A stretch of DNA of 64,000 nt from Verrucomicrobiota bacterium (GTDB taxonomy: Bacteria > Verrucomicrobiota > Verrucomicrobiia > Limisphaerales > JAFGQR01), in contig JAFGQR010000019.1 in the NCBI GenBank assembly GCA_016935555.1, forward strand, positions 1 through 64,000. The letters run 5' to 3'. The translations under genes and the position numbers were made by a program. The notes below the pieces were generated by a model that had not been told where the DNA came from, ran no database searches, and was given only the letters and a program-made list of their open reading frames with translations. This document shows, piece by piece, positions 1-64,000 of the stretch (its first letter is position 1; each line of letters opens with the position of its first letter).

Positions 1-15
1 GCGCAGCGGCGGCCG

Positions 16-86
16 AGAATCCTTGAGTTTTCCATTTCCGGCAAAACTTGATCTGTTGACAAAGCATGTGAAAACTCAAGGATTCT
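16..86. repeat. 17-bp perfect inverted repeat overlapping the dgt stop
   Basis: The arms are 16-32 (AGAATCCTTGAGTTTTC) and 70-86 (its exact reverse complement), separated by a 37-base loop. The right arm runs into the dgt stop codon at 85-87. There is no T-run beyond the arm on the minus strand, so it is not a textbook intrinsic terminator, though it could still end or stabilise the dgt transcript. The AT-rich composition differs from the surrounding GC-rich DNA, which would also fit a short miniature-element remnant. Confidence 0.75.
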
Positions 87-1236
87 AGAGGCGCAGGCCG
101 AACCAGCGCTGGTATTCGAGGAGGGCGTAGCGGTCGGTCATTCCGGCGAGGTAATCGCAGACGACGCGGTGGAGGCCTTCGCGGCGGGCGCGTTGGCGGG
201 ACAGGTCGCCCATGTGGTTCGGGTGGTCGAGAAAGTGATGAAAGAGTTGTTCGAGGAGGCGGACGGCGCGGCGGTTGGGTTCGCGGACGGCGGGATTGGA
301 GTAGAGGTGCTGGTAGAGGTATTGGCGCACTTCCTGGTTGAGGCGGCGGCGTTCGGGGCTGTATCGGGCGAGGGGATGGCGTTGCCGGTGGACGTCGTGG
401 GCGGATTGGACGCGGGCGGCGGCGAGGCGTTGTTCGGTGGCGAGGACGACGTCTTTGACCTGTTCATCGATGATGACGCGGATGATGAAGTAGCGGCGGC
501 GCTCGTCGTCGAGGCGGCCGTGCTGGCGTTGGACGAGGGTGGCGGCCTGGCGCCAGATGCGGAGATCGCGCTGCAACTGTTTTTCGGTGAGGAGGCCGGA
601 GGTCAGTCCGTCGTCGAGGTCGTGGCTGTAGTAGGTGATTTCGTCGGCGAGGTTGGCGACCTGGGCTTCGAGGGATGGGGAGGGGCGGGTGTGGGATTGG
701 GTGGGGGCGGGGTGATCGAAGCTGGTGCGGTGTTTGGCGAGGCCCTCGCGGACTTCCCAGGTGAGGTTGAGGCCGGAGAAGCGGGGGTATTTTTGCTCGA
801 GCCGTTCGACGACGCGGAGGCTTTGGCGGTTGTGTTCAAAGCCGCCGTGGGCCTTCATCAGGGCGTTGAGGGCCTCCTCGCCCTTGTGGCCGAAGGGCGA
901 ATGGCCCAGGTCGTGCGCCAGCGCGATGGTCTCGGTGAGGTCCTCGTTGAGGCGCAGCGCCCGCGCGATGTTCCGCGCGATGGCGGCCACCTCCATGGTG
1001 TGGGTCAGGCGGGTGCGGAGATGATCGCCGGTCCCGTTGAGGAACACCTGGGTTTTGTATTCGAGGCGGCGGAAGGCGCGCGAGTGGATGACGCGGTCGC
1101 GGTCGCGCTGGTATTGGGTGCGCCATTCGGGCGGGGGCTCGGCGTGGCGGCGGCCGCGGCTTTCGGCGCTGAGCTGCGCGTAGGGGGTGAGGGTGGCGCG
1201 TTCGCGCTGTTCCAGTTCCTCGCGGGTGCAGGGCAT
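85..1236 (-). CDS. dgt: Deoxyguanosinetriphosphate triphosphohydrolase-like protein
   Basis: A 383-residue cytosolic HD-domain enzyme of the dNTP triphosphohydrolase family, which hydrolyses dNTPs to the deoxynucleoside and triphosphate. The start MPCTREELEQ is chosen because homology begins there; the same frame stays open upstream but only as antisense of ispH. Metal-binding HD signatures are visible: the His in RLTHTMEVAAIARNIA, the HD pair in LAHDLGHSPFGHKGEEAL, and the later EITYYSHDLDDGL. The RxxRRLEYKTQVF segment near residue 50 is typical of the family. The length matches the shorter dNTPase-like branch (about 380 residues) rather than the 505-residue enterobacterial Dgt. It lies 4 bases downstream of the ispH stop, so the two are probably cotranscribed. 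The substrate preference (dGTP or several dNTPs) cannot be read from the sequence. Confidence 0.93.
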   Translation of the reverse strand: MPCTREELEQRERATLTPYAQLSAESRGRRHAEPPPEWRTQYQRDRDRVIHSRAFRRLEYKTQVFLNGTGDHLRTRLTHTMEVAAIARNIARALRLNEDLTETIALAHDLGHSPFGHKGEEALNALMKAHGGFEHNRQSLRVVERLEQKYPRFSGLNLTWEVREGLAKHRTSFDHPAPTQSHTRPSPSLEAQVANLADEITYYSHDLDDGLTSGLLTEKQLQRDLRIWRQAATLVQRQHGRLDDERRRYFIIRVIIDEQVKDVVLATEQRLAAARVQSAHDVHRQRHPLARYSPERRRLNQEVRQYLYQHLYSNPAVREPNRRAVRLLEQLFHHFLDHPNHMGDLSRQRARREGLHRVVCDYLAGMTDRYALLEYQRWFGLRL

Positions 1237-1240
1237 GGGC

Positions 1241-2467
1241 TTAATTCTGGGCGAGCACTTCCTGGACGGAGACGCCGCGCAGTGCGAACAGGCGCCGGAT
1301 GACGTCCTCGATGAGGTTGTTGGGGCAGGAGGCGCCGGCGGTGATGCCGACGATGATGGGGTCGGGGGGCAGCCAGTTCCGGGTTTCGACTTCCTCGTGG
1401 CGTTGGAGGCTGTAGTGCCGGATGAGGCTGGTGGAGACCATTTTGGCGGCGTTCTTGATGAAGAAGGTCGGCAGCTTCGCCTCGCCCATCTCCGCCAGGT
1501 GCGAGGTATTGGAGGAGTTGTAGCCGCCGATGACGATGAGCAGGTCGAGGGGATCGGCGAGGAGTTTCTGGAGGGCGTCCTGGCGGTCCTGGGTGGCGCC
1601 GCAGATGGTGTCGAAGAATCGGAAGTGCCGGGGCAGTTCGGCGGGGCCGTAGCGCTGTTCCATGGCCCGGCGCAGCCGCCGTTGCACCTCCTCCGTCTCT
1701 CCGCGCAGCATGGTGGTCTGGTTGGCAACGCCGATCGCCTGAAGGTGGACGTCGGGATCGAACCCTGGGGAGTAGGCGCCCTTGAACTTGCGGAGGAATT
1801 CCGCCTTATCGCCGCCGTGGAGGATGTAATGGCAGACGTAATCGGTTTCGGCGAGGGTGAACACGACGAGGTAGTGGCCCTGGCCATGGGCGGTGGCGCG
1901 GGAGCTGGTGGCCTTGGTTTCCTCGTGCCAGGCCTTGCCGTGAATGATGCTGGTCACCCCGTCGTTGGCATACTGCCGCACGCGCTTCCACACGCTCATC
2001 ACGTCCCCGCACGTCGTGTCCACAAACTGGCAGCCGCGCGCCCTGAGTTCGTCCATGATGGCAATCTCGGCGCCGAACGCGGGGATGATCACGACGTCCC
2101 CCTGGCGCAATTCGGCGATGTCGGCATTCTTCTCCTTGCCGGTCAGGAAGCGCACGCCCATTTCGCGCAGTTGATCGTTGACTTCCGGGTTGTGGATGAT
2201 CTCCCCCAGGATATAGATGGTCTGGTCGGGAAAGACTTTCCGGGCCGCGTAGGCCAGGTCGATGGCACGTTCCACGCCGTAGCAAAAACCGAACTCCTTC
2301 GCCAGTTTCACCGTCAGGCCGCCGGCACCCAGGACATGGCCCCGCGCCCGGATCCGATCCACCAGTTCGCTCCGGTAATGGGACTCCACCTGCGCCTGAA
2401 CGGCTTCCATGATGTCCGGCCGGCGCAAGTTGATCTGCCGCGGCGCGGCGCTCGCTGGGTTTGACAT
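1241..2467 (-). CDS. ispH: 4-hydroxy-3-methylbut-2-enyl diphosphate reductase, long (cyanobacterial/plant) type
   Basis: A 408-residue [4Fe-4S] enzyme that catalyses the last step of the MEP isoprenoid pathway, converting HMBPP to IPP and DMAPP. The three cluster cysteines sit in FGFCYGVERA, VDTTCGDVMSVW and DTICGATQDRQ; the substrate-binding GASCPNNLIEDV and the conserved IIHGKAWHEET are also present. It is about 90 residues longer than the E. coli enzyme, with an N-terminal extension and an internal insertion as in cyanobacterial and plastid IspH. The start at MSNPASAAPRQ is preferred over an in-frame upstream Met because conserved sequence (RRPDIMEAVQAQVESHYRSE) begins shortly after it. 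It is the first gene of a probable ispH-dgt unit, and a strong hairpin separates it from xseA upstream. Confidence 0.95.
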   Translation of the reverse strand: MSNPASAAPRQINLRRPDIMEAVQAQVESHYRSELVDRIRARGHVLGAGGLTVKLAKEFGFCYGVERAIDLAYAARKVFPDQTIYILGEIIHNPEVNDQLREMGVRFLTGKEKNADIAELRQGDVVIIPAFGAEIAIMDELRARGCQFVDTTCGDVMSVWKRVRQYANDGVTSIIHGKAWHEETKATSSRATAHGQGHYLVVFTLAETDYVCHYILHGGDKAEFLRKFKGAYSPGFDPDVHLQAIGVANQTTMLRGETEEVQRRLRRAMEQRYGPAELPRHFRFFDTICGATQDRQDALQKLLADPLDLLIVIGGYNSSNTSHLAEMGEAKLPTFFIKNAAKMVSTSLIRHYSLQRHEEVETRNWLPPDPIIVGITAGASCPNNLIEDVIRRLFALRGVSVQEVLAQN

Positions 2468-2535
2468 ACTGGCGCCCACTCTAGGCGCCACGCCGCGCTT
2501 CGTCGAGCCCGAATGCCGGCGAGGGCCCACGGCAA

Positions 2536-2583
2536 CGCGCGCTCCCGGGGGGCGTTGCTGACAGGGCCGCCCGGGAGCGCGCG
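2536..2583 (-). terminator. Hairpin with 14-bp GC stem between xseA and ispH
   Basis: The arms CGCGCGCTCCCGGG (2536-2549) and CCCGGGAGCGCGCG (2570-2583) are perfectly complementary, with a 20-base loop. It lies 25 bases after the xseA stop on the minus strand. No T-tract follows, so it may act as a transcript-end stabiliser or a Rho-assisted terminator rather than a classic intrinsic terminator. Confidence 0.5.
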
Positions 2584-2608
2584 TCCGGCGGCGGCGCGTT
2601 GGAGAGGG

Positions 2609-4030
2609 TCAAGGCGGCGCGGGTGTTTGCGTGGCGATGCTGCGCACCTGGCCGTGGTGGAGGCGGGTGTCCAGCGGCTGTCCGGGCCGGACGGTGCGGG
2701 CGTCGCGCAGGACGCGACCGGACGCGGCGTCGGTGGTGATGGAGTAGCCGCGGCGGAGGACGTTGTCGGGGGAGAGGAGGCGGAGCCGGTGGGCGAGCTG
2801 GGCGTGGCGGTGCTGGAGGGTGGCGAGCTGGTGGCGGCATTGTTCGCGGAAGCGGTGGTGCAGTTTGAGAAGGAGCTGGCGGCGTTGGGCGAGGGGGGCG
2901 GAGGGCCGGAGGCGGGCGAGGCGCTGGCGCAGGTGGGTCCAGGCGGTATGGAGTTCGCGACGGCGCTGGCGGGCGGCGCGCCGCAAGGCGGCCTGCAATT
3001 CGTCGACGCGCTGCACCTGGTCCCGGAGGCGGCGGCGGGGGTGCACCCGGGCCAGCCGCCGGCCCAGGCGCAGGGTGTCGTCACGGAATTGCGTCCAGCG
3101 CTGGCGGGCCAGCTGGGGGAGGCGGACGGCGGTTTCGGCGACGAACTGCCGGCGGGCAAAAACGCCTTCGGTGAGCAGTTCGGCGGCGGCGCTGGGGGTG
3201 GCGGCCCGCAGGTCGGCGACGAAATCGCTGATGGTGAAATCGATTTCGTGGCCGATGGCCGAGACGACGGGCACGGCGGAGCGGGCGATGGCGCGGGCGA
3301 CGGTTTCCTCGTTGAAAGCCCAGAGGTCCTCGAGGCTGCCGCCGCCGCGGGTGAGGAGGATGGCGTCGAGCGCGGCGGGCGGCGTGGGGCCGGCTGCGGC
3401 ATGCCACGCGTTGAGCAAGTCCAGGGCGGCCGCGATTTCGGCGGCGGCGCCCTCGCCCTGGACGCGGCAGGGGGCGAGAACGATGTCGAGCGCGGGATTG
3501 CGGCGGCGGACGACGTGCAGCACGTCCCGAAGGGCGGCGCCGGTGGGGGAGGTGACGAGGCCGATGCGGCGCGGGCAGCGGGGAAGGGGGCGTTTGCGGG
3601 CGGGATCGAACAGGCCCTCGGCCTGCAGTTTCCGTTTGAGCCGCTCGAAGGCCAGCTGCAGGGCGCCGACGCCTTCCATTTCGGCGCGGTGCACGATGAG
3701 CTGGTATTGGCCGCGGGGCTCGTAGACGGTCAGTTCGCCCTGAAGGATGACGTTCCGGCCGTCGTCGAGCAGGTCGCGGTGGGGGACCGGTTCGTTGCGG
3801 AACAGGACGCAGTTCAGCTGGGCGAAGGCGTCCTTGAGGGTGAAGTAGATGTGGCCGGAGCTCTGGGCGCGGCGGTTGGTGATTTCGCCGCTGACCCAGA
3901 CCTGGCCCAGGTGTTGTTCGAGGAGGCTGCGGATCCGGCTGGTCAGCGCGCTGACGGTGAGGACCTGGCGGCCGGCCTCGGGGGGAAACAGCCCGTCGAA
4001 GTTCCAGGGGGATTGGGTGCGGCGGGGCAT
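2609..4030 (-). CDS. xseA: Exodeoxyribonuclease VII large subunit
   Basis: A 473-residue catalytic subunit of exonuclease VII, which degrades single-stranded DNA in both directions. The N-terminal OB-fold (about residues 25-120) includes VSGEITNRRAQSSGHIYFTL. The catalytic region follows, with the signatures GLVTSPTGAALRDVL, ILLTRGGGSLEDLWAFNEE and SAIGHEIDFTISDFVADLRA. The C-terminal part is long, Arg-rich and alpha-helical, as expected for the coiled coil that binds the XseB small subunits. No xseB gene follows it here, so the small subunit must be encoded elsewhere. It starts 9 bases after the upstream metallophosphoesterase stop and is probably cotranscribed with it. Confidence 0.95.
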   Translation of the reverse strand: MPRRTQSPWNFDGLFPPEAGRQVLTVSALTSRIRSLLEQHLGQVWVSGEITNRRAQSSGHIYFTLKDAFAQLNCVLFRNEPVPHRDLLDDGRNVILQGELTVYEPRGQYQLIVHRAEMEGVGALQLAFERLKRKLQAEGLFDPARKRPLPRCPRRIGLVTSPTGAALRDVLHVVRRRNPALDIVLAPCRVQGEGAAAEIAAALDLLNAWHAAAGPTPPAALDAILLTRGGGSLEDLWAFNEETVARAIARSAVPVVSAIGHEIDFTISDFVADLRAATPSAAAELLTEGVFARRQFVAETAVRLPQLARQRWTQFRDDTLRLGRRLARVHPRRRLRDQVQRVDELQAALRRAARQRRRELHTAWTHLRQRLARLRPSAPLAQRRQLLLKLHHRFREQCRHQLATLQHRHAQLAHRLRLLSPDNVLRRGYSITTDAASGRVLRDARTVRPGQPLDTRLHHGQVRSIATQTPAPP

Positions 4031-4039
4031 CGGGGCACG

Positions 4040-4837
4040 CTACGGGTTCGGTGGTTCGGGCAAAGGTTCGACGAGCCGCCGGATGTTGACGCTTTTGCCG
4101 CTCACGTCGTCGATCGTGAGGAGCACGCCCTGAAGCTGCACGCGCCGGCGCGCGACGGGGAATCGCTGGGGGGTGCAGGTGAGAAAGCGCTTGATGATGG
4201 GCTCGATCTCGCGGCCCAGGACGCTTTCCTGCGAACCGGTGCAGCCCGCGTCGCACAGGAACGCCGTGCCGCCCGGGAAGATCTGCTCGTCGGCAGTCTG
4301 CACGTGGGTATGCGTCCCCACGACGGCGCTCACGCGCCCATCCAGCATGCGGGCGAGGGCGATTTTTTCCGAGGTGGCCTCGGCGTGGAAGTCGACGACG
4401 ATGATGGGGGTCTCGGTTTGGAGGCGGGCCACCTCGGCCTGCGCGCAGGGAAACGGGTTGTCGAGGTCGGCCATGAACACGCGTCCCTGGAGGTTGAGGA
4501 CGGCGACCGGAGGCAGGTTCTCCAGGCGGAAGACGCGGCTGCCCTGGCCCGCGGTGCCGGGCGGGTAGTTGGCGGGCCGCAGAAACCGGGATTCGTTGTC
4601 CAGCAGGGCGCTGACCTCCTTTTGGTCCCACAGGTGGTCGCCGGTGGTGATGACGTCCACGCCCGCGTGATAAATCTCCTGGGCGACCGGCGGCGTGATG
4701 CCGGATCCGCCGGCGGCGTTTTCGCCGTTGGCGATGACCACCGACACGGCGTGGCGGGCGCGCAGTTGCGGCACCAGATGCGCCACGGCTCGGCGGCCCG
4801 GTTCCCCCACGATGTCCCCGATGAAAAGAATGTTCAC
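4040..4837 (-). CDS. TIGR00282-type metallophosphoesterase (YmdB-like)
   Basis: A 265-residue calcineurin-like phosphoesterase of the YmdB/TIGR00282 family. Bacillus YmdB hydrolyses 2',3'-cyclic nucleotides and influences developmental gene expression. Metal ligands lie in MNILFIGDIVGEPG (N-terminal Asp), NGENAAGGSG, GDHLWDQKE, VVDFHAEATSEK and VVGTHTHVQTAD, all intact and in the family order. The length is typical. It begins directly at the conserved MNILFIGD start and is the first gene before xseA. The family often clusters with rny (RNase Y) in other bacteria, but no rny is visible here. Confidence 0.9.
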   Translation of the reverse strand: MNILFIGDIVGEPGRRAVAHLVPQLRARHAVSVVIANGENAAGGSGITPPVAQEIYHAGVDVITTGDHLWDQKEVSALLDNESRFLRPANYPPGTAGQGSRVFRLENLPPVAVLNLQGRVFMADLDNPFPCAQAEVARLQTETPIIVVDFHAEATSEKIALARMLDGRVSAVVGTHTHVQTADEQIFPGGTAFLCDAGCTGSQESVLGREIEPIIKRFLTCTPQRFPVARRRVQLQGVLLTIDDVSGKSVNIRRLVEPLPEPPNP

Positions 4838-5100
4838 CTCTCAGAGCCTAGCGAGGCGCAGGTTCAGACGGTTCGGGGCTTGAGTCGGCTGCAAGCCTAA
4901 GGTGTTTATCAAAGCGTTCATGGTGGCAGCGGTTGAGGGGGGGTGTGATGCGGGCGGGGGCGGGGTGGGTGAATGGCTGGTTTGCCCGGGGGTGGTGCGG
5001 GGTGGGCCGGGCGGACCGGTGGTAATGGCCTGGGGGCGAAAAAATGTGCAATTATAAGTGCCTATTGGATAAACATTTCGCATAAAAGCAAGAAAAATCT

Positions 5101-5129
5101 TTGAACAAAAACCGGTTTGCGGTTATCCT
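5101..5129 (+). promoter_or_regulatory. Sigma-70-type promoter for the small RNA
   Basis: TTGAAC at 5101-5106 and TATCCT at 5124-5129 are separated by exactly 17 bases. Immediately upstream (about 5050-5100) is a strikingly AT-rich stretch in an otherwise GC-rich genome, like an UP element. Predicted transcription start is about 5136. No protein-coding gene follows on this strand. Confidence 0.6.
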
Positions 5130-5135
5130 ATGAAT

Positions 5136-5303
5136 GTGCGATGGATTTCGCTGTTCGTTTAGGGTTGGCAGAAAGGTCTTGCTTGTAGTGAGGTTCGAGC
5201 AGCGATTAGGAAAGTTGGCCTCACTACCCTTCTGAGCGCCTGGGTGAAGGCGTCAATGACCTTATCACCAATGGGCCGGATATCCTCCGGCCCATTTGTT
5301 TGT
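5136..5303 (+). ncRNA. Candidate free-standing small RNA (about 165-170 nt), class unknown
   Basis: This unit lies between a good promoter and a textbook terminator and has no open reading frame of note. Visible structure: a small GCGA/TCGC hairpin at 5138-5151; a rod formed by 5170-5176 with 5228-5233 (one bulged A) continuing into the perfect 9-bp stem GTAGTGAGG (5185-5193) with CCTCACTAC (5219-5227); a bulged hairpin using GGTGA and TCACC (5242-5269); then the terminator. The length would suit 6S RNA, but I could not make the long closing stem and central bubble, and there is no SRP-type GGAA loop context or tmRNA feature. It could be a trans-acting regulatory RNA or a lineage-specific structured RNA. 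Confidence 0.55.
5270..5303 (+). terminator. Rho-independent terminator of the small RNA
   Basis: An 11-bp perfect stem, AATGGGCCGGA paired with TCCGGCCCATT around a TATCC loop, is followed by the T-rich tail TGTTTGT. This is the clearest intrinsic terminator in the window and reads on the plus strand. Confidence 0.8.
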
Positions 5304-5335
5304 ACAGACCTTCAACCTGGCGCTCCGCTCGTGTT

Positions 5336-5353
5336 GTTTCACGCGTTTGAAAC
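5336..5353 (-). terminator. Weak hairpin downstream of the receiver gene
   Basis: GTTTCA (5336-5341) and TGAAAC (5348-5353) form a 6-bp stem with a 6-base loop just after the receiver gene at 5370-5801. It may mark the end of the signalling block, but the stem is short and has no strong T-run. Confidence 0.3.
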
Positions 5354-5369
5354 GGGGGGAACGGGGGCG

Positions 5370-5801
5370 TCAGCCCGGCTTTTGGGGGCTGGGGATGTGA
5401 ACGCCGGAGGCGGGTGAGGGGGGCGTTTTGCGGACGTTTTCGTTGATGCACTTGATCAGATTCTCCAGGGAAACGGGTTTGGCGAGGAACAAGCTTCCTC
5501 CGCTGTTCAAGCCGGCGGGGCCGGCTTCCCTGCGGGAGACGGTGGCGGTGAGGAAGACGACGGGGATGTTTTTGAGGTGCCTGTCGTTTTCGAAATGGGC
5601 GGCGACGTCTCCGCCGTCCATGGTGGGCATGATCACGTCCAGGAGGATCAGGTCCGGTTTGAATTCCCGGGCGGCTGCCAGGGCGTAGGTGGCCTTGTTT
5701 TCCTCGCGCACTTCGAAGCTGCCGGTTTTTTCCAGGTTGAGTTTCACCATGCGCGTGAAGCTCTCCTCGTCATCGACGATCAATATCCGTTTCTTATCCA
5801 T
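5370..5801 (-). CDS. Single-domain response regulator (CheY-like receiver)
   Basis: A 143-residue stand-alone receiver domain with no output domain. Acidic pocket and phospho-acceptor are visible in ILIVDDEESF and PDLILLDVIMPTMDGG; the conserved Thr/Lys switch region is VVFLTATVSRREA and LAKPVSLENL. The start MDKKRILIVDD is chosen because the receiver fold begins there; an upstream in-frame Met would add an unrelated Pro/Arg-rich leader. About 20 residues between the Thr and the Lys (AGPAGLNSGGS) are less conserved than usual. It is the last gene of a minus-strand signalling block and is separated from the kinase gene upstream by 151 bases with their own promoter-like sequence, so it may be expressed separately. 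Confidence 0.9.
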   Translation of the reverse strand: MDKKRILIVDDEESFTRMVKLNLEKTGSFEVREENKATYALAAAREFKPDLILLDVIMPTMDGGDVAAHFENDRHLKNIPVVFLTATVSRREAGPAGLNSGGSLFLAKPVSLENLIKCINENVRKTPPSPASGVHIPSPQKPG

Positions 5802-5825
5802 GTCGCGCAGGTTGTCCTTACCATG

Positions 5826-5854
5826 TTTATGTTGGCAGTCAACATATTCCGCAA
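5826..5854 (-). promoter_or_regulatory. Promoter-like sequence with a perfect palindrome upstream of the receiver gene
   Basis: On the minus strand TTGCGG (5854-5849) and CATAAA (5831-5826) are 17 bases apart. Between and overlapping them is the perfect inverted repeat TATGTTG-N5-CAACATA (5828-5846). This is a typical geometry for a repressor operator lying over a promoter spacer. The binding protein is unknown. Confidence 0.45.
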
Positions 5855-5952
5855 GGTTATTCGCGATTTGGCACGGTCCGGCCGGCGGGGGGCGGCGGGA
5901 GCCTGGCACGGGTGGGGGTGGCTGGCCGGTGGGGTGTGGGCGGGTGGGCGGT

Positions 5953-8040
5953 TCAGGCTTTGAAGAGGAGGCTGACGATCACGCCGCCTTCGGTTCGGTT
6001 GCGGAGTTCGATGTGTGCGCCGTGCATTTCCACGATGCGTTTGGTTACGGTTAATCCCAGGCCCGTGCCTTTGCCGGCGGGTTTCGTGGTGAAAAACGGC
6101 TCGAAAATGCGGCCGAGGTTGTTCTCGGGAATGCCGGGGCCGGTGTCGGCGACTTCGGCGACGACGACGGTATCGCCGGCGCGGAAGCGATCGGCTTGGC
6201 GGAGGCCGTCGTTGCGTTCGGTTTCGTGGAGTTGCAGTTGTTTGAGGTAGGTGCGGATCGTGAGGGTGCCGCCCTGTTCCATGGCGTGGACGGCATTGGT
6301 GAGGAGGTTGACGAACACGGAGATCATCTTGTTGCGGTCGAGCCACAAGCGGGGCAGGTCCTGGGCGAGTTGCTTGACCAGTTGGACGGGCGCGGCGGCG
6401 ATTTCGTGGCGCACCATGCCGAGGGTGTGTTCGATCAACTCGCTCAGATCCGCCGCTTGCGCTTCCAGGTCGCGGGGGACGGAGAAATCGAGCAATCCCA
6501 TGATGATGGAATCGGCGCGGGAGATTGCCTGTTTCATGTCGTGCAACACGAGGGGCACGGACGGGTCGTTCGTGTCGCGGTTTTGGAGGAGATAGTCCAC
6601 GCCCATGCCGAGGATGCCCAGCGGGTTTTTGACTTCGTGGGCGACGCCTGCGGCCAGGCGGCCGACGGTCTGCATCTTTTCCACCTCGATCAGGTGGCTT
6701 TGGGCGGCCCGGAGTTCGTGGTGGGACTTTTGCAATTCCGCCAGGGTTTGCTGGAGCTGCTGGCCGCGTTGGGCGAGTTCGGCATTGGCTTGGCGCAGCT
6801 GTTCCTCGGAAAATTTCTGCTGGGTGATATCGCGGCTGATGCCGACAATGCCGGTGATGGCGCCGTCGGCATTGCGCAGGGGCACCTTGGTGGTGGCGTG
6901 CCAGCGCCGGGCGCCGGTGCGGTCGACGAGCGCCTCCTCGCGATTGAGGACGGGCTGGCCTGTGGTGATGACGTCCTGGTCGTCCTGCGCGATGCGGTCT
7001 GCGTCGGCGGTGGGGAAGAAGTCCCGCGCCGTTTTTCCCAGGACATCGTCCTGATGTTCGAGGCCGAGCAATCGGCGATGGGCGATGTTATCGATTTGGT
7101 AGCGGCCTTCCCGGTCTTTGACGTAGATGGAATCCGGCAGGTTGTCGATGAGGTTCCGCAGCAGATTGCGTTCGGCAGCCAGCGCGGCCTCGTATTGTTT
7201 GATTTCGGTGATGTCGCGCGAGATGCCGAAGCTGCCCACGACGTGGCCGCGTTTGTTTTTGAGCGGCAGTTTGGACGTCAGCGCCCACGTGATGCGCCCG
7301 TCCGAAAGCGTTTCGCGTTCGATCTTGTTGAGGATGGGCTCGCCGGTGCGGATGATGTTTTGTTCGTCGGCCAGGGCCGCCTGGGCGTGTTCGGGCAGGA
7401 AGAAATCGCGGTCGGTCTTGCCGAGGGCGTCGCGCGGGTCGCTGATCTTGAACTGTTCCGCCACGGCTCGGCTGATGCGCATGAACCGGCTGTTGCGGTC
7501 CTTGAAGTAGATCCGGTCGGGGAGGTTGTTCAAGAGGGTGTGGAGGAGGTCGCGTTCCTTGGCCAGGGCCTCCTCGGCGCGCTTGCGTTCGATGGCATAG
7601 CGGATCGAGCGGACCAGGAGCCGGCTGTCGACCTGGCCTTTGACCAGGTAATCCTGGGCGCCTTCGTGCACGGTGCGGATGGCCAGCGCCTCGTCGTCCC
7701 GGCCGCTCAGGACGATGATGGGGACATCGGGGGCGCAGGCCTTGGTCTTGGTGAACGTGGCCAGGCCGTGGCAGTCCGGCAGCGAGAGATCCAGCAGCAC
7801 CAGCCCGATGTGGCCCTGCTCCAGGCAGGCCAGTCCTTCGGTCAGGTTGTCCACATGCCCCAGGTCAAAGATCTCCCCCTCGGAATCCGAAAGGAATTCC
7901 CGCATCAGCCGCGCGTCTCCGGGGCTGTCTTCGATCAACAGGACCCGGATCTTTCCGCTGTTCGGTGGAGCCGTTTTCACCCGTTCTTCCGCCACTGGCA
8001 TTCGCCGGTTCGAAGGATGAGCCATCATAGCCGATCCCAT
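5953..8040 (-). CDS. Receiver-PAS-PAS sensor histidine kinase
   Basis: A 695-residue cytoplasmic hybrid protein with no membrane segment. Order: N-terminal receiver (about 31-150; IRVLLIEDSPGDARL, VLLDLSLPDCHG, DYLVKG), two PAS domains of the 'PDxIYxKDR...GISRDIT' type (about 170-290 and 300-415), a coiled linker, a HisKA dimerisation helix with the phospho-accepting His near residue 468 in GVAHEVKNPLG, and a HATPase domain with N-box NLLTNAVHAM, G1 DTGPGIP and G2 GKGTGLGLT. An N-terminal receiver means it probably takes its input from another kinase, as a relay step. Alternative starts MMAHPSN or MPVAEERV exist; none has a clear ribosome-binding site. Downstream of two kinase-receiver pairs, it fits a multi-step phosphorelay. 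The signal is unknown. Confidence 0.9.
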   Translation of the reverse strand: MGSAMMAHPSNRRMPVAEERVKTAPPNSGKIRVLLIEDSPGDARLMREFLSDSEGEIFDLGHVDNLTEGLACLEQGHIGLVLLDLSLPDCHGLATFTKTKACAPDVPIIVLSGRDDEALAIRTVHEGAQDYLVKGQVDSRLLVRSIRYAIERKRAEEALAKERDLLHTLLNNLPDRIYFKDRNSRFMRISRAVAEQFKISDPRDALGKTDRDFFLPEHAQAALADEQNIIRTGEPILNKIERETLSDGRITWALTSKLPLKNKRGHVVGSFGISRDITEIKQYEAALAAERNLLRNLIDNLPDSIYVKDREGRYQIDNIAHRRLLGLEHQDDVLGKTARDFFPTADADRIAQDDQDVITTGQPVLNREEALVDRTGARRWHATTKVPLRNADGAITGIVGISRDITQQKFSEEQLRQANAELAQRGQQLQQTLAELQKSHHELRAAQSHLIEVEKMQTVGRLAAGVAHEVKNPLGILGMGVDYLLQNRDTNDPSVPLVLHDMKQAISRADSIIMGLLDFSVPRDLEAQAADLSELIEHTLGMVRHEIAAAPVQLVKQLAQDLPRLWLDRNKMISVFVNLLTNAVHAMEQGGTLTIRTYLKQLQLHETERNDGLRQADRFRAGDTVVVAEVADTGPGIPENNLGRIFEPFFTTKPAGKGTGLGLTVTKRIVEMHGAHIELRNRTEGGVIVSLLFKA

Positions 8041-8115
8041 TCGGGTTTCCAGAATTTCCTGCGCCCGGGGTGGAGGGGGGCGGGGGATCCCGGGAGTGCG
8101 GTCTTCCCCGAGGCC

Positions 8116-10095
8116 TCAGGGGGCAGGCCCGGGGGGCGTGGGATCCCCGGGGCCGGGCAGGGTGAAGTGGAAGCGCGTGCCGCGGCCGGGTTCGGACTCC
8201 AGCCAGATGCGTCCGCCATGGCGCTCGACGATTTTCTTGCAGATGGCGAGGCCGATGCCGGTGCCGGGGTATTTGCTGCGTCCGTGGAGGCGTTGGAAGA
8301 TGACGAAGACGCGTTCGAAGTTTTCCTGGGCGATGCCGATGCCGTTGTCCTGGATGCAGAATTCCCATGCGGTGGGGGAGGGGATGGGTGGGTGGGGCAG
8401 GGGGTTGGTGGGGCGGGCGCTGACGTGGACGGCGGGCGGCTGGTCGCCATGGAACTTGATGGCATTGCCGACGAGGTTTTGGAACATCTGGGTGAGCTGG
8501 ACGGGGTCGCTGAGCACGACGGGCAGGGGATCATGGGTGACGGTGGCGCGGGATTCCTCGAGGGCGACCTTGAGGTTGGTGAGGACGCGTTGCAGCACCT
8601 CTTCGGTGGGGGTGGGTTCGAGGGGCCGCTGGCGGGTGCCGACGCGGGAGTAAGCGAGCAGGTCGTTGATCAGCTGCTGCATGCGCTGGGCGCCGTCGGC
8701 GGCGAAGCCGATGAATTCGTGGGCGTTGGTGTCGAGTTGTTGGCCGTAGCGTTGTTTGAGGAGCTGCATGTAGCTGATGACCATGCGGAGGGGTTCCTGG
8801 AGGTCGTGGGAGGCGACGTAGGCGAACTGCTCAAGTTCCTCGTTGGAACGTTGGAGATCCCGGGTGCGCTCCGCGACGCGTTGTTCGAGTCGTTCGTGGG
8901 ACTGTTGCAGGGCGGCCCGGGTGCGCTCGCGTTCGGCGGTCCGCTGGGCGAGGGATTGGGCCATCGCCTCGAAGTCCTGGGCGAGGGCTGTCAGTTCCCC
9001 CGGCGCGTGGCGGAGGTGGGTGTGGACCTCGAAATTGCCCTCGCGAATGGTGTGGGTGGCCCGGGCCAGGGTTCGCACGGGTTCGAGGACGAAGACGTCG
9101 CCGCCGAACCAGGCCACGCTGAGCGTGAGGATTCCGATCAATCCCAGGAAGGTCAGGTTCTTGAGGAGGGTCAGGCGGGCTTCGGCGTGCACTTCGGAGG
9201 CGGGCACGGAGGCGACTGCCCAGGCGTCGGCGAAACCGCCGGTGCTGCTCAGGGGGGTGAAGCTGTGGAGGTAGGTGACGCGATCGGGTCCGAGGGCGGG
9301 TCCGGAGCCTTCGCGGGCCTGTTTAAGCAGCCGGGCCAGCTCGGGGTTTTGGGCGAGGGATTCCCTGAGCCAGCGCCGTTCCGGGTCCGGGTAGCGCAGG
9401 AGGAAATTGCCCTGGCGGTCGATGACGGTGAGGATGACGCCGTCGAGCAAGCTGGCCTGGGGTGCGAACTGGTAGATCCAGTCCAGTTTGAGGGCGGCGT
9501 AGACGACGGCCTTCAACTGGCGGTTGTGGAGGGTGAGGGGGTTGGCCATGAACAGGAGCGCTCTGCCGGTCCGCCGGTCGACCTGGTAATCGTTGTCGGC
9601 GAACTTCCAATGCGCCTCGTTGGCGATCATGGTCCGGAAGAACGGCTGTCTGCTCAGGCTGAGTTCCAGCGGTTCCGCGCGTCCGCTGAGCAGGATGCGT
9701 CCGGTGGGATCCAGCACGCCGATGTCGGCGTAGATCCGCTGGTAGTTCAGCAGGTCCTGCAGGATCTCCTGCTGCCGCTCGGCCTCCCCGGGCGCGATCA
9801 GCGCCGGCCGGGAAAGCTTGCGGAGCATGTCGCGGGTGGCGTCGATGTATTCGTTTTGACGGAGCGCCAGCGTGTGGACCAGGCGCAGCAGGTCTTGCCG
9901 CGCGCTGGCCATGGCCTTGGCGCGCGCGGAAAGGCTGGAGGCCACCACGAGTCCGACCATGGGGACCCAGGCCAGGAGGACCAGGAGCAGCAGTCGGACG
10001 CGCAGGGGCGCGACGAGTTGGCGCCACCACGGCCGGGGGGCGAGGGGCGGGGGCGGCTCGCCGGGGGCGTGGGGGGTGGGGGATGGGGCGGGCAT
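8116..10095 (-). CDS. Membrane sensor histidine kinase with extracytoplasmic Cache-like domain
   Basis: A 659-residue protein. After a Pro-rich N-terminus comes a transmembrane helix (about 32-52, LLLLVLLAWVPMVGLVV), a periplasmic dCache-like sensor (about 55-310, with YADIGVLDPTGRILLSG), a second membrane helix (about 315-335), a HAMP-like linker, a coiled coil and a phytochrome-type HisKA ([19 protein letters not shown], His near 430). The C-terminal HATPase has DNGIGI and YPGTGIGLA. Its start ATG abuts the stop of the receiver gene (10096), so translation is coupled. This kinase subtype is often paired with Rcp1-like single-domain receivers, exactly as found here. The periplasmic ligand cannot be inferred. 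Confidence 0.92.
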   Translation of the reverse strand: MPAPSPTPHAPGEPPPPLAPRPWWRQLVAPLRVRLLLLVLLAWVPMVGLVVASSLSARAKAMASARQDLLRLVHTLALRQNEYIDATRDMLRKLSRPALIAPGEAERQQEILQDLLNYQRIYADIGVLDPTGRILLSGRAEPLELSLSRQPFFRTMIANEAHWKFADNDYQVDRRTGRALLFMANPLTLHNRQLKAVVYAALKLDWIYQFAPQASLLDGVILTVIDRQGNFLLRYPDPERRWLRESLAQNPELARLLKQAREGSGPALGPDRVTYLHSFTPLSSTGGFADAWAVASVPASEVHAEARLTLLKNLTFLGLIGILTLSVAWFGGDVFVLEPVRTLARATHTIREGNFEVHTHLRHAPGELTALAQDFEAMAQSLAQRTAERERTRAALQQSHERLEQRVAERTRDLQRSNEELEQFAYVASHDLQEPLRMVISYMQLLKQRYGQQLDTNAHEFIGFAADGAQRMQQLINDLLAYSRVGTRQRPLEPTPTEEVLQRVLTNLKVALEESRATVTHDPLPVVLSDPVQLTQMFQNLVGNAIKFHGDQPPAVHVSARPTNPLPHPPIPSPTAWEFCIQDNGIGIAQENFERVFVIFQRLHGRSKYPGTGIGLAICKKIVERHGGRIWLESEPGRGTRFHFTLPGPGDPTPPGPAP

Positions 10096-10530
10096 CTATT
10101 CGGTGGGCAGTTTGACGATGGTGAGCCAGAACTCCTCGATGCAGCGGATGACGTTCAGGAACTGGTCGAGGTCCACGGGTTTGGTGATGTAGCAATTGGC
10201 GTTGAGGTTGTAGGCCCGCTGGACGTCCTGCTCCGCCTGCGAGGTGGTCAGGACCACCACCGGGATCCGGCGGAGGCGGGGATCGGCTTTGATGTGCTGC
10301 AGCACCTCCCGGCCGTCTTTGCGCGGCATGTTCAGGTCCAGCAGAATCAGGTCGGGGCGGGGGGCGTGGGTGTAGGGCTCCTCCCGGTAGAGGAACGCCA
10401 GCGCCTCCGCGCCGTCCTTCACATGCACGAGCCGGTTGCGGACCTTGGCCTCCTTGAACGCCTCGATGGTGAGACGCGCGTCGCCCGGGTTGTCCTCGAC
10501 CAACAAAATGGTGACCCCACGCGCGTTCAT
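10096..10530 (-). CDS. Rcp1-like single-domain response regulator
   Basis: A 144-residue receiver with no output domain. Key residues lie in [33 protein letters not shown] (phospho-Asp), VVVLTTS and [12 protein letters not shown]. The segment FWLTIVKLP at the C-terminus is typical of the Rcp1 family that partners phytochrome-like kinases. Its ATG overlaps the stop of the upstream kinase by four bases (10527-10530) and its stop abuts the next kinase start, so kinase-receiver-kinase are translationally coupled. It is about 60% identical by eye to the receiver at 12856-13293, which suggests duplication of a receiver-kinase pair. Confidence 0.93.
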
Positions 10531-12839
10531 GCGGCTGGCTTCAGTTCGGGGAGGGTGAAGAAAAAGGTGGAACCCTTGCCGGGCTGCGACTCCACCCAGA
10601 TGCGCCCCCCGTGGCGTTCGACGATTTTCTTGCAGACGGCCAGGCCGATGCCGGTGCCGGGGTATTGGTCGCGGGTGTGGAGCCGCTGGAAGATGACGAA
10701 GATGCGCTGGAAATACTCGGGTTCGATGCCGATTCCGTTGTCGCGGACCGTGAACATCCACTCCCGGGTTTCGGGCTGGGAGCCGGCTGGGGGCGGCTGG
10801 AGCGTTGCGCCGATGTGGACTTCGGGGGGCCGTTCATGGCGGAACTTGATGGCGTTGCTGACCAGGTTTTGAAACAACTGGGTGAGCTGCACGTCGTCCG
10901 CAAGCACGGTGGGCAGGGGGCCGTGATGGATGGAGGCCCGGGTGTCTTCGAGGGGCACCTTGAGGTTTTCCAGGGCGCGTTCCAGGGCCAGGGCGGCGTC
11001 GGTGGGGGCAAAGGGCTTGCCGCGGCGGTCGACGCGCGAATAGGCCAGCAGGTCATTGATGAGGGTCTGCATGCGGGCGGCGCCGTCGACGGCGTAGCCG
11101 ATGAACTCGTCGGCGTCCTGGTCGAGCCGGCCGCGGTAGCGTCGCGCCAGCAATTGGGTGTAGCTGGCGATCATGCGCAGCGGTTCCTGGAGATCGTGCG
11201 AGGCGACGTAGGCGAACTGTTCCAGTTCCTCGTTGGAACGGAGCAGCTCCTCGGTTTTCCGGGCCAGCGCCTCCTCGGCCAGTTTGTGGGCGGTGATGTC
11301 CCGGGAGATGCCGAACGTGCCGACGGGTTCGCCGTGCGGATTGCGCAAGCATTGCTTGGTGGTGGACACCCAGCTCACCGAACCGTCCGGCCAGGTCTCC
11401 TTCTCCTCCCGCGCGACCATGGGGTGGCCCGTCGCCATGATCTGTTGCTCGTCCTTGTAGGCCGCCTGCGCGTGTTCGGCCGTGAAAAAGTCGAAATCGG
11501 TCTTGCCCACGGCGGCGGACGGGGAAGGCAGTTTGAAGCGTTCGGCCTGGGCGCGGCTGATGCGCAGGAACCGGCTTTCCCGGTCCTTGAAATAGATGTG
11601 GTCCGGGGTGGTTTCCATGAGGGCTTCCATCAGGTGGCGTTCCTGGTCGAGGCGCATTTCGGCTTCGAGCCGCTGGGCGATTTCGGCCTTCAACTCCTGG
11701 TTGGCGCGCGACAGTTCGGCGGTCCGTTCGCGCACCAGGAGGTTGACGGTCATCTCGCGTCCGGCGGCTCCATACAGGTAGGCCGCCAGCAGCACGCTCA
11801 GGCACAAGCCCGTGCCCAGCACGGCCCACGGCTGCCAGGTGCGAGCCGCGGTCCGGTAGCGCGGCGTCGGTGCACACTGCAGTTGCCAGTGGCGTCCGCC
11901 CACGGACAGGTGGAAGAGGTGGGACAAGGCCCGGGGGGATACGGATTGGCCGGGCCAGTTCGCCGACTGGTATACGGACGGGGAGGCGCCCTGAGGATCG
12001 TTCAGGCGGACCGCCACGTGGGTGGCCACGTTCTCCAGGCCGGCCAGGGAGGCGCCGGACAACGAGAGTTCAGCCAGCACTTTCATCCGCAGTTCGGCGC
12101 ACAGGAACCCGGCCAGATTCCGCTCCCGCTCGGGGGCTGTGGCGTGGGCGGCGCCTTTCGAGCACACCGGCAAAAAGGCTCGCCAGTCGGGCGAGCGCTG
12201 CGTGCGGGGGTTTGTCCATTGCAGGCGCGCGATGACCGGCTGCCCGGTGGCCACCGCATCCGCCATCGCACGGGCGAACGCGGGAACCGAGGCGAGGTTC
12301 CAGCCCAGGTGCCTGGACGCGGCCGCGTTGGGCAGCGCGTAAAGGACGGGGAAATAGGCGGGCGCGGGCGGCGCCCGCTGGAAGCCGCCCTGGGGGTCGC
12401 GCTGCAGGATTTGGTAGGCGGCGAAGCCCTCGGCGCGGGTTTGGGCTTCGTGGGCGGCGCGCTCGGCGTCGGGCACTTTGGGCAGCCATTCGAGCGACTG
12501 GATGGCGGGCAGGCGGTCCACGCTGTCCTTGGCAAAGCTGCGGAACTCCTGGCGGGTCACGTGTTCCGAGGCGTAATAGAGCGAGCCCAGGAACCGGAGC
12601 ATGTTCAGGTGATCGTCGAAGGCGCGCTGCAGCGCGTTGCGGTGGTAGGAGGCCCAGCGCAGGAAATCGGACTCGATGCGTTGTTGTTCGCTGCCGGCCA
12701 CCAGGGCGAACAACACGGCTGAAAGCGCGCTTCCGGCGAGCAGCGCCAATCCGGCCGGCAGCCACGGCCGCAGGCGGGGATGGGGCTGTGGGGCCGATGA
12801 GGCATCGGGCGTGCTCGGGGTTGGCGCCCTGGGTTGCAT
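10527..12839 (-). CDS. CHASE-PAS sensor histidine kinase
   Basis: A 770-residue membrane kinase. A helix near residues 25-48 precedes an extracytoplasmic CHASE-type domain (about 75-300; [45 protein letters not shown]), then a second helix (about 335-355), a coiled coil, one PAS domain (about 390-505, [16 protein letters not shown] to GISRDIT), HisKA with the His near residue 548 in [10 protein letters not shown], and HATPase with DNGIGI and [10 protein letters not shown]. Its C-terminal half is strikingly like the kinase at 8116-10095 while the sensory halves differ, so the pair look like duplicated kinases with swapped sensors. It is 16 bases downstream of the first receiver gene. Confidence 0.93.
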
Positions 12840-12855
12840 ATTGCGCCGCCTTGAT

Positions 12856-13293
12856 TTATTCCGAGGGCAGTTTGACGATCGAGAGCCAGAAATCCTTGAT
12901 GGTGCGGACCACCTCGAGGAACTTCTCCAGGTCCACCGGCTTGGTGATGTAGCAGTTGGCGTTCAAATGGTAGGCTTTGACAATATCCTCCTCGTCCTGG
13001 GAGGTTGTCAGCACCACCACCGGGATGCGGCGCAACTGGTCGTCGGCCTTGATCTCGGCCAGCACTTCCCGGCCGTCTTTGCGCGGCAGGTTCAGATCCA
13101 GCAGGATCAGGTCCGGCCGCGGGGCGTGGGCATGTTTGCCCAGGCGGCGCAGGAAGTGGATCGCCTCGGCGCCATCGGTGACCCAATTCAGGTGGTTGTG
13201 CACCTTGGCCTCCCGCAACGCTTCGACCGTCAGGCGCGCGTCGCCCGGATTATCCTCGACAAGGAAGATCTCGATGGGTCTGCCGTTGCTCAT
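12856..13293 (-). CDS. Rcp1-like single-domain response regulator, first gene of the signalling block
   Basis: A 145-residue stand-alone receiver. The acidic pocket is in [14 protein letters not shown]; the phospho-Asp is in [19 protein letters not shown]; the switch residues are in [12 protein letters not shown] and [12 protein letters not shown]; the C-terminus [11 protein letters not shown] is characteristic of the Rcp1 group. It is the promoter-proximal gene of the block that runs down to 8116 and probably 5953, and is divergent from the phosphodiesterase gene at 13500. With no DNA-binding domain in any of the receivers here, the block's output must be protein-protein or through a regulator elsewhere. 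Confidence 0.93.
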
Positions 13294-13499
13294 ATCGCAT
13301 CCATATCCTGTCCGGTGCCAGGCGGGTCGAGTGTCCGTCTTTGGCGCCTGCGTTTCAACCGGAAACTCGCGTCGTTGAGCCGCAGCCGCAGTCTGCGGCC
13401 CGGGTTGCGCTCTGGCGTGGTTGCCGGCTTCCGTCCAACGGGATTGGCCGGTGCGCGATGGGCTTGCCGGGGGGGCGTGGTCCGGTTAGGGTGCCGGGG

Positions 13500-14327
13500 A
13501 TGAGACTGTGTTGGCTGGTTTACGCGATGCTTCCTTGGGTGACCGAGACGATGATTGGCGCCGAGCCCATGATTGTGGCCCACCGGGGCGCCTCCCACGA
13601 CGCGCCCGAAAACACCCTGGCCGCCTTCCGCCTTGCCTGGCAGCAGGGAGCCGATGCGATCGAAGGCGATTTCCACCTGACGGCCGACGGGCGGATCGCC
13701 TGTCTGCACGATGCGGCCACCAAGCGAACCGCGGGGACCAACCTCGCCGTGGCCAGGTCCACCCTGGCGGAGTTGCGGCGGCTGGATGTGGGCGCCTGGA
13801 AGGGAGCGTCCTGGGCCGGGGAACGGATACCCACGCTGGAGGAGGTGCTGGCGGTGGTGCCACAGGGCAAACAGATCTTCATCGAAATCAAGTGCGGCCC
13901 GGAGATTGTTCCCGCGCTCAAGCGGGTGCTGGCGGAGGCGGGGTTGGCCTCCGGGCAGACGGTGGTGATTGCGTTTGATGCGGAGGTGATTGCCGCGGTG
14001 AAGCAGCAGCTTCCCGCGCTGAGGGCCTACTGGCTCACCAGTTACAAGCAGGCCCCCAAGAACGGCCCCTGGAAGCCAACCCTGGACGAGGTGCTGCGCA
14101 CCTTGCGCCGCATTGGCGCCGACGGGCTCGACAGCCAGGCGCATGACGTCATCGATACGCCCTTCGCGCGCTCCCTGGCCGCCGCCGGGTTCCCGCTGCA
14201 CGTCTGGACCGTGGACGATCCCAAGGTCGCCGCCCGTTTTGCCAGGCTCGGCGCGGTGTCGATCACCACGAACCGTCCCGAGTGGCTGCGTGCGCAGCTG
14301 CGTGAAGAGCTGGCGCGATCGCGTTGA
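13500..14327 (+). CDS. Glycerophosphodiester phosphodiesterase, secreted
   Basis: A 275-residue TIM-barrel enzyme that releases sn-glycerol 3-phosphate from deacylated phospholipid headgroups. Catalytic and metal residues are visible in MIVAHRGASHDAPENTL (His-Arg), AIEGDFHLTADGRIACLHD (Glu and second His) and IFIEIKCGPEIV; WTVDDP near the C-terminus is also typical. The N-terminus MRLCWLVYAMLPWVTETMIGA looks like a signal peptide, so it is probably periplasmic. The start at 13500 is preferred because longer in-frame options add a Pro/Arg-rich leader without homology. The usual E-x-D pair appears as EGD, a small variation. The name ugpQ or glpQ cannot be chosen from sequence alone. Confidence 0.88.
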   Translation: MRLCWLVYAMLPWVTETMIGAEPMIVAHRGASHDAPENTLAAFRLAWQQGADAIEGDFHLTADGRIACLHDAATKRTAGTNLAVARSTLAELRRLDVGAWKGASWAGERIPTLEEVLAVVPQGKQIFIEIKCGPEIVPALKRVLAEAGLASGQTVVIAFDAEVIAAVKQQLPALRAYWLTSYKQAPKNGPWKPTLDEVLRTLRRIGADGLDSQAHDVIDTPFARSLAAAGFPLHVWTVDDPKVAARFARLGAVSITTNRPEWLRAQLREELARSR

Positions 14328-14386
14328 ATCCACACCGGCGCCGGCGGCCGCACCGAGCCGGTGCGAGACGTCGCGTGCCGGGGCGG

Positions 14387-14732
14387 CTACTGCAGGCGCA
14401 ACCGATAGAAGCTCGTGGGTTGTCCCGGTTCGGGCGAGCTGGTCCAGTTGGTGCCCTGGAGCGGGCCGTGAGGCGGTGCTCAGATCGGTCGCGCCCGCCA
14501 GCGTCAGGGTGGCGTCGGTGTGGTTGGCATAGTAGCTGCCCGGGCTGTCGGTCACGCTGCGTGGTGGCGAGTGGGCGCGCTGGGTGGTCAATCCCCAGCC
14601 GCTGTTCGTCGTCCAGCCGCCCAGGCCGCCTTCAAAATCGTCGGCAAACGGATAGCTCGCCGCGCGTACCCCGGGCGTCGTCGCCGCCAGCAATCCCAAG
14701 CAACGCCGCTTTACGTACATCTTTGTCGCCAA
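14387..14732 (-). pseudogene. Collapsed remnant of a secreted protein gene (signal peptide joined to C-terminus)
   Basis: Read on the minus strand, 14732 to about 14480 encodes a plausible secreted N-terminus (MATKMYVKRRC, a short hydrophobic stretch, then ADDFEGGLGGW and GLTTQRAHSPPRSVTDSPG), which looks like the start of a beta-sandwich domain seen in extracellular proteases. After a one-frame shift, 14463-14387 encodes GPLQGTNWTSS and PTSFYRLRLQ-stop, the kind of C-terminal end seen in secreted proteins of this group (compare FYRVEQLD in the giant protein here). The middle of the protein is missing. The simplest reading is a large internal deletion leaving both ends. The frame remains open past this only as antisense of the phosphodiesterase gene. 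Confidence 0.6.
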
Positions 14733-14790
14733 CCGGTATTGCCATTGCCGGAAATTCGGCTATGCTCCATGCTTTGGACCGGACTGAACG

Positions 14791-15456
14791 ATGGACAACG
14801 ACACGAACAACCCGAAAGAGCCGGCCCCGGCCCCGGGCACGACCGGCGACGCCGCGGCGCCAACGCCGCCGCCGGCAACTCCCCCCTTAGCCGACGCGCC
14901 CTCCTCCACTGCCGGTCCCGCCGCGCCGAAGGCCTTGTCTCCGGAAGCCATGGTGCGCCTGGAAGCCGAGGCGGCCAAGGCGCGCGAGCACTGGGACCGT
15001 CTGCTTCGGACGGCGGCGGATTTTGAGAACTACAAGAAGCGGGCGGTTCGGGAGCGGCAGGAATCGAGCAAGTATGCGTGCGCGCCGGTGTTGGAGAGGC
15101 TGATTCCGGTGTTGGATCACTTTGACATGGCGCTGGCGGCGGCGCAGAGTGCGACGCCGGACTCCTTGGCGGCCTTTCACGACGGCGTCACCATGATTTA
15201 CCAGCAGTTGCGAACCGCGCTGCGCGAGTCGGGGCTTGAGGAGATTGAGGCGGTCGGGCAGGTGTTTGATCCGAACTGGCACGAGGCCGTCTCGCAAGAG
15301 CCGACGCCGGACGTGCCTGAAGGCCAGGTGACGCGCCAGTTGCGCAAGGGCTACAAGCTTCGGGACCGCCTGTTGCGCCCCGCCAAGGTCGTGGTGGCGA
15401 AAGCTCCTGATGTTCAGCCCGTGTCCGAGGCCGCCCAGCCCAAGTCCACCGATTGA
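14791..15456 (+). CDS. grpE: Nucleotide exchange factor GrpE
   Basis: A 221-residue cochaperone that releases ADP from DnaK. The first 50 residues are a low-complexity Pro/Ala/Thr tail, followed by the long dimerisation helix (about 55-110, [19 protein letters not shown]) and the C-terminal beta domain (about 135-200, [20 protein letters not shown] and [17 protein letters not shown]). All are typical GrpE signatures. It sits 17 bases before dnaJ, so the two form a chaperone operon. dnaK is not in the window, and no CIRCE element or sigma-32 promoter is obvious in the short upstream region (14733-14790). Confidence 0.96.
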
Positions 15457-15473
15457 GGAGAGGCGGCAGCATC

Positions 15474-16616
15474 ATGGCCAAACGCGATTACTACGAAGTC
15501 CTCGGCGTGGACAGAAGCGCCAGCGAGGAGGACATCAAAAAGGCCTACCGCAGGCTGGCCGTGAAACATCATCCGGACAAAAACCCGGGCGACAAGGCCG
15601 CCGAGGAGAAGTTCAAGGAACTGGGCGAAGCCTACGAGGCGCTGGCGGATCCGCAGCGGCGCGCCGCCTACGACCAATACGGCCATGCCGCCTTCGATCC
15701 CCGCATGCGCGCCGGGCGCGGCGGCTTCGGGGCCGATTTCCACGATCCGATCGAGATCTTCCGGGAGGTCTTTGGCGCGCGGGGCGCAGGCAGCATCTTC
15801 GAGGAGTTCTTCGGCGCCGGACCGTCCGATCCGAGCGGTCCGCAGCGGGGCGACGATCTGCGCTACGACCTTGAGATCTCCTTTCTCGAGGCCGCCCAGG
15901 GCTGCGAGAAGGAAGTCACCATCCCCCGCATGCAAACCTGCGAGCGCTGCCGCGGCACCGGCAGCGAATCCGGATCCCGGACCCGCCAGTGTCCCGTGTG
16001 CGGCGGACGCGGCCACGTGGTGATCGCGCGGGGGTTCTTTCACATTCAGCAGACGTGTTCGCGCTGCCAGGGGACCGGGCGGATCATTGAAAATCCCTGC
16101 CGCCAATGCCGGGGCACCGGCCGGGTGGAGCGCGCCTCCACGATCACCCTCAAAATCCCGGCCGGCGTGGACACGGGGGCGCGGCTGCGGTCGGCCGGCA
16201 ACGGCGCAGCCGGGTTTCGGGGAGGGTCGCCGGGTGATTTGTATGTGGTGTTGCATGTTCAGGGGCACGAGCTGTTTCAGAGGGAGGGGGACGACCTGTT
16301 CTGCGAGGTGCCCATCAGTTTCGTCCAGGCTGCGCTCGGGGCGGACATCGAGGTGCCCACCCTCAGCGGCAAGGCCCAGGTCGCCATTGCCGCCGGCACC
16401 CAGAGCGGCACCATCCTCCGTCTCAAAGGCAAGGGGGTGAAGAACGTTCAAGGCTATGGATGGGGCGATTTGCATGTGCGCGTCGTGGTCGAGGTGCCCA
16501 CCCGGCTCAATGCCAGCCAGCGCCAGAAACTCGAGGAGTTCGCCGCCCTCTGCGACGACAACGTCAACCCCAAAAGCCGGAAGTTTTTCGAAAAAGCGAA
16601 GAACCTGTTCCGATGA
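15474..16616 (+). CDS. dnaJ: Chaperone DnaJ
   Basis: A 380-residue type I Hsp40 that stimulates DnaK ATPase and binds unfolded clients. J domain at about 1-70 with the HPD motif in [12 protein letters not shown]; Gly/Phe-rich linker (about 75-125); four zinc-binding repeats ([32 protein letters not shown], about 150-225); C-terminal substrate-binding beta domains with [20 protein letters not shown]. The ATG at 15474 is chosen because GAGGAGAGG lies at ribosome-binding distance and [12 protein letters not shown] is the canonical start; an in-frame earlier codon would overlap grpE. Confidence 0.97.
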
Positions 16617-16694
16617 ACGGGCCCCCGAAGGCATCCACGCGACACCCCATCCCGCCGGCGTCCCGCCCCGCCGGCGTTCGCGTCCCCTGCGCGC

Positions 16695-17450
16695 ATGCAT
16701 CGTTTCTATCTTCCCCCTGACCGATGCGCTGATCGCACCCTTGTTCTGACGGGTGCCGAGGCGCATCACGGGCTGCACGTGGTGCGCCTGCGGCCGTCCG
16801 AGCAGGTCGCGGTCCTCGACGGCGCGGGCCACGAATACCTCTGCGAGGTGCGGGAAATGAAACGCGACATCATCCGGCTTGCGGTCCGGCAAAAGAATGT
16901 CATTCCACCCTCGCGCTGCCCAATCACACTTGTCCAGGCCATTCCGAAGGGCAAGGGCTTCGAGGCCATTGTCCAGAGGGCCACGGAACTGGGCGTGCGC
17001 CGGATTGTACCGCTGTGGGCCGAGCGCGTCGTGGTTCATGTGGAACGCGAGCGGCTTGAACACAAGCTCGATAAATGGCGGGCGGTTGCCGTCGAATCCA
17101 TCAAGCAGTGCGGTTGGGCGTGGCTCCCGGACATCGAGACGCCGCTCACTCCGCAGGCTCTCTTGGCCCGGCACGACACCTTCGATCTGTCCCTCGTCGC
17201 CTCGTTGCAGGCCGGCCGCCGACACCCTCGCGAGTGGTTTCGAAAATTTCAGGCCGACCACGGGCGCCTGCCGCAATCGGTGGCCGTGTGGGTCGGGCCC
17301 GAAGGGGATTTCACGCCGTCCGAACTCGACGCCATCAGGGCCGGGGGCGCGTTGCCGATCAGCTTGGGTCCCGTGGTGCTTCGCAGTGAGACTGCCGCCG
17401 TCTATTGCCTGGCCGTCCTCAACTACGAACTGCAGGCCGAGACCCTGTAA
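16695..17450 (+). CDS. rsmE: 16S rRNA (uracil1498-N3)-methyltransferase RsmE
   Basis: A 251-residue SPOUT-class methyltransferase that modifies U1498 of 16S rRNA with S-adenosylmethionine. The N-terminal PUA-like part (about 1-70) has the typical HRFYLPP start and LTGAEAHHGLHVVRLRPSEQV. The SPOUT knot includes ERATELG-like QRATELGVRRIVPLWAERVVV, SIKQCGW (normally EQCGR), WVGPEGDFTPSELDAI and the knot LGPVVLRSETAAVYCLAVLN. The chaperone-rsmE gene order (dnaJ upstream) is seen in several phyla. The gap to dnaJ is 78 bases and contains GCCGGCGT repeats but no clear terminator. Confidence 0.94.
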   Translation: MHRFYLPPDRCADRTLVLTGAEAHHGLHVVRLRPSEQVAVLDGAGHEYLCEVREMKRDIIRLAVRQKNVIPPSRCPITLVQAIPKGKGFEAIVQRATELGVRRIVPLWAERVVVHVERERLEHKLDKWRAVAVESIKQCGWAWLPDIETPLTPQALLARHDTFDLSLVASLQAGRRHPREWFRKFQADHGRLPQSVAVWVGPEGDFTPSELDAIRAGGALPISLGPVVLRSETAAVYCLAVLNYELQAETL

Positions 17451-17851
17451 GTGACGCCGTGCCGGAGCGCCGCCGCCAGCCCGACCCAGTCCGTCCCGCC
17501 GCCGTGCTCCGGTGCATTCGCGGTTCCTGGGTCAGGCACCTGCGCGGCCCGTGGAAACTTCCCATGATCCGCGCTTCGGCACGCGGAGGGCAGGGCGAGA
17601 CTCCGTCGAGCCCATGCTTCTTTGCCTCGGCATCGTCCATCCTCGGCCGCCTGAGCGCCGTGCCGTGGCAACCGCGCATCTCAGGGGAGAACGTCAGGGC
17701 TCGACGGAGTCTCGCCCTGCCGGGTTCAAGAGCGCGAGACGTGCCGCCGGCCAGGCGAGATCGCGGCTTCCCATAAACCGCCAAAAATCCTTGATGCGCC
17801 CAAGCGCCTCTTTGCAGAATGGCGCATGCGCCTGAACCCCTCGCTTTTGTT
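17451..17851. other. Intergenic region with two inverted copies of a dispersed repeat
   Basis: No supported gene was found between rsmE and the RraA-like gene. The region contains one reverse (17593-17613) and one forward (17697-17717) copy of the 21-base sequence described as a dispersed repeat, 83 bases apart, so a transcript could fold into a long hairpin. A frame open across it on the minus strand gives only Arg/Gly/Pro-rich sequence of no recognisable family. Confidence 0.6.
17593..17717. repeat. Inverted pair of the dispersed 21-base repeat
   Basis: The sequence around GGCTCGACGGAGTCTCGCC occurs as its reverse complement at 17593-17613 and directly at 17697-17717. A third identical copy is at 61062-61082. 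All three copies lie between genes, none inside a coding region. Confidence 0.8.
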
Positions 17852-18766
17852 ATGAATCCATTCATCGTGCATGTGCGCAACCTCCGTCGCGGCGCAGCCC
17901 TATCCCGGCCAATGCCGCAAGCGCGCGCGGTGTTGTGGGCGGGCCTGTTCATCCTGCTGCGGTCGGCGCTTTGTGTTTCTGGCGCCGAACCGGTCGCCGA
18001 CCCTGCCGCCGAATGGCGCGCTGGAAAAAGTTTCATCCCCACCCCGGTCTACGCCGCGGAAGACGACCAGCGCGTGCTGGCCGGGTTCGCCGGCCTGCGC
18101 GTCGCCGACGTCTGCGACGGGATGGATGCGGTGGGGCTGCAGGACATCTGCCTGATGAACGCCGAGATCCGTCCGTTGTGGCGCGACACCGCGCATTTTG
18201 CGCATCGGTTCGTCGGCATCGCCGTCACGGCCCGCTATGTGCCCACCCAGCACCCGCCGGCTGGCAAGCTGGGCACGGACGATTACGACCGTTGGGTTGG
18301 CCGCTGGTATCGGGAGAAATCCAGCGAGCCGTTCGCGGCGCTGCTCCGACCGGGCAGCGCCTTGGTCATCGAAGAGGCGCCCGAGACGGACGTCGGTTCC
18401 ATCGGCTCGAACAACATCCTGAGCTGGAAACTCAAGGGCTGTGTCGGCGTGGTCACCAGCGGCACCGCCCGCGACACCGATGAAATCATCGCCCAGAAAA
18501 TCCCGCTCTACTTCCGCAAGCCGGGACGCGGCATTCGGCCGGGGCGCAACGAAATCGAGTCCGTCAACCGGCCGGTCGTCTGCGGCGGGGTCACGGTCGT
18601 TCCCGGGGACGTGATCGTTGCCGACGGCGACGGGGTGATTGTCGTGCCGCGTGCGCAGGCCGAGGCCGTGGCGCGCTATGCGCGGCGCATTCTGGATGGC
18701 GACAAGGCCGGCCGCCGCAATCTTTACGAGAAACTGGGGCTGCCTGTGGACGACTCGGTTCGGTGA
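17852..18766 (+). CDS. RraA-family protein with N-terminal hydrophobic leader
   Basis: A 304-residue protein whose residues from about 75 onward match the RraA / HMG-aldolase fold (RVADVCDGMDAVGLQ, GSNNILSWKLKGCVGVVTSG, TARDTDEI with the Arg-Asp of the family, VVPGDVIVADGDGVIVVPRAQAE). RraA homologues either inhibit RNase E or are aldolases for 4-hydroxy-4-methyl-2-oxoglutarate. Unlike those cytosolic proteins this one has a hydrophobic leader (VLWAGLFILLRSALCVSGA) that looks like a signal peptide, plus an insertion (PTQHPPAGKLGTDDYDRW). An enzyme role outside the cytoplasm is therefore more likely than RNase E control. The start is uncertain: 17819, 17852 and 17912 are all possible and none has a strong ribosome-binding site; 17912 gives the neatest signal peptide. 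Confidence 0.75.
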   Translation: MNPFIVHVRNLRRGAALSRPMPQARAVLWAGLFILLRSALCVSGAEPVADPAAEWRAGKSFIPTPVYAAEDDQRVLAGFAGLRVADVCDGMDAVGLQDICLMNAEIRPLWRDTAHFAHRFVGIAVTARYVPTQHPPAGKLGTDDYDRWVGRWYREKSSEPFAALLRPGSALVIEEAPETDVGSIGSNNILSWKLKGCVGVVTSGTARDTDEIIAQKIPLYFRKPGRGIRPGRNEIESVNRPVVCGGVTVVPGDVIVADGDGVIVVPRAQAEAVARYARRILDGDKAGRRNLYEKLGLPVDDSVR

Positions 18767-19013
18767 CGCGCAGGGCGGCGGTGAGGGGAATCGCCAGGAT
18801 GCCGGCGAGGATGCCGCCCAGGAGGGTGGTGCCGACCATGACGGCGATGATGATCGTCACAGGGTGGAGACCGACTTTGTCGCCCATGATTTTCGGGGAG
18901 ATGACGACGCTTTCGAGGGATTGGACGACGGCGAACACGGCGCAGACCATGAGGGGGTGTTGCCAATCGCCGTATTGGACGTGGGCGGCGGGAAGTTCAT
19001 GGGCGGGGGGCAT
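18762..19013 (-). pseudogene. Remnant of an AI-2E/PerM-family transporter (C-terminal part only)
   Basis: About 80 codons match the last part of AI-2E-family (PerM/YhhQ-like) membrane proteins: YGDWQHPLMVCAVF, SLESVVISPKIMGDKVGLHP and a final helix ending GILAIPLTAALRV. Full members have about 340-400 residues and eight or so helices; everything before the last two is missing. The fragment lies 18 bases after the proC stop on the same strand, and its far end meets the stop codon of the RraA-like gene. It probably arose when a proC-side recombination cut the gene. There is no in-frame natural stop after the homologous part, so it is not a real short protein. Confidence 0.65.
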
Positions 19014-19031
19014 GGCGGCGGCGGGGCCGGC

Positions 19032-19847
19032 TCAGTGCCGTCGCATCGCCGCGGCTTTTGCGGTGGCGGCGCGGACGGCATTCATGAGGGCGCCGCGCAC
19101 GCCGGCGCGTTCGAGTTCGTGGAGGCCGTCGATGGTGGTGCCGCCCGGGCTGGCGACCATGTCCTTGAGCGCGCCGGGGTGTGCGCCGGTTTCGAGCACC
19201 ATGCGGGCGCTTCCGAGCAGCGTTTGGGCCGCCAGCCGCGTCGCCATGTCCCGCGGCAATCCTGCGGCGACGCCGCCATCGCTGAGCGCCTCGATGATCA
19301 GGAATGCATAAGCGGGGCCGCTGCCGCTGAGGCCCGTGACGGCGTCCAGCAGCGTCTCCTGGACCTTCCAGGCGAGGCCCACTCCGGAGAGAAGCGCCTG
19401 CACCCGCTGCGCGTCCTCGGGCGTTGCCGCCGTCCCCAGCGCGTAGGCGCAGGCGGCGGCGCCCACAAGAGCCGGCGTGTTGGGCATGACGCGCACGACG
19501 CGGGCGGCGCCGCCCGCCGCCTCCTCCAAGGCGGCAATCGGCACGCCTGCGACAATGGAGATCAGCAAGTGGTCCGGGGTCAGCCGGGGCCGGATTTCGG
19601 CCAGCACCTCGGACGCCTGGGCGGGTTTGACGGCCAGGAGCAGCACCCTGGCAAACGCCGCCACCTCCGCGTTGTGTTCCGTGACGGCGGCTCCCAGTTC
19701 CCGGCGAAACGCCTCGCGCGCCGACGCTGCGCAGTCGCTGGCGATCAATCCTGCGGCCTGGACGAGGCCCCCTTTGACAAACCCCTTCGCCAACGCCGTC
19801 GCCATCCTGCCCGCCCCCAGAAATCCGATCGTTGTGCCGGCACTCAT
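19032..19847 (-). CDS. proC: Pyrroline-5-carboxylate reductase
   Basis: A 271-residue NAD(P)H-dependent enzyme making L-proline from pyrroline-5-carboxylate. The Rossmann nucleotide-binding loop is TIGFLGAGRMATALAKGF at the N-terminus. Other family signatures are VLLLAVKPAQASEVL, SIVAGVPIAALE, RVVRVMPNTPALVG, DAVTGLSGSGPAYAFLIIEAL and the C-terminal VASPGGTTIDGLHELE. The start MSAGTTIGF is chosen next to the Rossmann fold; the frame is open 24 codons further upstream but with no homology. The remnant of a membrane transporter follows directly. No ylmE-type neighbour is present. Confidence 0.96.
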   Translation of the reverse strand: MSAGTTIGFLGAGRMATALAKGFVKGGLVQAAGLIASDCAASAREAFRRELGAAVTEHNAEVAAFARVLLLAVKPAQASEVLAEIRPRLTPDHLLISIVAGVPIAALEEAAGGAARVVRVMPNTPALVGAAACAYALGTAATPEDAQRVQALLSGVGLAWKVQETLLDAVTGLSGSGPAYAFLIIEALSDGGVAAGLPRDMATRLAAQTLLGSARMVLETGAHPGALKDMVASPGGTTIDGLHELERAGVRGALMNAVRAATAKAAAMRRH

Positions 19848-20286
19848 GCGCGGCGTTGTAGCAGGTTGCGCCGCCCGGCAAAAGGGAAAACGCAGCGGCA
19901 ACGGCTCAGCCGATGGCACTCCGCATCACCCGTTTGGCACCTCCTGTTACGCCTGGGTGCATCCGCCACACGAGCTTCAGGAACAGACGCTCAAGACACT
20001 CGCCGCCCCGCCTTTCAACAAGAGCCGCCGGCTCCGGTTCGCTGCGCCGTCTGATCAGCCGATTCTTGTGAATTCATTTCTCATAGACGTCAAACGTGTC
20101 GTGTGATTCGAAAGAAGGACCCGGAGCCGGAGTCCGGCCCCATGTGAACGTGTGGTGCACGCGGCCGTTCGCGCCCGACCGCGAGACCGTATTGGCCGAC
20201 AGGAAAGCACGCCACACTTGATTCCCTGGCTTGTGCAACAAGGCGCGGGACCGCCGGCCCCGCGCCTGTTCGGTAAAACCCCGACT
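19848..20286. other. Intergenic region between proC and the RRM gene
   Basis: No coding region is supported here. It contains the terminator of the RRM gene (20237-20270) and a GC-rich hairpin-forming stretch near 20113-20140. The proC promoter should lie at its left side, but no clear -35/-10 pair was seen. Confidence 0.5.
20237..20270 (-). terminator. Terminator hairpin downstream of the RRM gene
   Basis: On the minus strand AACAGGCGCGGG pairs with CCCGCGCCTTGTT (one bulged T), a 12-bp stem ending in a short T/G-rich tail, about 16 bases after the gene's stop codon. Confidence 0.6.
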
Positions 20287-20607
20287 CTAATAACGCCGGC
20301 CATAGCTGCCCGTCGATCGACGGTCGCGTCCGCCGCGGAAGCCGCCCCCGCTGCGCTCTTCTTTCGGACGCGCCTCGTTCACCGTGATGGTGCGGTCCCC
20401 GAGCGTCGTGCCGTTCAGCGCCTCAACGGCTTTCTGCGCTTCTTCGGACGAACCCATGGTGACGAATCCGAAGCCGCGCGGTCGTCCGGTGTTGCGGTCC
20501 ACCATCAGGTTGGCCTCGGTCACCGTGCCGTGGGCCGCGAAGGCGTCTTGCAGATCGTTTTCGGTGGTGTTGAACGAAAGGTTCCCAACGAATAATTTTG
20601 TGTTCAT
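20287..20607 (-). CDS. RRM-domain RNA-binding protein
   Basis: A 106-residue protein with one RNA-recognition motif (about 3-78). RNP2 is KLFVGNLSF and RNP1 is RGFGFVTM; the aromatic residues that stack on RNA are present. The C-terminal tail (about 85-106) is Gly/Arg-rich and ends in YGRRY, resembling the glycine-rich RNA-binding proteins of cyanobacteria and plants, which are often cold-induced RNA chaperones. The start MNTKLFVGN is at the beginning of the domain; the open frame continues upstream through the leader. It has its own promoter-like sequence and terminator, so it appears monocistronic. Confidence 0.93.
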   Translation of the reverse strand: MNTKLFVGNLSFNTTENDLQDAFAAHGTVTEANLMVDRNTGRPRGFGFVTMGSSEEAQKAVEALNGTTLGDRTITVNEARPKEERSGGGFRGGRDRRSTGSYGRRY

Positions 20608-20643
20608 GTGATGTGTCAGTGTCTTTAGTTCTACCCTGTTCTC

Positions 20644-20673
20644 TCCATACTGTTCCCGGCTTTCGGGTTTCAA
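20644..20673 (-). promoter_or_regulatory. Probable promoter of the RRM gene
   Basis: On the minus strand TTGAAA (20673-20668) and TATGGA (20649-20644) are 18 bases apart, leaving a leader of about 30 bases before the ATG at 20607. The spacer contains the small hairpin-forming CCCGAAAGCCGGG. Confidence 0.5.
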
Positions 20674-20689
20674 ATCATCACTGAACAAA

Positions 20690-21095
20690 GTTCACTTGAA
20701 GATTTACCATGTGCTGGAAGGCGACAAGCTATATCTCAGACCCCTCGATCATCGACCATCGCCGCCCAATAGCAAGCCCTATTCGCAAAAAGCTGCTTGG
20801 GCCTGCATGGCCTGCGAAGAATGGTTGGGGATCTCCACGGATCCAAGGGGAACCACGGCTCAAGCTTGGCGGTCTGATCGATGGGCGCACCGTGCCTCGT
20901 TACCTGGACAGCTTCAGCGATCCCCGTCTGGATTCAGGGCGCCGTTTACTCCACAGCCCCTCGGTCACCGTCTTCATCGTGATCATCCTGGTTCTCCATT
21001 CTGGGCGAATCGATACACGAGGGAACCCTACCCGTGCCAATCCCAGGCGCGCCATGGGGTGTTTCCCCCATCCCTGCGGCCCCGTCCGGCCGCCT
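20690..21095. other. Intergenic region without a supported gene
   Basis: About 400 bases between the RRM promoter and the end of the NarX-type kinase gene. Open frames exist on the plus strand, but their products have no recognisable family and overlap antisense to the kinase gene. No terminator or promoter stood out. Confidence 0.5.
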
Positions 21096-22490
21096 TTAAT
21101 CCCTGCCGCCGTTGCCGGAAGGAATGTGCGCGCGGATGATGGTGCCTTGGTCTGGCGTGGACTCGACGACGAAGCTGCCTCCCACCATCTCCACCCGCTC
21201 CCGCATGCCGAGCAAGCCCAGGTGTTTGTTGTGTGTGGCGTGCAACACCCGCTGCACTTCGAACGATTTGCCGTTGTCTTGAATCTCCAGGCGGACCGCC
21301 CTGGGGAGTTTCCGGAGACTCACGTCCACGCGACTGGCCCGGGCGTGGCGGGCGACATTGGCCAGGGCGGACTGGACAACGCGGTAGAGCACGGTGCGTT
21401 TGGCGCTGTTCAACTGCTCCACGCCGGCAAACGTCGTGAAGTGCACGCGGATGCCCGTCCGCTTGGTGAAGTCCTTCATGAAGGAATGCAGGCTGGCAAT
21501 CAGCCCCAGGTCGTCCAGCAGTGTCGGGCGCAGCTCGCGGGCAAACCGGTGCACGATGTCGACCGACTTTTCCACCAGCCGTTGCGTGCGGGCGATGCCG
21601 CGCTTGAGCCCCTGGCGATTGACCGTCGGTCTGCGGGCCAGGTTTTCCAAGTGGACATTGATGCCCACCAGGGTTTGGGCGATTTCATCGTGCAGCTCGC
21701 GGCTGATCCGCTTGCGCTCTTCCTCCTGCGCTTGCAACATTTGACGCGACAGTTGCCGCAACTGATCCTGCATGTGACGCGACTGCGCCAACAACTGGAT
21801 CTGGTGGCGCTCGCTTTTCTTGAGGGCCGCCTCGACGGCCTGGCGCCGCACGATCTCCTGCCGCAGCTCCCGGTTCTTCATGGCCAGAGCCTCCATGCGG
21901 CGCTGCGCCTCCTCCGCCTCCCGCAGAGTTGTGATGTCCGATACCGCCACCCGACACCAGTGGTGCGGGCCGCTGACGGCGAGGGCGGAGGTGCCGTGCA
22001 GGTTGGCCCAGAACGCCGCGCCGTCCCCTTTCAGCAGCCTCGCCTCGCAAACCTGGTGTCCGGACCCGGCGAAGACGTGCTCGAGGAAGGCCAGAAAGAT
22101 CGGCTGGCTGGCCGGACTCACAAAGCGCGGCAGGCGGCGGTGGATCAACTGGGACCGTTCCACGCCGAGCAAGGCGGCTGCCGTCAGGTTCACCTCCAGG
22201 ATCCGGCCCTGTTCATCCAGGGAGAAATAGCCGACCGGGGCGAAGTCGTAGAGGTCGGTGTATTTCTCCAGCAGCGTCTCCAGCCGGTTCCGGGCTTCCT
22301 GCAGTTCCGCGTTCTGCATTTCCAGCTCGACTTGGTGGACCTGCAACTCGTGGAGCAGCCGCTGGGGGTCGGCCTCTGCCCTCTGCCTTCTGCCCTCTGC
22401 CTTCTGGTTCCCCGGCCGCTGTCGCAGCCGGGCTTCGGCACGGCGGCGCAATTCGGCGGCAGTGACTGAAGTGTTTGGCGGTCGATTCAT
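21096..22490 (-). CDS. PAS-containing NarX-type (HisKA_3) sensor kinase
   Basis: A 464-residue cytoplasmic kinase. The N-terminal coiled part (LLHELQVHQVELEMQNAEL, about 45-75) leads into a PAS domain (about 80-195, DLYDFAPVGYFSLDEQGRIL). HisKA_3 is near residue 260, with the phospho-His in EERKRISRELHDEIAQTLVG. The HATPase region ends with HLGLLGMRERVEMVGG. Such kinases normally phosphorylate NarL/LuxR-type regulators, and none is encoded nearby. The first ~175 residues are clearly paralogous to those of the next kinase upstream. Codons about 28-40 consist of a heptanucleotide tandem repeat (see the repeat entry), giving the odd QKAEGRRQRAEADP segment. It is the last gene of the three-gene signalling operon. 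Confidence 0.9.
   Translation of the reverse strand: MNRPPNTSVTAAELRRRAEARLRQRPGNQKAEGRRQRAEADPQRLLHELQVHQVELEMQNAELQEARNRLETLLEKYTDLYDFAPVGYFSLDEQGRILEVNLTAAALLGVERSQLIHRRLPRFVSPASQPIFLAFLEHVFAGSGHQVCEARLLKGDGAAFWANLHGTSALAVSGPHHWCRVAVSDITTLREAEEAQRRMEALAMKNRELRQEIVRRQAVEAALKKSERHQIQLLAQSRHMQDQLRQLSRQMLQAQEEERKRISRELHDEIAQTLVGINVHLENLARRPTVNRQGLKRGIARTQRLVEKSVDIVHRFARELRPTLLDDLGLIASLHSFMKDFTKRTGIRVHFTTFAGVEQLNSAKRTVLYRVVQSALANVARHARASRVDVSLRKLPRAVRLEIQDNGKSFEVQRVLHATHNKHLGLLGMRERVEMVGGSFVVESTPDQGTIIRAHIPSGNGGRD
22374..22408. repeat. Heptanucleotide tandem repeat (five units) inside the NarX-type kinase gene
   Basis: Units CTCTGCC, CTCTGCC, TTCTGCC, CTCTGCC and TTCTGGT lie in perfect register. 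Seven is not a multiple of three, so gain or loss of one unit would frameshift the kinase near codon 30. Confidence 0.85.
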
Positions 22491-22510
22491 GGGAGGGCGC
22501 GGCGGCTGGG

Positions 22511-24214
22511 TTAGCATGCCATAACCCGGGAAACCATGTCCCGCAGTTTTCCGATGTCGAAGGGTTTCACCAAGGCGCCCTTGAACCCGCAGCGTTCGGG
22601 TTCCATGACCACGGGAGCGTTGGCGTAACCGCTCATGACGATGGCCTTCACGGCCGGATCAATCTTGAGCAGCGCCTGGATCGTCTCCTGACCGCCAATC
22701 CCGGCGCGAACCGTCAGATCCAGGATGACCGCGTCAAAGGGGCGCGCCTGGCCCTTCGCGCTTTGGTAAGCCTCGACGGCCCTCAGCCCATCCGCCACCA
22801 GTTCCACGTGATGGCCCAGCCGACGGAGCGTCGTCCCGACGACGTCTCTCACGCCTTCCTCGTCATCCATCACCAGGATTCTTCCGCGCCGCGGACAGCC
22901 CTCCGGCGCCGGTGTCTTCTCCTCGCCGGGCAATGTCTGAGCCGCGGGCAGGTAGAGGTGGAAGGTGGTCCCCGCGCCCACCGCGGACTCCACGACAATC
23001 GCGCCCCCGTGTTTCTGGATGACGGCATGGCAGATCGTCAGCCCCAGGCCCATGCCCTTTTGATCCCCCCGCTGCTTTGTCGAATAATAGGGATCGAAGA
23101 TTTTCGGCAGCAGCTCCTTCGAAATGCCGCCGCCCTGGTCCGCGATGCTCACCCGAACGTATTCCCCCGGCGGCAGCGAAGGACCCTCCTGTGAGCCCAG
23201 CACCACATTCTCCGCCCGGACGGACACCACTCCTCCTTCCGGCATCGATTCCCGCGCATTCATGACGACGTTCCGGAGGACCTGTCCGATCTGCCCGGCG
23301 TCCACCTCCGCTGGCCAGAGATCCTCAGCCAGGGAGAATTCGGCACGCACCCGGGAACCGCTCAAGGCCGGCCGGACGGATTCCTGGATCATTCCGGAAA
23401 GGGAGATCGCCTTTCGCACCGGCGCGCCTCCCTGGGCAAAGGTGATGAGCTGATGGGTGAGACCACGGGCCAACAAGGCGGCCTTCTTCGCCTCCTCCAA
23501 ACGGCGCGCCAACTCCTCGCCGGGAGGGGCGAGCGCCTGGGACAGCTCAAGGTCGAGCAGGATCACCGTGAGCAGGTTGTTGAAATCATGGGCGATGCCG
23601 CCCGCCAGAATCCCCGTCGACTCGAGCTTGCTCAGAATGAGACGATCCACCTCCGCCTGCTTGCGCTCGGTGATATCCGTCACCACCGCGCGGCACTCCC
23701 GCCCCGATGCCGCAACCGCCGCTTCGATCCGCACCTCGACCGGCGGCTTGCCTTCCTTGGGGAGCGTGACCTCGCAGAACTGCCTGACCTTGCTCTCAAA
23801 GACCTTCCTGAGGAAGGCGGCAAACACGGGCTGGTCGGCTGCGGCAACGGAAAGCCCCAGGCTCCGCTTGACCAAGCGCGATCGTTCGATCCCCAGCAGG
23901 CTGGCCGCGGTGAGGTTCGCCTCGTGGATCGCCCCCTCACGGTCGAGGCTCAAGTAGCCCACCGGCGCGAAATCGTAGAGGTCGCTGTATCTTTCCAAAG
24001 CCGCCTCCACGGTGTCCCTGGCGTGCTGGAGTTCCTCGTTCTGCATCTCCAACTCGATCTGGTGGACCTGCAGTTCGTGGACCAGGCGCTGCGTGTCGGC
24101 GCCGGTCTGGTTTGCGCCCGTTTCCGGGCGCTGCTCTCGCAGGCGTTCTTCGGCGCGCCGGCGCTGTTCGGCGGCATCGGGTGAGGGGTCCGGTTTCTTG
24201 AGCATGGGGCGCAC
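22511..24214 (-). CDS. PAS hybrid histidine kinase with C-terminal receiver
   Basis: A 567-residue cytoplasmic protein. N-terminal coiled region (LVHELQVHQIELEMQNEEL), PAS (about 75-190), HisKA with the His in LAGGIAHDFNNLLTV (about 215), HATPase with DQGGGI and KGMGLGLTICHAV, and a C-terminal receiver (about 445-565; RILVMDDEEGVRDV, DAVILDLTVRAGIGG with the phospho-Asp). The 'HDFNNLLT' box is typical of NtrB-like hybrid kinases. Starts at 24214 or at MLKKPDPS nine bases later are equally possible. It follows the CheB-CheR gene by 21 bases and precedes the NarX-type kinase by 20 bases, so it is the middle gene of a three-gene operon. Confidence 0.93.
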   Translation of the reverse strand: MRPMLKKPDPSPDAAEQRRRAEERLREQRPETGANQTGADTQRLVHELQVHQIELEMQNEELQHARDTVEAALERYSDLYDFAPVGYLSLDREGAIHEANLTAASLLGIERSRLVKRSLGLSVAAADQPVFAAFLRKVFESKVRQFCEVTLPKEGKPPVEVRIEAAVAASGRECRAVVTDITERKQAEVDRLILSKLESTGILAGGIAHDFNNLLTVILLDLELSQALAPPGEELARRLEEAKKAALLARGLTHQLITFAQGGAPVRKAISLSGMIQESVRPALSGSRVRAEFSLAEDLWPAEVDAGQIGQVLRNVVMNARESMPEGGVVSVRAENVVLGSQEGPSLPPGEYVRVSIADQGGGISKELLPKIFDPYYSTKQRGDQKGMGLGLTICHAVIQKHGGAIVVESAVGAGTTFHLYLPAAQTLPGEEKTPAPEGCPRRGRILVMDDEEGVRDVVGTTLRRLGHHVELVADGLRAVEAYQSAKGQARPFDAVILDLTVRAGIGGQETIQALLKIDPAVKAIVMSGYANAPVVMEPERCGFKGALVKPFDIGKLRDMVSRVMAC

Positions 24215-24235
24215 CTTTCCGTGGGTTCCGTGTGA

Positions 24236-26911
24236 TCAGGCCTCGCTTCCTCGATTCCGCCGAGCCAATTGCGTGGCTTGATCCCCGACCCGTTTCTCCA
24301 AACCGGCCTGTTTCGTCCGCAACTTGGTCTCCAGCGTCTTGGCCGCGGTGATGTCCCCGAAGGTGATGACCACGCCGTCAATCCGGTCGTCCAACGTGCG
24401 GTAGGGCATGATGCGCATGGTAAACCAGCGCCCGTCGCGCGCGGCCACCGGCTTTTCCGTCGAGGCCAGCGTTCGCAGCACTTCGCGCACGTCGTCCCCC
24501 AGCGTCGGGTAATTGAGGTTCGAGACCAAGTCGGTGATAGGCCGGCCCACGTCGCCCGGGATGAGCTTGAAAAGGCTCGTCGCCTGGCTGGTGAACCGCC
24601 GGACGTGGAGCTCCTTGTCGAGGAACAGGGTCGCGATATCGGTGCTGTCGAGCAGGTTCTTCATGTCATTGCTGGCCCGCGACAGCTCGTCCACCTTGGC
24701 CTGTAACTCGGTGTTGAGTGTCTGGAGTTCCTCGTTCAGCGACTGCATTTCCTCCTTCGAGGTGGTGAGTTCCTCGTTGGTGGACTGCAGTTCTTCATTC
24801 GTGGATTGCAGCTCCTCATTGGCGGACCGCAGTTCCTCCTGCGAGGTCTGCATTTCTTCGTGGGTGGTCCGCGCCTCGGCGCGGACCTGCTGGAGTTCCT
24901 GCTCCAGTTCGGCCACTCGCGCGATGCCGGCGTGAGGCTTGGATGCCCGGACTGCGGCTTTGGCGGCGAGGGGCGGGGCCATATCGGTGAACACGATCAT
25001 GACCAGGCCTTGCAGCGGCCCGGCTTCTTCGAGTCGCTGGAGGGTCACCTCGACGCACTGCTCCCCGCCGATGGTCCCCACTTTGAGTCCGTGGAGCGTG
25101 ACGCTTTGTTGTTGTCGGAGCGCTTTCTGAAAGGCGCCAGCCAGTTCGTAGCGCAAGCCTTCGCGGGCCATGGCAAAGAGGTTCCAGTTGGCCCTGCCGG
25201 CGGGGGGTTCCAGGTATTTGCCGGTCCGGCCGCTGATGTAGAAGATGTCGCCCTTGTCATTGACCAACACCGCCGGCGGGGCGTAGCGCTGCAGGACCAA
25301 CTGATCCGCCAGGGACTCGAGACTGGACGGGGGATGGGGCGCCGGACGCGCCTCCACCGCACCGGGCGAGGCCGCGCTGAAGGACGAGGGAAACTCAACG
25401 GGTTCGGACGGCAGGGCGGATTCCGTGCGCCGGTAGAGCCGCGATTTGCCGCCCAGGGGGGCAAACAGGTCGGTGGCACCGCCAATCGTTTCCGCGCTGC
25501 CGAGAACCAGGATGCCGCTGGGATTGAGGCTGTAGTGAAACAACGGAATCAGTTTCTTTTGCACCTCCGGGGCCAGGTAGATCAGCAGGTTGCGGCAGCT
25601 CAAGATGTCCAGCTTGGTAAAGGGCGGATCCATGATGAGATTCTGCGGCGCAAAAATCACCAGATCCCGGATCTCTTTGCGCACCTGGTAGCCATGTTCG
25701 TTTTTGGCAAAGAACCGGTTCAACCGCTCCGGCGAAACGTCGGCGGCAATGTTGGCCGGAAAGACGCCCTGACGGGCCTTGTCGATCGCGTCGCGGTCCA
25801 GGTCGGTGGCGAAGATCTGCAGGGCGAAGTTCCCCTTGGGTTTGGATTGCTCGATGGCCTCCTTGAACACGATGGCCAGGGAATAGGCTTCTTCTCCGGT
25901 GGAACAGCCGGGCACCCACGCGCGCAGGGCCTGGCCGGGCGACCGGTTCGCGAGGAGTGTGGGGATGGCCTGCGTGCGCAACTGCTCCCAGGCCGCCGGA
26001 TCGCGGAAGAAATTCGTCACTCCGATCAACAGCTCCTTGAACAGCAGATCCAGCTCCTGGGAATTCTCCTGCAGGTAATGGACGTAGGTCGCCATCTTGT
26101 GGATCTGGTGAATGCCCATGCGTCGCTCGATCCGGCGATAGAGTGTGTTCCGTTTGTAGAGCGAAAAGTCGTGGCCGGTATGGGCGCGCAGCAGGATGAC
26201 CGCTTTCTCCAGGGCGCTCTGTGTCTTATGTTCCAGCGCCACTTCCGTCCGGCCCATCAGCGGGGCGCGATGGAGGTAGGCGACGATTTTCCCGGGCAGC
26301 TCCTCCACCGGAGCCACGATGTCCGCCAGCCCGGCGTCCATCGCGCTGCGCGGCATGCTGTCGAATTTGGCCGACGCCGGCTCCTGCACCAGCACGACGC
26401 CCGCCTTCTCCTTGATGGCCCGCAGGCCCAGGGTGCCGTCAGAGCCCATGCCGGAAAGAATCACGCCGATGCTGCGTTCTTGCTGGTCCAGCGCCAGGGA
26501 GCGCAGAAAAAAATCGATCGGCAGGCGCCGTCCCCGTGGCGCCGCCGGCTCGAGCAAGTGCAGGACCCCGTGCAGGATGGACATGTCCTTGTTTGGCGGG
26601 ATCACATAGACGCAGTCCGGCCGCACCCGGGTGCGGTCCTTGACCTGGATGACTTTCATGACGGTGGCTCGTTGCAGCAGTTCGGGCATGATCCCCTTGT
26701 GCGTCGGGTCCAGGTGCTGGACAATGACGAACGCCATACCGCTGCCCGCCGGCACATGCGCCAGAAATTGCTCCAAGGCCTCGAGTCCTCCCGCCGAGGC
26801 GCCAATGCCAACGATGGGGAAGGGCATGCGGCCCGGCCGGGCGGGGCGGGACGGGCGAGCGTCGGAGGCGGGCCCTTTCCGGCGGTGTTTCCGTGCCGAT
26901 TTCAGTTTCAT
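24236..26911 (-). CDS. CheB-CheR-PAS fusion protein
   Basis: An 891-residue fusion. CheB-type methylesterase at about 28-215 with an intact triad (Ser in VGIGASAGGLEAL, His in IVQHLDPTHKG, Asp in LSGMGSDGTLG); CheR-type methyltransferase at about 235-480 (VTNFFRDPAAWE, SAM loop WVPGCSTGEEAYSLA); a middle PAS-like region (about 555-650); a heptad coiled coil of repeated EELQSTNEEL-like units (about 690-750); and a C-terminal PAS domain (about 755-870). No kinase domain follows. Such fusions occur next to PAS kinases rather than in chemotaxis operons, and no chemoreceptor is nearby. The likely role is signalling control of stress or envelope genes, through methylation of an unknown partner. The start MKLKSARKHRRK is chosen; a longer frame adds 28 residues without homology. 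Confidence 0.93.
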   Translation of the reverse strand: MKLKSARKHRRKGPASDARPSRPARPGRMPFPIVGIGASAGGLEALEQFLAHVPAGSGMAFVIVQHLDPTHKGIMPELLQRATVMKVIQVKDRTRVRPDCVYVIPPNKDMSILHGVLHLLEPAAPRGRRLPIDFFLRSLALDQQERSIGVILSGMGSDGTLGLRAIKEKAGVVLVQEPASAKFDSMPRSAMDAGLADIVAPVEELPGKIVAYLHRAPLMGRTEVALEHKTQSALEKAVILLRAHTGHDFSLYKRNTLYRRIERRMGIHQIHKMATYVHYLQENSQELDLLFKELLIGVTNFFRDPAAWEQLRTQAIPTLLANRSPGQALRAWVPGCSTGEEAYSLAIVFKEAIEQSKPKGNFALQIFATDLDRDAIDKARQGVFPANIAADVSPERLNRFFAKNEHGYQVRKEIRDLVIFAPQNLIMDPPFTKLDILSCRNLLIYLAPEVQKKLIPLFHYSLNPSGILVLGSAETIGGATDLFAPLGGKSRLYRRTESALPSEPVEFPSSFSAASPGAVEARPAPHPPSSLESLADQLVLQRYAPPAVLVNDKGDIFYISGRTGKYLEPPAGRANWNLFAMAREGLRYELAGAFQKALRQQQSVTLHGLKVGTIGGEQCVEVTLQRLEEAGPLQGLVMIVFTDMAPPLAAKAAVRASKPHAGIARVAELEQELQQVRAEARTTHEEMQTSQEELRSANEELQSTNEELQSTNEELTTSKEEMQSLNEELQTLNTELQAKVDELSRASNDMKNLLDSTDIATLFLDKELHVRRFTSQATSLFKLIPGDVGRPITDLVSNLNYPTLGDDVREVLRTLASTEKPVAARDGRWFTMRIMPYRTLDDRIDGVVITFGDITAAKTLETKLRTKQAGLEKRVGDQATQLARRNRGSEA

Positions 26912-27192
26912 GACCCGGTTTCCTGGGTGGCGGTGCTCAAGAACAGACGCGCGCCGGCACACGCAATCCGCAGCGGACTGTTCAGCGGGTGCCACGCGAC
27001 GCGGGTCTTCATCGCAGCGAAATGAGTCTGCCCGATTGGCGCGTGGGCCTCAACCGAAAAGCCGCGGCCTGGCTGCGCCCCTTCGGCGGGCCAACGATCT
27101 CACCGCACGGTCTGGCGGTTGAAGCCGTCCTTGAGTCGCCACCGAAAGCATGCTCATGCGCGGGAATTTAGGTGACGCGCGCCGCACGAACA

Positions 27193-27210
27193 ATGGGGTG
27201 TTCACCCCAT
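27193..27210. promoter_or_regulatory. Box G: degenerate copy of the palindromic element
   Basis: ATGGGGTGTTCACCCCAT contains the GGGGT/ACCCC arms of the element found upstream of six genes further right, but the downstream GCKTAGCGTG-type box is absent in both directions. It precedes a fragment of a second glycosyltransferase copy and is probably a leftover. Confidence 0.45.
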
Positions 27211-27211
27211 G

Positions 27212-27267
27212 CGGGTGGAAGTGCAGACAACGGGGAGCGGCGATTTCCGGACCGTCGGCAGCAACGG
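27212..27267 (+). pseudogene. Fragment of a second copy of the GT4 glycosyltransferase gene
   Basis: These 56 bases match 30254-30309 of the intact glycosyltransferase gene at 49 positions. Translated, EVQTTGSGDFRTVGSNG corresponds to DVQTAESGDFRTIGSNG of the intact protein. Nothing else of the gene remains next to it. It shows that a paralogue or duplication once stood here. Confidence 0.6.
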
Positions 27268-27408
27268 CAAGACCTTCATGTCCGTCTCGGGATTGGTATG
27301 GCGGGTCAGAACCACCCTGCGCCCATCGGTCGTCGGCAGGTAGATATCGAGCATTTGAATCGTCGCGAATTTTTCCAGAACCGACCGTGGTGTCAGCCCA
27401 GGCGCCAA
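27268..27408 (-). pseudogene. C-terminal remnant of a DDE transposase
   Basis: On the minus strand, LTPRSVLEKFATIQMLDIYL followed by PTTDGRRVVLTRHTNPE resembles the last 50 residues of IS1634/IS4-like DDE transposases, where such a 'LEKLATIQM-DV-LPTTDGR' ending is common. The rest of the transposase is missing and the frame runs into antisense of the glycosyltransferase fragment. The family assignment is from memory of such endings and is uncertain. No terminal inverted repeats were found. Confidence 0.42.
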
Positions 27409-27772
27409 ATCGCGTCAACGGCGATGCAAGGTGGGGGGATTCGTTCATCGAGCAGGACGATGCAAAGCCGATCATGCTGAAAGAATTTGCGCGCGAACAG
27501 GGGCTTTGAAGAAGCGACCCGATCCCCTGCCGGGTGCCCCCCCGGTTTCCCTCAAGGTTCCTGCTTGCATCTGTTGCAATGAGACACCAGATCGGACGGC
27601 ATTCTTGCCAGATTCCCAGCTACTCCTGGGACTCCGGCTGGAACACAGTGGATGCGGGCGGGGTCAGCTTGGGTGTTCGTGAAACTAACCCAGAAAGCCG
27701 TCGAACAGAGTTCCCCGCGCCATATGACTCCGGTGGGTGCTGCAGCATGACGTCAACCGGCAAAATGAACGG

Positions 27773-27817
27773 TAGGGTTTCACCCTATAGCACAAGACCA
27801 ACCGCTGGCGTAGCGTG
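27773..27817 (+). promoter_or_regulatory. Box A: two-part element upstream of the WYL-like small gene
   Basis: TAGGGTTTCACCCTATAG (27773-27790), 17-base spacer, GCGTAGCGTG (27808-27817). The first part is a perfect palindrome here (TAGGGT-TTC-ACCCTA). The gene's ATG is 46 bases downstream. Confidence 0.7.
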
Positions 27818-27863
27818 CTTCCAGTGCACCGGCCGGTCAAACCGTGCCCAACACATCAATACT

Positions 27864-28184
27864 ATGATACAAAATCACCAATGGTTTATCGATGCCATCA
27901 ACGAGAAGAAGAAAGTCAGGGTGCGGTTCTATTCCATAGCCGACAATGGAGTCTTGGACCGGGTCTGCGCTCCCATGGATTATGGTCCGGGAAGCGAGAC
28001 GGCGGACGGGCTGAATCGCTACTGGCTTTGGGACTATACGAGCCATACGGATACACACATCCTGGGCTTGGCGCCACAGGAGATTGTGGATTTGCAGGTT
28101 CTGGGCGAGGTGTTTAGCCCATCAGACTTTGGCGTCACGCCTTGGCCGTGGTCCATCCCCCGGGCGTGGGCTTCGCCGCCTTGA
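27864..28184 (+). CDS. Small protein resembling stand-alone WYL-like domains
   Basis: A 106-residue soluble protein with no signal peptide. It starts MIQNHQWFIDAINEKKKVRV, and continues with features of a small family I recall only loosely: KKVRVRFYS, CAPMDYGPGS, LNRYWLWDYTS and HILGLAPQEIVDL, ending in a Trp/Pro-rich tail (FGVTPWPWSIPRAW). The arrangement of a basic strand, a CAP-DYGP turn and an RYWxWD strand resembles the ligand-sensing WYL fold, but the WYL triplet itself is not present, so the call is tentative. It has its own box A promoter element and stands alone. A weak purine-rich sequence precedes the ATG. It might be a regulator or ligand-binding accessory for the regulon. Confidence 0.55.
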   Translation: MIQNHQWFIDAINEKKKVRVRFYSIADNGVLDRVCAPMDYGPGSETADGLNRYWLWDYTSHTDTHILGLAPQEIVDLQVLGEVFSPSDFGVTPWPWSIPRAWASPP

Positions 28185-28301
28185 CGGAATCAAAAACCCA
28201 TCGTAAGAACCGCCACGGAAAGCATGCCCACAGGCCAAAATGTGGAGGACACGCGTTGCGCTGGGCTGCAGCGGCCTCGTAGTTGGCGGCGGAGCGCCCG
28301 G

Positions 28302-28346
28302 TAGGGTTTTACCCCATAGCCAAGAGCGGGCACAGCGCCGAGACTC
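28302..28346 (+). promoter_or_regulatory. Box B: two-part element upstream of the glycosyltransferase-GH130 operon
   Basis: TAGGGTTTTACCCCATAG (28302-28319), 17-base spacer, GCCGAGACTC (28337-28346; the weakest second box). The proposed GTG start is 14 bases after it. An in-frame start at 28283 would put the element inside the coding region, so the later start is favoured. Confidence 0.65.
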
Positions 28347-28360
28347 AAGCAGACGAAGTT

Positions 28361-30658
28361 GTGGAAGCCGCATCCGACATTCGCAAGATTGCGTTTCTCG
28401 GCGACTACTTGCCGCGCAAATGCGGCATTGCCACGTTCACGTCCGACGTGCTTTCCGCCGTGGCGGCGGAGCACCCCGAGAGCCAGTGTTTCGCCGTGCC
28501 GGTCAACGACATCCCGGGTGGCTACGAATATCCGGACGTGGTTCGCTTCGAAATCGAGGAGCAGGATCTGCCCTCCTACCAGCGCGCGGCGGATTTCCTC
28601 AACATCGGCAACGCGGACATCGTCTGTGTGCAGCACGAGTTCGGCATTTACGGCGGCCTGGCCGGCGGCCATCTGCTGGCGCTGCTGCGCGAATTGCGGA
28701 TGCCCGTCGTGACCACGCTGCACACGGTCTTGCGCGAGCCCAACGCCGAGCAGCGGCGGGTGATGCAGGAGTTGATCGCGCGTTCGACGCGGCTGGTGGT
28801 GATGACTGAACGCGGGGAGCAGATGTTGCAGGAGATTTACCAGGCGCCGGCGGCCCGGATCGATCTCATCCCGCACGGCATCCCCGACATGCCGTTCACC
28901 GATCCCAACTACTACAAGGACCAGTTCGGCGTGGAAGGCCGGCTCGTGTTGCTCACGTTCGGACTGCTCTCCCCCAACAAGGGCGTCGAATACGCGCTCA
29001 ACGCGCTGCCGGAGATCCTGGCCGAGTTCCCCAATGTCGTCTATATCGTGCTGGGCGCGACCCATCCCAATCTGGTGCGCGAGCAAGGCGAGTTCTACCG
29101 GTTGACCCTCGATCGGCTGGCCAAGAAGAACAAGGTCCAGAAGCACGTCATCTTCTACAACCGCTTCGTCGAGCTCGACGAGCTGAAGGAATTCATCGGC
29201 GCGGCGGACCTTTACCTCACGCCGTATCTGAACGAGGCGCAGATCACTTCCGGCACCCTGGCCTACGCGTTTGGCGCGGGCAAGGCGGTGATCTCGACGC
29301 CCTACTGGCACGCCGCCGAACTGCTCGCGGACGGCCGCGGCGTGCTGGTGCCGTTCCGCGACGCCAAGGCCATCGCGCGGGAAGTCATCGGCTTGCTGCG
29401 CGACGAGACGCGCCGGCACGCGATGCGCAAGAACGCCTACAAGCTCGGCCGCGAGATGGTGTGGAGCCACACGGCGCGTCTCTACATGCGGTCCTTCGAG
29501 CGCGCCCGGATCGAGGGGGCGGTCTGGTCGCGAAAATCGTTCGCCGTGAAAACCCTCGACCAGGCGCCGCGGGAGCTGCCGGACCTGAGATTGGACCATC
29601 TTTCGCGGATGACCGATTCGACCGGCATGTTCCAGCACGCCATTTTCACCGTGCCGAATTTTTCCGAGGGCTACTGCACGGACGACAACGCCCGCGCGTT
29701 CATGCTCGCCGTGCTGCTCGACGAGTTGGAGGAGGAGCCGGATAAGGTGCGGACGCTGGCGACGACCTATGCGGCGTTTCTGCATCATGCGTTCGATCCC
29801 GCGACGAAACGGTTTCACAATCACCTCAGCTTCGACCGGCGGTGGCTCGATGTGCAGGGATCGGAGGACTCTCATGGCCGGGCCCTCTGGGCGTTGGGTG
29901 TGGGCGTGGGACGCTCGCCGCATCGCAGTTTTCAAGTCATGTCGGGACAGATCTTCGCTCAGGCGCTGCCCGCAGTGGCGGAATTGAGATCGCCGCGCGC
30001 GTGGGCCTTCAGCCTGCTCGGCATTCACGAATACCTGCAGCGTCTGAACGGCGATCGGTCTGCCCACCAGATGCGGGAGTTGCTCACAACGCGGCTCATG
30101 GAACTGTTCGGCCGGACCGCACAGCCGGACTGGCCCTGGTTCGAAGACGTGCTGTCGTACGACAACGCCAAGCTCGCCCATGCCTTGATCCTGAGCGGGC
30201 GCGCGACCGGGCAGGCGCCGGTGTTTGAACGCGGATTGCAGGCGCTGCGCTGGCTGGTGGACGTGCAGACCGCGGAGAGCGGCGATTTCCGGACGATCGG
30301 CAGCAACGGATTCTACCCGCGCGGCGGCACCCGCGCGAACTTCGATCAGCAACCCATCGAGGCGCACTCCATGGTGTCGGCCTGTCTCGAAGCCTACCGC
30401 GCCACGTCGGACGCGCGGTGGTACGAGCAGGCTCAGCGCACCTTCGACTGGTTTCTCGGCTGGAACGATCTCGGCTTGGAGCTCTACTCCCCGACCACCG
30501 GCGGCTGCCGCGATGCGCTGCATGTCGATCGGGTCAACCAGAACCAGGGAGCGGAATCGACGCTCGCTTTCCTGCTGTCGTTGGCGGAAATGCAGCTCAT
30601 GCAAAACGCCGTCACGGTATTCAACCCGTCCCCTTCGCAACCCGGATCAACCCCATGA
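28361..30658 (+). CDS. GT4 glycosyltransferase fused to a C-terminal (alpha/alpha)6-like region
   Basis: A 765-residue cytoplasmic protein. The N-terminal half (to about residue 385) is a GT-B fold of family GT4: FLGDYLPRKCGIATFTSDV at the donor loop, HEFGIYGG, HGIPDMPF, LLTFGLLSPNKGVEYAL, and the nucleotide-sugar motif around LTPYLNEAQITSGTLAYAFG. The C-terminal half (about 400-755) is helical and rich in aromatic residues (NFSEGYCTDDNARAFMLAVL, WLDVQGSEDSHGRALWALG, GGCRDALHVDRVNQNQGAES), like glycoside hydrolases of the (alpha/alpha)6 type. The start GTG at 28361 is chosen because box B lies just upstream. Its stop overlaps the ATG of the GH130 gene by four bases. The pair are often adjacent in other bacteria and may make and recycle a mannose-containing polymer, but the sugar is unproven. 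Confidence 0.85.
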   Translation: MEAASDIRKIAFLGDYLPRKCGIATFTSDVLSAVAAEHPESQCFAVPVNDIPGGYEYPDVVRFEIEEQDLPSYQRAADFLNIGNADIVCVQHEFGIYGGLAGGHLLALLRELRMPVVTTLHTVLREPNAEQRRVMQELIARSTRLVVMTERGEQMLQEIYQAPAARIDLIPHGIPDMPFTDPNYYKDQFGVEGRLVLLTFGLLSPNKGVEYALNALPEILAEFPNVVYIVLGATHPNLVREQGEFYRLTLDRLAKKNKVQKHVIFYNRFVELDELKEFIGAADLYLTPYLNEAQITSGTLAYAFGAGKAVISTPYWHAAELLADGRGVLVPFRDAKAIAREVIGLLRDETRRHAMRKNAYKLGREMVWSHTARLYMRSFERARIEGAVWSRKSFAVKTLDQAPRELPDLRLDHLSRMTDSTGMFQHAIFTVPNFSEGYCTDDNARAFMLAVLLDELEEEPDKVRTLATTYAAFLHHAFDPATKRFHNHLSFDRRWLDVQGSEDSHGRALWALGVGVGRSPHRSFQVMSGQIFAQALPAVAELRSPRAWAFSLLGIHEYLQRLNGDRSAHQMRELLTTRLMELFGRTAQPDWPWFEDVLSYDNAKLAHALILSGRATGQAPVFERGLQALRWLVDVQTAESGDFRTIGSNGFYPRGGTRANFDQQPIEAHSMVSACLEAYRATSDARWYEQAQRTFDWFLGWNDLGLELYSPTTGGCRDALHVDRVNQNQGAESTLAFLLSLAEMQLMQNAVTVFNPSPSQPGSTP

Positions 30659-32109
30659 ACGCTGCCGCGGTTCAGCGCACCAACGTCGTACTGCATCCCG
30701 ATCGCCGCCGGGTGTTGCTCCGGCCGTTTCTGCTGCCGAACGAGCCGCGCGCCCGGACGATCTGCGCCCAGGTCATGGCCATTCCCGAACGCGACGTCCA
30801 CGCCCTGTGGGCGCAGGTGCAGGCCGAGTTCGGCAAACGCCACGCAAGGATCCGCGAGTTCCTTCGACGGCGGTTCGAGCAGGCGCGCCCCTGTCTGCGC
30901 ACCGACGGGAAGCTCTCCGAGGAACGGGAGTTGTTGCTCGGCGCGTATTTCAGCCACGAGTATTCGCTCGAGGCAGCGGCGTTGTTCAATCCCTCCATCG
31001 TGCCGCATCCCGATCAGTCCGGCCTTTCCCCCGGAACGCTGCGTTTCATCCTGAGCCTGCGGGCCACCGGCGAAGGCCACATTTCCTCGATCACGTTTCG
31101 CACCGGCTTTCTGGACGCCCACTGCAACATCACGATCAACGCGCCCACCCGCTACTGCCTGGAGCCCGAGCAAGTGCCCAATGCGTCGTTTGAGAAACCC
31201 CTGTTCGAGCGCAAGCTGCGGGAGCTTGGTCTCGTGGGCGACTTCACGCGCCAGACGCTCGAGCAACTGGGCGAGACCTTCACGCTGGAGGAGTTGCGCG
31301 CCGCCGTCCGTCGCGCCGCGGAACGCCTGGGCGCGCGGGATCAACAAACCACCGCGGTGGCCCGCAAAACCCTGACCCTGGCCCAATCCAATTACGAAGT
31401 GCAGTTCGCATCCGACTCGCGGCTCTCCGGGCGCGTGTTGTTTCCGGTCACGCCGTCGCAGAGCAACGGCATCGAGGACGCCCGGTTCGTTCGGTTCCAA
31501 GAGGAAAATGGCCTGCGGACCTACTATGCGACTTACACCGCCTACGACGGCAAGATGATCCTGCCGCAGTTCATCGAGACGCCCGATTTCCGGCATTTCA
31601 AGTTCATCACGCTGAACGGCCCGGCGGTGCAGAACAAGGGCATGGCGCTCTTCCCGCGGAAGATCCAGGGCTGCTACGCGATGCTCAGCCGGCAGGACAA
31701 GGAAAACATCCACATCATGTTCTCCGACCATCTCCATTTCTGGCACAGCGCCCAGCTCCTGCTGAGGCCCAAGTATCCCTGGGAATTCATCCAGTTGGGC
31801 AACTGCGGTTCGCCGATCGAAACCGAAGCCGGCTGGCTCGTGCTCAGCCATGGCGTGGGCGCGATGCGGAAGTACTGCATCGGCGCGTTTCTGCTCGACC
31901 GGGACGATCCGACCCGGGTATTGGGCCGCTTGCGGGAACCGCTGATCACGCCCAACGAAAACGAACGCGAAGGCTATGTGCCGAACGTGGTCTATTCCTG
32001 CGGCAGCCTGCTGCACGGCCGGCAGCTCATCCTCCCCTACGCGATGTCCGACTACGCCACCACGTTTGCCACCCTGTCGCTCGACGCCGTGCTGGCGGCG
32101 ATGGAATAG
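30655..32109 (+). CDS. GH130-family glycosidase/phosphorylase
   Basis: A 484-residue five-bladed beta-propeller protein of family GH130, whose members phosphorolyse or hydrolyse beta-mannosides. Visible signatures are NGIEDARFVRF, TYYATYTAYDGKMILPQF, NKGMALFPRK (the phosphate-binding or substrate-binding loop), HFWHSAQLL, NCGSPIETEAGWLVLSHGVG and NVVYSCGSLLHG. An N-terminal helical stretch (about 1-150) precedes the propeller, longer than in typical GH130 enzymes. Translation is coupled to the glycosyltransferase through the overlap ATGA at 30655-30658. It is presumably cytoplasmic, as no signal peptide is visible. Confidence 0.87.
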   Translation: MNAAAVQRTNVVLHPDRRRVLLRPFLLPNEPRARTICAQVMAIPERDVHALWAQVQAEFGKRHARIREFLRRRFEQARPCLRTDGKLSEERELLLGAYFSHEYSLEAAALFNPSIVPHPDQSGLSPGTLRFILSLRATGEGHISSITFRTGFLDAHCNITINAPTRYCLEPEQVPNASFEKPLFERKLRELGLVGDFTRQTLEQLGETFTLEELRAAVRRAAERLGARDQQTTAVARKTLTLAQSNYEVQFASDSRLSGRVLFPVTPSQSNGIEDARFVRFQEENGLRTYYATYTAYDGKMILPQFIETPDFRHFKFITLNGPAVQNKGMALFPRKIQGCYAMLSRQDKENIHIMFSDHLHFWHSAQLLLRPKYPWEFIQLGNCGSPIETEAGWLVLSHGVGAMRKYCIGAFLLDRDDPTRVLGRLREPLITPNENEREGYVPNVVYSCGSLLHGRQLILPYAMSDYATTFATLSLDAVLAAME

Positions 32110-32244
32110 TCAAACGGCGAGCCTGGAGATTTCACACGCAAGTGCAGCCTGAAGGTGTGGCGCAGATTTTCAATCTCCTGCGAGGCTCAGGCACGCGCCG
32201 AGAAGTCTGTTGGAGTCATGAGCAGGCAGCCCCATCGCTTCAGG

Positions 32245-32289
32245 TAGGGTTTCACCCCATAGGCAAATTCAAGGCGAAGGCGTACTCTT
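32245..32289 (+). promoter_or_regulatory. Box C: two-part element upstream of the two-helix membrane protein
   Basis: TAGGGTTTCACCCCATAG (32245-32262), 17-base spacer, GCGTACTCTT (32280-32289). The ATG at 32302 lies only 12 bases later, so if the second box is a -10 element the transcript would be nearly leaderless. Confidence 0.72.
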
Positions 32290-32301
32290 TGGAGTGCGGT
32301 C

Positions 32302-32829
32302 ATGGCAACGACCCACCGTGAACTACCAACCGCGATGAGCGAGCACGAAAAACAAACGACATTTTTGCTGCAGTGCCTGGTCTACGACGGAAGTGCCGAA
32401 CGCCAGGAACTGGAGGATGGAATCGTTCAGATTCTGCGGGACGAGCGTTGCCTGCGTCGGGCGATGTGGCTGATGGCTTTGCTCATGGCGCTGGTGCTGG
32501 CGGGCTTGGGCTATACTGCGGTTCTGGTGGACGGCTTTCTTCAGAACCTCCCGCCGTTCCTGGTAAGGGTTGTTGGCGTGCTGGGGCTGGCCTCGCTGCT
32601 TTCCCTGCTGGGTTTTGCCGGCCTTCGCTTTCTCTATCGCCACAAGTTGAACGGGCGGCGCGAGGCCTGTCGCCGGTTGGCCGTCAAACTCCTGGAGTCG
32701 CGATTGGGAACGCCCCGCACCTGGCACAGGCCGGAAGTGGCCAACGAAACACAACGCCTCGCGTCTGCCGTCGCGGCAATCCCGTCGTGGTTGGAAAGCG
32801 AACCCACAAGTGCGAAAACACATCCTTGA
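32302..32829 (+). CDS. Small membrane protein with two transmembrane helices
   Basis: A 175-residue protein of no named family. Residues about 50-70 (AMWLMALLMALVLAGLGYTAVLV) and 85-105 (VVGVLGLASLLSLLGFAGL) are transmembrane helices; both ends are charged and probably cytoplasmic. An Arg-rich helix follows (YRHKLNGRREACRRLAVKLLESRLG). The start could be MATTHREL at 32302 or MSEHEKQT 33 bases later; the later one sits better with the leader after box C. Its end overlaps the next small gene by 20 bases, suggesting translational coupling. Proteins with such a layout occur next to PAS-type stress-signalling genes in related bacteria, but no function is known to me. Confidence 0.7.
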   Translation: MATTHRELPTAMSEHEKQTTFLLQCLVYDGSAERQELEDGIVQILRDERCLRRAMWLMALLMALVLAGLGYTAVLVDGFLQNLPPFLVRVVGVLGLASLLSLLGFAGLRFLYRHKLNGRREACRRLAVKLLESRLGTPRTWHRPEVANETQRLASAVAAIPSWLESEPTSAKTHP

Positions 32830-33100
32830 CTCCGATCCGGCTCCAGTGCATCCGTGGGCAGCCGGGCTCAACGTGCCGTCTGTCGCCAGCATCGCCGTGA
32901 CCTGCGAAACGGCCGATCATTCGTTGGAGAACGCCTTCGATCAGCGTCGGGGACCCGGCGGGAGCCGCTGGGTTGCGGAAACGCCAGGGGAACAGACCCT
33001 CCTCCTGGGGTTTGATGCGCCGAAACACATTCGCCAGGTCTGGCTGGAAGTGGAGGAAACCCGGGGCCTCATGCCCGTTGAATTCAAACGCGCGTCTTGA
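32810..33100 (+). CDS. Small discoidin-like (F5/8-type) beta-sandwich protein, possibly truncated
   Basis: A 96-residue protein beginning with a GTG inside the end of the previous gene. The middle is like small carbohydrate-binding or discoidin-type proteins found in stress clusters: VPSVASIAVTCETADHSLEN, then AETPGEQTLLLGFDAP and IRQVWLEVEE. The C-terminus ends at GLMPVEFKRAS, earlier than I would expect for such a jelly roll, so a frameshift or shortening near 33070 is possible. It has no signal peptide. The 20-base overlap with the upstream membrane-protein gene argues that it is real and cotranscribed from box C. Confidence 0.55.
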   Translation: MRKHILDSDPAPVHPWAAGLNVPSVASIAVTCETADHSLENAFDQRRGPGGSRWVAETPGEQTLLLGFDAPKHIRQVWLEVEETRGLMPVEFKRAS

Positions 33101-33108
33101 GTGTGAGT

Positions 33109-33155
33109 TGGGGTGAATACCCCATAGCCCAGGGCCAGCTCCGGGGCGTAACGTA
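33109..33155 (+). promoter_or_regulatory. Box D: two-part element upstream of floA
   Basis: TGGGGTGAATACCCCATAG (33109-33127; one base longer between the arms than the other copies), then an 18-base gap and GCGTAACGTA (33146-33155). The ATG of floA at 33176 is 20 bases downstream. Confidence 0.65.
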
Positions 33156-33175
33156 GCGCCAGTGTGCTTAAATTG

Positions 33176-34138
33176 ATGAACCTCATGTCCGCCCAGGCCG
33201 ACTTGGCCAGGACACCATGGCAATGGGTGTCTCTGGCGGTTACCGTCGTCGTGCTGCTCGCCGTGGGTATCCTCGTCGTTCACTTGGGGACGATTTACCT
33301 TCGCGCCTTGTTCTCCGGCGCCAAAGTCACCTTCACCGAACTTGTCGCCTTGCGCTTGCGGCGCATTCCATTGGCCCTGGTCGTGGACAACCGGATTGCC
33401 GCGGTGCGCTCGGGGGTGGCGCTCAGCATTGATGACCTCTCGACGCACCATCTGGCGGGCGGCAACGTGCCGATGGTGGTGCTGGCGCTCATTGCCGCCC
33501 GAAAGGCGGGCATCCACCTCGTCTTCGATCGCGCCTGCGCCATTGACCTGGCCACTAAAGGCACCGGCAAAAGCGTCATCGAAGCGGTCCGCACTTCGAT
33601 CAATCCGAGGGTCATTGAATGCCCGGATCCCCGCGGCGGCAAAAGCACCATCGAGGGCGTGGCGAAGGACGGCATCGCGATCAAGGCCCGCGCGCTGGTC
33701 ACGGTGCGGACGAACCTCGACCGCTTTGTCGGCGGAGCCACTGAGGAGACCATCATTGCGCGCGTCGGCGAGGGCATCGTCAGCACCATCGGCTCCTCGG
33801 CCTCCTACAAGGACATGCTGGAAAACCCTCACCGCATTTCGCAAACCGTCCTCGACAAGGCGCTCGATGCCAACACCGCGTTTGAAATCCTGTCGCTCGA
33901 CATCGCCGATGTGGACGTCGGCGAAAACATCGGGGCCAAACTCCAGGCGGAGCAGGCGGAAACCAACAAGCTCATCGCCCAAGCCCACGCCGAAATCCGA
34001 CGCGCGGCCGCCGTCGCCGGCGAGCAGGAAATGACGGCGCGCGTGGCCGAGATGCGCGCCCGCCTGGTCGAGGCGGAAGCCGGGGTGCCGCTGGCGATGG
34101 CGGGAGCTTTCCGCGCCGGCCATATCGGCATCTCATGA
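33176..34138 (+). CDS. floA: Flotillin-like protein FloA
   Basis: A 320-residue membrane scaffolding protein of the SPFH superfamily that organises functional membrane microdomains. One N-terminal membrane helix (about 17-37, [21 protein letters not shown]) is followed by the FloA-specific region ([39 protein letters not shown]), the SPFH/PHB core (about 130-260; [41 protein letters not shown]), and an Ala/Glu-rich coiled coil. It ends at [14 protein letters not shown], without the extra DYY..MKNIQADT-type tail that I recall from Bacillus FloA. No nfeD partner is adjacent. It is preceded by box D; the GTG at 33164 is also in frame, but it lies too close to the promoter box. Confidence 0.92.
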
Positions 34139-34250
34139 ATCAGCGCGGGGTGCTGCCGCATGAAGGTTGAGGAGGACCCACTGGAAGCAAACACACGCAG
34201 ACGAGGGCATGGGAAAGGCACGCCACCCCCGAGCGAACTGGAGAGAACTT

Positions 34251-34709
34251 ATGCTGTATTTCGCGTACGGGTCTAACATGGATTGGGAGCGCATGACCCA
34301 TGCAAGTCGTGCCGCCCATGCCCAGTTTCTTTTCAAGGCGCTGTTGCCGAACCACAAATTGGCGTTTACTTGCCGGACGGACGCAGGAACCGGTGCGGCT
34401 GACATCGTGCCGGCCGTGGGCAACGCCGTGTGGGGGGTCGTTTACCACATTGAGCCCGAGGACCGGGAAAACCTGGATCGGCGGCGGGGGGTGCTCTTGG
34501 AAGAGTGCCGGCCTGACACCGTGGTCCTTCACCCCGAGGGAGATCTGAGCCGCACGCTGAAAGCCTTCACCTATGTCGTTTGCCGCAAGCTGGCGACCCA
34601 CCAGCCACCCACACGACAGTATCTCAATTGGCTCCTTAACGGTGCAAGACAGGCGCGATTGCCTGATGCGTACATCGAAACATTGCAGCGCATCGAAACG
34701 CTCCGATGA
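34251..34709 (+). CDS. Gamma-glutamylcyclotransferase-like protein (AIG2/GGCT fold)
   Basis: A 152-residue cytosolic protein starting with the family's signature strand LYFAYGSNMDWERM (the YGSN substrate loop). GNAVWGVVYHIEPEDRENLDRR and ECRPDTVVLHPEGDLSRTLKAFTYV complete the fold. The catalytic Glu expected between these is plausibly in PEDRENLD or RRGVLLEE; I cannot fix it without alignment. The family makes 5-oxoproline from gamma-glutamyl peptides. A good ribosome-binding site GGAGAG lies 6 bases before the ATG. The gene follows floA by 112 bases on the same strand and may share its box D promoter. A small hairpin TCCCTG-CGC-CAGGGA (34713-34727) follows the stop and could be a weak terminator. 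Confidence 0.82.
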   Translation: MLYFAYGSNMDWERMTHASRAAHAQFLFKALLPNHKLAFTCRTDAGTGAADIVPAVGNAVWGVVYHIEPEDRENLDRRRGVLLEECRPDTVVLHPEGDLSRTLKAFTYVVCRKLATHQPPTRQYLNWLLNGARQARLPDAYIETLQRIETLR

Positions 34710-35005
34710 TTCTCCCTGCGCCAGGGAACCATCGCGAAGCCCACCCCATGGCGCGACATCGCCGTGAAGGGAAAACAAGTCCCGCAGGTCGCTTTCCGTG
34801 GTGGCAGCCGTCAAGTTATCTACGTGGACCCTTGTCCTTCCGACGCAAACCGAAGGCAGCCGCAACTGCAAATCCATAAAAGCCAACTGCAACACAGCGC
34901 CATTTCCGGCCGGTGGACTTATGCGCGGGCTGGTCGCAAGGCATGAGAGGGAGTAGGCGCGTGTCTCGGAGTTGCATGCCCAACTTGCGATCGGCAATCA
35001 GTCGT

Positions 35006-35512
35006 TCAGTTTTCGTCAAGCAGGTCCCCTCGGCGTTCGGCATTTCTCGAACCGAACAACGTCCCCATCTCACGCAGTTCCCAAAGTTGAACGCGGATTT
35101 CGTGATGTCGCTCCACCCAATCCATAACGGAGCGCGCGGTGGGCGTCTGCCATCGCCGGATGAGGCCTGGATCGCCAATGAGGATCAGATGCCGCACGTT
35201 CTTGCTGGCGTCTTTGGCCAGCAGAGCCTTAAAGACCTCCTTCTCCAGCAAGGAATCCGAGCTCCACATGCTGTGCTCGATCTCCAGGATGGTCTGCTCG
35301 TCCTCGATCCAGAAGTCGACGGATTGACGATTGGCCTTGGTGAGGAATTGGCTGACCACTCCGGGGCCCAATTCCCCGACCACCACGGACTTCAGGTGAT
35401 CGACGACTTCCCGGGTGTAGGAATCGCCCGAACCGGCCCGCCGGGCGTTGAGCAGGTCATAAGAGGCGGCAATTTCTTGAGCCAATTGAAAGATGCGTCC
35501 GGCTTTGCTCAT
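35006..35512 (-). CDS. Hypothetical protein, possibly of the PD-(D/E)xK nuclease fold
   Basis: A 168-residue soluble protein that I do not recognise. The segment SVDFWIEDEQTILEIEHSMW resembles the core of PD-(D/E)xK folds (an acidic residue on one strand, then E-I-E on the next), but the catalytic Lys is replaced, so activity is doubtful. The rest is helical (LLEKEVFKALLAKDASKNV) followed by a strand-turn (VRHLILIGDPG), as in domains that use a nuclease fold for binding. It is preceded on the minus strand by box E. It stands alone; the nearest gene, a gamma-glutamylcyclotransferase, is convergent. Confidence 0.6.
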   Translation of the reverse strand: MSKAGRIFQLAQEIAASYDLLNARRAGSGDSYTREVVDHLKSVVVGELGPGVVSQFLTKANRQSVDFWIEDEQTILEIEHSMWSSDSLLEKEVFKALLAKDASKNVRHLILIGDPGLIRRWQTPTARSVMDWVERHHEIRVQLWELREMGTLFGSRNAERRGDLLDEN

Positions 35513-35665
35513 ACGTGCCGAGATTCCAGGCGGCTGGGGGCAGCATCGGTGCCCGAGGGGCCATGCGCCGGGGGACGCAGTCGCGGTTGGTGTGTCACAC
35601 TAGATTCACTCCAACCGGCCGGCCGAAGCACACCATCAAGGTGATGCCAATGGGTCATCACCTGC

Positions 35666-35710
35666 CACGCTAAGCTCTGGGCGGGGACTGCGCTATGGGG
35701 TATAACCCTA
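35666..35710 (-). promoter_or_regulatory. Box E: two-part element reading towards the possible nuclease gene
   Basis: On the minus strand TAGGGTTATACCCCATAG (35710-35693), a 17-base spacer and GCTTAGCGTG (35675-35666). The start codon of the minus-strand gene is about 150 bases further on. Confidence 0.68.
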
Positions 35711-35757
35711 CGTTGAATTTCGGCGACCGGGCAGCCTCCGCCCCGTCGTCCCTCGGT

Positions 35758-35775
35758 CCACGGGGTGAAACCCTA
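35758..35775 (-). promoter_or_regulatory. Box F1: second minus-strand copy of the palindromic element
   Basis: On the minus strand TAGGGTTTCACCCCGTGG. The box 17 bases further (CGGAGGCTGC) matches the second-box consensus poorly, so this copy may serve only as a binding site. With E and F2 it places three copies in 135 bases between divergent genes. Confidence 0.5.
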
Positions 35776-35782
35776 TCCATGG

Positions 35783-35827
35783 TAGGGTTATACCCCATGG
35801 CGCGGGGCGGGCTCAGGGCTTAGCCTG
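35783..35827 (+). promoter_or_regulatory. Box F2: two-part element upstream of the small membrane protein
   Basis: TAGGGTTATACCCCATGG (35783-35800), 17-base spacer, GCTTAGCCTG (35818-35827). The ATG of the membrane-protein gene is at 35888. Confidence 0.7.
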
Positions 35828-35887
35828 AAAGACAATGCTTTGGCCGCACCCTGCAATTCCATCGACTGCATTCATGAGCGCTTCACG

Positions 35888-36154
35888 ATGAACAGTAGTG
35901 TCATTTTCATTCGCCTGGTGGCGATGGTGGCTGTCAGTTGGGCAGTTCCTCCGCTGCTGTGCCACTATCTGGGGCCGGCGGTTGGAGCCCTGGGCGCTTC
36001 AGGGGCAGCCGCATTCTGGTATTCCCAGTATCGCTTTCCGGCACGGAAGGAAAGAAGTGGGGCCTATTTTTGGTTTGTAACCAGCGGATATGCCTGTATC
36101 GGCATCACGCTTGTGGTCTGCCTCGGCCGGTTGGCGGGATTGTCTTTGCTATGA
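35888..36154 (+). CDS. Small membrane protein with two helices
   Basis: An 88-residue protein. Helix one is about residues 5-40 (FIRLVAMVAVSWAVPPLLCHYLG and VGALGASGAAAFWY), a basic loop (RFPARKERSG) follows, and helix two is about 58-85 (YACIGITLVVCLGRLAGL). There is no recognisable family. It has its own box F2 and is the last gene of the cluster with this element. An ATG at 35835 is out of frame and a TTG at 35840 in frame would add 16 residues; the ATG at 35888 gives a cleaner membrane protein. Confidence 0.65.
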   Translation: MNSSVIFIRLVAMVAVSWAVPPLLCHYLGPAVGALGASGAAAFWYSQYRFPARKERSGAYFWFVTSGYACIGITLVVCLGRLAGLSLL

Positions 36155-36400
36155 ACTCCCGGCCCAGGGCGAACGATTGCGTTCGCTGCGTTCTCTCGTG
36201 GCGGTGTCTCATGTTGGACCTTGGGCAATTGCAGACTGGACGTTTCCAAGGTGCAAGGGGAGATACCGCCTATGTTGTTGAAGCCAGCCCGGTCGAGTCC
36301 GGGCCGCATCGTCATGGGGCGGCCTTGGACGACAAAGGGGGCGCGCGTGGTTCCCGTGATTTTCCGGCCCAAGCCGGTGCGGATGGCGGCGGCCGCGCGT

Positions 36401-37144
36401 TCAGCACCACCGAGCGATTCGGCTGTCCAGCTGGAAGATCTGGCCGGACACATGCTCGAGCGTGACGAGGAAGGCGACGAACCGCGCGACTTCGGCGGGG
36501 TCATTGAGGCGTTTCAGCGCGTTGCCGGCGGCGAAATCCCCGAGCCGGCTCCGGTTCAGGCCGGCCGTCATGGCCGTGCGCAGCACGCCCGGCAGCACCG
36601 CGTTGACCCGGACGTTGTGCGGCCCCGTTTCCCGGGCCAGCGACTGGGTCAGGCCCAGCAAGCCGGCTTTGGCGGCGGCGTAATTCGCCTGGCCGATGGC
36701 GCCGGTTCGGCCGCTGAAGGAGCCGATGTTGACGATGTGTCCGGCACGCTGTGCGGTCATGGCGGGCAGCACCGCCTGCGCGCAGCGAAACGCGCCTTTG
36801 AGGTTCACGTCGAGGACCCGTTCCCAGTCGTCCAAGCCCAGGCGCGGCAACGGCCCGTCCGCGGTCAGCCCCGCATTGTTGACCAGAGCGTCGAGGCGCC
36901 TCCAACGGCGCAGCCCGTCCCGCACTGTTGCCGCCACCGACTCCCCGTCCGTCACATCCAGCTGGACCGGCCACACATCGCGGGTGCTCACGGTGGGCGG
37001 GGTGCGGTGGTAACCGGCGATGACCCGCCATTGCTCGGCGGCAAACGCGCGGGTCAAGGCGGTGCCGAGGCCGCCGGCGGCGCCGGTGATGAGGACGACG
37101 CGCGGGGTGGGGGCCGGAGGGGTCATGGGGAGCGCCGATGTCAT
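36401..37144 (-). CDS. Short-chain dehydrogenase/reductase (FabG-like)
   Basis: A 247-residue classical SDR. The dinucleotide-binding loop is LITGAAGGLGTAL, the NNAG motif is VNNAGLTADG, and the catalytic Ser-Tyr-Lys lie in NIGSFSGRTGAIGQANYAAAKAG. The C-terminal region has RVNAVLPGVLRTAM. The sequence is close to 3-oxoacyl-ACP reductases, but operon position after a symporter and GH130 gene makes a sugar-alcohol or uronate dehydrogenase equally likely. The start could be MTSALPMT (37144) or MTPPAP (37126); no ribosome-binding site decides. It is the last gene of the operon. Confidence 0.88.
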   Translation of the reverse strand: MTSALPMTPPAPTPRVVLITGAAGGLGTALTRAFAAEQWRVIAGYHRTPPTVSTRDVWPVQLDVTDGESVAATVRDGLRRWRRLDALVNNAGLTADGPLPRLGLDDWERVLDVNLKGAFRCAQAVLPAMTAQRAGHIVNIGSFSGRTGAIGQANYAAAKAGLLGLTQSLARETGPHNVRVNAVLPGVLRTAMTAGLNRSRLGDFAAGNALKRLNDPAEVARFVAFLVTLEHVSGQIFQLDSRIARWC

Positions 37145-37163
37145 GCGGGTTGGGCGCGGCGGA

Positions 37164-39002
37164 TCACCGGCTTTCGGGCGGGGGGCGCGTGTCCTCCAGG
37201 ACCATGTCGCCGGGGCCGAGCCGGTCGTACCAGGTGAACTTGAGGATGAGGGAAGTGGCGGCGAACACGGCGGCGTGGATCCACATCGTGCGGTATTGCT
37301 GGAGGACGAGGTAGATGGGGAAGGCCACCATGCTGATTTGCCACACCAGCCCCACCGCGATGTTGAACCAGTCACGCGCGCAGTCCCGGTTTGCTTCGAG
37401 GGCCGGGGTTTCGGCGCGGCACTTCTCGAGGACAGGCTTCCAGAAGCCCCACGGCCGGACGGTTCGGTAGAAGCGTTTCAACACCGCGTCGGGCTCGGGT
37501 GGGGTGAGCCAGCAGACGGCGCAGGACGCGACGCTGCTGAGGGCGAGGATGGACAGGAAGAGCCAGACGTCCTTGAGGCCGGGGGCCAGGGCGGGGACGG
37601 CGAGGGCGGAGGCGGTGCCGGCGGCCATGCCGGCCCAGAAGCCGTGTCCGTTGAAGCGCCACCAGTGCCACTTGAGGACGTTGGGGATGACGAAGGCGGG
37701 GACGAGGGCGGCGGTGACCCATTTGGTGACGGAATGCACATTGAGGGTGGTGTAGCCCATGCCGATGCCGATGAGGATGATCCCTGCCGAGCAGGCATAG
37801 CCGAGCCGCACGTAGTGCCGCGGCGGGGCCGCCGGCCGCACGTAGGGCCGGTAAATATCGTTCACGATGTAGGCCACCCCCGAGTTCACCGTGGAGATAA
37901 ACGTGCTCATGAAGGCGGCAATGAGTCCCGCCAGGATGAGTCCCTTGCAGCCCACGGGCAAATGCCGCGCGACCACTTTGGGCAGGATGACCTCGAAATC
38001 CACCTCCGGCCCCATCTGGCGGAGTTCCGGGCTGAAGAACACGATGCCCAGCACCGCGATGCCGCCGATCAGGAGAAAACGCGGCGCCAGGGAGACGACG
38101 CACATGACCAGGTTCTCCAAGGCGGCCTCGCGCGGGCTGCGCGTGGAGAGCACATGCTGGATGGCGTAGTTCGGAGTGGGTCCTGCCATGCTGACGAGCA
38201 CGCCTTTGAGGAACAGCATCAGAATGAAGAACCCAAACACGGAGTATCCATGACCCTCGGGGCCGTAGATCACGTCCTGCAGCGAGGGCATGAGCGAGGA
38301 CCAGTCCAGGTCGAGACGCCAGCCGAAAAACAGGTTGTCCCATCCCGCAGGCACCAGCGCCTGGATTTGGTCGGGGCGGGTTTGGGCGATGGCGATGGCG
38401 GCGATGATGATGGCGGCGGCGAGGATCAGGACGAACTGGATGAGGTCGTTGAGCACGACCGAATACATCCCGCCGAAGACGCCGTAAATGCCGGTGACCA
38501 GCATCAGGATGAGCGCATACGTATTGGCGCTCCAATCCATCGGGAAGAACGGCTGTGCGAACTTGCCCAGGGGCTTGAAGGCGTAGCTCAGGAACCCGAT
38601 GACGCTGACCATGGCGTAGAGCACCACGCTCAGGTAGGCCAGCTCGCCGCCCAGCCCCTGTCCGAACCGGGTGCGCATCCATTCCGCTCCGGTGAGGACG
38701 TTGGAGCGGCGCACCCAGGTGCCGAGGTACATCATGCGGAACAGGACATTGAACAGCGGCCAGATCCACAGCAGGAACAGTCCCTTGACGCCGTAAATGA
38801 AGAGCATCGTGACAAACCACATCGTCCCGCCGATGTCAATCCCACTCGAGCCGTGGGCGACGCCAATCACCCACCACGGCAGGCGTTTGCCCGCCAGAAA
38901 ATAGGATTCGGAGTTTAGGGCGGCGCGTTTGGCGACCCACCAGCCGACCAGCATCATGAGCAGCAGGTAGGCGACGATGATTGACAGGTCCAAGGCGTGC
39001 AT
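37164..39002 (-). CDS. Sodium:solute symporter family protein
   Basis: A 612-residue SLC5/SSS-family transporter that imports solutes with sodium. At least twelve hydrophobic helices are visible, beginning with DLSIIVAYLLLMMLVGWWVA. The family signature near the start of helix 1-2 is ESYFLAGKRLPWWVIGVAHG (residues 32-51), and GGMYSVVLNDLIQF follows. The helix with STFISTVNSGVAYIVNDIY is typical of the sodium site. The C-terminal extension (about 500-612) has two further helices, giving the 14-helix layout of sugar-type SSS members. It is 15 bases downstream of the GH130 gene and 19 bases upstream of the SDR gene. The substrate is likely a sugar released by the GH130 enzyme, but cannot be fixed. 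Confidence 0.93.
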   Translation of the reverse strand: MHALDLSIIVAYLLLMMLVGWWVAKRAALNSESYFLAGKRLPWWVIGVAHGSSGIDIGGTMWFVTMLFIYGVKGLFLLWIWPLFNVLFRMMYLGTWVRRSNVLTGAEWMRTRFGQGLGGELAYLSVVLYAMVSVIGFLSYAFKPLGKFAQPFFPMDWSANTYALILMLVTGIYGVFGGMYSVVLNDLIQFVLILAAAIIIAAIAIAQTRPDQIQALVPAGWDNLFFGWRLDLDWSSLMPSLQDVIYGPEGHGYSVFGFFILMLFLKGVLVSMAGPTPNYAIQHVLSTRSPREAALENLVMCVVSLAPRFLLIGGIAVLGIVFFSPELRQMGPEVDFEVILPKVVARHLPVGCKGLILAGLIAAFMSTFISTVNSGVAYIVNDIYRPYVRPAAPPRHYVRLGYACSAGIILIGIGMGYTTLNVHSVTKWVTAALVPAFVIPNVLKWHWWRFNGHGFWAGMAAGTASALAVPALAPGLKDVWLFLSILALSSVASCAVCWLTPPEPDAVLKRFYRTVRPWGFWKPVLEKCRAETPALEANRDCARDWFNIAVGLVWQISMVAFPIYLVLQQYRTMWIHAAVFAATSLILKFTWYDRLGPGDMVLEDTRPPPESR

Positions 39003-39017
39003 GACGTCGGCAGGGGA

Positions 39018-40043
39018 TTAGGGCGGGCAGGCGCGGAGGTGGTCCAGGAGGGCGCCGAAGTCGCACGTGGCCAGGGCGCAGTATTTGTCGCCGGCGCCGT
39101 AATAGACGAAGAGGGTGCCATTCAGGACGACGGTGCCGCACGGGAAACAGACGCCGCGGTAGAATCCGTCGATTTCGTAATCGGCTTCGGGCTGCATGAG
39201 CCAATCGGGGGTGCGGTGCAGGACGCGGCTCGGGTCGTTCAGATCGAGCAGGAGCGCTCCCAGCCGGTAGAATTGATCGGGACCCACGGCGTGGTAGAGG
39301 GTGAACCAGCCGTGGGGTGTGCGGAGCGGGGGGGTGTTGATGCCGAGTTTGGAGGCTTCCCAGGGGTATCGGTTGCGGATCAGGAGCCGGCTGGGGGCGA
39401 ACGGAAAGCCCAACAGGTCGTCGCTGAATGCGATCCAGGCGCAGGCGTGTTCAGTGCCGCAGGAGGGGCCGACCCATTCGAGCGGGCGGTGCAGCAGCAC
39501 GTATTGGCCATTGACTTTCTCCGGAAACAACACCGCGTCGCGATCGTCGAGCCGGGGATCGGTGAGCCACCCGGCCCGAATCCACCCCTTGAAGTCGCGC
39601 GTCATCGCCAGCCCCGTCAGCGTGGCGTTGGAGCGGAGGTAACGGGGGAACTCCGGCGGACACGCAGGCCGCACGTAGCGCCGCCGGACTTCCGGAATCC
39701 AGAACTGGCCGAAGGGATAGTGTCGTGCGGCGTAGGTGACGTAGAACCAGTCGCCCATCCTGATGAGGCGCGGATCTTGGAGGGTGGCGCCGTCGAAGCC
39801 TTCGGCGCTTGGGGAGAGCGCCGGCTGATCCGAGACGCGCTCGAAGCGGCGGCCGTCGGCGCTGGTGGCCAGGCCCAGGCTGCATTTGTATTCCGGACCC
39901 GATTCGGCGGCGCGATAGAGCAGCAGGACCCTTCGGTTCGCCTCGTCATGCCACGCCGCCGGGTTGAACACGGCGAGGTTCTCCCAGGGATGGCCGGGGT
40001 GGGGCGCCAGGATGGGGTTGCCGGGATGGCGTTGCAGCTTCAT
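39018..40043 (-). CDS. GH130-family glycosidase/phosphorylase
   Basis: A 341-residue beta-propeller protein of family GH130 (beta-mannoside phosphorylase or hydrolase group). It starts MKLQRHPGNPILAPHPGHPW, the family's typical opening (RxxxNPIL), and includes VFNPAAWHDE, LYRAAESG, GATLQDPRLIRMGDWFYVTY, DRDAVLFPEK, LHRPLEWVG, HGWFTLYHAVGP and FPCGTVVLNGTLFVYYGAGD. It lacks the N-terminal helical addition of the other GH130 protein at 30655 and is the usual length. No signal peptide. First gene of an operon with a sodium symporter and a dehydrogenase, which fits import followed by cleavage of a mannoside-type disaccharide. Confidence 0.9.
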   Translation of the reverse strand: MKLQRHPGNPILAPHPGHPWENLAVFNPAAWHDEANRRVLLLYRAAESGPEYKCSLGLATSADGRRFERVSDQPALSPSAEGFDGATLQDPRLIRMGDWFYVTYAARHYPFGQFWIPEVRRRYVRPACPPEFPRYLRSNATLTGLAMTRDFKGWIRAGWLTDPRLDDRDAVLFPEKVNGQYVLLHRPLEWVGPSCGTEHACAWIAFSDDLLGFPFAPSRLLIRNRYPWEASKLGINTPPLRTPHGWFTLYHAVGPDQFYRLGALLLDLNDPSRVLHRTPDWLMQPEADYEIDGFYRGVCFPCGTVVLNGTLFVYYGAGDKYCALATCDFGALLDHLRACPP

Positions 40044-40536
40044 GGTTTCACCTCGGCATTTTCGAGGCACCGAAGCACGCCTCCTCGCAACCCCGCCAGG
40101 GTGTGGGCTTGGCGGCAGTCCAGACCGGCCTGGTGCAAACGGGGTGTTTCTGGAGGCGGCGCATGGGCTGGGCAGTTCACGAATCCAGGCTGCCACAGGG
40201 CTCCCGCCGAAGGCAAGACCCGCCGCGACCCGCGCGCGCCCGGCCGGTGCGTGATGACGGCCGCCGGCCGTTGTCGAAATGAGGTCCGGATCGGTCGGCA
40301 GCAGCGAGCGCAGGGGGGGGGCGGCGCGGGCAGGGGGGGCCGGGTTGCGCTTTTCTCAGTTGCGAGTTTTTGTTCGCCAAAGCCGGCGCCGGCGGCTACC
40401 AATGGCCGATGCAGCATACCCAAGTCCGAGTCGCGGGCCCACATCCTCCGGGGGCTTCACGGGGGGCATGGGTGTGGGAGGGGCGGGTCCGGGTGGCGGG
40501 CGGGGGCAGTGGGGGTGTGTGGGGTTGAGGCGGACG
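40044..40536. other. Intergenic region between divergent genes
   Basis: Nearly 500 bases between the divergent GH130 and MoxR genes. It includes runs of seven to nine G near 40312-40340. Both promoters should lie here, but I see no convincing -35/-10 pair. A continuous open frame on the plus strand before 40537 is Gly-rich and has no homology, so it is not part of MoxR. Confidence 0.5.
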
Positions 40537-41490
40537 ATGGAGGCCAACCGGCGAATCGAGGAGGCGGCGGCGACGTATGAGCGTCTGACGGCGAACATTG
40601 AGAAGGTGATGCAGGGTCAGGCGGGGACGGTGCGCCGGATGATGGCGGCGCTGGCGACAGGGGGTCATGTGTTGCTGGAGGATTATCCGGGGACGGGGAA
40701 GACGACGCTGGCCAAGGCGCTGGCCCGCTCGATCGATGCGCGCTTCACGCGCGTTCAATTCACGCCGGACCTGTTGCCGTCGGACATCCTGGGAGTGTCC
40801 GTGTTCGACCAGCGGCAGCAGTCGTTCCGTTTCCACGAGGGCCCGATCTTCACCAACATTCTGCTGGCCGACGAGATCAACCGGGCGTCGCCGCGGACGC
40901 AATCGGCGTTGCTGGAAGCGATGGGCGAGCGGCAGGTGAGTGTGGACGGGGAGAACCGCCGTTTGGCGGAGTTGTTTTTCGTGATGGCGACGCAGAACCC
41001 GGTGGAATTTCGGGGGACGTATCCGTTGCCGGAGGCGCAGCTGGACCGGTTTGCGATGCAGTTGTCGCTGGGGTATGTGCAGCCGGACGAGGAAGTGACG
41101 ATTCTCACGATGCAGGCGCGGACGCATCCGCTGGATCATCTGGAGCCGTGCGCGTCGCTGGCGGAAGTGCTGGCGTTGCGGCAGGCGGTCCAGGAGGTGC
41201 GGATCAGCGACGAGTTGAAGCGTTACGTTGTGGACCTGGTGGGGGCGACTCGCGGCGCGGCGGGGGTGCAGCTGGGGGCCAGCCCGCGCGCGTCCCTCGC
41301 GCTGGCGAGGGCCGCCCAGGCCCTGGCCCTGTTCGACGGCCTTGAATTTGTCACCCCCGACCAGATCCGGGAGCTGGCGGTGCCGGTGATCGCCCACCGG
41401 CTGGTCATGGAACCGCAGGCGCGTTTTTCGGGCGTGACGGCCCGGGGCGTGGTGGCGGAAGTGGCGAGGAAAGTGCCGGTGCCGGTGTGA
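40537..41490 (+). CDS. MoxR-family AAA+ ATPase
   Basis: A 317-residue AAA+ chaperone-like ATPase. Walker A is EDYPGTGKTTLAKAL, Walker B is LLADEINRA, sensor 1 is MATQNPVEFRGTYPLPEAQLDRF and the C-terminal helical lid carries LGASPRASLALARAAQ. MoxR proteins work with DUF58/von Willebrand-type partners in assembling or maturing envelope or enzyme complexes. The start MEANRRIEEA is chosen; upstream in-frame sequence is Gly-rich and unrelated. The DUF58 gene follows after 96 bases in the same direction, the standard moxR-DUF58 arrangement. Confidence 0.94.
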   Translation: MEANRRIEEAAATYERLTANIEKVMQGQAGTVRRMMAALATGGHVLLEDYPGTGKTTLAKALARSIDARFTRVQFTPDLLPSDILGVSVFDQRQQSFRFHEGPIFTNILLADEINRASPRTQSALLEAMGERQVSVDGENRRLAELFFVMATQNPVEFRGTYPLPEAQLDRFAMQLSLGYVQPDEEVTILTMQARTHPLDHLEPCASLAEVLALRQAVQEVRISDELKRYVVDLVGATRGAAGVQLGASPRASLALARAAQALALFDGLEFVTPDQIRELAVPVIAHRLVMEPQARFSGVTARGVVAEVARKVPVPV

Positions 41491-41586
41491 GGGGGGGGCG
41501 GGGTGCCGGGGTGCCGGCTGGCCGGCGAGGCGGCTTGAGGGCACCGGTTTGCCGACTCCCGATCCTGCCGGGTTCGAGGTGCTGAC

Positions 41587-42933
41587 ATGATGCTGGTGCG
41601 CCGCGTGGTGTATTTTGTGTATCGGGGCCTGTCCGGGGTCCGCGACGAGGGGCCGCGGCGGTTGACGCGGGCGGGCTTGGGGGTGTTGGGGGGGATGGGG
41701 GTGAGCGGTCTGCTGAGCCTGAACATTGCCGGCAGCCTGTCCTACCAGATTTTCGTCGTGCTGGGGTGTCTGCTGGGAACGGCGGCGGTCGCCGCGCGGT
41801 GTTACCGGATGAGGTTTGCGGCGGAGCGCCAGCTGCCGCGGCTGGGCACGGTCGGCGAGCCGCTGGCCTACACGGTGGTGGTCTGGAATCGGACGGCGCG
41901 ACGGCAGGCGGACCTGGTGCTGTTGGAGAACCTGGAGGATCCGCGTCCGCGGTTCGAGGAGTATGTGGCGGTGCAGCGTGCCGAGGAAAAGCGGACGCGC
42001 TCGTTTCGTGTGAGCCGGCGGGCGCGCCGGCAGGGGTTTGAGCTGGCGCGGATACGGGAGGCAGCGGTTCCGGAGCTGGCGCCCGGGGTTCCGACGGAGG
42101 TGCGGATGGAATTGGTTCCGTTGAGGCGGGGTTGTTTGCGGTTTGCCGGGGTGACGCTGGCGCGGCCGGATCCTTTGGGGCTGGTGAGGGGGTATGCGGG
42201 GTTGGGGTTGGCGCAGTCGCTGCTGGTGTTGCCGAGACGCTACGAGCTGCCGCCTCTGGCGTTGCCGGGCCAGCGGAGGTACCAGCAGGGCGGGGTGGCC
42301 CTGGCGGCGTCGGTGGGCGAGTCGGAGGAGTTTGTGGCGTTGCGCGACTATCGGCCGGGGGACCCGCTGCGTCACATCCACTGGCGCAGCTGGGCGAAGG
42401 CCGGGCAACCGATCGTGAAGGAGTTCGAGGACGAGTTTTTCGTCCGGCACGCGTTGTTTTTGGACACGTTCACGGACGAGCCGCAGAGCGAGTTGTTTGA
42501 GGAGGCGGTATCGGTGGCGGCGTCGTTTGCGTGCACGCTACAGACCCAGGAGTCGCTGTTGGACCTGCTGTTGGTGGGGGCGGAGGCGTATTGTTTCACG
42601 AGCGGGCGGGGGGTGGCGCACACGGAGCAGATGCTGGAGGTGCTGGCGTCGGTGCGTCCGTGTCGGGAGCGGGCGTTTGGGACTTTGGAGCAACTGGTGT
42701 TGAGCCACCTGAGCGTGGTGAGCGGATGCATTGGGGTGCTGATCGGTTGGGATGCCGCCCGGGAGCGATTCATCCGGCGGCTTCGGGATTTTGGGGTGCC
42801 GCTGCTGGTGCTGGTGGTCACCGAGTCCGGGAGCGGGCGGGCGCCGGGCATGGCGCTGCCTCCCGAGGAGCCGGGCCGGTTCCACGTGCTGGAGGTGGGA
42901 AAGGTCCGGGAAGGCTTGGCCCGATTGCAGTGA
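41587..42933 (+). CDS. DUF58-domain protein (MoxR partner)
   Basis: A 448-residue membrane-anchored protein. Two N-terminal helices (about 28-72: GLGVLGGMGVSGLLSLNIAG, SYQIFVVLGCLLGTAAVA) are followed by a beta-sandwich (about 80-215) and the DUF58 core with SEEFVALRDYRPGDPLRHIHWRSWAKAGQPIVKEFE near 235-280, its hallmark motif. The last part resembles a von Willebrand A fold (HALFLDTFTDEP). It pairs with the upstream MoxR ATPase. No transglutaminase gene follows, in contrast to many such clusters; the next gene is convergent. Confidence 0.9.
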   Translation: MMLVRRVVYFVYRGLSGVRDEGPRRLTRAGLGVLGGMGVSGLLSLNIAGSLSYQIFVVLGCLLGTAAVAARCYRMRFAAERQLPRLGTVGEPLAYTVVVWNRTARRQADLVLLENLEDPRPRFEEYVAVQRAEEKRTRSFRVSRRARRQGFELARIREAAVPELAPGVPTEVRMELVPLRRGCLRFAGVTLARPDPLGLVRGYAGLGLAQSLLVLPRRYELPPLALPGQRRYQQGGVALAASVGESEEFVALRDYRPGDPLRHIHWRSWAKAGQPIVKEFEDEFFVRHALFLDTFTDEPQSELFEEAVSVAASFACTLQTQESLLDLLLVGAEAYCFTSGRGVAHTEQMLEVLASVRPCRERAFGTLEQLVLSHLSVVSGCIGVLIGWDAARERFIRRLRDFGVPLLVLVVTESGSGRAPGMALPPEEPGRFHVLEVGKVREGLARLQ

Positions 42934-42981
42934 GGCTCGAGGGCAACGGGTTCGCGGGGCCGCACTGCGGAGCGGCGGCGG

Positions 42982-43632
42982 TCAGCGGGTTCCGAGCAAC
43001 AAGGCGCCCAGTTCCTCGTAGGTTCGGACAATGTGCGGCGCGGGCCGCAGTTCCGAGGCGGGGTGGGTGTTGGTGATGGCGACCACCTGCATGCCGGCGG
43101 CCAAGCCCGCGGCCACCCCCGGCTTCGAATCCTCGATCACGACGCAATCCCCCGGAGGCACGTCCAGGAGTCGCGCGGCGCGCAGGAAGATGTCGGGGGC
43201 GGGCTTGCCGTGCACGACCTCGCCGGAACTCACGATGACCCGGAAGCGCCGCCGCAGGTCTTTCAAGGCGAGGACGGCGTCGATCACGGCGCGTTCGGAG
43301 CCGGAGGCGACGGCCAAGGGCCAGCGGGCGGCGAGCGGCTCGAGCAGTTCCGGCAATCCGCGGAAGATGGGTGCGGCGCGGCGGACCAGTTGGATGACGC
43401 GTTGGCGTTTGAGGGCGAGCAGTTCCTCGAGGGATTGGGCGGGGCGATGTCGGCCGACGAAATCCTGCCACAACACGTGGTCGGAGCGGCCCACGTAATC
43501 GGCGAATCGGAGGCCTTCGGGAAACCCGTATCCGAGGCTGCGCAACACGTCGACAAAGGCGCGTTCGTGGACGGGCTCGCTGTCCACGATCACGCCGTCC
43601 ATGTCGAAGATGACGGCGCGGAAGGGGTTCAA
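42982..43632 (-). CDS. HAD-superfamily phosphatase (beta-phosphoglucomutase-like)
   Basis: A 216-residue HAD hydrolase with motif I VIFDMDGVIVDSEP (nucleophile Asp 10 and acid Asp 12), motif II ASGSERA, the motif III Lys in GKPAPDIFLRAA and motif IV VIEDSKPGVAAG. The helical cap (about 15-80) is of the beta-phosphoglucomutase kind. The substrate is probably a sugar phosphate. It starts 7 bases after the fucosidase stop on the same strand, so the two form a small sugar-processing unit. Confidence 0.92.
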   Translation of the reverse strand: MNPFRAVIFDMDGVIVDSEPVHERAFVDVLRSLGYGFPEGLRFADYVGRSDHVLWQDFVGRHRPAQSLEELLALKRQRVIQLVRRAAPIFRGLPELLEPLAARWPLAVASGSERAVIDAVLALKDLRRRFRVIVSSGEVVHGKPAPDIFLRAARLLDVPPGDCVVIEDSKPGVAAGLAAGMQVVAITNTHPASELRPAPHIVRTYEELGALLLGTR

Positions 43633-43639
43633 GGCTCGG

Positions 43640-45427
43640 CTAGTCGGCCGGCGTGAAGGTGATGCGCCGCAGGTTCACCACGGCCATGCCGGGTTTGGTC
43701 TTGGCCTTGAGGGTCACGGTCGTCGGCCCGGTCTGATCGAGCGTGAGGGTTCCGGCCGGGCGCGTCTGGAAGTCCCCCCAGCCGCCCGTGGCGACGATCG
43801 TTACCGAACCGTCGCGGTTGCCGACGGTCAGGACGCATTCGCTGCCTGCGGAGCCGGGTTCGCACGCGGAGGTCATCTCCACCTTGTAGGTGCCGGTCCG
43901 GGTGAGCCGGACGGCCCACTGCACGGAGTCGTGCGCATCGGTCCAGTAACCGATGTTCGGGATGCCATCGGCCTTGGTTTCGAGCCTGAGGGTTCGGCCC
44001 ACCAGCTCGGCGTCGGCGGCGTTGAGCACGAGGGTGCCGTCGGGCGCCTGGGCGATCGCCGTCGACAGCACCTCGGGCTGCCCGTCGATTTCGAGCGCCA
44101 CCACCGCGGCGTGAACGTCAGGGGCAGTGGGCGGCACGGAGAGCGTGTAGCCCTGGGCGGTGGATTCACCCTGGAGCGGCGAGGCGCGATTCGCCAGGAG
44201 ATGGGCGCGGCGGACGCGGTTGGCGATGGGGACGACGAGCCGGCCGTCGGCGGGCCAGTCGAACACGTGGAGGTAGAGCTTGCCGGGCTTCTGGGTGCAC
44301 CGGCCGAAGGCGAGTTTTTTGAAGGGGCTGGCGGTGGTGCCGTAGATGGACTCGCCGTGGGTTTGCATCCAGGCACCCATGGCGGCCAGCCGCTCGATGC
44401 TGGGTCCGGGGAAGACGCCTTCGGCGGTGGGGCCGACATTGAGCAGGTAGTTGCCGCCCTTGCTGGCGCAATCGATCAGGTTCCGAATCAGGACTGTGGT
44501 CGATTTCCAGTGCTGATCATGCCGGTTGTAGCCCCAATGGTTGTTCATCGTCATGCACGATTCCCAGTCCACCCCGGGACCGAACCCCGTCGCCGGGATT
44601 TCCTGTTCCGGCGTGCCGTAATCGCCGACGCCCCGGCCGCGGTCCATGCCGGCCATGCCGGCGCGGCCTTTGCCGACGCGGTTGTTGACGAGGATGTCGG
44701 GCTGCAGGCTGCGGACGTAATTGTAGAGGTCGACGCCGCGCTCATGCGTCCACGGGCTTTCCCATTCGCCGTCGAACCACAGGATGCCGAGCGGCCCGTA
44801 GCCGGTGATCAGCTCCTTGAGCTGGCCTTTCATGAACGCAACGTAACGGTCCATGACCGGCGGCGTCGCCGGCGCCCGGTCGTTCCATTTCCGGCGCGTG
44901 CCCCAATCGGGGTGATGCCAGTCCATGATCGAATGGTAGAAACAGAGCTTGAGTCCGGCGTCTCGGCAGGCTTGCGCCAGTTCCTTGAGCGGGTCGCGGG
45001 GGAACGGCGTGCCCGTGATGCACCAATCCGTCAGCGCCGACCGCCACAGGCCGAAGCCGTCGTGGTGTTTGCTGGTGATCACCATGTATTTCATGCCGGC
45101 GTTCCGGGCGATGCGCACCCACTCCCGCGCGTCGAACCGGACGGGATTGAATTGCCGGGCGAACGCCTCGTATTCGCTGACGGGCATTTTCGTCTCCTCC
45201 ATGAACCACTCGCCGTAGTGGGTCTTGCCTTTCCACTCCCCCGCCGGCACCGCATACACCCCCCAATGGATGAACATCCCAAAGCGCGCCTCGCGAAACC
45301 ATGCCATGCGCGCGTCGCGCTCGGCGGGGGATTCGTGCCGGAAATCCGCGGGGGCGCTTGGCGCGGCGGCGGGGAGGAGCATCAGGCCGGTGAGCACCGG
45401 CAGCCATGGGGAGAGGATGGTTTTCAT
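43640..45427 (-). CDS. Secreted GH29 alpha-L-fucosidase
   Basis: A 595-residue protein with a signal peptide (MKTILSPWLPVLTGLMLLPAAAPSA). The GH29 barrel (about 30-370) has FGMFIHWGVYAVPAGEW, VITSKHHDGFGLW, DWHHPDWG and the nucleophile Asp in GILWFDGEWE, followed by NYLLNVGPTAEGVFP. The C-terminal part (about 390-595) contains beta-sandwich domains (TGTYKVEMTSAC, LTLDQTGPTTVTLK). It cleaves fucose from glycans such as fucoidan or algal polysaccharides. Two further start codons lie 6 and 9 bases upstream; the third Met gives the best signal peptide. It is followed at 7 bases by a HAD phosphatase gene. Confidence 0.93.
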   Translation of the reverse strand: MKTILSPWLPVLTGLMLLPAAAPSAPADFRHESPAERDARMAWFREARFGMFIHWGVYAVPAGEWKGKTHYGEWFMEETKMPVSEYEAFARQFNPVRFDAREWVRIARNAGMKYMVITSKHHDGFGLWRSALTDWCITGTPFPRDPLKELAQACRDAGLKLCFYHSIMDWHHPDWGTRRKWNDRAPATPPVMDRYVAFMKGQLKELITGYGPLGILWFDGEWESPWTHERGVDLYNYVRSLQPDILVNNRVGKGRAGMAGMDRGRGVGDYGTPEQEIPATGFGPGVDWESCMTMNNHWGYNRHDQHWKSTTVLIRNLIDCASKGGNYLLNVGPTAEGVFPGPSIERLAAMGAWMQTHGESIYGTTASPFKKLAFGRCTQKPGKLYLHVFDWPADGRLVVPIANRVRRAHLLANRASPLQGESTAQGYTLSVPPTAPDVHAAVVALEIDGQPEVLSTAIAQAPDGTLVLNAADAELVGRTLRLETKADGIPNIGYWTDAHDSVQWAVRLTRTGTYKVEMTSACEPGSAGSECVLTVGNRDGSVTIVATGGWGDFQTRPAGTLTLDQTGPTTVTLKAKTKPGMAVVNLRRITFTPAD

Positions 45428-45574
45428 AAGCATCACGTGACGGGCCGAGCTTCCTCAAACCGCGGCGCCGATGCAACTGAATCTTGCGCGCGCGGCTTCT
45501 GCGCGCGGAAAACCGCTTGCTTCCCGGTGCGGATGGTTGAACATGGGCATGCGGCGCGAGTTGCCCAAGCTGTT

Positions 45575-46735
45575 ATGCGGACCCCAATCATCACGACGGA
45601 ATTCGCCCCTGCGGAGCGAGTGCCCATTGAGATCGTGCATCGCCAGGCGGCCAGCCTTGCCGAGTCCAAGTACACGATCCAGGTCTTGCATTCGGTGTTG
45701 AATTTCGTGTTCATCCTCAATCCGCAGCGGCAGATTGTGTTTGCCAGCCGCAACTGGGAGCGGCTTCTGCCCGGCAAGGCGCCGGCGGACCTGCTGGGGC
45801 AGCGGCCGGGCGAAGTCCTCGGCTGCGTGCACTCGACCGAGCACCCCGGCGGCTGCGGCACCTCGGCGTTCTGCCAGGAATGCGGCGCGGTGAAAGCGAT
45901 TCTCGCCAGCCTGGCGGGCAAGTCCGCCGTCCACGAGTGCCGTCTGACACGCCTCGTGGATTGCCGCGAACAGGCCCTGGACCTGCTGGTCTATGGCAGC
46001 CCCTTCCCAGTCGACGGCGAAACCTACTGCCTGCTCACCGTGCTCGACATCAGCCACGAAAACCGGCGGCGCGCGCTGGAGCGGATTTTTTTTCACGACG
46101 TCCTCAATGCCTCGGGTGGCCTGGAGGCGCTTGCCGGGATGCTGCAGGAATCCGTGCCCGAAGCGCTCCGGGAGGACATGGCCGTGTTGCAGGACGGCCT
46201 GCACGACCTGCACGAACAGGTCCAAACCCAACGCGATCTCGCCGCCGCGGAACACCACGAACTGAAGATCGCGCCCGTGGTTTTCGATCCCGGCACCCTG
46301 CTGCGCGAGGTGGTCGGCCTCTACCGGAAGCATCTCGCGGCGCAACACCGGCACCTGCAGCTGGCCGGCAGCCTCGAGGGGCTTGCGTTGACCAGCGATC
46401 CTGATCTCCTGCGGCGCATCCTGGGCAACCTCGTCAAGAACGCGCTCGAAGCGGCCCGGGCCGGGCAGACGGTCACGGTGGGCGGTGAGGATGCGGGCCA
46501 CAGCATCCGGTTGTGGGTGCACAATCCGGGCTACATGCCCAAGGCGGTGCAACTCCAGGTGTTCAGCCGGTCCTTTTCCACCAAGGGCCTCGGACGCGGC
46601 CTCGGCACCTACAGCGTCCGGCTCCTCACCGAGCGTTATCTCAAGGGCCGCGCGAGTTTCACCACGGACCCCGAACACGGCACCACCTTTTCCATCACGC
46701 TGCCCAAAACCGGGCCCGAACCCTCGGCGTCTTGA
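45575..46735 (+). CDS. PAS-domain sensor histidine kinase with a cysteine array
   Basis: A 386-residue cytoplasmic kinase. A PAS domain (about 35-160) contains GCVHSTEHPGGCGTSAF followed by CQECGAV: four cysteines within about 25 residues, plus later Cys in ECRLTRLVDCRE. The phospho-His region is not the usual HE/HD box; FFHDVLNASGGLEALAGML is the best candidate near residue 172. The HATPase (about 275-380) has NLVKNALEAA, VHNPG (instead of DxGxG) and KGLGRGLGTYSVRLL. The ATP-lid Gly residues are present, so it is probably active. The start at MRTPIITTEF is chosen; the frame is open for kilobases upstream only as antisense to the fucosidase. The signal could be redox state or a metal, inferred from the cysteines. 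Confidence 0.87.
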   Translation: MRTPIITTEFAPAERVPIEIVHRQAASLAESKYTIQVLHSVLNFVFILNPQRQIVFASRNWERLLPGKAPADLLGQRPGEVLGCVHSTEHPGGCGTSAFCQECGAVKAILASLAGKSAVHECRLTRLVDCREQALDLLVYGSPFPVDGETYCLLTVLDISHENRRRALERIFFHDVLNASGGLEALAGMLQESVPEALREDMAVLQDGLHDLHEQVQTQRDLAAAEHHELKIAPVVFDPGTLLREVVGLYRKHLAAQHRHLQLAGSLEGLALTSDPDLLRRILGNLVKNALEAARAGQTVTVGGEDAGHSIRLWVHNPGYMPKAVQLQVFSRSFSTKGLGRGLGTYSVRLLTERYLKGRASFTTDPEHGTTFSITLPKTGPEPSAS

Positions 46736-46856
46736 GCATCGAACGTCAAGCGCTCCCAATGCCCCGCGCAACGCGCAGCGCTCCAGCGGCGGGCCCAGGC
46801 TCGTCACCGGCCCGGTCCGGCCCCGCGCGGTCCGCAGCGCGCCCCGGGATGCGACC

Positions 46857-47405
46857 ATGAAGATGCGGCCGGCCCATGCGCTGCGGCGGACGATTGCCAG
46901 CGTCCTGACGGGGGCGGCCCTGGCCGGGTGCGCCTCGCCGCCCACGCCGCTGGTCACGGATCCCGTCGGCCCTCTCGGCTCCGCCAGCGTCCGTTTCTGG
47001 AATCAGCCTGTGGGGATGCTTGTGGTCCACACGGACAAGGAAACGGTCGACGACGGCGGCATTCTCTACAGCTCGAACACCTCCTACCGCATCACCACCC
47101 CGGACGGCCGCAAGGTCAGATCCGTCGGGAACCGTGCCGGCCGCTCGGACGGCACGCCCGCCACCGTGATGCTTCCCGAAGGTCAATACCGCGTGCACGC
47201 CCTTGCCGAGGGCAAAGGCTGGGTCACCGTCCCCGTCCTCATCCGCCCCAACCGTCTCACCGTCGTCAACCTCGAAATCCAGGGGCTGCCCGAAGCCGCC
47301 GCGCTTCCCGAATCCGAGCGCGTGCGTCTTCCTGACGGGCGGGTGATCGGGCGGCGGGCCCCGGCGATGCCGGCGCAGTCCACAGGCTCCAACCCGGCCC
47401 GGTGA
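46857..47405 (+). CDS. Putative lipoprotein
   Basis: A 182-residue protein with a lipobox: MKMRPAHALRRTIASVLTGA then ALAGCASPPTP, with the lipidated Cys near residue 25. The mature part is beta-rich (SVRFWNQPVGMLVV, DGGILYSSNTSYRITTPDGRKV, ATVMLPEGQYRVHALAEGKG, TVVNLEIQG), like a small Ig-type or surface domain; no family recognised. Its C-terminus is Pro/Arg-rich and ends in PAQSTGSNPAR. It follows the PAS kinase by 121 bases on the same strand. Lipoproteins next to a kinase can be envelope stress sensors, but there is no direct evidence here. Confidence 0.75.
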   Translation: MKMRPAHALRRTIASVLTGAALAGCASPPTPLVTDPVGPLGSASVRFWNQPVGMLVVHTDKETVDDGGILYSSNTSYRITTPDGRKVRSVGNRAGRSDGTPATVMLPEGQYRVHALAEGKGWVTVPVLIRPNRLTVVNLEIQGLPEAAALPESERVRLPDGRVIGRRAPAMPAQSTGSNPAR

Positions 47406-47554
47406 GGTTGGGTGCAGGGTTGTCTTCGCCGCCACCCGTGAGCCGGGGGCGCGGGGTTGCGCCGCGCCGCGCGAAACCGCAGGGCACCGCGCCACGACGG
47501 GAGATGGGAAAGACGGCGTTTGCCATGGGGTGGCGGGGCGGATAACCTCGGCGC

Positions 47555-48439
47555 GTGATCACATCGGATATGAACCGTCTGAAGACGCCGCCGGCGGCGC
47601 TGGCCGGCGCGGTGGCGGCTGCGCGGGCCGCCGGCCGATTGATGCGGACCCACCTGGGCTCAGTCAAGCGGGTCAAGGAGGCCAGCCAGCACGACGTCAA
47701 GCTCGAGTTGGACGTCCGCTGCCAGTACACCATCGAAAGCCTCCTGCGGCGCGCCTTTCCGGGAATCTCCATCCTGGGCGAGGAAGGCGCGGTGGGCGAT
47801 GCGGCGTCGGAACACCGGTGGGTGGTGGACCCGATTGACGGGACGGTGAATTTCACCTACGGGATTCCCCACGCGTGTGTTTCGATCGCGCTGCAAACGA
47901 GGGTGCCGTTCGACGATTCGACGTTGCATGACGGGGCGCCGCGTGCCCGGCCCCGGCGCGCGCGGGCCGGGTTGCGGGGGAGTGGGGGTGGGGCGGGGTA
48001 TCGCACGGTGGTGGGCGTGGTTTACGACCCGTTCTGCGACGAGCTGTGGACGGCGGTGCGGGGGCATTCGGCGCGGTTGAACGGGCGCCCGATCCGTGTC
48101 AGTGCGAAGACGCGCCTGGCGGAGGCGATCGTGTCGGTGGGATTTGCAAAGGAGAAGATTGCGGTGGTGAGGATGCTGGCGACGTTGAACCGGCTGGCGC
48201 ACCGGGTGCGCAAGATTCGGATCATGGGTTCGGCGGCGCTGGCGCTGACGTATATTGCCACCGGCCGCATGGACGGCTATGTCGAATACGGGCTGCGGCT
48301 GTGGGACATCGCGGCCGGGGGGTTGATCATCGAGTGTGCCGGGGGCCAGTTCTGGTGCGAGCCGGTGTTGGGCAGGGAGCGCTATCGGATTCTGGCATCG
48401 AACGGCGCCTTGGAGGGCCGGTTGCGGCCTTATGCTTGA
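47555..48439 (+). CDS. Inositol monophosphatase-family phosphatase
   Basis: A 294-residue Mg-dependent phosphatase of the IMPase/CysQ/FBPase family. Metal-binding signatures: GEEGAV, HRWVVDPIDGTVNFTYGIP and LRLWDIAAGGLIIECAGGQ. An unusual Arg/Gly-rich insertion (about 120-150, PRARPRRARAGLRGSGGG) interrupts the region between the two halves and is not part of the normal fold; its codon use is simple and repetitive. Start is GTG 47555 or ATG 47570; I cannot decide. Substrate could be inositol phosphate, PAP or a sugar phosphate. The gene is convergent with the NtrC-type regulator that follows. Confidence 0.88.
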   Translation: MITSDMNRLKTPPAALAGAVAAARAAGRLMRTHLGSVKRVKEASQHDVKLELDVRCQYTIESLLRRAFPGISILGEEGAVGDAASEHRWVVDPIDGTVNFTYGIPHACVSIALQTRVPFDDSTLHDGAPRARPRRARAGLRGSGGGAGYRTVVGVVYDPFCDELWTAVRGHSARLNGRPIRVSAKTRLAEAIVSVGFAKEKIAVVRMLATLNRLAHRVRKIRIMGSAALALTYIATGRMDGYVEYGLRLWDIAAGGLIIECAGGQFWCEPVLGRERYRILASNGALEGRLRPYA

Positions 48440-48457
48440 GGGTGGGGTGTCAAGGGA

Positions 48458-49801
48458 TCAGGCGGCGATGGAGTAGGCCTTGATTTTGTTGTAGAGGGTC
48501 TGGCGCCCGATGCCGAGGCGTTTGGAGGCTGCGAGCTTGTTGCCGCCGGTTTCCTGGAGGATTTCCACGATCTTGTTCCGCTCCATGGCTTCCATCAGCG
48601 TCAGATTCGATTCCGGATTGGCGGCGGCCATGTCGGGGTCGGTGATCGAAAGGTCGTCGACGTCCACGACCTTGTCGTCCGCCATGAGGACGGCGCGCTG
48701 GACTTCGTTCTGAAGCTGGCGGACGTTGCCAGGCCAGTCGTGTCTGCGCAGGCGCTCGGCCGCCTCGGGCGTGAAGTCGGTCAGGGTGCGATCGGCCTGG
48801 GCGGCGTAACGTTTGAGGAAGGTGCGGGCCAGGGGCAGGATGTCCTCGCGGCGCTCGCGCAACGGGGGCAGGTAGATGGTGATGGCGCTAATGCGGTAGA
48901 AGAGATCCTCGCGCAGCTTGCCCTGCTTGAGGGCGTCTTCGACCCGCCGGTTGGTGGCGGCCAGGATGCGGCAGTCGGTCTTGTAGCTGCTACGGCCGCC
49001 GACGGGGCGGACTTCCTTTTCCTGGAGGACACGCAAAAGTTTGCTTTGGGTGTCGACGGGCATTTCGGAGATCTCGTCCAGGAGCAGGGTGCCGCCTTCG
49101 GCGAGGCGGAAGAGGCCCTCGCGGTCGCCCTGGGCGCCGGTAAACGCGCCGCGCACGGAGCCGAACAGTTCGCTTTCGATGAGTTCGCGGGGCAGGGCGG
49201 CGCAATTGATTTTGATGCAGGGCCCCTTGTTGCGCTGGCTCAACGCATGGACCAGGTCGGCCACCACTTCCTTGCCGGTGCCGCTCTCGCCGGTGATCAG
49301 GATCGAGACGTCGCTCGGCCCGACGCGTTCGATGGTGCGCAGGACCTGTTTCATGACGGGGCTTTGGAAGACGGGCGAGGCGCTGCCGCTCATGGTGGTG
49401 AGGGCCTGCCGGAGGCTGCTGGCCTGGCCGGTGAGCTGTTTGCGTTCGAGGGCTCGCTCCACAAGGTTCAGCAGACCCTGCTTGTTGATGGGCTTCTCCT
49501 GGAAATGGAACGCGCCGCGTTTGACGGCTTCAACGGCAGTCTCGTAGGAGGCGTGGCCGGTGAGGACGATGACTTCCGTTTCCGGCCATTGGCGTTTGAG
49601 CGCGGGGAGCAGGTCCAACCCGTCGGCGTCGGGGAGTTTGAGGTCCAGAAGGATCACGTCAGGTTCGGGCCCGGCGAATGCCTCCTTCAGGGCGCCCGAA
49701 TCGGCGGCTTCACTCACGGCATAGCTGCTCTGCTCGAGCAGCCATCGCAGGAATTGGCGGAGTTCCGCCTGATCGTCCACTACCAAAATACGATTCTTCA
49801 T
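48458..49801 (-). CDS. NtrC-type response regulator (sigma-54 activator)
   Basis: A 447-residue regulator. Receiver (about 1-115; ILVVDDQAEL, PDVILLDLKLPDADGLDL with the phospho-Asp, EKPINKQGLL); AAA+ sigma-54 interaction domain (about 140-370) with Walker A GESGTGKEV, the sigma-54-contact loop GAFTGA in FGSVRGAFTGAQGD, Walker B GTLLLDEISEM and Arg finger region LREDLFYRISAI; and an HTH (about 405-440) of the Fis type (NKLAASKRLGIGRQTLYNKIKAY). All are intact, so it should activate sigma-54 promoters. No kinase is adjacent; the PAS kinase at 45575 is the closest candidate partner. It diverges from the giant secreted-protein gene. Confidence 0.95.
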   Translation of the reverse strand: MKNRILVVDDQAELRQFLRWLLEQSSYAVSEAADSGALKEAFAGPEPDVILLDLKLPDADGLDLLPALKRQWPETEVIVLTGHASYETAVEAVKRGAFHFQEKPINKQGLLNLVERALERKQLTGQASSLRQALTTMSGSASPVFQSPVMKQVLRTIERVGPSDVSILITGESGTGKEVVADLVHALSQRNKGPCIKINCAALPRELIESELFGSVRGAFTGAQGDREGLFRLAEGGTLLLDEISEMPVDTQSKLLRVLQEKEVRPVGGRSSYKTDCRILAATNRRVEDALKQGKLREDLFYRISAITIYLPPLRERREDILPLARTFLKRYAAQADRTLTDFTPEAAERLRRHDWPGNVRQLQNEVQRAVLMADDKVVDVDDLSITDPDMAAANPESNLTLMEAMERNKIVEILQETGGNKLAASKRLGIGRQTLYNKIKAYSIAA

Positions 49802-50263
49802 ATCGTGCGCCGAAACTGCTGGCAGCCGCGAGCAGCGATGCGTTGTGCTCCCATCCGTCGCGCTCGATGCCCGACGGGTCGGGGGGGGGCCTTCTCGATC
49901 CGCCAGGCGGGCAACATTTGCCGTCGGCTCATGCCCCGTGGGGCCCTCGACAGTCCTGTCATGTTTAACGGCATTCGCGTCTAAAAATTAAGCCATCGTG
50001 CATGAATTTGTTGGCCAACCCGGCCGACACGGCTCCTGACGGTCGAACCGCGCCGCCGACCTTGGGTTAGCAAGATTCAAACCCATTTCGAAGCGAATCT
50101 GACGCGGCCGCCAGCCACAGCGTGTCCTTTGGCGCGCCGCCTCAGACGGGGCAGGCGGGGCGTGGCTGAACCCCGGCCTGAGCCGGATTGGCACGGCACC
50201 TGATTGGCAGAAAGGAAATTGCGTAGAACACGGGATTGAAATCCGACGTCAAAAGATGTAGAT
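49802..50263. other. Intergenic region upstream of the giant gene
   Basis: About 460 bases between divergent genes. A perfect sigma-54 -24 element TTGGCACG (50188-50195) is present on the plus strand, but the expected -12 element four bases later is CTGAT rather than TTGCA, so a functional sigma-54 promoter is doubtful. A nested pair of inverted repeats, AGCCAC/GTGGCT (about 50114-50167) enclosing CCGCCT/AGGCGG, could fold as RNA in the leader. No gene is supported here. Confidence 0.5.
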
Positions 50264-53200
50264 ATGGCGCGACCTATGCAATCACCTATGCGAAAGGTAT
50301 GCCGTCCAATTGCGTCCTTCGGGAGCAACTGGTTCCCCATTGATTCAAAGACCACGCCCACGCTCGCCAGCATGGTCCTGAGCGTATTGCTATCCGCCGG
50401 GATGGGGCGGGCGGCCGATACGCTGATCCCTTTCGGTAGCAACTGGAAATACCTGGACAACGGGTCGGACCAGGGCACCGCCTGGTCCCAGCCGGCTTTT
50501 AACGACAGCAGCTGGACGAATGGTCCGGCGCAATTGGGCTATGGGGACGACGACGAAGCGACAATCGTCAGCTACGGCTCAAACCCCGATAACAAGTTCA
50601 TCACCACGTACTTCCGACGATCGGTCACGGTGGAGAATCCGGCCGCGTATTCTGGCCTCGAGTGGCATTTGCTGCGCGATGACGGCGCGGTGGTCTACCT
50701 CAATGGCCAGGAGGTGTTCCGCGACAGCAACATGCCCACCGGCACCGTCACCTACCAAACACAGGCGATTACCGGCCTGGGCACCCCGGAAGAAGGCATC
50801 GTCGTCACCAACACCAGCAGCACCAGCCTCCTCCTGGCCGGCACCAACGTCGTTGCCGTCGAAATCCACCAAGCCACCCTCACCAGCAGCGACCTGAGCT
50901 TCGACCTCGAAGTGATCGGTCTCCAACCCAATGCGCCCCCCACCGTCAGCCTCTCCTGCCCCCCGGCCGACGCCACGCTGACCGCGCCCGCCACCGTCCC
51001 GTTCGTGGCGGCCGCGACGGATACGGACGGCGCAGTCGCCAAAGTCGAGTTTTTCGTGGACGGCGCCAAGGTGGGCGAGGACGGGGCGGATCCCTTTCTG
51101 TTCACGTGGGCGGCGGTTCCGGTCGGCAGCTATGTGCTGACCGCGGTGGCGACCGACAACAAGGGCGCCACCAGTCTTGCCGCGCCCGTCGCCATCACCG
51201 TCATCGCCCCGGTTGTGCCCACGACCAACACCTTGATCGCCATGGGCAGCGTCTGGAATTACCTCGACGACGGGTCGGATCAGGGCACGAACTGGACGGA
51301 GCTGGCCTTTGACGACAGCACGTGGAAGAACGGCGCCGCCCAGCTGGGGTATGGCGACGGCGATGAAGCCACGGTGGTTGAGGACAACGCCACGCCCGGC
51401 TATGTGCGTGCGGACACCGACCGCTATATCGCGACCTATTTCCGGCACGCCTTCGTGCTGACCAATGCCGCCGAATATGCCTCCCTGAACCTGAGCGTGC
51501 TGTTCGACGACGGCGCGGTGGTGCATCTCAACGGCAGCGAGGTGTTCCGGTGCAACATGCCCCCCGGCACCCTCCTCTACAACACCCCCGCCATCCTGTC
51601 CGGCGTGGGGGACAACACCGTCTGGGAGACCAACCTCCCCGCCAGCCTCCTCCGCACCGGCACCAATGTCATCGCCGCCACCGCCCGCCAGGACGCGCCC
51701 GACAGCTCGGACATCAGCTTCGACCTCCGCCTGCTGGGGATCACCTCCGGCACCGTCCCCAATGCCGCCCCCACCGTCGCCCTGACCACCCCCTCCGACG
51801 GCACCACTTTCGTCTCCCCCGCCGCCATCCCCCTCGCCGCCAGCGCGTCCGACAGCGACGGCAGCATCGCGTGGGTGGAGTTCCGCCAGAACGACACCAC
51901 GCTGGCCGAAGACAGCTCGAGCCCGTTCGAGTTCAATTGGGCGGACGTGCCCCCCGGCGCCTATAGTCTCACGGCCGTCGCCATCGACCACCTGGGCGCG
52001 GCCACGACGTCCGCGCCAGTCGACGTGACCGTTTACCAAAGCGCCCTCCCGACCACCAACATCCTCGTGGCCACGGGCAGCGCGTGGACGTATTTGGACG
52101 ACGGGACGGACCAGGGGACCGCGTGGTCGGCTCTGGGCTTTGACGACAGCGCGTGGTCCAACGGGGTTGCGCCGCTGGGCTACTGCGGGACGAGTTGCTC
52201 CTACTCCATTGCCACCACCGTCAGCTATGGATCGGATTCCGATAACAAGCATGTCACCACCTATTTCCGCCGGGCATTCACGGTCGACGATCCAGATGTG
52301 GTTCTGGCGCTGACACTTAGCCTGTTATGGGACGACGGCGCGGTGGTTTACATCAACGGCCAGGAAGTCCACCGCGTCAACATGCCTGACGGCACCATCA
52401 CCAACCAGACCTTCGCGGTGATCGCGTCCAACTACAGCATGACCGACACGGAGCTGCCCGCTGCCGCCCGCGCCGCGCTGGTGCCCGGCAACAACATCCT
52501 GGCCGTCGAAATCCACCAGGGCGGCCCCACCAGCTCCGACATCGTCATGGACGCCGCCCTCCGGGCCGTCATCAGTTCCGGCACCAACCTCGCGCCCTCG
52601 GTCAGTCTCACCGCGCCGGCGGACGGCGCCGTGTTCGCCACGCCCGTGGATCTGACCCTCGAGGCCACCGCGTCCGACTTCGATGGCACCGTGGCCAAGG
52701 TCGAGTTCTGCCAGAACGGCGCCAAGCTTGGCGAAGACACCTCGAGCCCGTTCGCCTACACGTGGAGCGGTGTTCCGGCAGGCCTTTACGCGCTGACCGC
52801 GATCGCCACCGACGACTTGGGTGCCAGCACCGTGTCAGAGCCGGTCGACATCACCGTCAACGAACCCGGCACCACCACCACAAACACCCTCATCGCCGCC
52901 GGCAGCGTGTGGAACTATCTCGACGACGGCTCCGACCAGGGGACGAATTGGATTCTGCTGGGGTTTGACGACAGCGGCTGGACCAACGGCCCCGCGGAGC
53001 TGGGGTACGGCGACGGCGACGAGAAAACCGAAGTCAGCTATGGGCCCAGCAGTAGCAGCAAGTACCCCACCACCTATTTTCGGAGCCTCTTCATGATCGA
53101 GGACCCGGCCGTGGTGGTGGGACTGACATTGAACGTGTTGCGCGACGACGGCGCCGTCGTTTACCTCAACGGGCAGCAGGTGTTCAGCCTGAGCATGCCC

Positions 53201-56200
53201 GAGACGTTCGACTATGCAACCTATGCCACCACCGCCGATGATTACGATTGGGAAGACACCACGGTGTCGCCGGCGTTCCTGGTTCCCGGCACCAATGTCA
53301 TCGCCGTCGAAGTCCATCAGGGCAACGGCTCCTCGTCGGACATCAGCTTCGACCTCGAACTCGTCGGCGTGTTCGCCCCGCCGGACAATTACAAGCCCAC
53401 GGTCTCCCTGACCAGCCCCGCCGCCAGCCTGACCGTCGCCGCCCCCGCCAGCCTCACGCTCACCGCCAACGCCACGGACCGGGACGGCACCGTCACCAAC
53501 CTCGCCTTCCTCGCCAACGGCATCATCCTCGCCGAAGACGCCGTCGCCCCTTACACGCACGCCTGGGCCGACATTCCCGCTGGCGTCTATGCGCTCGCCG
53601 CCGTTGCCACCGACGACCTGGGATTGGCCGCCACCTCCGCCGTGGTCACGCTGACCGTCAGCACCGACACCGCGCCGCCCACCGTCGCCGGCCAGTCACC
53701 CAACGCCGGCGCCGTCACCCACGTTGCCCAGGCCCCGTTCCAGCAGGTCACCGTCACGTTCAGTAAAACGGTTCTGGGCGTCGATGCCGCCGATTTCCTC
53801 GTGAACGGCGCGCCGGCCACGAACGTCAGCGGCTCCGGCAGCGTGTACACTTTCGGCTTCCCGCAGCCGGCCTACGGTGCGGTCACGATTTCCTGGGCCG
53901 GCGGGCACGGGATCACGGACGTGTTCACCCCGCCGCACGCGTTTGATGCCGCGGCGGCCGGCGCCACCTGGGAATACCAGCTGCTGGACGGCGTCCCCCC
54001 CTTCATCGCCAGCCTCGATCCCGCTCCCGGCTCCGTGGTGGCGGGACTGACCAATGTAACCGTCGCCTTCAGCGAAGCGGTGAGCGGAGTCAACGCGGGC
54101 GACCTGCGCATCAACAACGTCGCCGCCTCCAGCGTCTCGGGTTCGGGCGCCGGTCCCTACACCTTCCGTTTTGCCCAGCCGGCGCCAGGCCCGGTCGCGA
54201 TGGCGTGGGCGGCCTGGCACGGCATCCAGGACAGCGCGGGCAATCCGTTTGGCGGCGCGACATGGAGCTACGAACTGGATACGAACGTGACGGGTGTGAT
54301 CATTTCGGAGATCATGTATCACCCGTCCTCGGAGAACGTGCTTGAGGAGTACATCGAATTGCACAACAAGGGCGCCGGCGCCGTCAACCTGACCGGCTGG
54401 CGGTTCAGCGACGGCGTCGAATTCACGTTCCCGAGCGTCACCCTTCCCGGGGGCGGGTATCTGGTGGTGGCGGCGGACGTGGCGGCGTTTACGGCCAAGT
54501 ATCCCGGCGTCACGAATGTGATCGGCAACTGGGTTGGGCTGCTCAGCAACGGCAGCGAGGACATCGACCTGGACGATGCGCTGGGCCAGCGCGTCGACAG
54601 CGTGCGCTACGCCGACGAAGGCGATTGGGCCATTCGCCAGCGCGGCCCGCTGGATCGCAGGCATCGGGGCTGGGTGTGGTACAAGGAGCACGACGGCCTG
54701 GGCAAATCGCTCGAACTCGTCAATCCCCTGCTGTCCAACAACCACGGCCAAAACTGGGCGGCCAGCGCCGTCACCAACGGCACCCCGGGCCAGGCCAATT
54801 CCGTTCTGGACAACAACATCGCGCCCCTGATCCTCCAAGCGTCCCATTCCCCGACCGTCCCCCGCTCCACCCACGAGGTGCTCATCACCGCGCGCCTCGT
54901 GGACGAAGTGGCCGGCTCCTTCCCGGTCACACTCCACTATCGCGCCAGCGTGGCCACCCCGCCCCCGTTCAGCACCCTCGCCATGAGCGATGACGGTCTG
55001 AACGGCGACGCCGCGGCCGGCGACGGCAATTACAGCGCCGTCATCCCCGCCCAAGCCAACAACACCGTCATCGAATGGTATGTCGAGGCTGCCGATCTCG
55101 AGGGCCACACCCGCACCTGGCCGGCGCCGGCGATCGCCGCCGCGGACGGCGCGGGCCCGACGGGGCAGGTGGTGAACGCCCTGTTCCAGGTGGACGATAC
55201 CGCCTATGCGGGCACCCAGCCGCTTTACAAAATCATCATGACCGAAGCCGAGCGCGCCGAGCTGAGGAGCATTCCCGGCGACAGCAACAACCAGGGACCC
55301 AACTCCCAGATGAACGCCACGTTCATCAGCCTCGACGGCGCCGGCCTCTCGCGCCATTACCTCGTCGGCGTCCGCAACCGGGGCCACTACAGCCGGGCGG
55401 TCTGGCCGATGAATTACCGCGTCAACTTCCGCAGCGATGACCCGTGGAAGAACGTCACGGGCATCAACCTGAACAGCCGTTACGTCCATATCCAGCACTT
55501 CGGCGCTGTCCTCTCCCGCATCTCGGGCGCCGACGGCCGCGACGGCGTCGCCGCCCAGGTCCGCGTCAACAACGAGAACCATGCGCAAAGCGGCTCGCCC
55601 ATGTACGGCTCCTATGCGGCCTTGGAATCCTACGACGGGGGTTGGACGGACAACCATTACCCGAACGACCCCGACGGGAACATCTATCGCGCGGTGCGCG
55701 ACATCACGCCGCCCGATTTCAACTACCGGGGCACCGACATCAACAGCTACACGAACACGTGGTACAAGGAAACCAACCAGAGCGAGAACGACTGGTCGGA
55801 TCTGCTGGGCATGCTGGGCGTGGTGGGCATCAACAACCCGACGCCGTTCACGACGGAAAACGTCCGCAACGTCATCAACGTCGAGCAATGGCTGCGGCAC
55901 CTGGCCGTCATGAACCTCATGGGCAACGCCGAGACCGGGTTGAACAGCGGTTACAACGACGATTACTACACCTACGCCGGCGGTCTCGATCCGCGGTTCA
56001 TCCTCATGTACCACGACCTCGATCAGATCCTGGGCCAGGGCGGTTCCATGGGCTCCACCGCCGGCATCTTCACCGCCACCGCCAACAACGGCGCCGGCCA
56101 GGCCCTCGACCGCCTGATGCACTGGCCCGACTTCGAGCCCATCTATTACAAGATCCTCAAGGAATTGCTCGAAACCACCTTCGCCAAACCCCAGTTCGAT

Positions 56201-59200
56201 GCCCTCCTGGATCAAACCCTCGGCAGCTACGTCGACAGCGGGGTCATCGCGAGCATGAGAACCTGGATGGACGCCCGCCGCACTCACGTCCTCTCCCTGC
56301 TTCCCGCCATCACCGTCAGCAACGCCCCCGTCGCCACCGTCACCGGCATCCCCCGCTCGCCCACCCCGCTGCGCACCGCCACGTTCACGGTCGGCGGCGA
56401 TTGGATCACCCACTACAGCTACCAGCTCAACGGCGGCAAATACAGCGCCGAACGCGACGTCACCACCCCCATTTCCCTGTCCGCGCTGCCCAACGGCACC
56501 AATGTCCTGGCTGTCATCGGCAAAAACGCCTCCGAGATCTGGCAGGAGGAGTCGGCGGCCACGGTGGTGACGTGGGTGGTGAACACTGCGTGGCCGGCGG
56601 TTCGACTCAACGAGGTCCTCGCGCTGAACGAGACCGCCCTCAACCATGCCGGCACCTTTCCGGATGCGATCGAGCTGTTTAATGAAGGCGCCACCGCCGT
56701 GAGTCTGGCCGGAATGCGGCTGACCGACGATCCCGATCAACCCAACAAGTTCACCTTCCCCGCCGGCACCACCCTGGCCGCCGGCGCTTACCTGGTGGTC
56801 TACGCCAACAACCCCGACGGCACCGCCGGGTTCCACCTCGGCTTCGGGCTGTCGCAGTCCGGGGAGGGCGTCTACCTCTTCAACAGCCTCGCCAACGGCG
56901 GCGCCCTGCTCGACTCGGTCGCCTTCGGCCACCAGCTGGCCGACCTGTCCATCGGCCGCCTCGACAGCGGCGAATGGCACCTCACCCAGCCCACTTTCGG
57001 CGCCGCCAACACCGCCCAACCCCTCGGCGACCCGCGCACTCTCAAGATCAACGAGTGGCTCGCCGCCCCGGTGAACCCGTTCCCGGAGGATTTCATCGAG
57101 CTTTACAACCCGGAGACGCTGCCGGTCGCCCTGGGCGGCCTTTACCTCACCGACCTGCCCATCGGGGTCCCCTTCCGCTCGCTCATCGCCCCGCTCAGCT
57201 TCATCCCGCCCAACGGCTTTGTCGCCTTCACGGCCGATGGCACGGACGGCTCGCCCGATCACGTGGCCTTCCGCCTCGCTCTCGAACAGGGCCAGATCGC
57301 CTTGTTCGCCCCGGACGGATCCCCGATCGACTGGGTGCGATACGAATCCCAGCAGCCCGGCGTCGCCCGCGGGCGTTGTCCCGACGGCGCCCTGCACCAG
57401 ACCGCGCTTGTCATTCCCACGCCGGGCGCGCCTAACGCCTGTCCGTTTACGCCGCCGCCGCCGAACCTGGTGAACCTGGTTGCCTACACCAATGTGTGGC
57501 GGTATGACCAGTCCGGCACCGACCTGGGGACGGAGTGGCGGGCGCCGACCTATGAGGATGCCGAGTGGGAGGAAGGCGCCGGCCTGCTGGCGTTTGAAGA
57601 CGAGGCCCTGCCCGAACCGGTCAACACGGTCCTGGACTTGGGCGATCCCCAGCGGATCACTTACTACTTCCGCACCCACTTCACCCTGCCACCCGACTTG
57701 ATTCCCTCGGGCCTGCAGCTCACGCATGTGACGGACGACGGGCTGGTGGTGTATCTGAACGGCGTTGAGGTGTACCGTTGGAACCTTTCGGGGACGGTGG
57801 CCTATGACACCCTGGCCAGTTCGGTGGGCGACGCCACCTATGTAGGCCCGGCCAGCATTCCCCTGGATGAGTTGCTGGTTGGCGACAACGTGATGGCCGT
57901 CGAGGTCCATCAAACAACCTCCTCCAGTTCCGACATCGTTTTCGGCCTGAGGCTGGACGCCGTGATCGTCACCAACAGCCCCGTGCTGGCCGGCATCCAC
58001 CTCAACGAATTGCTCGCCAACAACGCCTCCTTCGAAGAACCCGACGGCACCCGGCCGGACTGGGCTGAGATCTACAACCCCTCAAGCAACGCCGTGGACA
58101 TCGCCAACATGAGCCTCACCGATGATCCCGCCCTCCCGCGCCGCTGGGTCTTCCCCTCAGGATCCCTGGTGCCCGCCATGGGCTTCCTCAAGGTGCGCAT
58201 GGACGGCAGCGCCCCGGCCTCCAGCACCAACACCGGCTTCGGACTGAAAGCCGAAGGCGGATCGCTCTACCTGTTCTATTCGCCCGCCGAAGGCGGCGCC
58301 ATGGCCAGTGGCGTCACCTATGGCCTCCAAGCCGCCGACTTCACCGTCGGCCGCGTGCCCGATGGCAGCGTCAATTGGGTGTTGTGTGTTCCCACCGCCG
58401 GGGCGGTCAACATCCCCGCCAGCCTCGGCAATCCCCTCAACCTCGCCATCAACGAGTGGCTCGCCAACCCTGTCCCCGGCGAGGACGACTGGTTCGAACT
58501 TTATAATGCCAACGCCCAGCCCGTCGACCTCAGCGGCCTGCATCTCAGCGACAACCTCCTCACCCGCACCAAATACCAGATCCCGCCCCTCTCGTTCATC
58601 GGCGCCGGCGCCTATGGCTACACGCGCTTCTGGGCTGACGAAAACACCACCCAGGGCCCCGACCACGTGAACTTCAAGCTCAGCGGCTCCGGCGAGGCGC
58701 TCGCCGTCTCCGACCCCAGCGGCGTGCTCATCAACGGCCTCACCTTCGGCCTCCAAACCGAAGGCACATCCGAAGGCCGGCTCCCCGACGGCACCGGCGC
58801 GATCGTCAGGTTCCCGGGCACCGCCACGCCCGCCCACGCCAATTTCATGGCGCTGAGCGATGTGGTCATCAATGAGGTGCTCACGCACAGCGACCCCCCG
58901 CTCGAAGACGCCGTCGAACTGCACAATCTCACCGGCGACGACGTCGACATCTCCGGCTGGTACCTGAGCGATTCCCAGAATTACCTGCTCAAATACCGCC
59001 TCCCGGCCGGGAGCGTGGTTCCCGCCAACGGGTTTCTCGTCTTCTACGAAGTTCAGTTCAATGCGCCCGACCAGGGCGACGCCTTCTCGTTCAGCTCCGC
59101 CAAGGGCGACAAGGTCTACCTGTCCCAGTCGCTCACCCCGGGCGTGCTCACCGGCTACCGCGCGTTCGCCGAGTTCGGTCCTGCGGAGAACGGCGTCTCG

Positions 59201-60979
59201 TTCGGCCGCCACCCGACCAGCGTGGGGGTGGACTTCACCGCGATGAGCGCGCGCACTTTTGGGGCCGACAACCCGGCGTCGACGAACGAGTTCAGGCAGG
59301 GCACCGGCCGGACCAATGCGTATCCCAAGGTTGGCCCGGTGGTGATCAACGAGATCATGTACCACCCCCTCGCCACCAACGACGTCCTCGAATACGTCGA
59401 ACTCCACAACATCCTCGGCACGCCCGTCCCGCTCTACGACCCCGCCTATCCCGAAAACACCTGGCGCATGCGCGAGGGCATCGACTTCAACTTCCCCCCG
59501 AACACAATCATCCCCGCCGGGGGATTTGTCGTGCTGGTCAATTTCGATCCCACCCACGACCCGGTGTCCCGAGCCGCTTTCGAGGCCGAATACGGCAACG
59601 GCATGACGTTGGTCGGACCTTACAGCGGCAGCCTCGACAACGCCGGCGAAGCCATCGCACTGCGCAAACCCGACGAGCCCGTGTTGACCCCGGGGCCGGA
59701 CTACGGCCTGGTGCCGTATGTCGTCGTGGATCGGGTGGTCTACGACGACGCGGCTCCTTGGCCGCTCACCCCGGACGGCCAGGGCGACGTGCTGGCGCGC
59801 GAAACCGCCGTGCTCTACGGCAATGATCCCATCAATTGGATCGCCGCCGCACCCACCCCGGGCATGGCCAACTTCAGCGGTTCCTCGAACACCGCCCCCG
59901 TCCTCGCCGCCATCGGCAACCGGTCCGTCAACGAAGGCGCCCTGCTTGCCATCGGCGTCACCGCCTCCGACGCCGAGGCACCTCCGCAAACGCTCACCTT
60001 CAGCCTCGACGCTGGCGCGCCTGACGGCGCCGGCATCGACCCGCTGACCGGCGCCTTCACGTGGATCCCCACCGAAACCCAGGGGCCCGGCTCCTATCCC
60101 GTCACCGTGCGCGTCACGGACTCCGGCACGCCGGTCAAGAGCGATGCCGAGACCATCACGGTCACAGTCCAGGAGGTCAACGTGGCGCCCGTCCTGGTGC
60201 CCATCGGCGACAAGATTCTGGACGAAGGCACCGTCGTGACCTTCACCGCCCGCGCCGACGATCAGGATTGGCCCGCCCAAACGCTCGCCTTCAGCCTCGA
60301 TGCCGGCGCGCCCGGCGGCGCTTCGATCGATCCCGTCACCGGCGTTTTCTCGTGGGCCACCGCCGAAGCCAACGGCCCCGGCACCTATACCCTCACCGTC
60401 CGCGTCACCGACAACGGGTCCCCCGCCCGCGATGATTTCGAGACCCTCACCGTCACCGTCCGCGAGGTCAACCAGGCCCCCAACCTCGCCGCCATCGGCG
60501 ACCGGACCGTCGACGAGGGCGACTCCCTCGTGTTCACCGCCACCGCCGCCGATCCCGACCTGCCGCCCCAGCAGTTGACCTTCACCCTCGACCCGGGCGC
60601 GCCCGGCGGCGCCTCGATCGATCCCGTCACCGGCGTCTTCTCGTGGACGCCTCCCGCGGGATCTCCAGCCAGCACTCCCATCACCATTCGCGTCACCGAC
60701 AACGGCACGCCCCCCATGACCGATGCCGAAACGTTCGATGTCCTGTTCGTCTCAAGCCTGCGCGTGGTCAGCCTCGCCCCCGAAACCGGCGGCGGTTACA
60801 GTCTCACGTGGGCGGCCATCCCAGGCAAGACCTACCAGGTCAGTTACACGACCGCGCTGGAGTCCGGACTGTGGACGAACGTTGGCGAGCCTGTGATGGC
60901 AACTGAGGCGACGGCATTGACCGTCGACCCGTCCGCGGGCGCCGGCCACCGGTTCTACCGCGTCGAACAGCTGGATTAG
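50264..60979 (+). CDS. Giant secreted modular surface protein with CotH-kinase-like and lamin-tail domains
   Basis: A 3,571-residue exported protein. Signal peptide ends near residue 50 (SMVLSVLLSAGMGRA-ADT). Order of modules: four tandem units of about 270 residues (starts near 55, 322, 599, 874), each a galactose-binding-like sandwich (W.YLDDGSDQGT..., DDGAVVYLNGQEV) plus an Ig-like domain (VSLTSPA..., VAKVEFF-type strand); two SbsA/Big_5-like domains (1135-1345); a lamin-tail domain (IISEIMYHPSSEN); CotH-type protein kinase-like region (about 1655-2020; YKIIMTEAERAEL, FILMYHDLDQILG); several lamin-tail domains, with a fifth galactose-binding-like module near 2404; three cadherin/He_PIG-like repeats (about 3210-3490, GAPGGASIDPVTGVFSW); C-terminal module ending RFYRVEQLD. 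It is presumably cell-surface or matrix associated. Its size and composition are typical of Verrucomicrobiota secreted giants. Confidence 0.92.
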   Translation: MARPMQSPMRKVCRPIASFGSNWFPIDSKTTPTLASMVLSVLLSAGMGRAADTLIPFGSNWKYLDNGSDQGTAWSQPAFNDSSWTNGPAQLGYGDDDEATIVSYGSNPDNKFITTYFRRSVTVENPAAYSGLEWHLLRDDGAVVYLNGQEVFRDSNMPTGTVTYQTQAITGLGTPEEGIVVTNTSSTSLLLAGTNVVAVEIHQATLTSSDLSFDLEVIGLQPNAPPTVSLSCPPADATLTAPATVPFVAAATDTDGAVAKVEFFVDGAKVGEDGADPFLFTWAAVPVGSYVLTAVATDNKGATSLAAPVAITVIAPVVPTTNTLIAMGSVWNYLDDGSDQGTNWTELAFDDSTWKNGAAQLGYGDGDEATVVEDNATPGYVRADTDRYIATYFRHAFVLTNAAEYASLNLSVLFDDGAVVHLNGSEVFRCNMPPGTLLYNTPAILSGVGDNTVWETNLPASLLRTGTNVIAATARQDAPDSSDISFDLRLLGITSGTVPNAAPTVALTTPSDGTTFVSPAAIPLAASASDSDGSIAWVEFRQNDTTLAEDSSSPFEFNWADVPPGAYSLTAVAIDHLGAATTSAPVDVTVYQSALPTTNILVATGSAWTYLDDGTDQGTAWSALGFDDSAWSNGVAPLGYCGTSCSYSIATTVSYGSDSDNKHVTTYFRRAFTVDDPDVVLALTLSLLWDDGAVVYINGQEVHRVNMPDGTITNQTFAVIASNYSMTDTELPAAARAALVPGNNILAVEIHQGGPTSSDIVMDAALRAVISSGTNLAPSVSLTAPADGAVFATPVDLTLEATASDFDGTVAKVEFCQNGAKLGEDTSSPFAYTWSGVPAGLYALTAIATDDLGASTVSEPVDITVNEPGTTTTNTLIAAGSVWNYLDDGSDQGTNWILLGFDDSGWTNGPAELGYGDGDEKTEVSYGPSSSSKYPTTYFRSLFMIEDPAVVVGLTLNVLRDDGAVVYLNGQQVFSLSMPETFDYATYATTADDYDWEDTTVSPAFLVPGTNVIAVEVHQGNGSSSDISFDLELVGVFAPPDNYKPTVSLTSPAASLTVAAPASLTLTANATDRDGTVTNLAFLANGIILAEDAVAPYTHAWADIPAGVYALAAVATDDLGLAATSAVVTLTVSTDTAPPTVAGQSPNAGAVTHVAQAPFQQVTVTFSKTVLGVDAADFLVNGAPATNVSGSGSVYTFGFPQPAYGAVTISWAGGHGITDVFTPPHAFDAAAAGATWEYQLLDGVPPFIASLDPAPGSVVAGLTNVTVAFSEAVSGVNAGDLRINNVAASSVSGSGAGPYTFRFAQPAPGPVAMAWAAWHGIQDSAGNPFGGATWSYELDTNVTGVIISEIMYHPSSENVLEEYIELHNKGAGAVNLTGWRFSDGVEFTFPSVTLPGGGYLVVAADVAAFTAKYPGVTNVIGNWVGLLSNGSEDIDLDDALGQRVDSVRYADEGDWAIRQRGPLDRRHRGWVWYKEHDGLGKSLELVNPLLSNNHGQNWAASAVTNGTPGQANSVLDNNIAPLILQASHSPTVPRSTHEVLITARLVDEVAGSFPVTLHYRASVATPPPFSTLAMSDDGLNGDAAAGDGNYSAVIPAQANNTVIEWYVEAADLEGHTRTWPAPAIAAADGAGPTGQVVNALFQVDDTAYAGTQPLYKIIMTEAERAELRSIPGDSNNQGPNSQMNATFISLDGAGLSRHYLVGVRNRGHYSRAVWPMNYRVNFRSDDPWKNVTGINLNSRYVHIQHFGAVLSRISGADGRDGVAAQVRVNNENHAQSGSPMYGSYAALESYDGGWTDNHYPNDPDGNIYRAVRDITPPDFNYRGTDINSYTNTWYKETNQSENDWSDLLGMLGVVGINNPTPFTTENVRNVINVEQWLRHLAVMNLMGNAETGLNSGYNDDYYTYAGGLDPRFILMYHDLDQILGQGGSMGSTAGIFTATANNGAGQALDRLMHWPDFEPIYYKILKELLETTFAKPQFDALLDQTLGSYVDSGVIASMRTWMDARRTHVLSLLPAITVSNAPVATVTGIPRSPTPLRTATFTVGGDWITHYSYQLNGGKYSAERDVTTPISLSALPNGTNVLAVIGKNASEIWQEESAATVVTWVVNTAWPAVRLNEVLALNETALNHAGTFPDAIELFNEGATAVSLAGMRLTDDPDQPNKFTFPAGTTLAAGAYLVVYANNPDGTAGFHLGFGLSQSGEGVYLFNSLANGGALLDSVAFGHQLADLSIGRLDSGEWHLTQPTFGAANTAQPLGDPRTLKINEWLAAPVNPFPEDFIELYNPETLPVALGGLYLTDLPIGVPFRSLIAPLSFIPPNGFVAFTADGTDGSPDHVAFRLALEQGQIALFAPDGSPIDWVRYESQQPGVARGRCPDGALHQTALVIPTPGAPNACPFTPPPPNLVNLVAYTNVWRYDQSGTDLGTEWRAPTYEDAEWEEGAGLLAFEDEALPEPVNTVLDLGDPQRITYYFRTHFTLPPDLIPSGLQLTHVTDDGLVVYLNGVEVYRWNLSGTVAYDTLASSVGDATYVGPASIPLDELLVGDNVMAVEVHQTTSSSSDIVFGLRLDAVIVTNSPVLAGIHLNELLANNASFEEPDGTRPDWAEIYNPSSNAVDIANMSLTDDPALPRRWVFPSGSLVPAMGFLKVRMDGSAPASSTNTGFGLKAEGGSLYLFYSPAEGGAMASGVTYGLQAADFTVGRVPDGSVNWVLCVPTAGAVNIPASLGNPLNLAINEWLANPVPGEDDWFELYNANAQPVDLSGLHLSDNLLTRTKYQIPPLSFIGAGAYGYTRFWADENTTQGPDHVNFKLSGSGEALAVSDPSGVLINGLTFGLQTEGTSEGRLPDGTGAIVRFPGTATPAHANFMALSDVVINEVLTHSDPPLEDAVELHNLTGDDVDISGWYLSDSQNYLLKYRLPAGSVVPANGFLVFYEVQFNAPDQGDAFSFSSAKGDKVYLSQSLTPGVLTGYRAFAEFGPAENGVSFGRHPTSVGVDFTAMSARTFGADNPASTNEFRQGTGRTNAYPKVGPVVINEIMYHPLATNDVLEYVELHNILGTPVPLYDPAYPENTWRMREGIDFNFPPNTIIPAGGFVVLVNFDPTHDPVSRAAFEAEYGNGMTLVGPYSGSLDNAGEAIALRKPDEPVLTPGPDYGLVPYVVVDRVVYDDAAPWPLTPDGQGDVLARETAVLYGNDPINWIAAAPTPGMANFSGSSNTAPVLAAIGNRSVNEGALLAIGVTASDAEAPPQTLTFSLDAGAPDGAGIDPLTGAFTWIPTETQGPGSYPVTVRVTDSGTPVKSDAETITVTVQEVNVAPVLVPIGDKILDEGTVVTFTARADDQDWPAQTLAFSLDAGAPGGASIDPVTGVFSWATAEANGPGTYTLTVRVTDNGSPARDDFETLTVTVREVNQAPNLAAIGDRTVDEGDSLVFTATAADPDLPPQQLTFTLDPGAPGGASIDPVTGVFSWTPPAGSPASTPITIRVTDNGTPPMTDAETFDVLFVSSLRVVSLAPETGGGYSLTWAAIPGKTYQVSYTTALESGLWTNVGEPVMATEATALTVDPSAGAGHRFYRVEQLD

Positions 60980-61061
60980 CCCGCATTTCTCACCGTCCTG
61001 TAAGAAATGCAGGTTAGGCCCAATGCCGGTTCGCCCGGCAGAAGCAAAGGCGTCTATGTCA

Positions 61062-61082
61062 GGGCTCGACGGAGTCTCGCCC
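61062..61082 (+). repeat. Dispersed 21-base repeat, third copy
   Basis: Identical to the copy at 17697-17717, sharing the core GGCTCGACGGAGTCTCGCC, and again intergenic. The flanking bases differ (…GCCCTACC here, …GCCCTGCC there). Confidence 0.8.
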
Positions 61083-61291
61083 TACCATTGGCGTGTGTAA
61101 CGTCGGTTTATGGAGAGGCCGGAACCACCTGTTCGGCTGGCGTGTCGCAGCGAGGGACGACGCCAGCACTCCAGCGGGTGGCTCGGCCAGAAATCATGGT
61201 GGCATGCGGGTCACGGCCTGAAGAGGGGGTTTATGGCGAGGGCGGCGACGATCAGGACGGGGTCCACCCCGAGGTGTCCGCGCGGGGAGGG

Positions 61292-61321
61292 CATCCTGCC
61301 GGGGGTGACCCCGGCGGGATG
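61292..61321. terminator. 13-bp hairpin with GNRA-type loop
   Basis: CATCCTGCCGGGG (61292-61304) pairs with CCCCGGCGGGATG (61309-61321), with one G-T wobble, around the loop GTGA. On the plus strand the loop is GUGA in RNA, a stable GNRA tetraloop. It lies about 150 bases downstream of glnE and 310 bases downstream of the giant gene, both of which end towards it. There is no T-run. Confidence 0.45.
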
Positions 61322-61470
61322 GGATCGGGCGGTTCGCAAGGTCGTCATGGGTTCAGTCATTGATTGCTGAAACCCATACACCGGGTGAGGCGGTCCAACA
61401 AGGAGAGGACCTACCATCGCGTTGACCGGCGCACCTACCACGCCGATCGTAGGGGAATCGCGGAAGCGGA

Positions 61471-64000
61471 TCAGGAGGAGCCGAAGACGCGGGCATACAC
61501 CTCGCGAATCGCGTGCCGGCACTCGGCCACCTGGCGGCGGAACGCGTCGGCAGAGTCGCACCCGCAGCGGACGGACACACGGTAATAGGGTGCGGGATCG
61601 GCGGGGAGCACGGTCTCGCCCTCGAAACTCCAGCGGCGCAGGATGGCTTCGATGCGGCGGAGCCGGGCGTAGTTGGGGATGAGGCGGTCGGCATCGGTGC
61701 GGGGCAGGACGCCGCTGTCGCGGGCGCGTTCGAGGGCGTGCAGGGTGTTGGCTTCCTGCCAGCCGTGGTCGAGGCAAAGCGCCTGGGCGATGAATTCGGC
61801 GTCCATGAGGCCTCCCGCCCCGGTCTTGATCGCGAGGTCGTCCTGGCCCCGCGGGGTGCGCTCCGTTTCGATGCGCGCGCGCATGCGGGCGATGGCGGTT
61901 TTCCAGTCGGGCTGGTAGGCGGCCAGCGGCAGGCTGGGCTGGCGGAAATTGGTCAGTTGGCCGGCGAGCGATTGAAAGGCGTTGCCGATGGCCGCGTTGC
62001 CCGCGATGGGGCGGGTGCGGGTGAGGGTCTGGATTTCCCACAACTGGGCGCGGCGGCGGTAATAGAGTTCGAATGCGGCGAGCGTGTTGACCAGGAGGCC
62101 CTTCTCGCCGTCGGGCCGAAGCCGCGCATCCACTTTGAAGGGGGCGCCCAGGTCGGTTTTTACCGAGAGCAGGTCCATCACCTCGAGGGCGAGCGGCTGG
62201 AGGCGGGAGACGGTTTGACTTTTGGAGTCGGCTACGAACAGCACGTCGAGGTCGGAGCCGTAGTCGATTTCGCGTCCGCCGAGCTTGCCGAGGCCGATGA
62301 TGGCGAAGGGGGCGGTGCGGCGGCGGTGACGGTTCAGGGTGACGTCGAGGGCGTATTGGAGGCAGGCATCGGCGAGGGCGCTCAATTCGGTGTGGACCTT
62401 TTCGCTGTCGGCCAGTTCGAGGATGTCGCGCAGGCCGATGCGCATGAATTCGGCCTGGTGATAGCGCCGAATCCACTGGCGCTGGTCGGTGTCGGCCCGT
62501 CCGTAGCGCAGGTCCGCGAGCACCTCTCCGGCCGTCTTTGCCCGCCGCAGGCGGTCGCTCAGCACCAGTTCGTCGACGAGATCGGGCGTGCGGATGACGG
62601 ATTCCGCCAGGAACTCCGAGCGGTCGAACAGCAGGATCAGCAACTCGAACAGATGCGGATGGTGTGTCCATGTCTCGAACAGCGTGGCCCGGGCGCCGTA
62701 CGCACCCAGGTAGCTGTCCAGCCGCGCCAGGACCCGGTCGGGATCGGACAGGCGCTTCGCCGCAGGCGCGGGACAGGTGGCGGCGGCGGGTGCCGGGGGG
62801 GCCTGGGCGGGGGGCGTGCGGGGGCACAGGGCCAGGAGGCGCGGCAGGAGTTGCCACGCCAGCTCGGTGGTGCGGGAGGAGACATGGCCGAAGCCGGGTC
62901 CGTGGACCAACTGCCGGATCAGGCGCAGCGACCGGTCCACGTCCTTGAAGGCGTGGGCGGCCAGCAGCGTCCTCCACTCGGCCTCGGCCTCGGCTCCGGC
63001 GAACTGCCGGGGCAATGCCGCATCGCCCCGGACCGTGTCGGCGCGCAGCAGTTTGTCGTAAACCCGGCGCACGCAGGTCGTGTGCCGGCACCGCGCGCGG
63101 TCGAAGTCGGTGTGCGTCCGGAATCCCATCAGCGCGGCCACGCGGTGGGCGCCGGCGCGGTCGGCGGGGAGGGTGTGCGTCTGGCGGTTCTGTTCCATTT
63201 GCAGGCGGTGTTCGACGCTGCGCAGGAAGCAGTAGGCCTCCCAGAGCCCGGTGCTTTCGGAGGCGCTCAGCAGGTTGTAGCGCACCAACTGCTCCAGGCC
63301 GGCCAACGTCTGCGGCGTCTGCAGAAACGGCAGCCGCCCGCCTTCGACAAGCTGGAGCGCCTGCACCACGAACTCGATCTCGCGGATGCCGCCCCGGCCA
63401 AGCTTCACGTTGCGGTCGAGTTCGCCTTCGCGCACGACTTCATCCTCGATGCGCTCTTTCATCGCGGCGATCTCCCGGCGCACGTTCTCGTGGAGCGAGC
63501 GCGGATAGCGGAACGGCTGGATCATCTCGAGAAATTCACCGGCCAGCGCGCGATCGCCGGCGACGCCGCGGCCCTTGATCAGCATCATGCGCTCCCAAAT
63601 CTGTCCCCATTGGGCGTAGTAATTCTCGTAGCCGGCCAGGCTGCGCACCAGCGGCCCGCGGTCCCCCTCCGGCCGCAGCCGCAAATCCACCCGGTAAAGC
63701 AAGCCCTCCGGCGCCGGGCGCGCCACCTCCGCGACCAGGCTCTCGGCCAGGCGCGCAAAGAACTCGTGGTTCGACATCGCCTGCCCGGGCGGCGCCGCCT
63801 TGCGGGGCGGCTCCTTGAACACCGTCCCCTCCTCGTCGTAGACGAATATCACGTCCACATCCGAACTGTAATTGAGTTCCTGCCCGCCCAGTTTGCCCAG
63901 GCCGATGACGGCGAACCGCGTGGGCTGCCAGCGGTCGGCGGCGTCCTGGTGATGCGGCCGCCCGAAGCGCGCGGTGAGCGGCGCCAGCGAAATCTGGAGG
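61471..64000 (-). CDS. glnE: Bifunctional glutamine synthetase adenylyltransferase/deadenylase, 5' end outside window
   Basis: Partial gene; the N-terminus lies beyond the right edge (the frame is open to base 64000). Present are both nucleotidyltransferase halves: the first with GLGKLGGQELNYSSDVDVIF and the following RVDLRLRPEGDRGP, the second with GLGKLGGREIDYGSDLDVLF and KVDARLRPDGEKG; the paired Asp residues (D-V-D, D-L-D) are intact in each. Between them a helical domain contains RNVKLGRGGIREIEFVVQALQL. The C-terminal half ends in the conserved helical region (EVYARVFGSS). GlnE adjusts glutamine synthetase activity to nitrogen supply through PII. An internal Met at 63858 is not the start, because the conserved GLGKLGG motif lies upstream of it. 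No glnB or glnA is in view. Confidence 0.95.
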   Translation of the reverse strand, partial: LQISLAPLTARFGRPHHQDAADRWQPTRFAVIGLGKLGGQELNYSSDVDVIFVYDEEGTVFKEPPRKAAPPGQAMSNHEFFARLAESLVAEVARPAPEGLLYRVDLRLRPEGDRGPLVRSLAGYENYYAQWGQIWERMMLIKGRGVAGDRALAGEFLEMIQPFRYPRSLHENVRREIAAMKERIEDEVVREGELDRNVKLGRGGIREIEFVVQALQLVEGGRLPFLQTPQTLAGLEQLVRYNLLSASESTGLWEAYCFLRSVEHRLQMEQNRQTHTLPADRAGAHRVAALMGFRTHTDFDRARCRHTTCVRRVYDKLLRADTVRGDAALPRQFAGAEAEAEWRTLLAAHAFKDVDRSLRLIRQLVHGPGFGHVSSRTTELAWQLLPRLLALCPRTPPAQAPPAPAAATCPAPAAKRLSDPDRVLARLDSYLGAYGARATLFETWTHHPHLFELLILLFDRSEFLAESVIRTPDLVDELVLSDRLRRAKTAGEVLADLRYGRADTDQRQWIRRYHQAEFMRIGLRDILELADSEKVHTELSALADACLQYALDVTLNRHRRRTAPFAIIGLGKLGGREIDYGSDLDVLFVADSKSQTVSRLQPLALEVMDLLSVKTDLGAPFKVDARLRPDGEKGLLVNTLAAFELYYRRRAQLWEIQTLTRTRPIAGNAAIGNAFQSLAGQLTNFRQPSLPLAAYQPDWKTAIARMRARIETERTPRGQDDLAIKTGAGGLMDAEFIAQALCLDHGWQEANTLHALERARDSGVLPRTDADRLIPNYARLRRIEAILRRWSFEGETVLPADPAPYYRVSVRCGCDSADAFRRQVAECRHAIREVYARVFGSS

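Follow-up and report, generated by a model that had tools for sequence, protein, structure and literature searches.

A pseudoknotted, free-standing RNA with an ECF-type promoter in the order Limisphaerales

The window analysed here, the 64,000 nucleotides at the start of contig JAFGQR010000019.1 from a Verrucomicrobiota bacterium of the order Limisphaerales, contains at 5136-5303 what is, on comparative grounds, a free-standing non-coding RNA gene: a conserved promoter, a core of about 123 nt and an intrinsic terminator. The predicted transcript lies on the plus strand, its start (5136) placed from the -10 element and its end (5303) at the T tail. The terminator (5270-5303, plus strand) has an 11-pair stem (5270-5280/5286-5296) followed by the T-rich tail TGTTTGT, and 95 of 97 homologues have a terminator too. 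This agrees with the preliminary description of this locus, which had recorded an intrinsic terminator with a T-tail. That description also held that no coding sequence lies between or after these elements, and this stands. The window annotation has no gene between the RNA and its terminator, and the next one on the 3' side is a convergent response-regulator gene on the minus strand (5370-5909). No sense open reading frame was found among the homologues, whose core lengths vary from 118 to 143 nt with no codon-position periodicity and no common start codon; a coding reading was dropped for want of a conserved frame. The window copy adjoins a ymdB-like gene, away from the usual locus of the family.

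By blastn, 24 of 57 relatives from the same order, each of another genus and family, match the locus, one of them (L025) in the promoter only; because so many relatives match, the locus lies far beyond chance. A MAFFT alignment of 24 sequences (A2), made from sequence alone, gave a first covariance model, R1, and 101 matches (A5) gave a second, R2. Of the 167 Limisphaerales genomes that are at least 90% complete, 104 carry the RNA by R2, mostly as a single copy and at most as five, and none of 288 genomes elsewhere in the phylum does, nearly all genomes compared being metagenome assemblies. Since 63 of the 167 genomes have no detectable copy, the RNA is not essential across the order. When GTDB species genomes were scanned by pattern and the matches rescored, almost all assemblies returned were labelled Limisphaerales, 'Verrucomicrobia subdivision 3' or Pedosphaera. 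Matches outside the order, at 20-24 bits, look like chance, and records labelled Omnitrophota (L086) and Patescibacteria (L116) are probably binning errors; the former retains the pgl/accA surroundings described below. By these searches the RNA family is new and specific to the Limisphaerales. No description of it was found in a partial literature search, in which a 2017 set of 224 candidate structured RNAs was compared only via Rfam.

A phage or plasmid origin was set aside, phage and plasmid records being without a match. One IMG/VR contig classed as viral (IMGVR_UViG_3300014199_000367) carries a copy of the RNA (L198:8089-8211) near a transposase-like gene and PEP-CTERM-like proteins; it has no clear phage families, and the few proteins checked do not support a phage origin.

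Covariation shows that the core is built of six short helices, interlocked as pseudoknots (all coordinates on the plus strand). Helix A pairs 5149-5157 (CGCTGTTCG) with 5196-5204 (CGAGCAGCG), with 95.6% of cells paired and double-sided changes at eight of nine pairs. Its 5' arm is followed by an unpaired, near-invariant AGGGTT (5161-5166; 94-100% identity per position in 101 sequences) and by hairpin G (5167-5183, stem 5167-5170/5180-5183; 98.4% paired, three of four pairs with double-sided changes). The loop of G contains the 5' arm of helix C (AAGGTC, 5173-5178), which pairs with GACCTT at 5258-5263 (99.1%, six of six). Helix B joins 5185-5194 (GTAGTGAGGT) to 5218-5227 (GCCTCACTAC), is 99.5% paired over 97 homologues with double-sided changes at nine of ten pairs, and contains the perfect 9-bp stem already noticed at 5185-5193/5219-5227, which proved exact. 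An unpaired, conserved AGTTG (5213-5217; 86-93% per position) stands immediately 5' of the second arm of B, and a near-invariant unpaired TCTGA (5231-5235; 98-99% per position) lies between B and hairpin E (5236-5253, stem 5236-5241/5248-5253; 98.1% paired). The loop of E holds the 5' arm of helix D (GGTGA, 5243-5247), which pairs with TCACC at 5265-5269 (99.8%, four of five) to form an H-type pseudoknot with E. The arms thus occur in the order A5', hairpin G with C5' in its loop, B5', A3', a loop, B3', TTCTGAG, hairpin E with D5' in its loop, C3', D3' and the terminator, and the crossings are A with B, A with C, G with C, C with D and D with E. The preliminary description spoke of several stems; the fold is a set of interlocked pseudoknots rather than a row of simple stems. 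The loop between A3' and B3' appears peripheral, because the L116 homologue carries an extra hairpin there.

Over the 40 pairs of the six helices, 98.3% of cells are paired in 97 distinct sequences and 33 pairs show double-sided changes, the compensatory evidence that an alignment of relatives had been proposed to supply; these change counts are inflated by kinship among the sequences, the effective number of which is about 39. When partners are slid by 1-3 columns, pairing falls to 33-53% in the same 97 sequences. The structure was derived from the sequences used for counting, and the slid and shuffled controls are far lower. In A2, whose 24 sequences were fitted to no structure, 97.6% of cells are paired and 23 of 35 pairs have double-sided changes; the alignment scores 0.384 for covariation, whereas shuffling gives 0.209 and sliding the partners 0.08-0.11. 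Five of the helices were first identified by eye on the alignment. An unguided, APC-corrected covariation scan of the 97 sequences placed pairs from B, C, E and A at the top and added hairpin G and a sixth pair of E (5241-5248, covarying as U-A/C-G/G-C, z = 9.4). Helices A, D and G lie outside the covariance model, so that alignment A5 was not fitted to them. Single-sequence folding gives z = -3.0 for the whole transcript and -1.2 for the part without the terminator; such nested folds are inadequate here, as they miss the pseudoknots. A further candidate helix, 5169-5173/5230-5234 (CAGAA/TTCTG), was rejected, being broken in many relatives and covarying less well than hairpin G, with which it shares bases. 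In one homologue (L097:7312-7492) the segment CTTCTGAGCGCC occurs six times in tandem, which may reflect slippage or misassembly.

The RNA has its own promoter, as had been proposed, but not of the type proposed. The hexamers of a 17-base-spaced sigma-70 promoter (TTGAAC-17-TATCCT) are literally there; a scan for the sigma-70 consensus is nevertheless negative, and the position equal to the sigma-70 -11 A, the second of the -10 box, is A in only 34%. The conserved letters are instead GAAC and a TC 18-19 nt beyond it. In the window, the -35 element GAAC is at 5103-5106 and the -10 element TCCTA (consensus TCYRA) at 5126-5130, 19 nt after GAAC, both on the plus strand. Among 96 homologues, 82 carry a recognisable GAAC element, lying 30-66 nt before the core, and 14 carry none; in 80 of the 82, TC follows at 18 or 19 nt. 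Upstream of the -35 element is an A/T-rich stretch (5090-5102, plus strand; consensus AAAANNTTTT). Counted from GAAC over the 82 homologues, A reaches 60-71% at positions -10 to -8 of this stretch, and T makes up 84-95% at -3 to -1; the bases 5' of GAAC can also be CC or CT. Aligned on GAAC, the homologues yield the consensus AAAANNTTTTTGAACA-N-TCYRA, and 77 of 97 homologues have TTGAAC in the 110 nt upstream, a hexamer that 4% of random stretches contain. The layout GAAC-N18/19-TC is that of the AlgU consensus GAACTT-N16/17-TCtgA (PMC10651043) and fits the RpoE elements GGAACTT and TCAAA (PMC12153292). An assignment to the ECF (RpoE/AlgU) type, rather than to sigma-70, is well supported by this pattern, and it is apparently a stress-type sigma factor, not the housekeeping one, that switches the RNA on. 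The host genome has 26 matches over cut-off to Sigma70_r4_2, region 4 of ECF sigma factors, and no ECF-type promoter was found upstream of the four 6S genes examined in relatives.

A search for the wider ECF regulon by promoter pattern alone gave counts near control in most genomes and was abandoned. In one genome, G147, there are more than 20 occurrences of TTTGAACAGGCCGCATTGACTTGCGTCTGA, many of them 63-97 bases from the end of a contig (for example G147:C3:65-94); it is probably a repeated element carrying an ECF-like promoter pattern. In the same genome the pattern also lies 23-36 nt before genes for a secreted redoxin-like protein and a Cys-rich secreted protein (L227, L222), which hints at a thiol or oxidative stress regulon.

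The usual locus of the RNA is zwf-pgl-[RNA]-accA-manA, the genes being named by reading their proteins. pgl is upstream in 55 of 97 loci and accA downstream in 49, one or both adjoining the RNA on the same strand in 70; the remaining loci are elsewhere, and two divergent copies of the RNA lie near dnaA. Since the pgl/accA neighbours vary and the window copy sits elsewhere, the RNA is not the leader of one gene. Nor does it keep the constant position upstream of a same-strand gene expected of a cis-regulatory leader such as a riboswitch, given the convergent gene in the window, the tandem copies and the varied neighbours. At L092:2773-3137 the copies are in tandem, and each unit has its own ECF-type promoter and terminator. 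With promoter and terminator of its own, the RNA is shown by these comparisons to be independent of any neighbouring gene. Tandem copies are about 250 nt apart, two in L092 and three on contig C72 of another genome (G584). The host genome also has a divergent second copy (L060:7025-7152, equal to G000:C123:26524-26651, minus strand), which begins about 49 nt past a 725-aa open reading frame; it keeps the interlocking helices via compensatory changes, its promoter and terminator are not recognisable, and a copy in L079 looks like the same subtype.

None of 4227 Rfam families matches the RNA, which bears out its first description as a free-standing structured RNA of no identifiable class. The covariance-model search that the description had called for (6S, SRP, tmRNA, RNase P) gave no match at the locus. 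In the window and 20 relatives there is none to SRP RNA, RNase P RNA, tmRNA, the raiA motif, riboswitches or any Rfam ribozyme; in the window no Rfam family reaches its gathering score at the locus, the only match at E <= 10 being suhB at 15 bits, resting on the terminator region, and ARAGORN finds no tRNA or tmRNA there. 6S RNA (RF00013) resembles the Limisphaerales RNA in its length of about 170 nt, its own promoter and terminator and its usual single copy. However, the locus has no RF00013 match at gathering score, and 50 of 58 genomes have 6S as a gene of its own at another place, 47 of them above cut-off; moreover, 6S is one long bulged hairpin with a central bubble mimicking an open promoter, whereas the RNA described here has six short interlocking helices. 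The host genome itself has no 6S match although most relatives have one; its assembly is 93.6% complete. The raiA motif RNA, or ModT, of Bacillota and Actinomycetota is likewise free-standing, strongly structured, conserved over a wide clade and trans-acting, and protein association is suspected for it too (PMC11706538); it differs in that the present RNA has no Rfam match, belongs to another phylum and a single order, and has an ECF-type promoter.

The promoter-only match in L025 precedes the gene of a 54-aa basic protein, which is conserved, with the motif KHRYERRK, in 47 of 58 relatives and belongs to no Pfam or NCBIfam family (example loci are L237, G052:C357:390-551; L240, G000:C114:54836-54994; and L262). 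A strict ECF-type promoter is present in 13 of 30 regions upstream of this gene, where a background of 1.4% predicts 0.4 (P ~5e-17), often about 70-165 nt before the start of the protein. The protein co-occurs weakly with the RNA, being found in 25 of 27 genomes that have the RNA and 22 of 31 that do not (Fisher p = 0.047, kinship uncorrected). It is a candidate partner or co-regulated effector of the RNA.

The existence, fold and promoter type of the RNA are well supported at the level of sequence; its expression and function we infer. The reading favoured here, at a probability of about one half, is that of a structured RNA that acts in trans under the control of an ECF sigma factor and probably serves as a compact scaffold for protein binding. 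An ECF sigma factor would transcribe it under envelope- or oxidative-type stress, and the RNA would act in trans as a rigid scaffold for one protein or a few partners, contacting them via the near-invariant unpaired AGGGTT, AGTTG and TCTGA and holding, sequestering or modifying its partner. Its working mode may be like that of 6S or raiA/ModT-type structured RNAs and unlike that of Hfq-dependent antisense RNA. Action in trans is suggested because the pgl/accA neighbours vary, the gene next to the window copy is convergent and tandem copies each come with a promoter and terminator.

The type of promoter does not in itself favour a scaffold, since the ECF-controlled RNAs of E. coli, such as MicA, RybB and MicL, act by base pairing. 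It may be that the Limisphaerales RNA follows the same logic on another scaffold, as an ECF-controlled antisense regulator whose knotted core protects and displays unpaired segments that pair with mRNAs without Hfq. This is the strongest of the alternatives, if a doubtful one. Antisense RNAs usually show less selection on the whole fold than is seen here, where the entire fold is under selection across the order. The near-invariance of the unpaired segments would suit pairing, as would the multiple and tandem copies in some genomes, which are common for such regulators. The RpoE-dependent MicA, RybB and MicL also share with the present RNA an ECF-type promoter, a free-standing gene and an intrinsic terminator (PMC8103513), but they lack its large covarying pseudoknot core, and Hfq is found in 0 of 58 genomes of its lineage, with E. 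coli and B. subtilis controls positive. Antisense pairing to the leader or mRNA of the 54-aa protein, the one co-regulated mRNA examined, gave no signal; there is no consistent complementarity, and the mean z is +0.25. The scaffold is modestly preferred because selection embraces the entire knotted fold, the lineage has no Hfq and no pairing with that mRNA turned up.

A catalytic or ligand-binding RNA, either a self-processing ribozyme or a free-standing aptamer acting after stress induction, is improbable. Small, dense, interlocked pseudoknot folds are typical of ribozymes and metabolite aptamers, and the near-invariant unpaired positions could make a pocket. The failure of Rfam ribozymes and riboswitches to match, an order of helix arms unlike that of HDV-like ribozymes, and a promoter and terminator of its own with no downstream gene to regulate in the window all argue against it. 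A cis-acting leader, terminator-attenuator or 3' element of pgl or accA, to which the frequent same-strand adjacency would point, is very improbable, given that most homologues have their own promoter and nearly all their own terminator, that the window copy has other neighbours and faces a convergent gene, and that tandem and extra copies are located elsewhere.

The scaffold reading can be extended, more speculatively and with rather poor odds, to a new class of knotted RNA through which an ECF stress response would take effect in a lineage that lacks Hfq, as a protein-binding machine and possibly as a dedicated ribonucleoprotein with the 54-aa protein. The small RNAs of this phylum have hardly been studied so far, and the family described here is well defined, with covariation-supported pseudoknots that are unusually dense for its length and a fold that is ready for structure determination. 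It suggests that a stress-type sigma factor may control a structured RNA where Hfq is absent, and makes small-RNA action without Hfq a testable question in the Limisphaerales.

Follow-up and report, generated by a model that had tools for sequence, protein, structure and literature searches.

The element described here combines a dyad-symmetric upstream block with a -10-like box at fixed distance. On the strength of the sequence comparisons, it is most probably an activator-dependent promoter at which a NarL/VraR-type response regulator brings the housekeeping RNA polymerase to a stress and envelope regulon. It was encountered as a cluster of copies in the window, by which we mean the whole 64,000-nucleotide stretch of Verrucomicrobiota DNA under analysis. 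The element, its spacing, its intergenic placement, the families of its target genes, its taxonomic spread, and its co-occurrence and adjacency with the regulator were all computed directly. Its recurrence, mostly in regulator-bearing genomes, points to a shared stress-response circuit that is undescribed, a term that is provisional because it reflects open-licence papers only, among which no description of the motif, the regulon or the link to the regulator was found.

Copies of the element in the window

The element is 18 bp long, and the window sequence carries it at 6/6 of the coordinates given in an earlier note on this DNA. Seven matches to TAGGGTNNNACCCCATAG were found at three or fewer mismatches (27773+, 28302+, 32245+, 35710-, 35783+, 35775- and the reverse reading of 27773), against 0.46 expected from 100 dinucleotide shuffles, none of which reached seven. 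The first site (27771-27817, plus strand; GGTAGGGTTTCACCCTATAG-N20-TAGCGTG) precedes a small ORF at 27864-28184, a homologue of which, in L041, also has a site upstream. The second (28300-28345, plus; GGTAGGGTTTTACCCCATAG-N20-GAGACT) has a poor -10 and precedes genes for a GT4-type glycosyltransferase (28361-30658, plus), homologues of which have an upstream site in L218, L137 and L096, and for a GH130 protein (30655-32109, plus). The third (32243-32288, plus; GGTAGGGTTTCACCCCATAG-N20-TACTCT) precedes a gene for a two-helix membrane protein (32302-32829, plus), whose homologue in L112 has a site 69 nt upstream. The fourth (33110-33154, plus; GGGGTGAATACCCCATAG-N21-TAACGT) lies before the flotillin-like FloA gene (33176-34138, plus), and the sixth (35781-35827, plus; GGTAGGGTTATACCCCATGG-N20-TAGCCTG) before that of a small membrane protein (35888-36154, plus); homologues of both are found downstream of a site in L047, that of FloA at a distance of 495 nt. 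The fifth site, on the minus strand (35667-35712; CGTAGGGTTATACCCCATAG-N20-TAGCGT), is followed 198 nt on by an ORF with no Pfam match (35006-35512), and between it and the sixth lies an extra copy of the motif (35758-35775, minus; TAGGGTTTCACCCCGTGG) with no -10 at the usual spacing. The labels 'WYL-like' and 'nuclease-fold' that had been given to two of the genes find no support in Pfam.

All six of the copies first reported are thus real, but they are not all alike, since the one at 33109 has a centre of 4 nt rather than 3 nt and belongs to a slightly different class. The -10-like boxes are TAGCGT, TACTCT, TAACGT, TAGCGT and TAGCCT, with a degenerate GAGACT at 28302, and in five copies they begin exactly 20 nt past ...ATAG, in the 33109 copy 21 nt past it. 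The claim of a second box at fixed spacing therefore stands for TANNNT, but not at the 17-18 nt originally given, a figure that arose because the GCG or GCT before TA had been counted into the box. Measured from where the element starts, the likely start codon follows after 57-105 nt at five sites and, at 35710-, after 198 nt. Two sites have predicted leaders about 150-250 nt long.

The count of six also missed an additional site of the 4-nt-centre class on the minus strand (27165-27210; ATGGGGTGAACACCCCATTG-N20-TAAATT, given for 27208- as GGGGTGAACACCCCATTG-N20-TAAATT) and a weak candidate (21025-21069, minus; GGGGGAAACACCCCATGG-N21-TAGGGT) that comes after the kinase gene 21096-22490 and has no clear target. 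The site at 27208- lies upstream, with a predicted leader of about 250 nt, of a kinase cluster running from 26911 to 21096 on the minus strand. The cluster encodes a CheB/CheR-PAS-type protein (24236-26911), common to islands in the window and in genomes G050, G010 and G012, a hybrid PAS kinase with a receiver domain (22511-24205), common to the window and G050, and a PAS-HisKA_3-HATPase histidine kinase (21096-22490), homologues of which are encoded immediately before the candidate regulator gene in other genomes. As sites are found before kinases elsewhere too (L096 and L092), feedback is suggested, and autoregulation of the kinase cluster from the 27208- site is possible.

Across the organism's own genome (5.29 Mb, 200 contigs) the element has eight matches at two or fewer mismatches, six in the window and two in contig C200 (17 kb; locus L009), whose genes encode a lipoprotein, a small membrane protein and an entericidin-like protein. 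At this threshold the copies are confined to an 8-kb stretch of the window and to this small stress-gene contig, so that a genome-wide scan does recover copies, as had been anticipated, but of a small regulon on two contigs only rather than of a large one.

Probable promoter architecture and target genes

Over many other genomes the consensus is GGTAGGGTTACACCCCATAGC-N20-TANNNTG, and 42 copies from this and related same-order genomes give GG-TAGGGT-TWY-ACCCCATRG-C with a -10-like T39 A40 ... T44. Among 42 copies collected without requiring a -10, TANNNT falls exactly at 20 nt in 23, against 0.36 expected, and at 19 or 21 nt in a further seven. A database scan for both boxes through about 85,000 species genomes gave the 20-nt spacing in 83/101 of the matches listed; as gaps of 16-20 nt only were admitted, the sharp edge of the spacing distribution is visible below 20 nt and not above it. 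In the logo of 183 non-redundant sites, most of which had been selected with a -10, that box reads T77 A88 ... T86, and neither a conserved -35 hexamer nor TTGACA appears. The upstream block is a 20-bp dyad with about 15 near-invariant positions, followed by a spacer of 20 nt that is weakly biased and without conservation; the flanks are likewise not conserved. Two forms of the dyad occur, GGTAGGGT-TNN-ACCCCATAG and the 4-nt-centre GGGGTGNNCACCCCATRG. The 4-nt-centre class, searched for as GGGGTGNNYACCCCATRG, has 26 occurrences in the motif loci, counting both readings of some palindromes, against none for a control pattern with a 5-nt centre, and where a -10 was found it lies at 20 nt (eight cases) or 21 nt (four).

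If the first T of TANNNT is set at -12, the centre of the dyad falls near -43 and the block reaches from about -52 to about -33. Computed from this predicted start, the arrangement (site centre about -43, -10 present, poor -35) is that of a class-II sigma-70 promoter, and LuxR-type regulators are known to act from the class-II activator position. From phylum to phylum the distance to TANNNT stays fixed, which supports the early suggestion of an operator fused to a -10.

Copies of the element are intergenic in 195 of 197 cases, against 79% of the sequence called coding; the two 'inside' copies come shortly before a BON gene, and gene-calling errors probably explain them. The predicted start is mostly 25-75 nt from the ATG, individual start positions being approximate because genes were called with a simple script. 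The next gene most often belongs to the BON/OsmY-like family (22), followed by alpha-helical lipoproteins (11), DUF5670 (7), entericidin (7), GH1-like proteins (5), PRC-barrel, YflT, CsbD and ice-binding proteins (4 each), and histidine kinases and others, with GH1 and some minor labels assigned by eye. It is because of these families that we speak of general stress. The idea of a coordinated envelope or stress regulon is, as judged from the intergenic placement near gene starts in relatives and from the stress-type targets, likely to be right.

At least 80 stretches were found in the both-box scan, almost all of them from Verrucomicrobiota, Lentisphaerae, Kiritimatiellae and Planctomycetota, and the copies are clustered and patchy in distribution. 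A handful of matches lie outside this PVC group (L097 and L164), and these may reflect chance, misbinning or transfer; the copy in L097 precedes a different LuxR-type regulator.

A candidate regulator and its kinase

In the island of genome G050, homologues of the window kinase cluster lie beside a gene for a NarL/LuxR-type response regulator (L040:14171-14854). As the earlier note had observed, the window itself holds no such gene; an orthologue is encoded outside it at C185:671-1345, 63% identical to the G050 protein, the next best match in the genome being 44%. Before it lies the end of a kinase gene whose product is 70% identical to that of 21096-22490 over 202 residues; C185 has no copy of the motif at two or fewer mismatches. 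The regulator (P0001) comprises a receiver domain (PF00072, 5e-30) and a C-terminal GerE HTH (PF00196, 2.5e-18), and the closest solved structures are VraR (5hev, E 6e-44, over nearly the full length) and NarL (1a04). Aligned orthologues keep the acidic pair (ED/DD), the phospho-acceptor Asp (VMDIAMP-type) and the Lys (LKQ-type) of the receiver, together with a conserved HTH and a common C-terminal tail of ESSVQ type (...GIIESSVQxTI).

Among 389 Verrucomicrobiota genomes (388 of the phylum and the organism's own), 34 have both motif and regulator, 10 the motif only, 13 the regulator only and 332 neither, giving 44 motif-positive and 47 regulator-positive genomes; the p-value for co-occurrence is 2.8e-29, on genomes that are not phylogenetically independent. 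Presence of the regulator was scored at E<=1e-66, a threshold picked after a gap in the scores had been seen, and the table is affected by incompleteness and binning of the MAGs. The backward pattern, used as a control, matched one genome in this set. In a set assembled from the motif first, 38/50 genomes have an orthologue at the same threshold. In many genomes a copy follows the regulator gene at a distance of about 30-190 nt; loci with the regulator directly upstream include L040, L119, L169, L188, L196, L200, L166, L175 and L218. A HisKA_3 kinase homologue directly precedes the regulator in L061, L200, L205, L207, L139 and others. When the genes of 102 motif loci were clustered without bias, the regulator was found in 11 loci and its kinase family in 18; among the commonest clusters no other DNA-binding family could be recognised as recurrent, and no sigma factor recurred. 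Co-occurrence and adjacency together argue for the NarL/LuxR-type binder that the palindrome had suggested, with the proviso that neither can separate the regulator from other genes that travel with the island.

Family f62 has the regulator but mostly lacks the strict motif. Relaxed dyads lie downstream of its regulator gene with the spacing to TANNNT unchanged, and several are altered on both arms with the palindrome kept (TAGGGC-NNN-GCCCCAT), a form present at two or fewer mismatches in 24 of 61 f62 genomes; some matches to two-mismatch and relaxed patterns are expected by chance.

It is unlikely that another, unlinked transcription factor binds the site and that the NarL-type regulator does no more than turn up often in the same islands. 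Such a reading could appeal to the motif-positive genomes in which no orthologue reaches the threshold (10 of the 44, and 12 of the 50 collected by motif), one of which, G334, is 95% complete and has seven sites with a best regulator match of 43%. Many of the MAGs are, however, incomplete, motif and regulator match closely in their presence, altered forms of the motif accompany the regulator in f62, and the commonest motif-locus clusters offered no other recurrent DNA-binding family. We regard as very unlikely the proposal, raised as an alternative in the earlier note, that an ECF-type sigma factor recognises the two boxes as its -35 and -10. Two boxes at fixed spacing, a single orientation and targets of stress type would all suit it, but the dyad block with its near-invariant positions much exceeds a sigma -35 in length, the box that follows it is a plain TANNNT, it is a response regulator that co-occurs strongly, and among the commonest gene clusters no sigma gene recurs beside the sites, the one ECF-like gene seen (L146) being downstream of a site and so possibly a target.

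A dyad lying over the -35 region could also block polymerase, as an operator for repression by this or another regulator would; we hold this to be highly improbable, since polymerase would have no consensus -35 to use there and the rigid spacing to the -10 is expected of a class-II activator and unneeded by a repressor. That the copies are a mobile palindromic repeat (REP/MITE-like) or a chance repeat family is suggested by their clustered and patchy distribution, but has a negligible likelihood given that conservation is limited to the dyad and the -10 while spacer and flanks vary, that almost every site lies between genes, most of them directed towards a gene start close by, and that the backward pattern yields about zero matches. 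There is little likelihood of an RNA hairpin or riboswitch, as the dyad lies upstream of the -10 and Rfam gave no match in the window.

A model for regulation and its relation to known systems

According to the activator model that we favour, the 20-bp dyad at about -52 to -33 would replace the -35, with the sigma-70-type -10 at a fixed 20-21 nt further on. A dimer of the phosphorylated NarL/VraR-type regulator (in this organism the product of C185:671-1345) would bind the dyad in the class-II position, its predicted target sequence being TAGGGTTACACCCCATAG, and the bound regulator would recruit the housekeeping RNA polymerase to general-stress and envelope genes. The signal would enter via PAS-HisKA_3 kinases, encoded beside the regulator and at 21096-22490 in the window. 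Binding, phosphorylation, activation rather than repression, use of the housekeeping sigma factor, and stress as the signal are what we infer here from the computed features.

Dimers of the GerE-type HTH bind inverted half-sites. The element shares this arrangement with the dyad operators of NarL-type regulators, but differs in its half-site ACCCCATAG, its 3- or 4-nt centre and its fixed class-II position. The VraR/LiaR subfamily of cell-envelope stress regulators (VraSR among them), to which the closest solved relative belongs, resembles the candidate in having a receiver and GerE HTH, a HisKA_3 partner kinase and targets of envelope or stress type; target sequence and gene set are different as far as known, and here the partner kinases are of the PAS-HisKA_3 type, the C-terminal tail is distinctive and the distribution is in PVC bacteria. 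RpoS and SigB regulons, which use an alternative sigma factor, classically include the OsmY/BON, entericidin, CsbD and YflT families, whereas control here appears to be by a response regulator. Target types also overlap with those of PhyR-EcfG, the alphaproteobacterial general stress response: in Sphingopyxis granuli its direct targets include csbD and ecnAB (PMC7083833). PhyR-EcfG, however, acts through an ECF sigma factor, while the promoter described here resembles an activator site joined to a sigma-70-type -10.

PVC bacteria abound in soil and water, and outside Chlamydiae their transcriptional control is little described. The present work provides candidates for the regulator and its kinase, a precise operator and a conserved list of targets, and the element is directly usable for annotating the regulons of many uncultured genomes. 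A single regulon would account for a large set of DUF-type stress genes. More tentatively, and with a likelihood that we would place a little short of even, the Verrucomicrobiota and their relatives may possess a general stress response that needs no alternative sigma factor, in which one NarL/VraR-type regulator with PAS kinases controls, through a single strict element, a gene set of RpoS/SigB/EcfG type, the circuit being spread patchily across the group as gene islands.

Kinase cluster and its neighbours

A CheB/CheR-PAS gene, a hybrid kinase gene and a HisKA_3 kinase gene lie on the minus strand of the window (21096-26911), and their counterparts in genome G050 (L040:7784-13673) follow in the identical order. 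In G050 the cluster is followed by the response regulator, whereas no regulator stands behind the last kinase in the window, where the next gene encodes an RRM-type RNA-binding protein (20287-20607). On C185, another contig of this organism's genome, an RRM gene likewise comes after the response regulator. In the G050 island, the GT4 gene (L040:19382 to L041:1632) is apparently broken by frame changes.

Sites outside Verrucomicrobiota

Five successive sites on a Planctomycetota contig (L146) precede genes for ECF-like sigma, YflT-like, DUF5670-like and SPFH-like proteins. A site also lies upstream of a LuxR-type response regulator in a Deltaproteobacteria MAG (L097:263-940, minus strand); this regulator is a different one, with an identity of about 40%.

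Recurrent gene families

Ice-binding-like proteins (PF11999; for example in L116 and L185) form a cluster found in 8 of the 102 motif loci, with several members immediately 3' of a site. A gene that looks by eye like the radical-SAM/B12 type is seen repeatedly, in 10 motif loci, for instance at L040:5895 and L043:7950.
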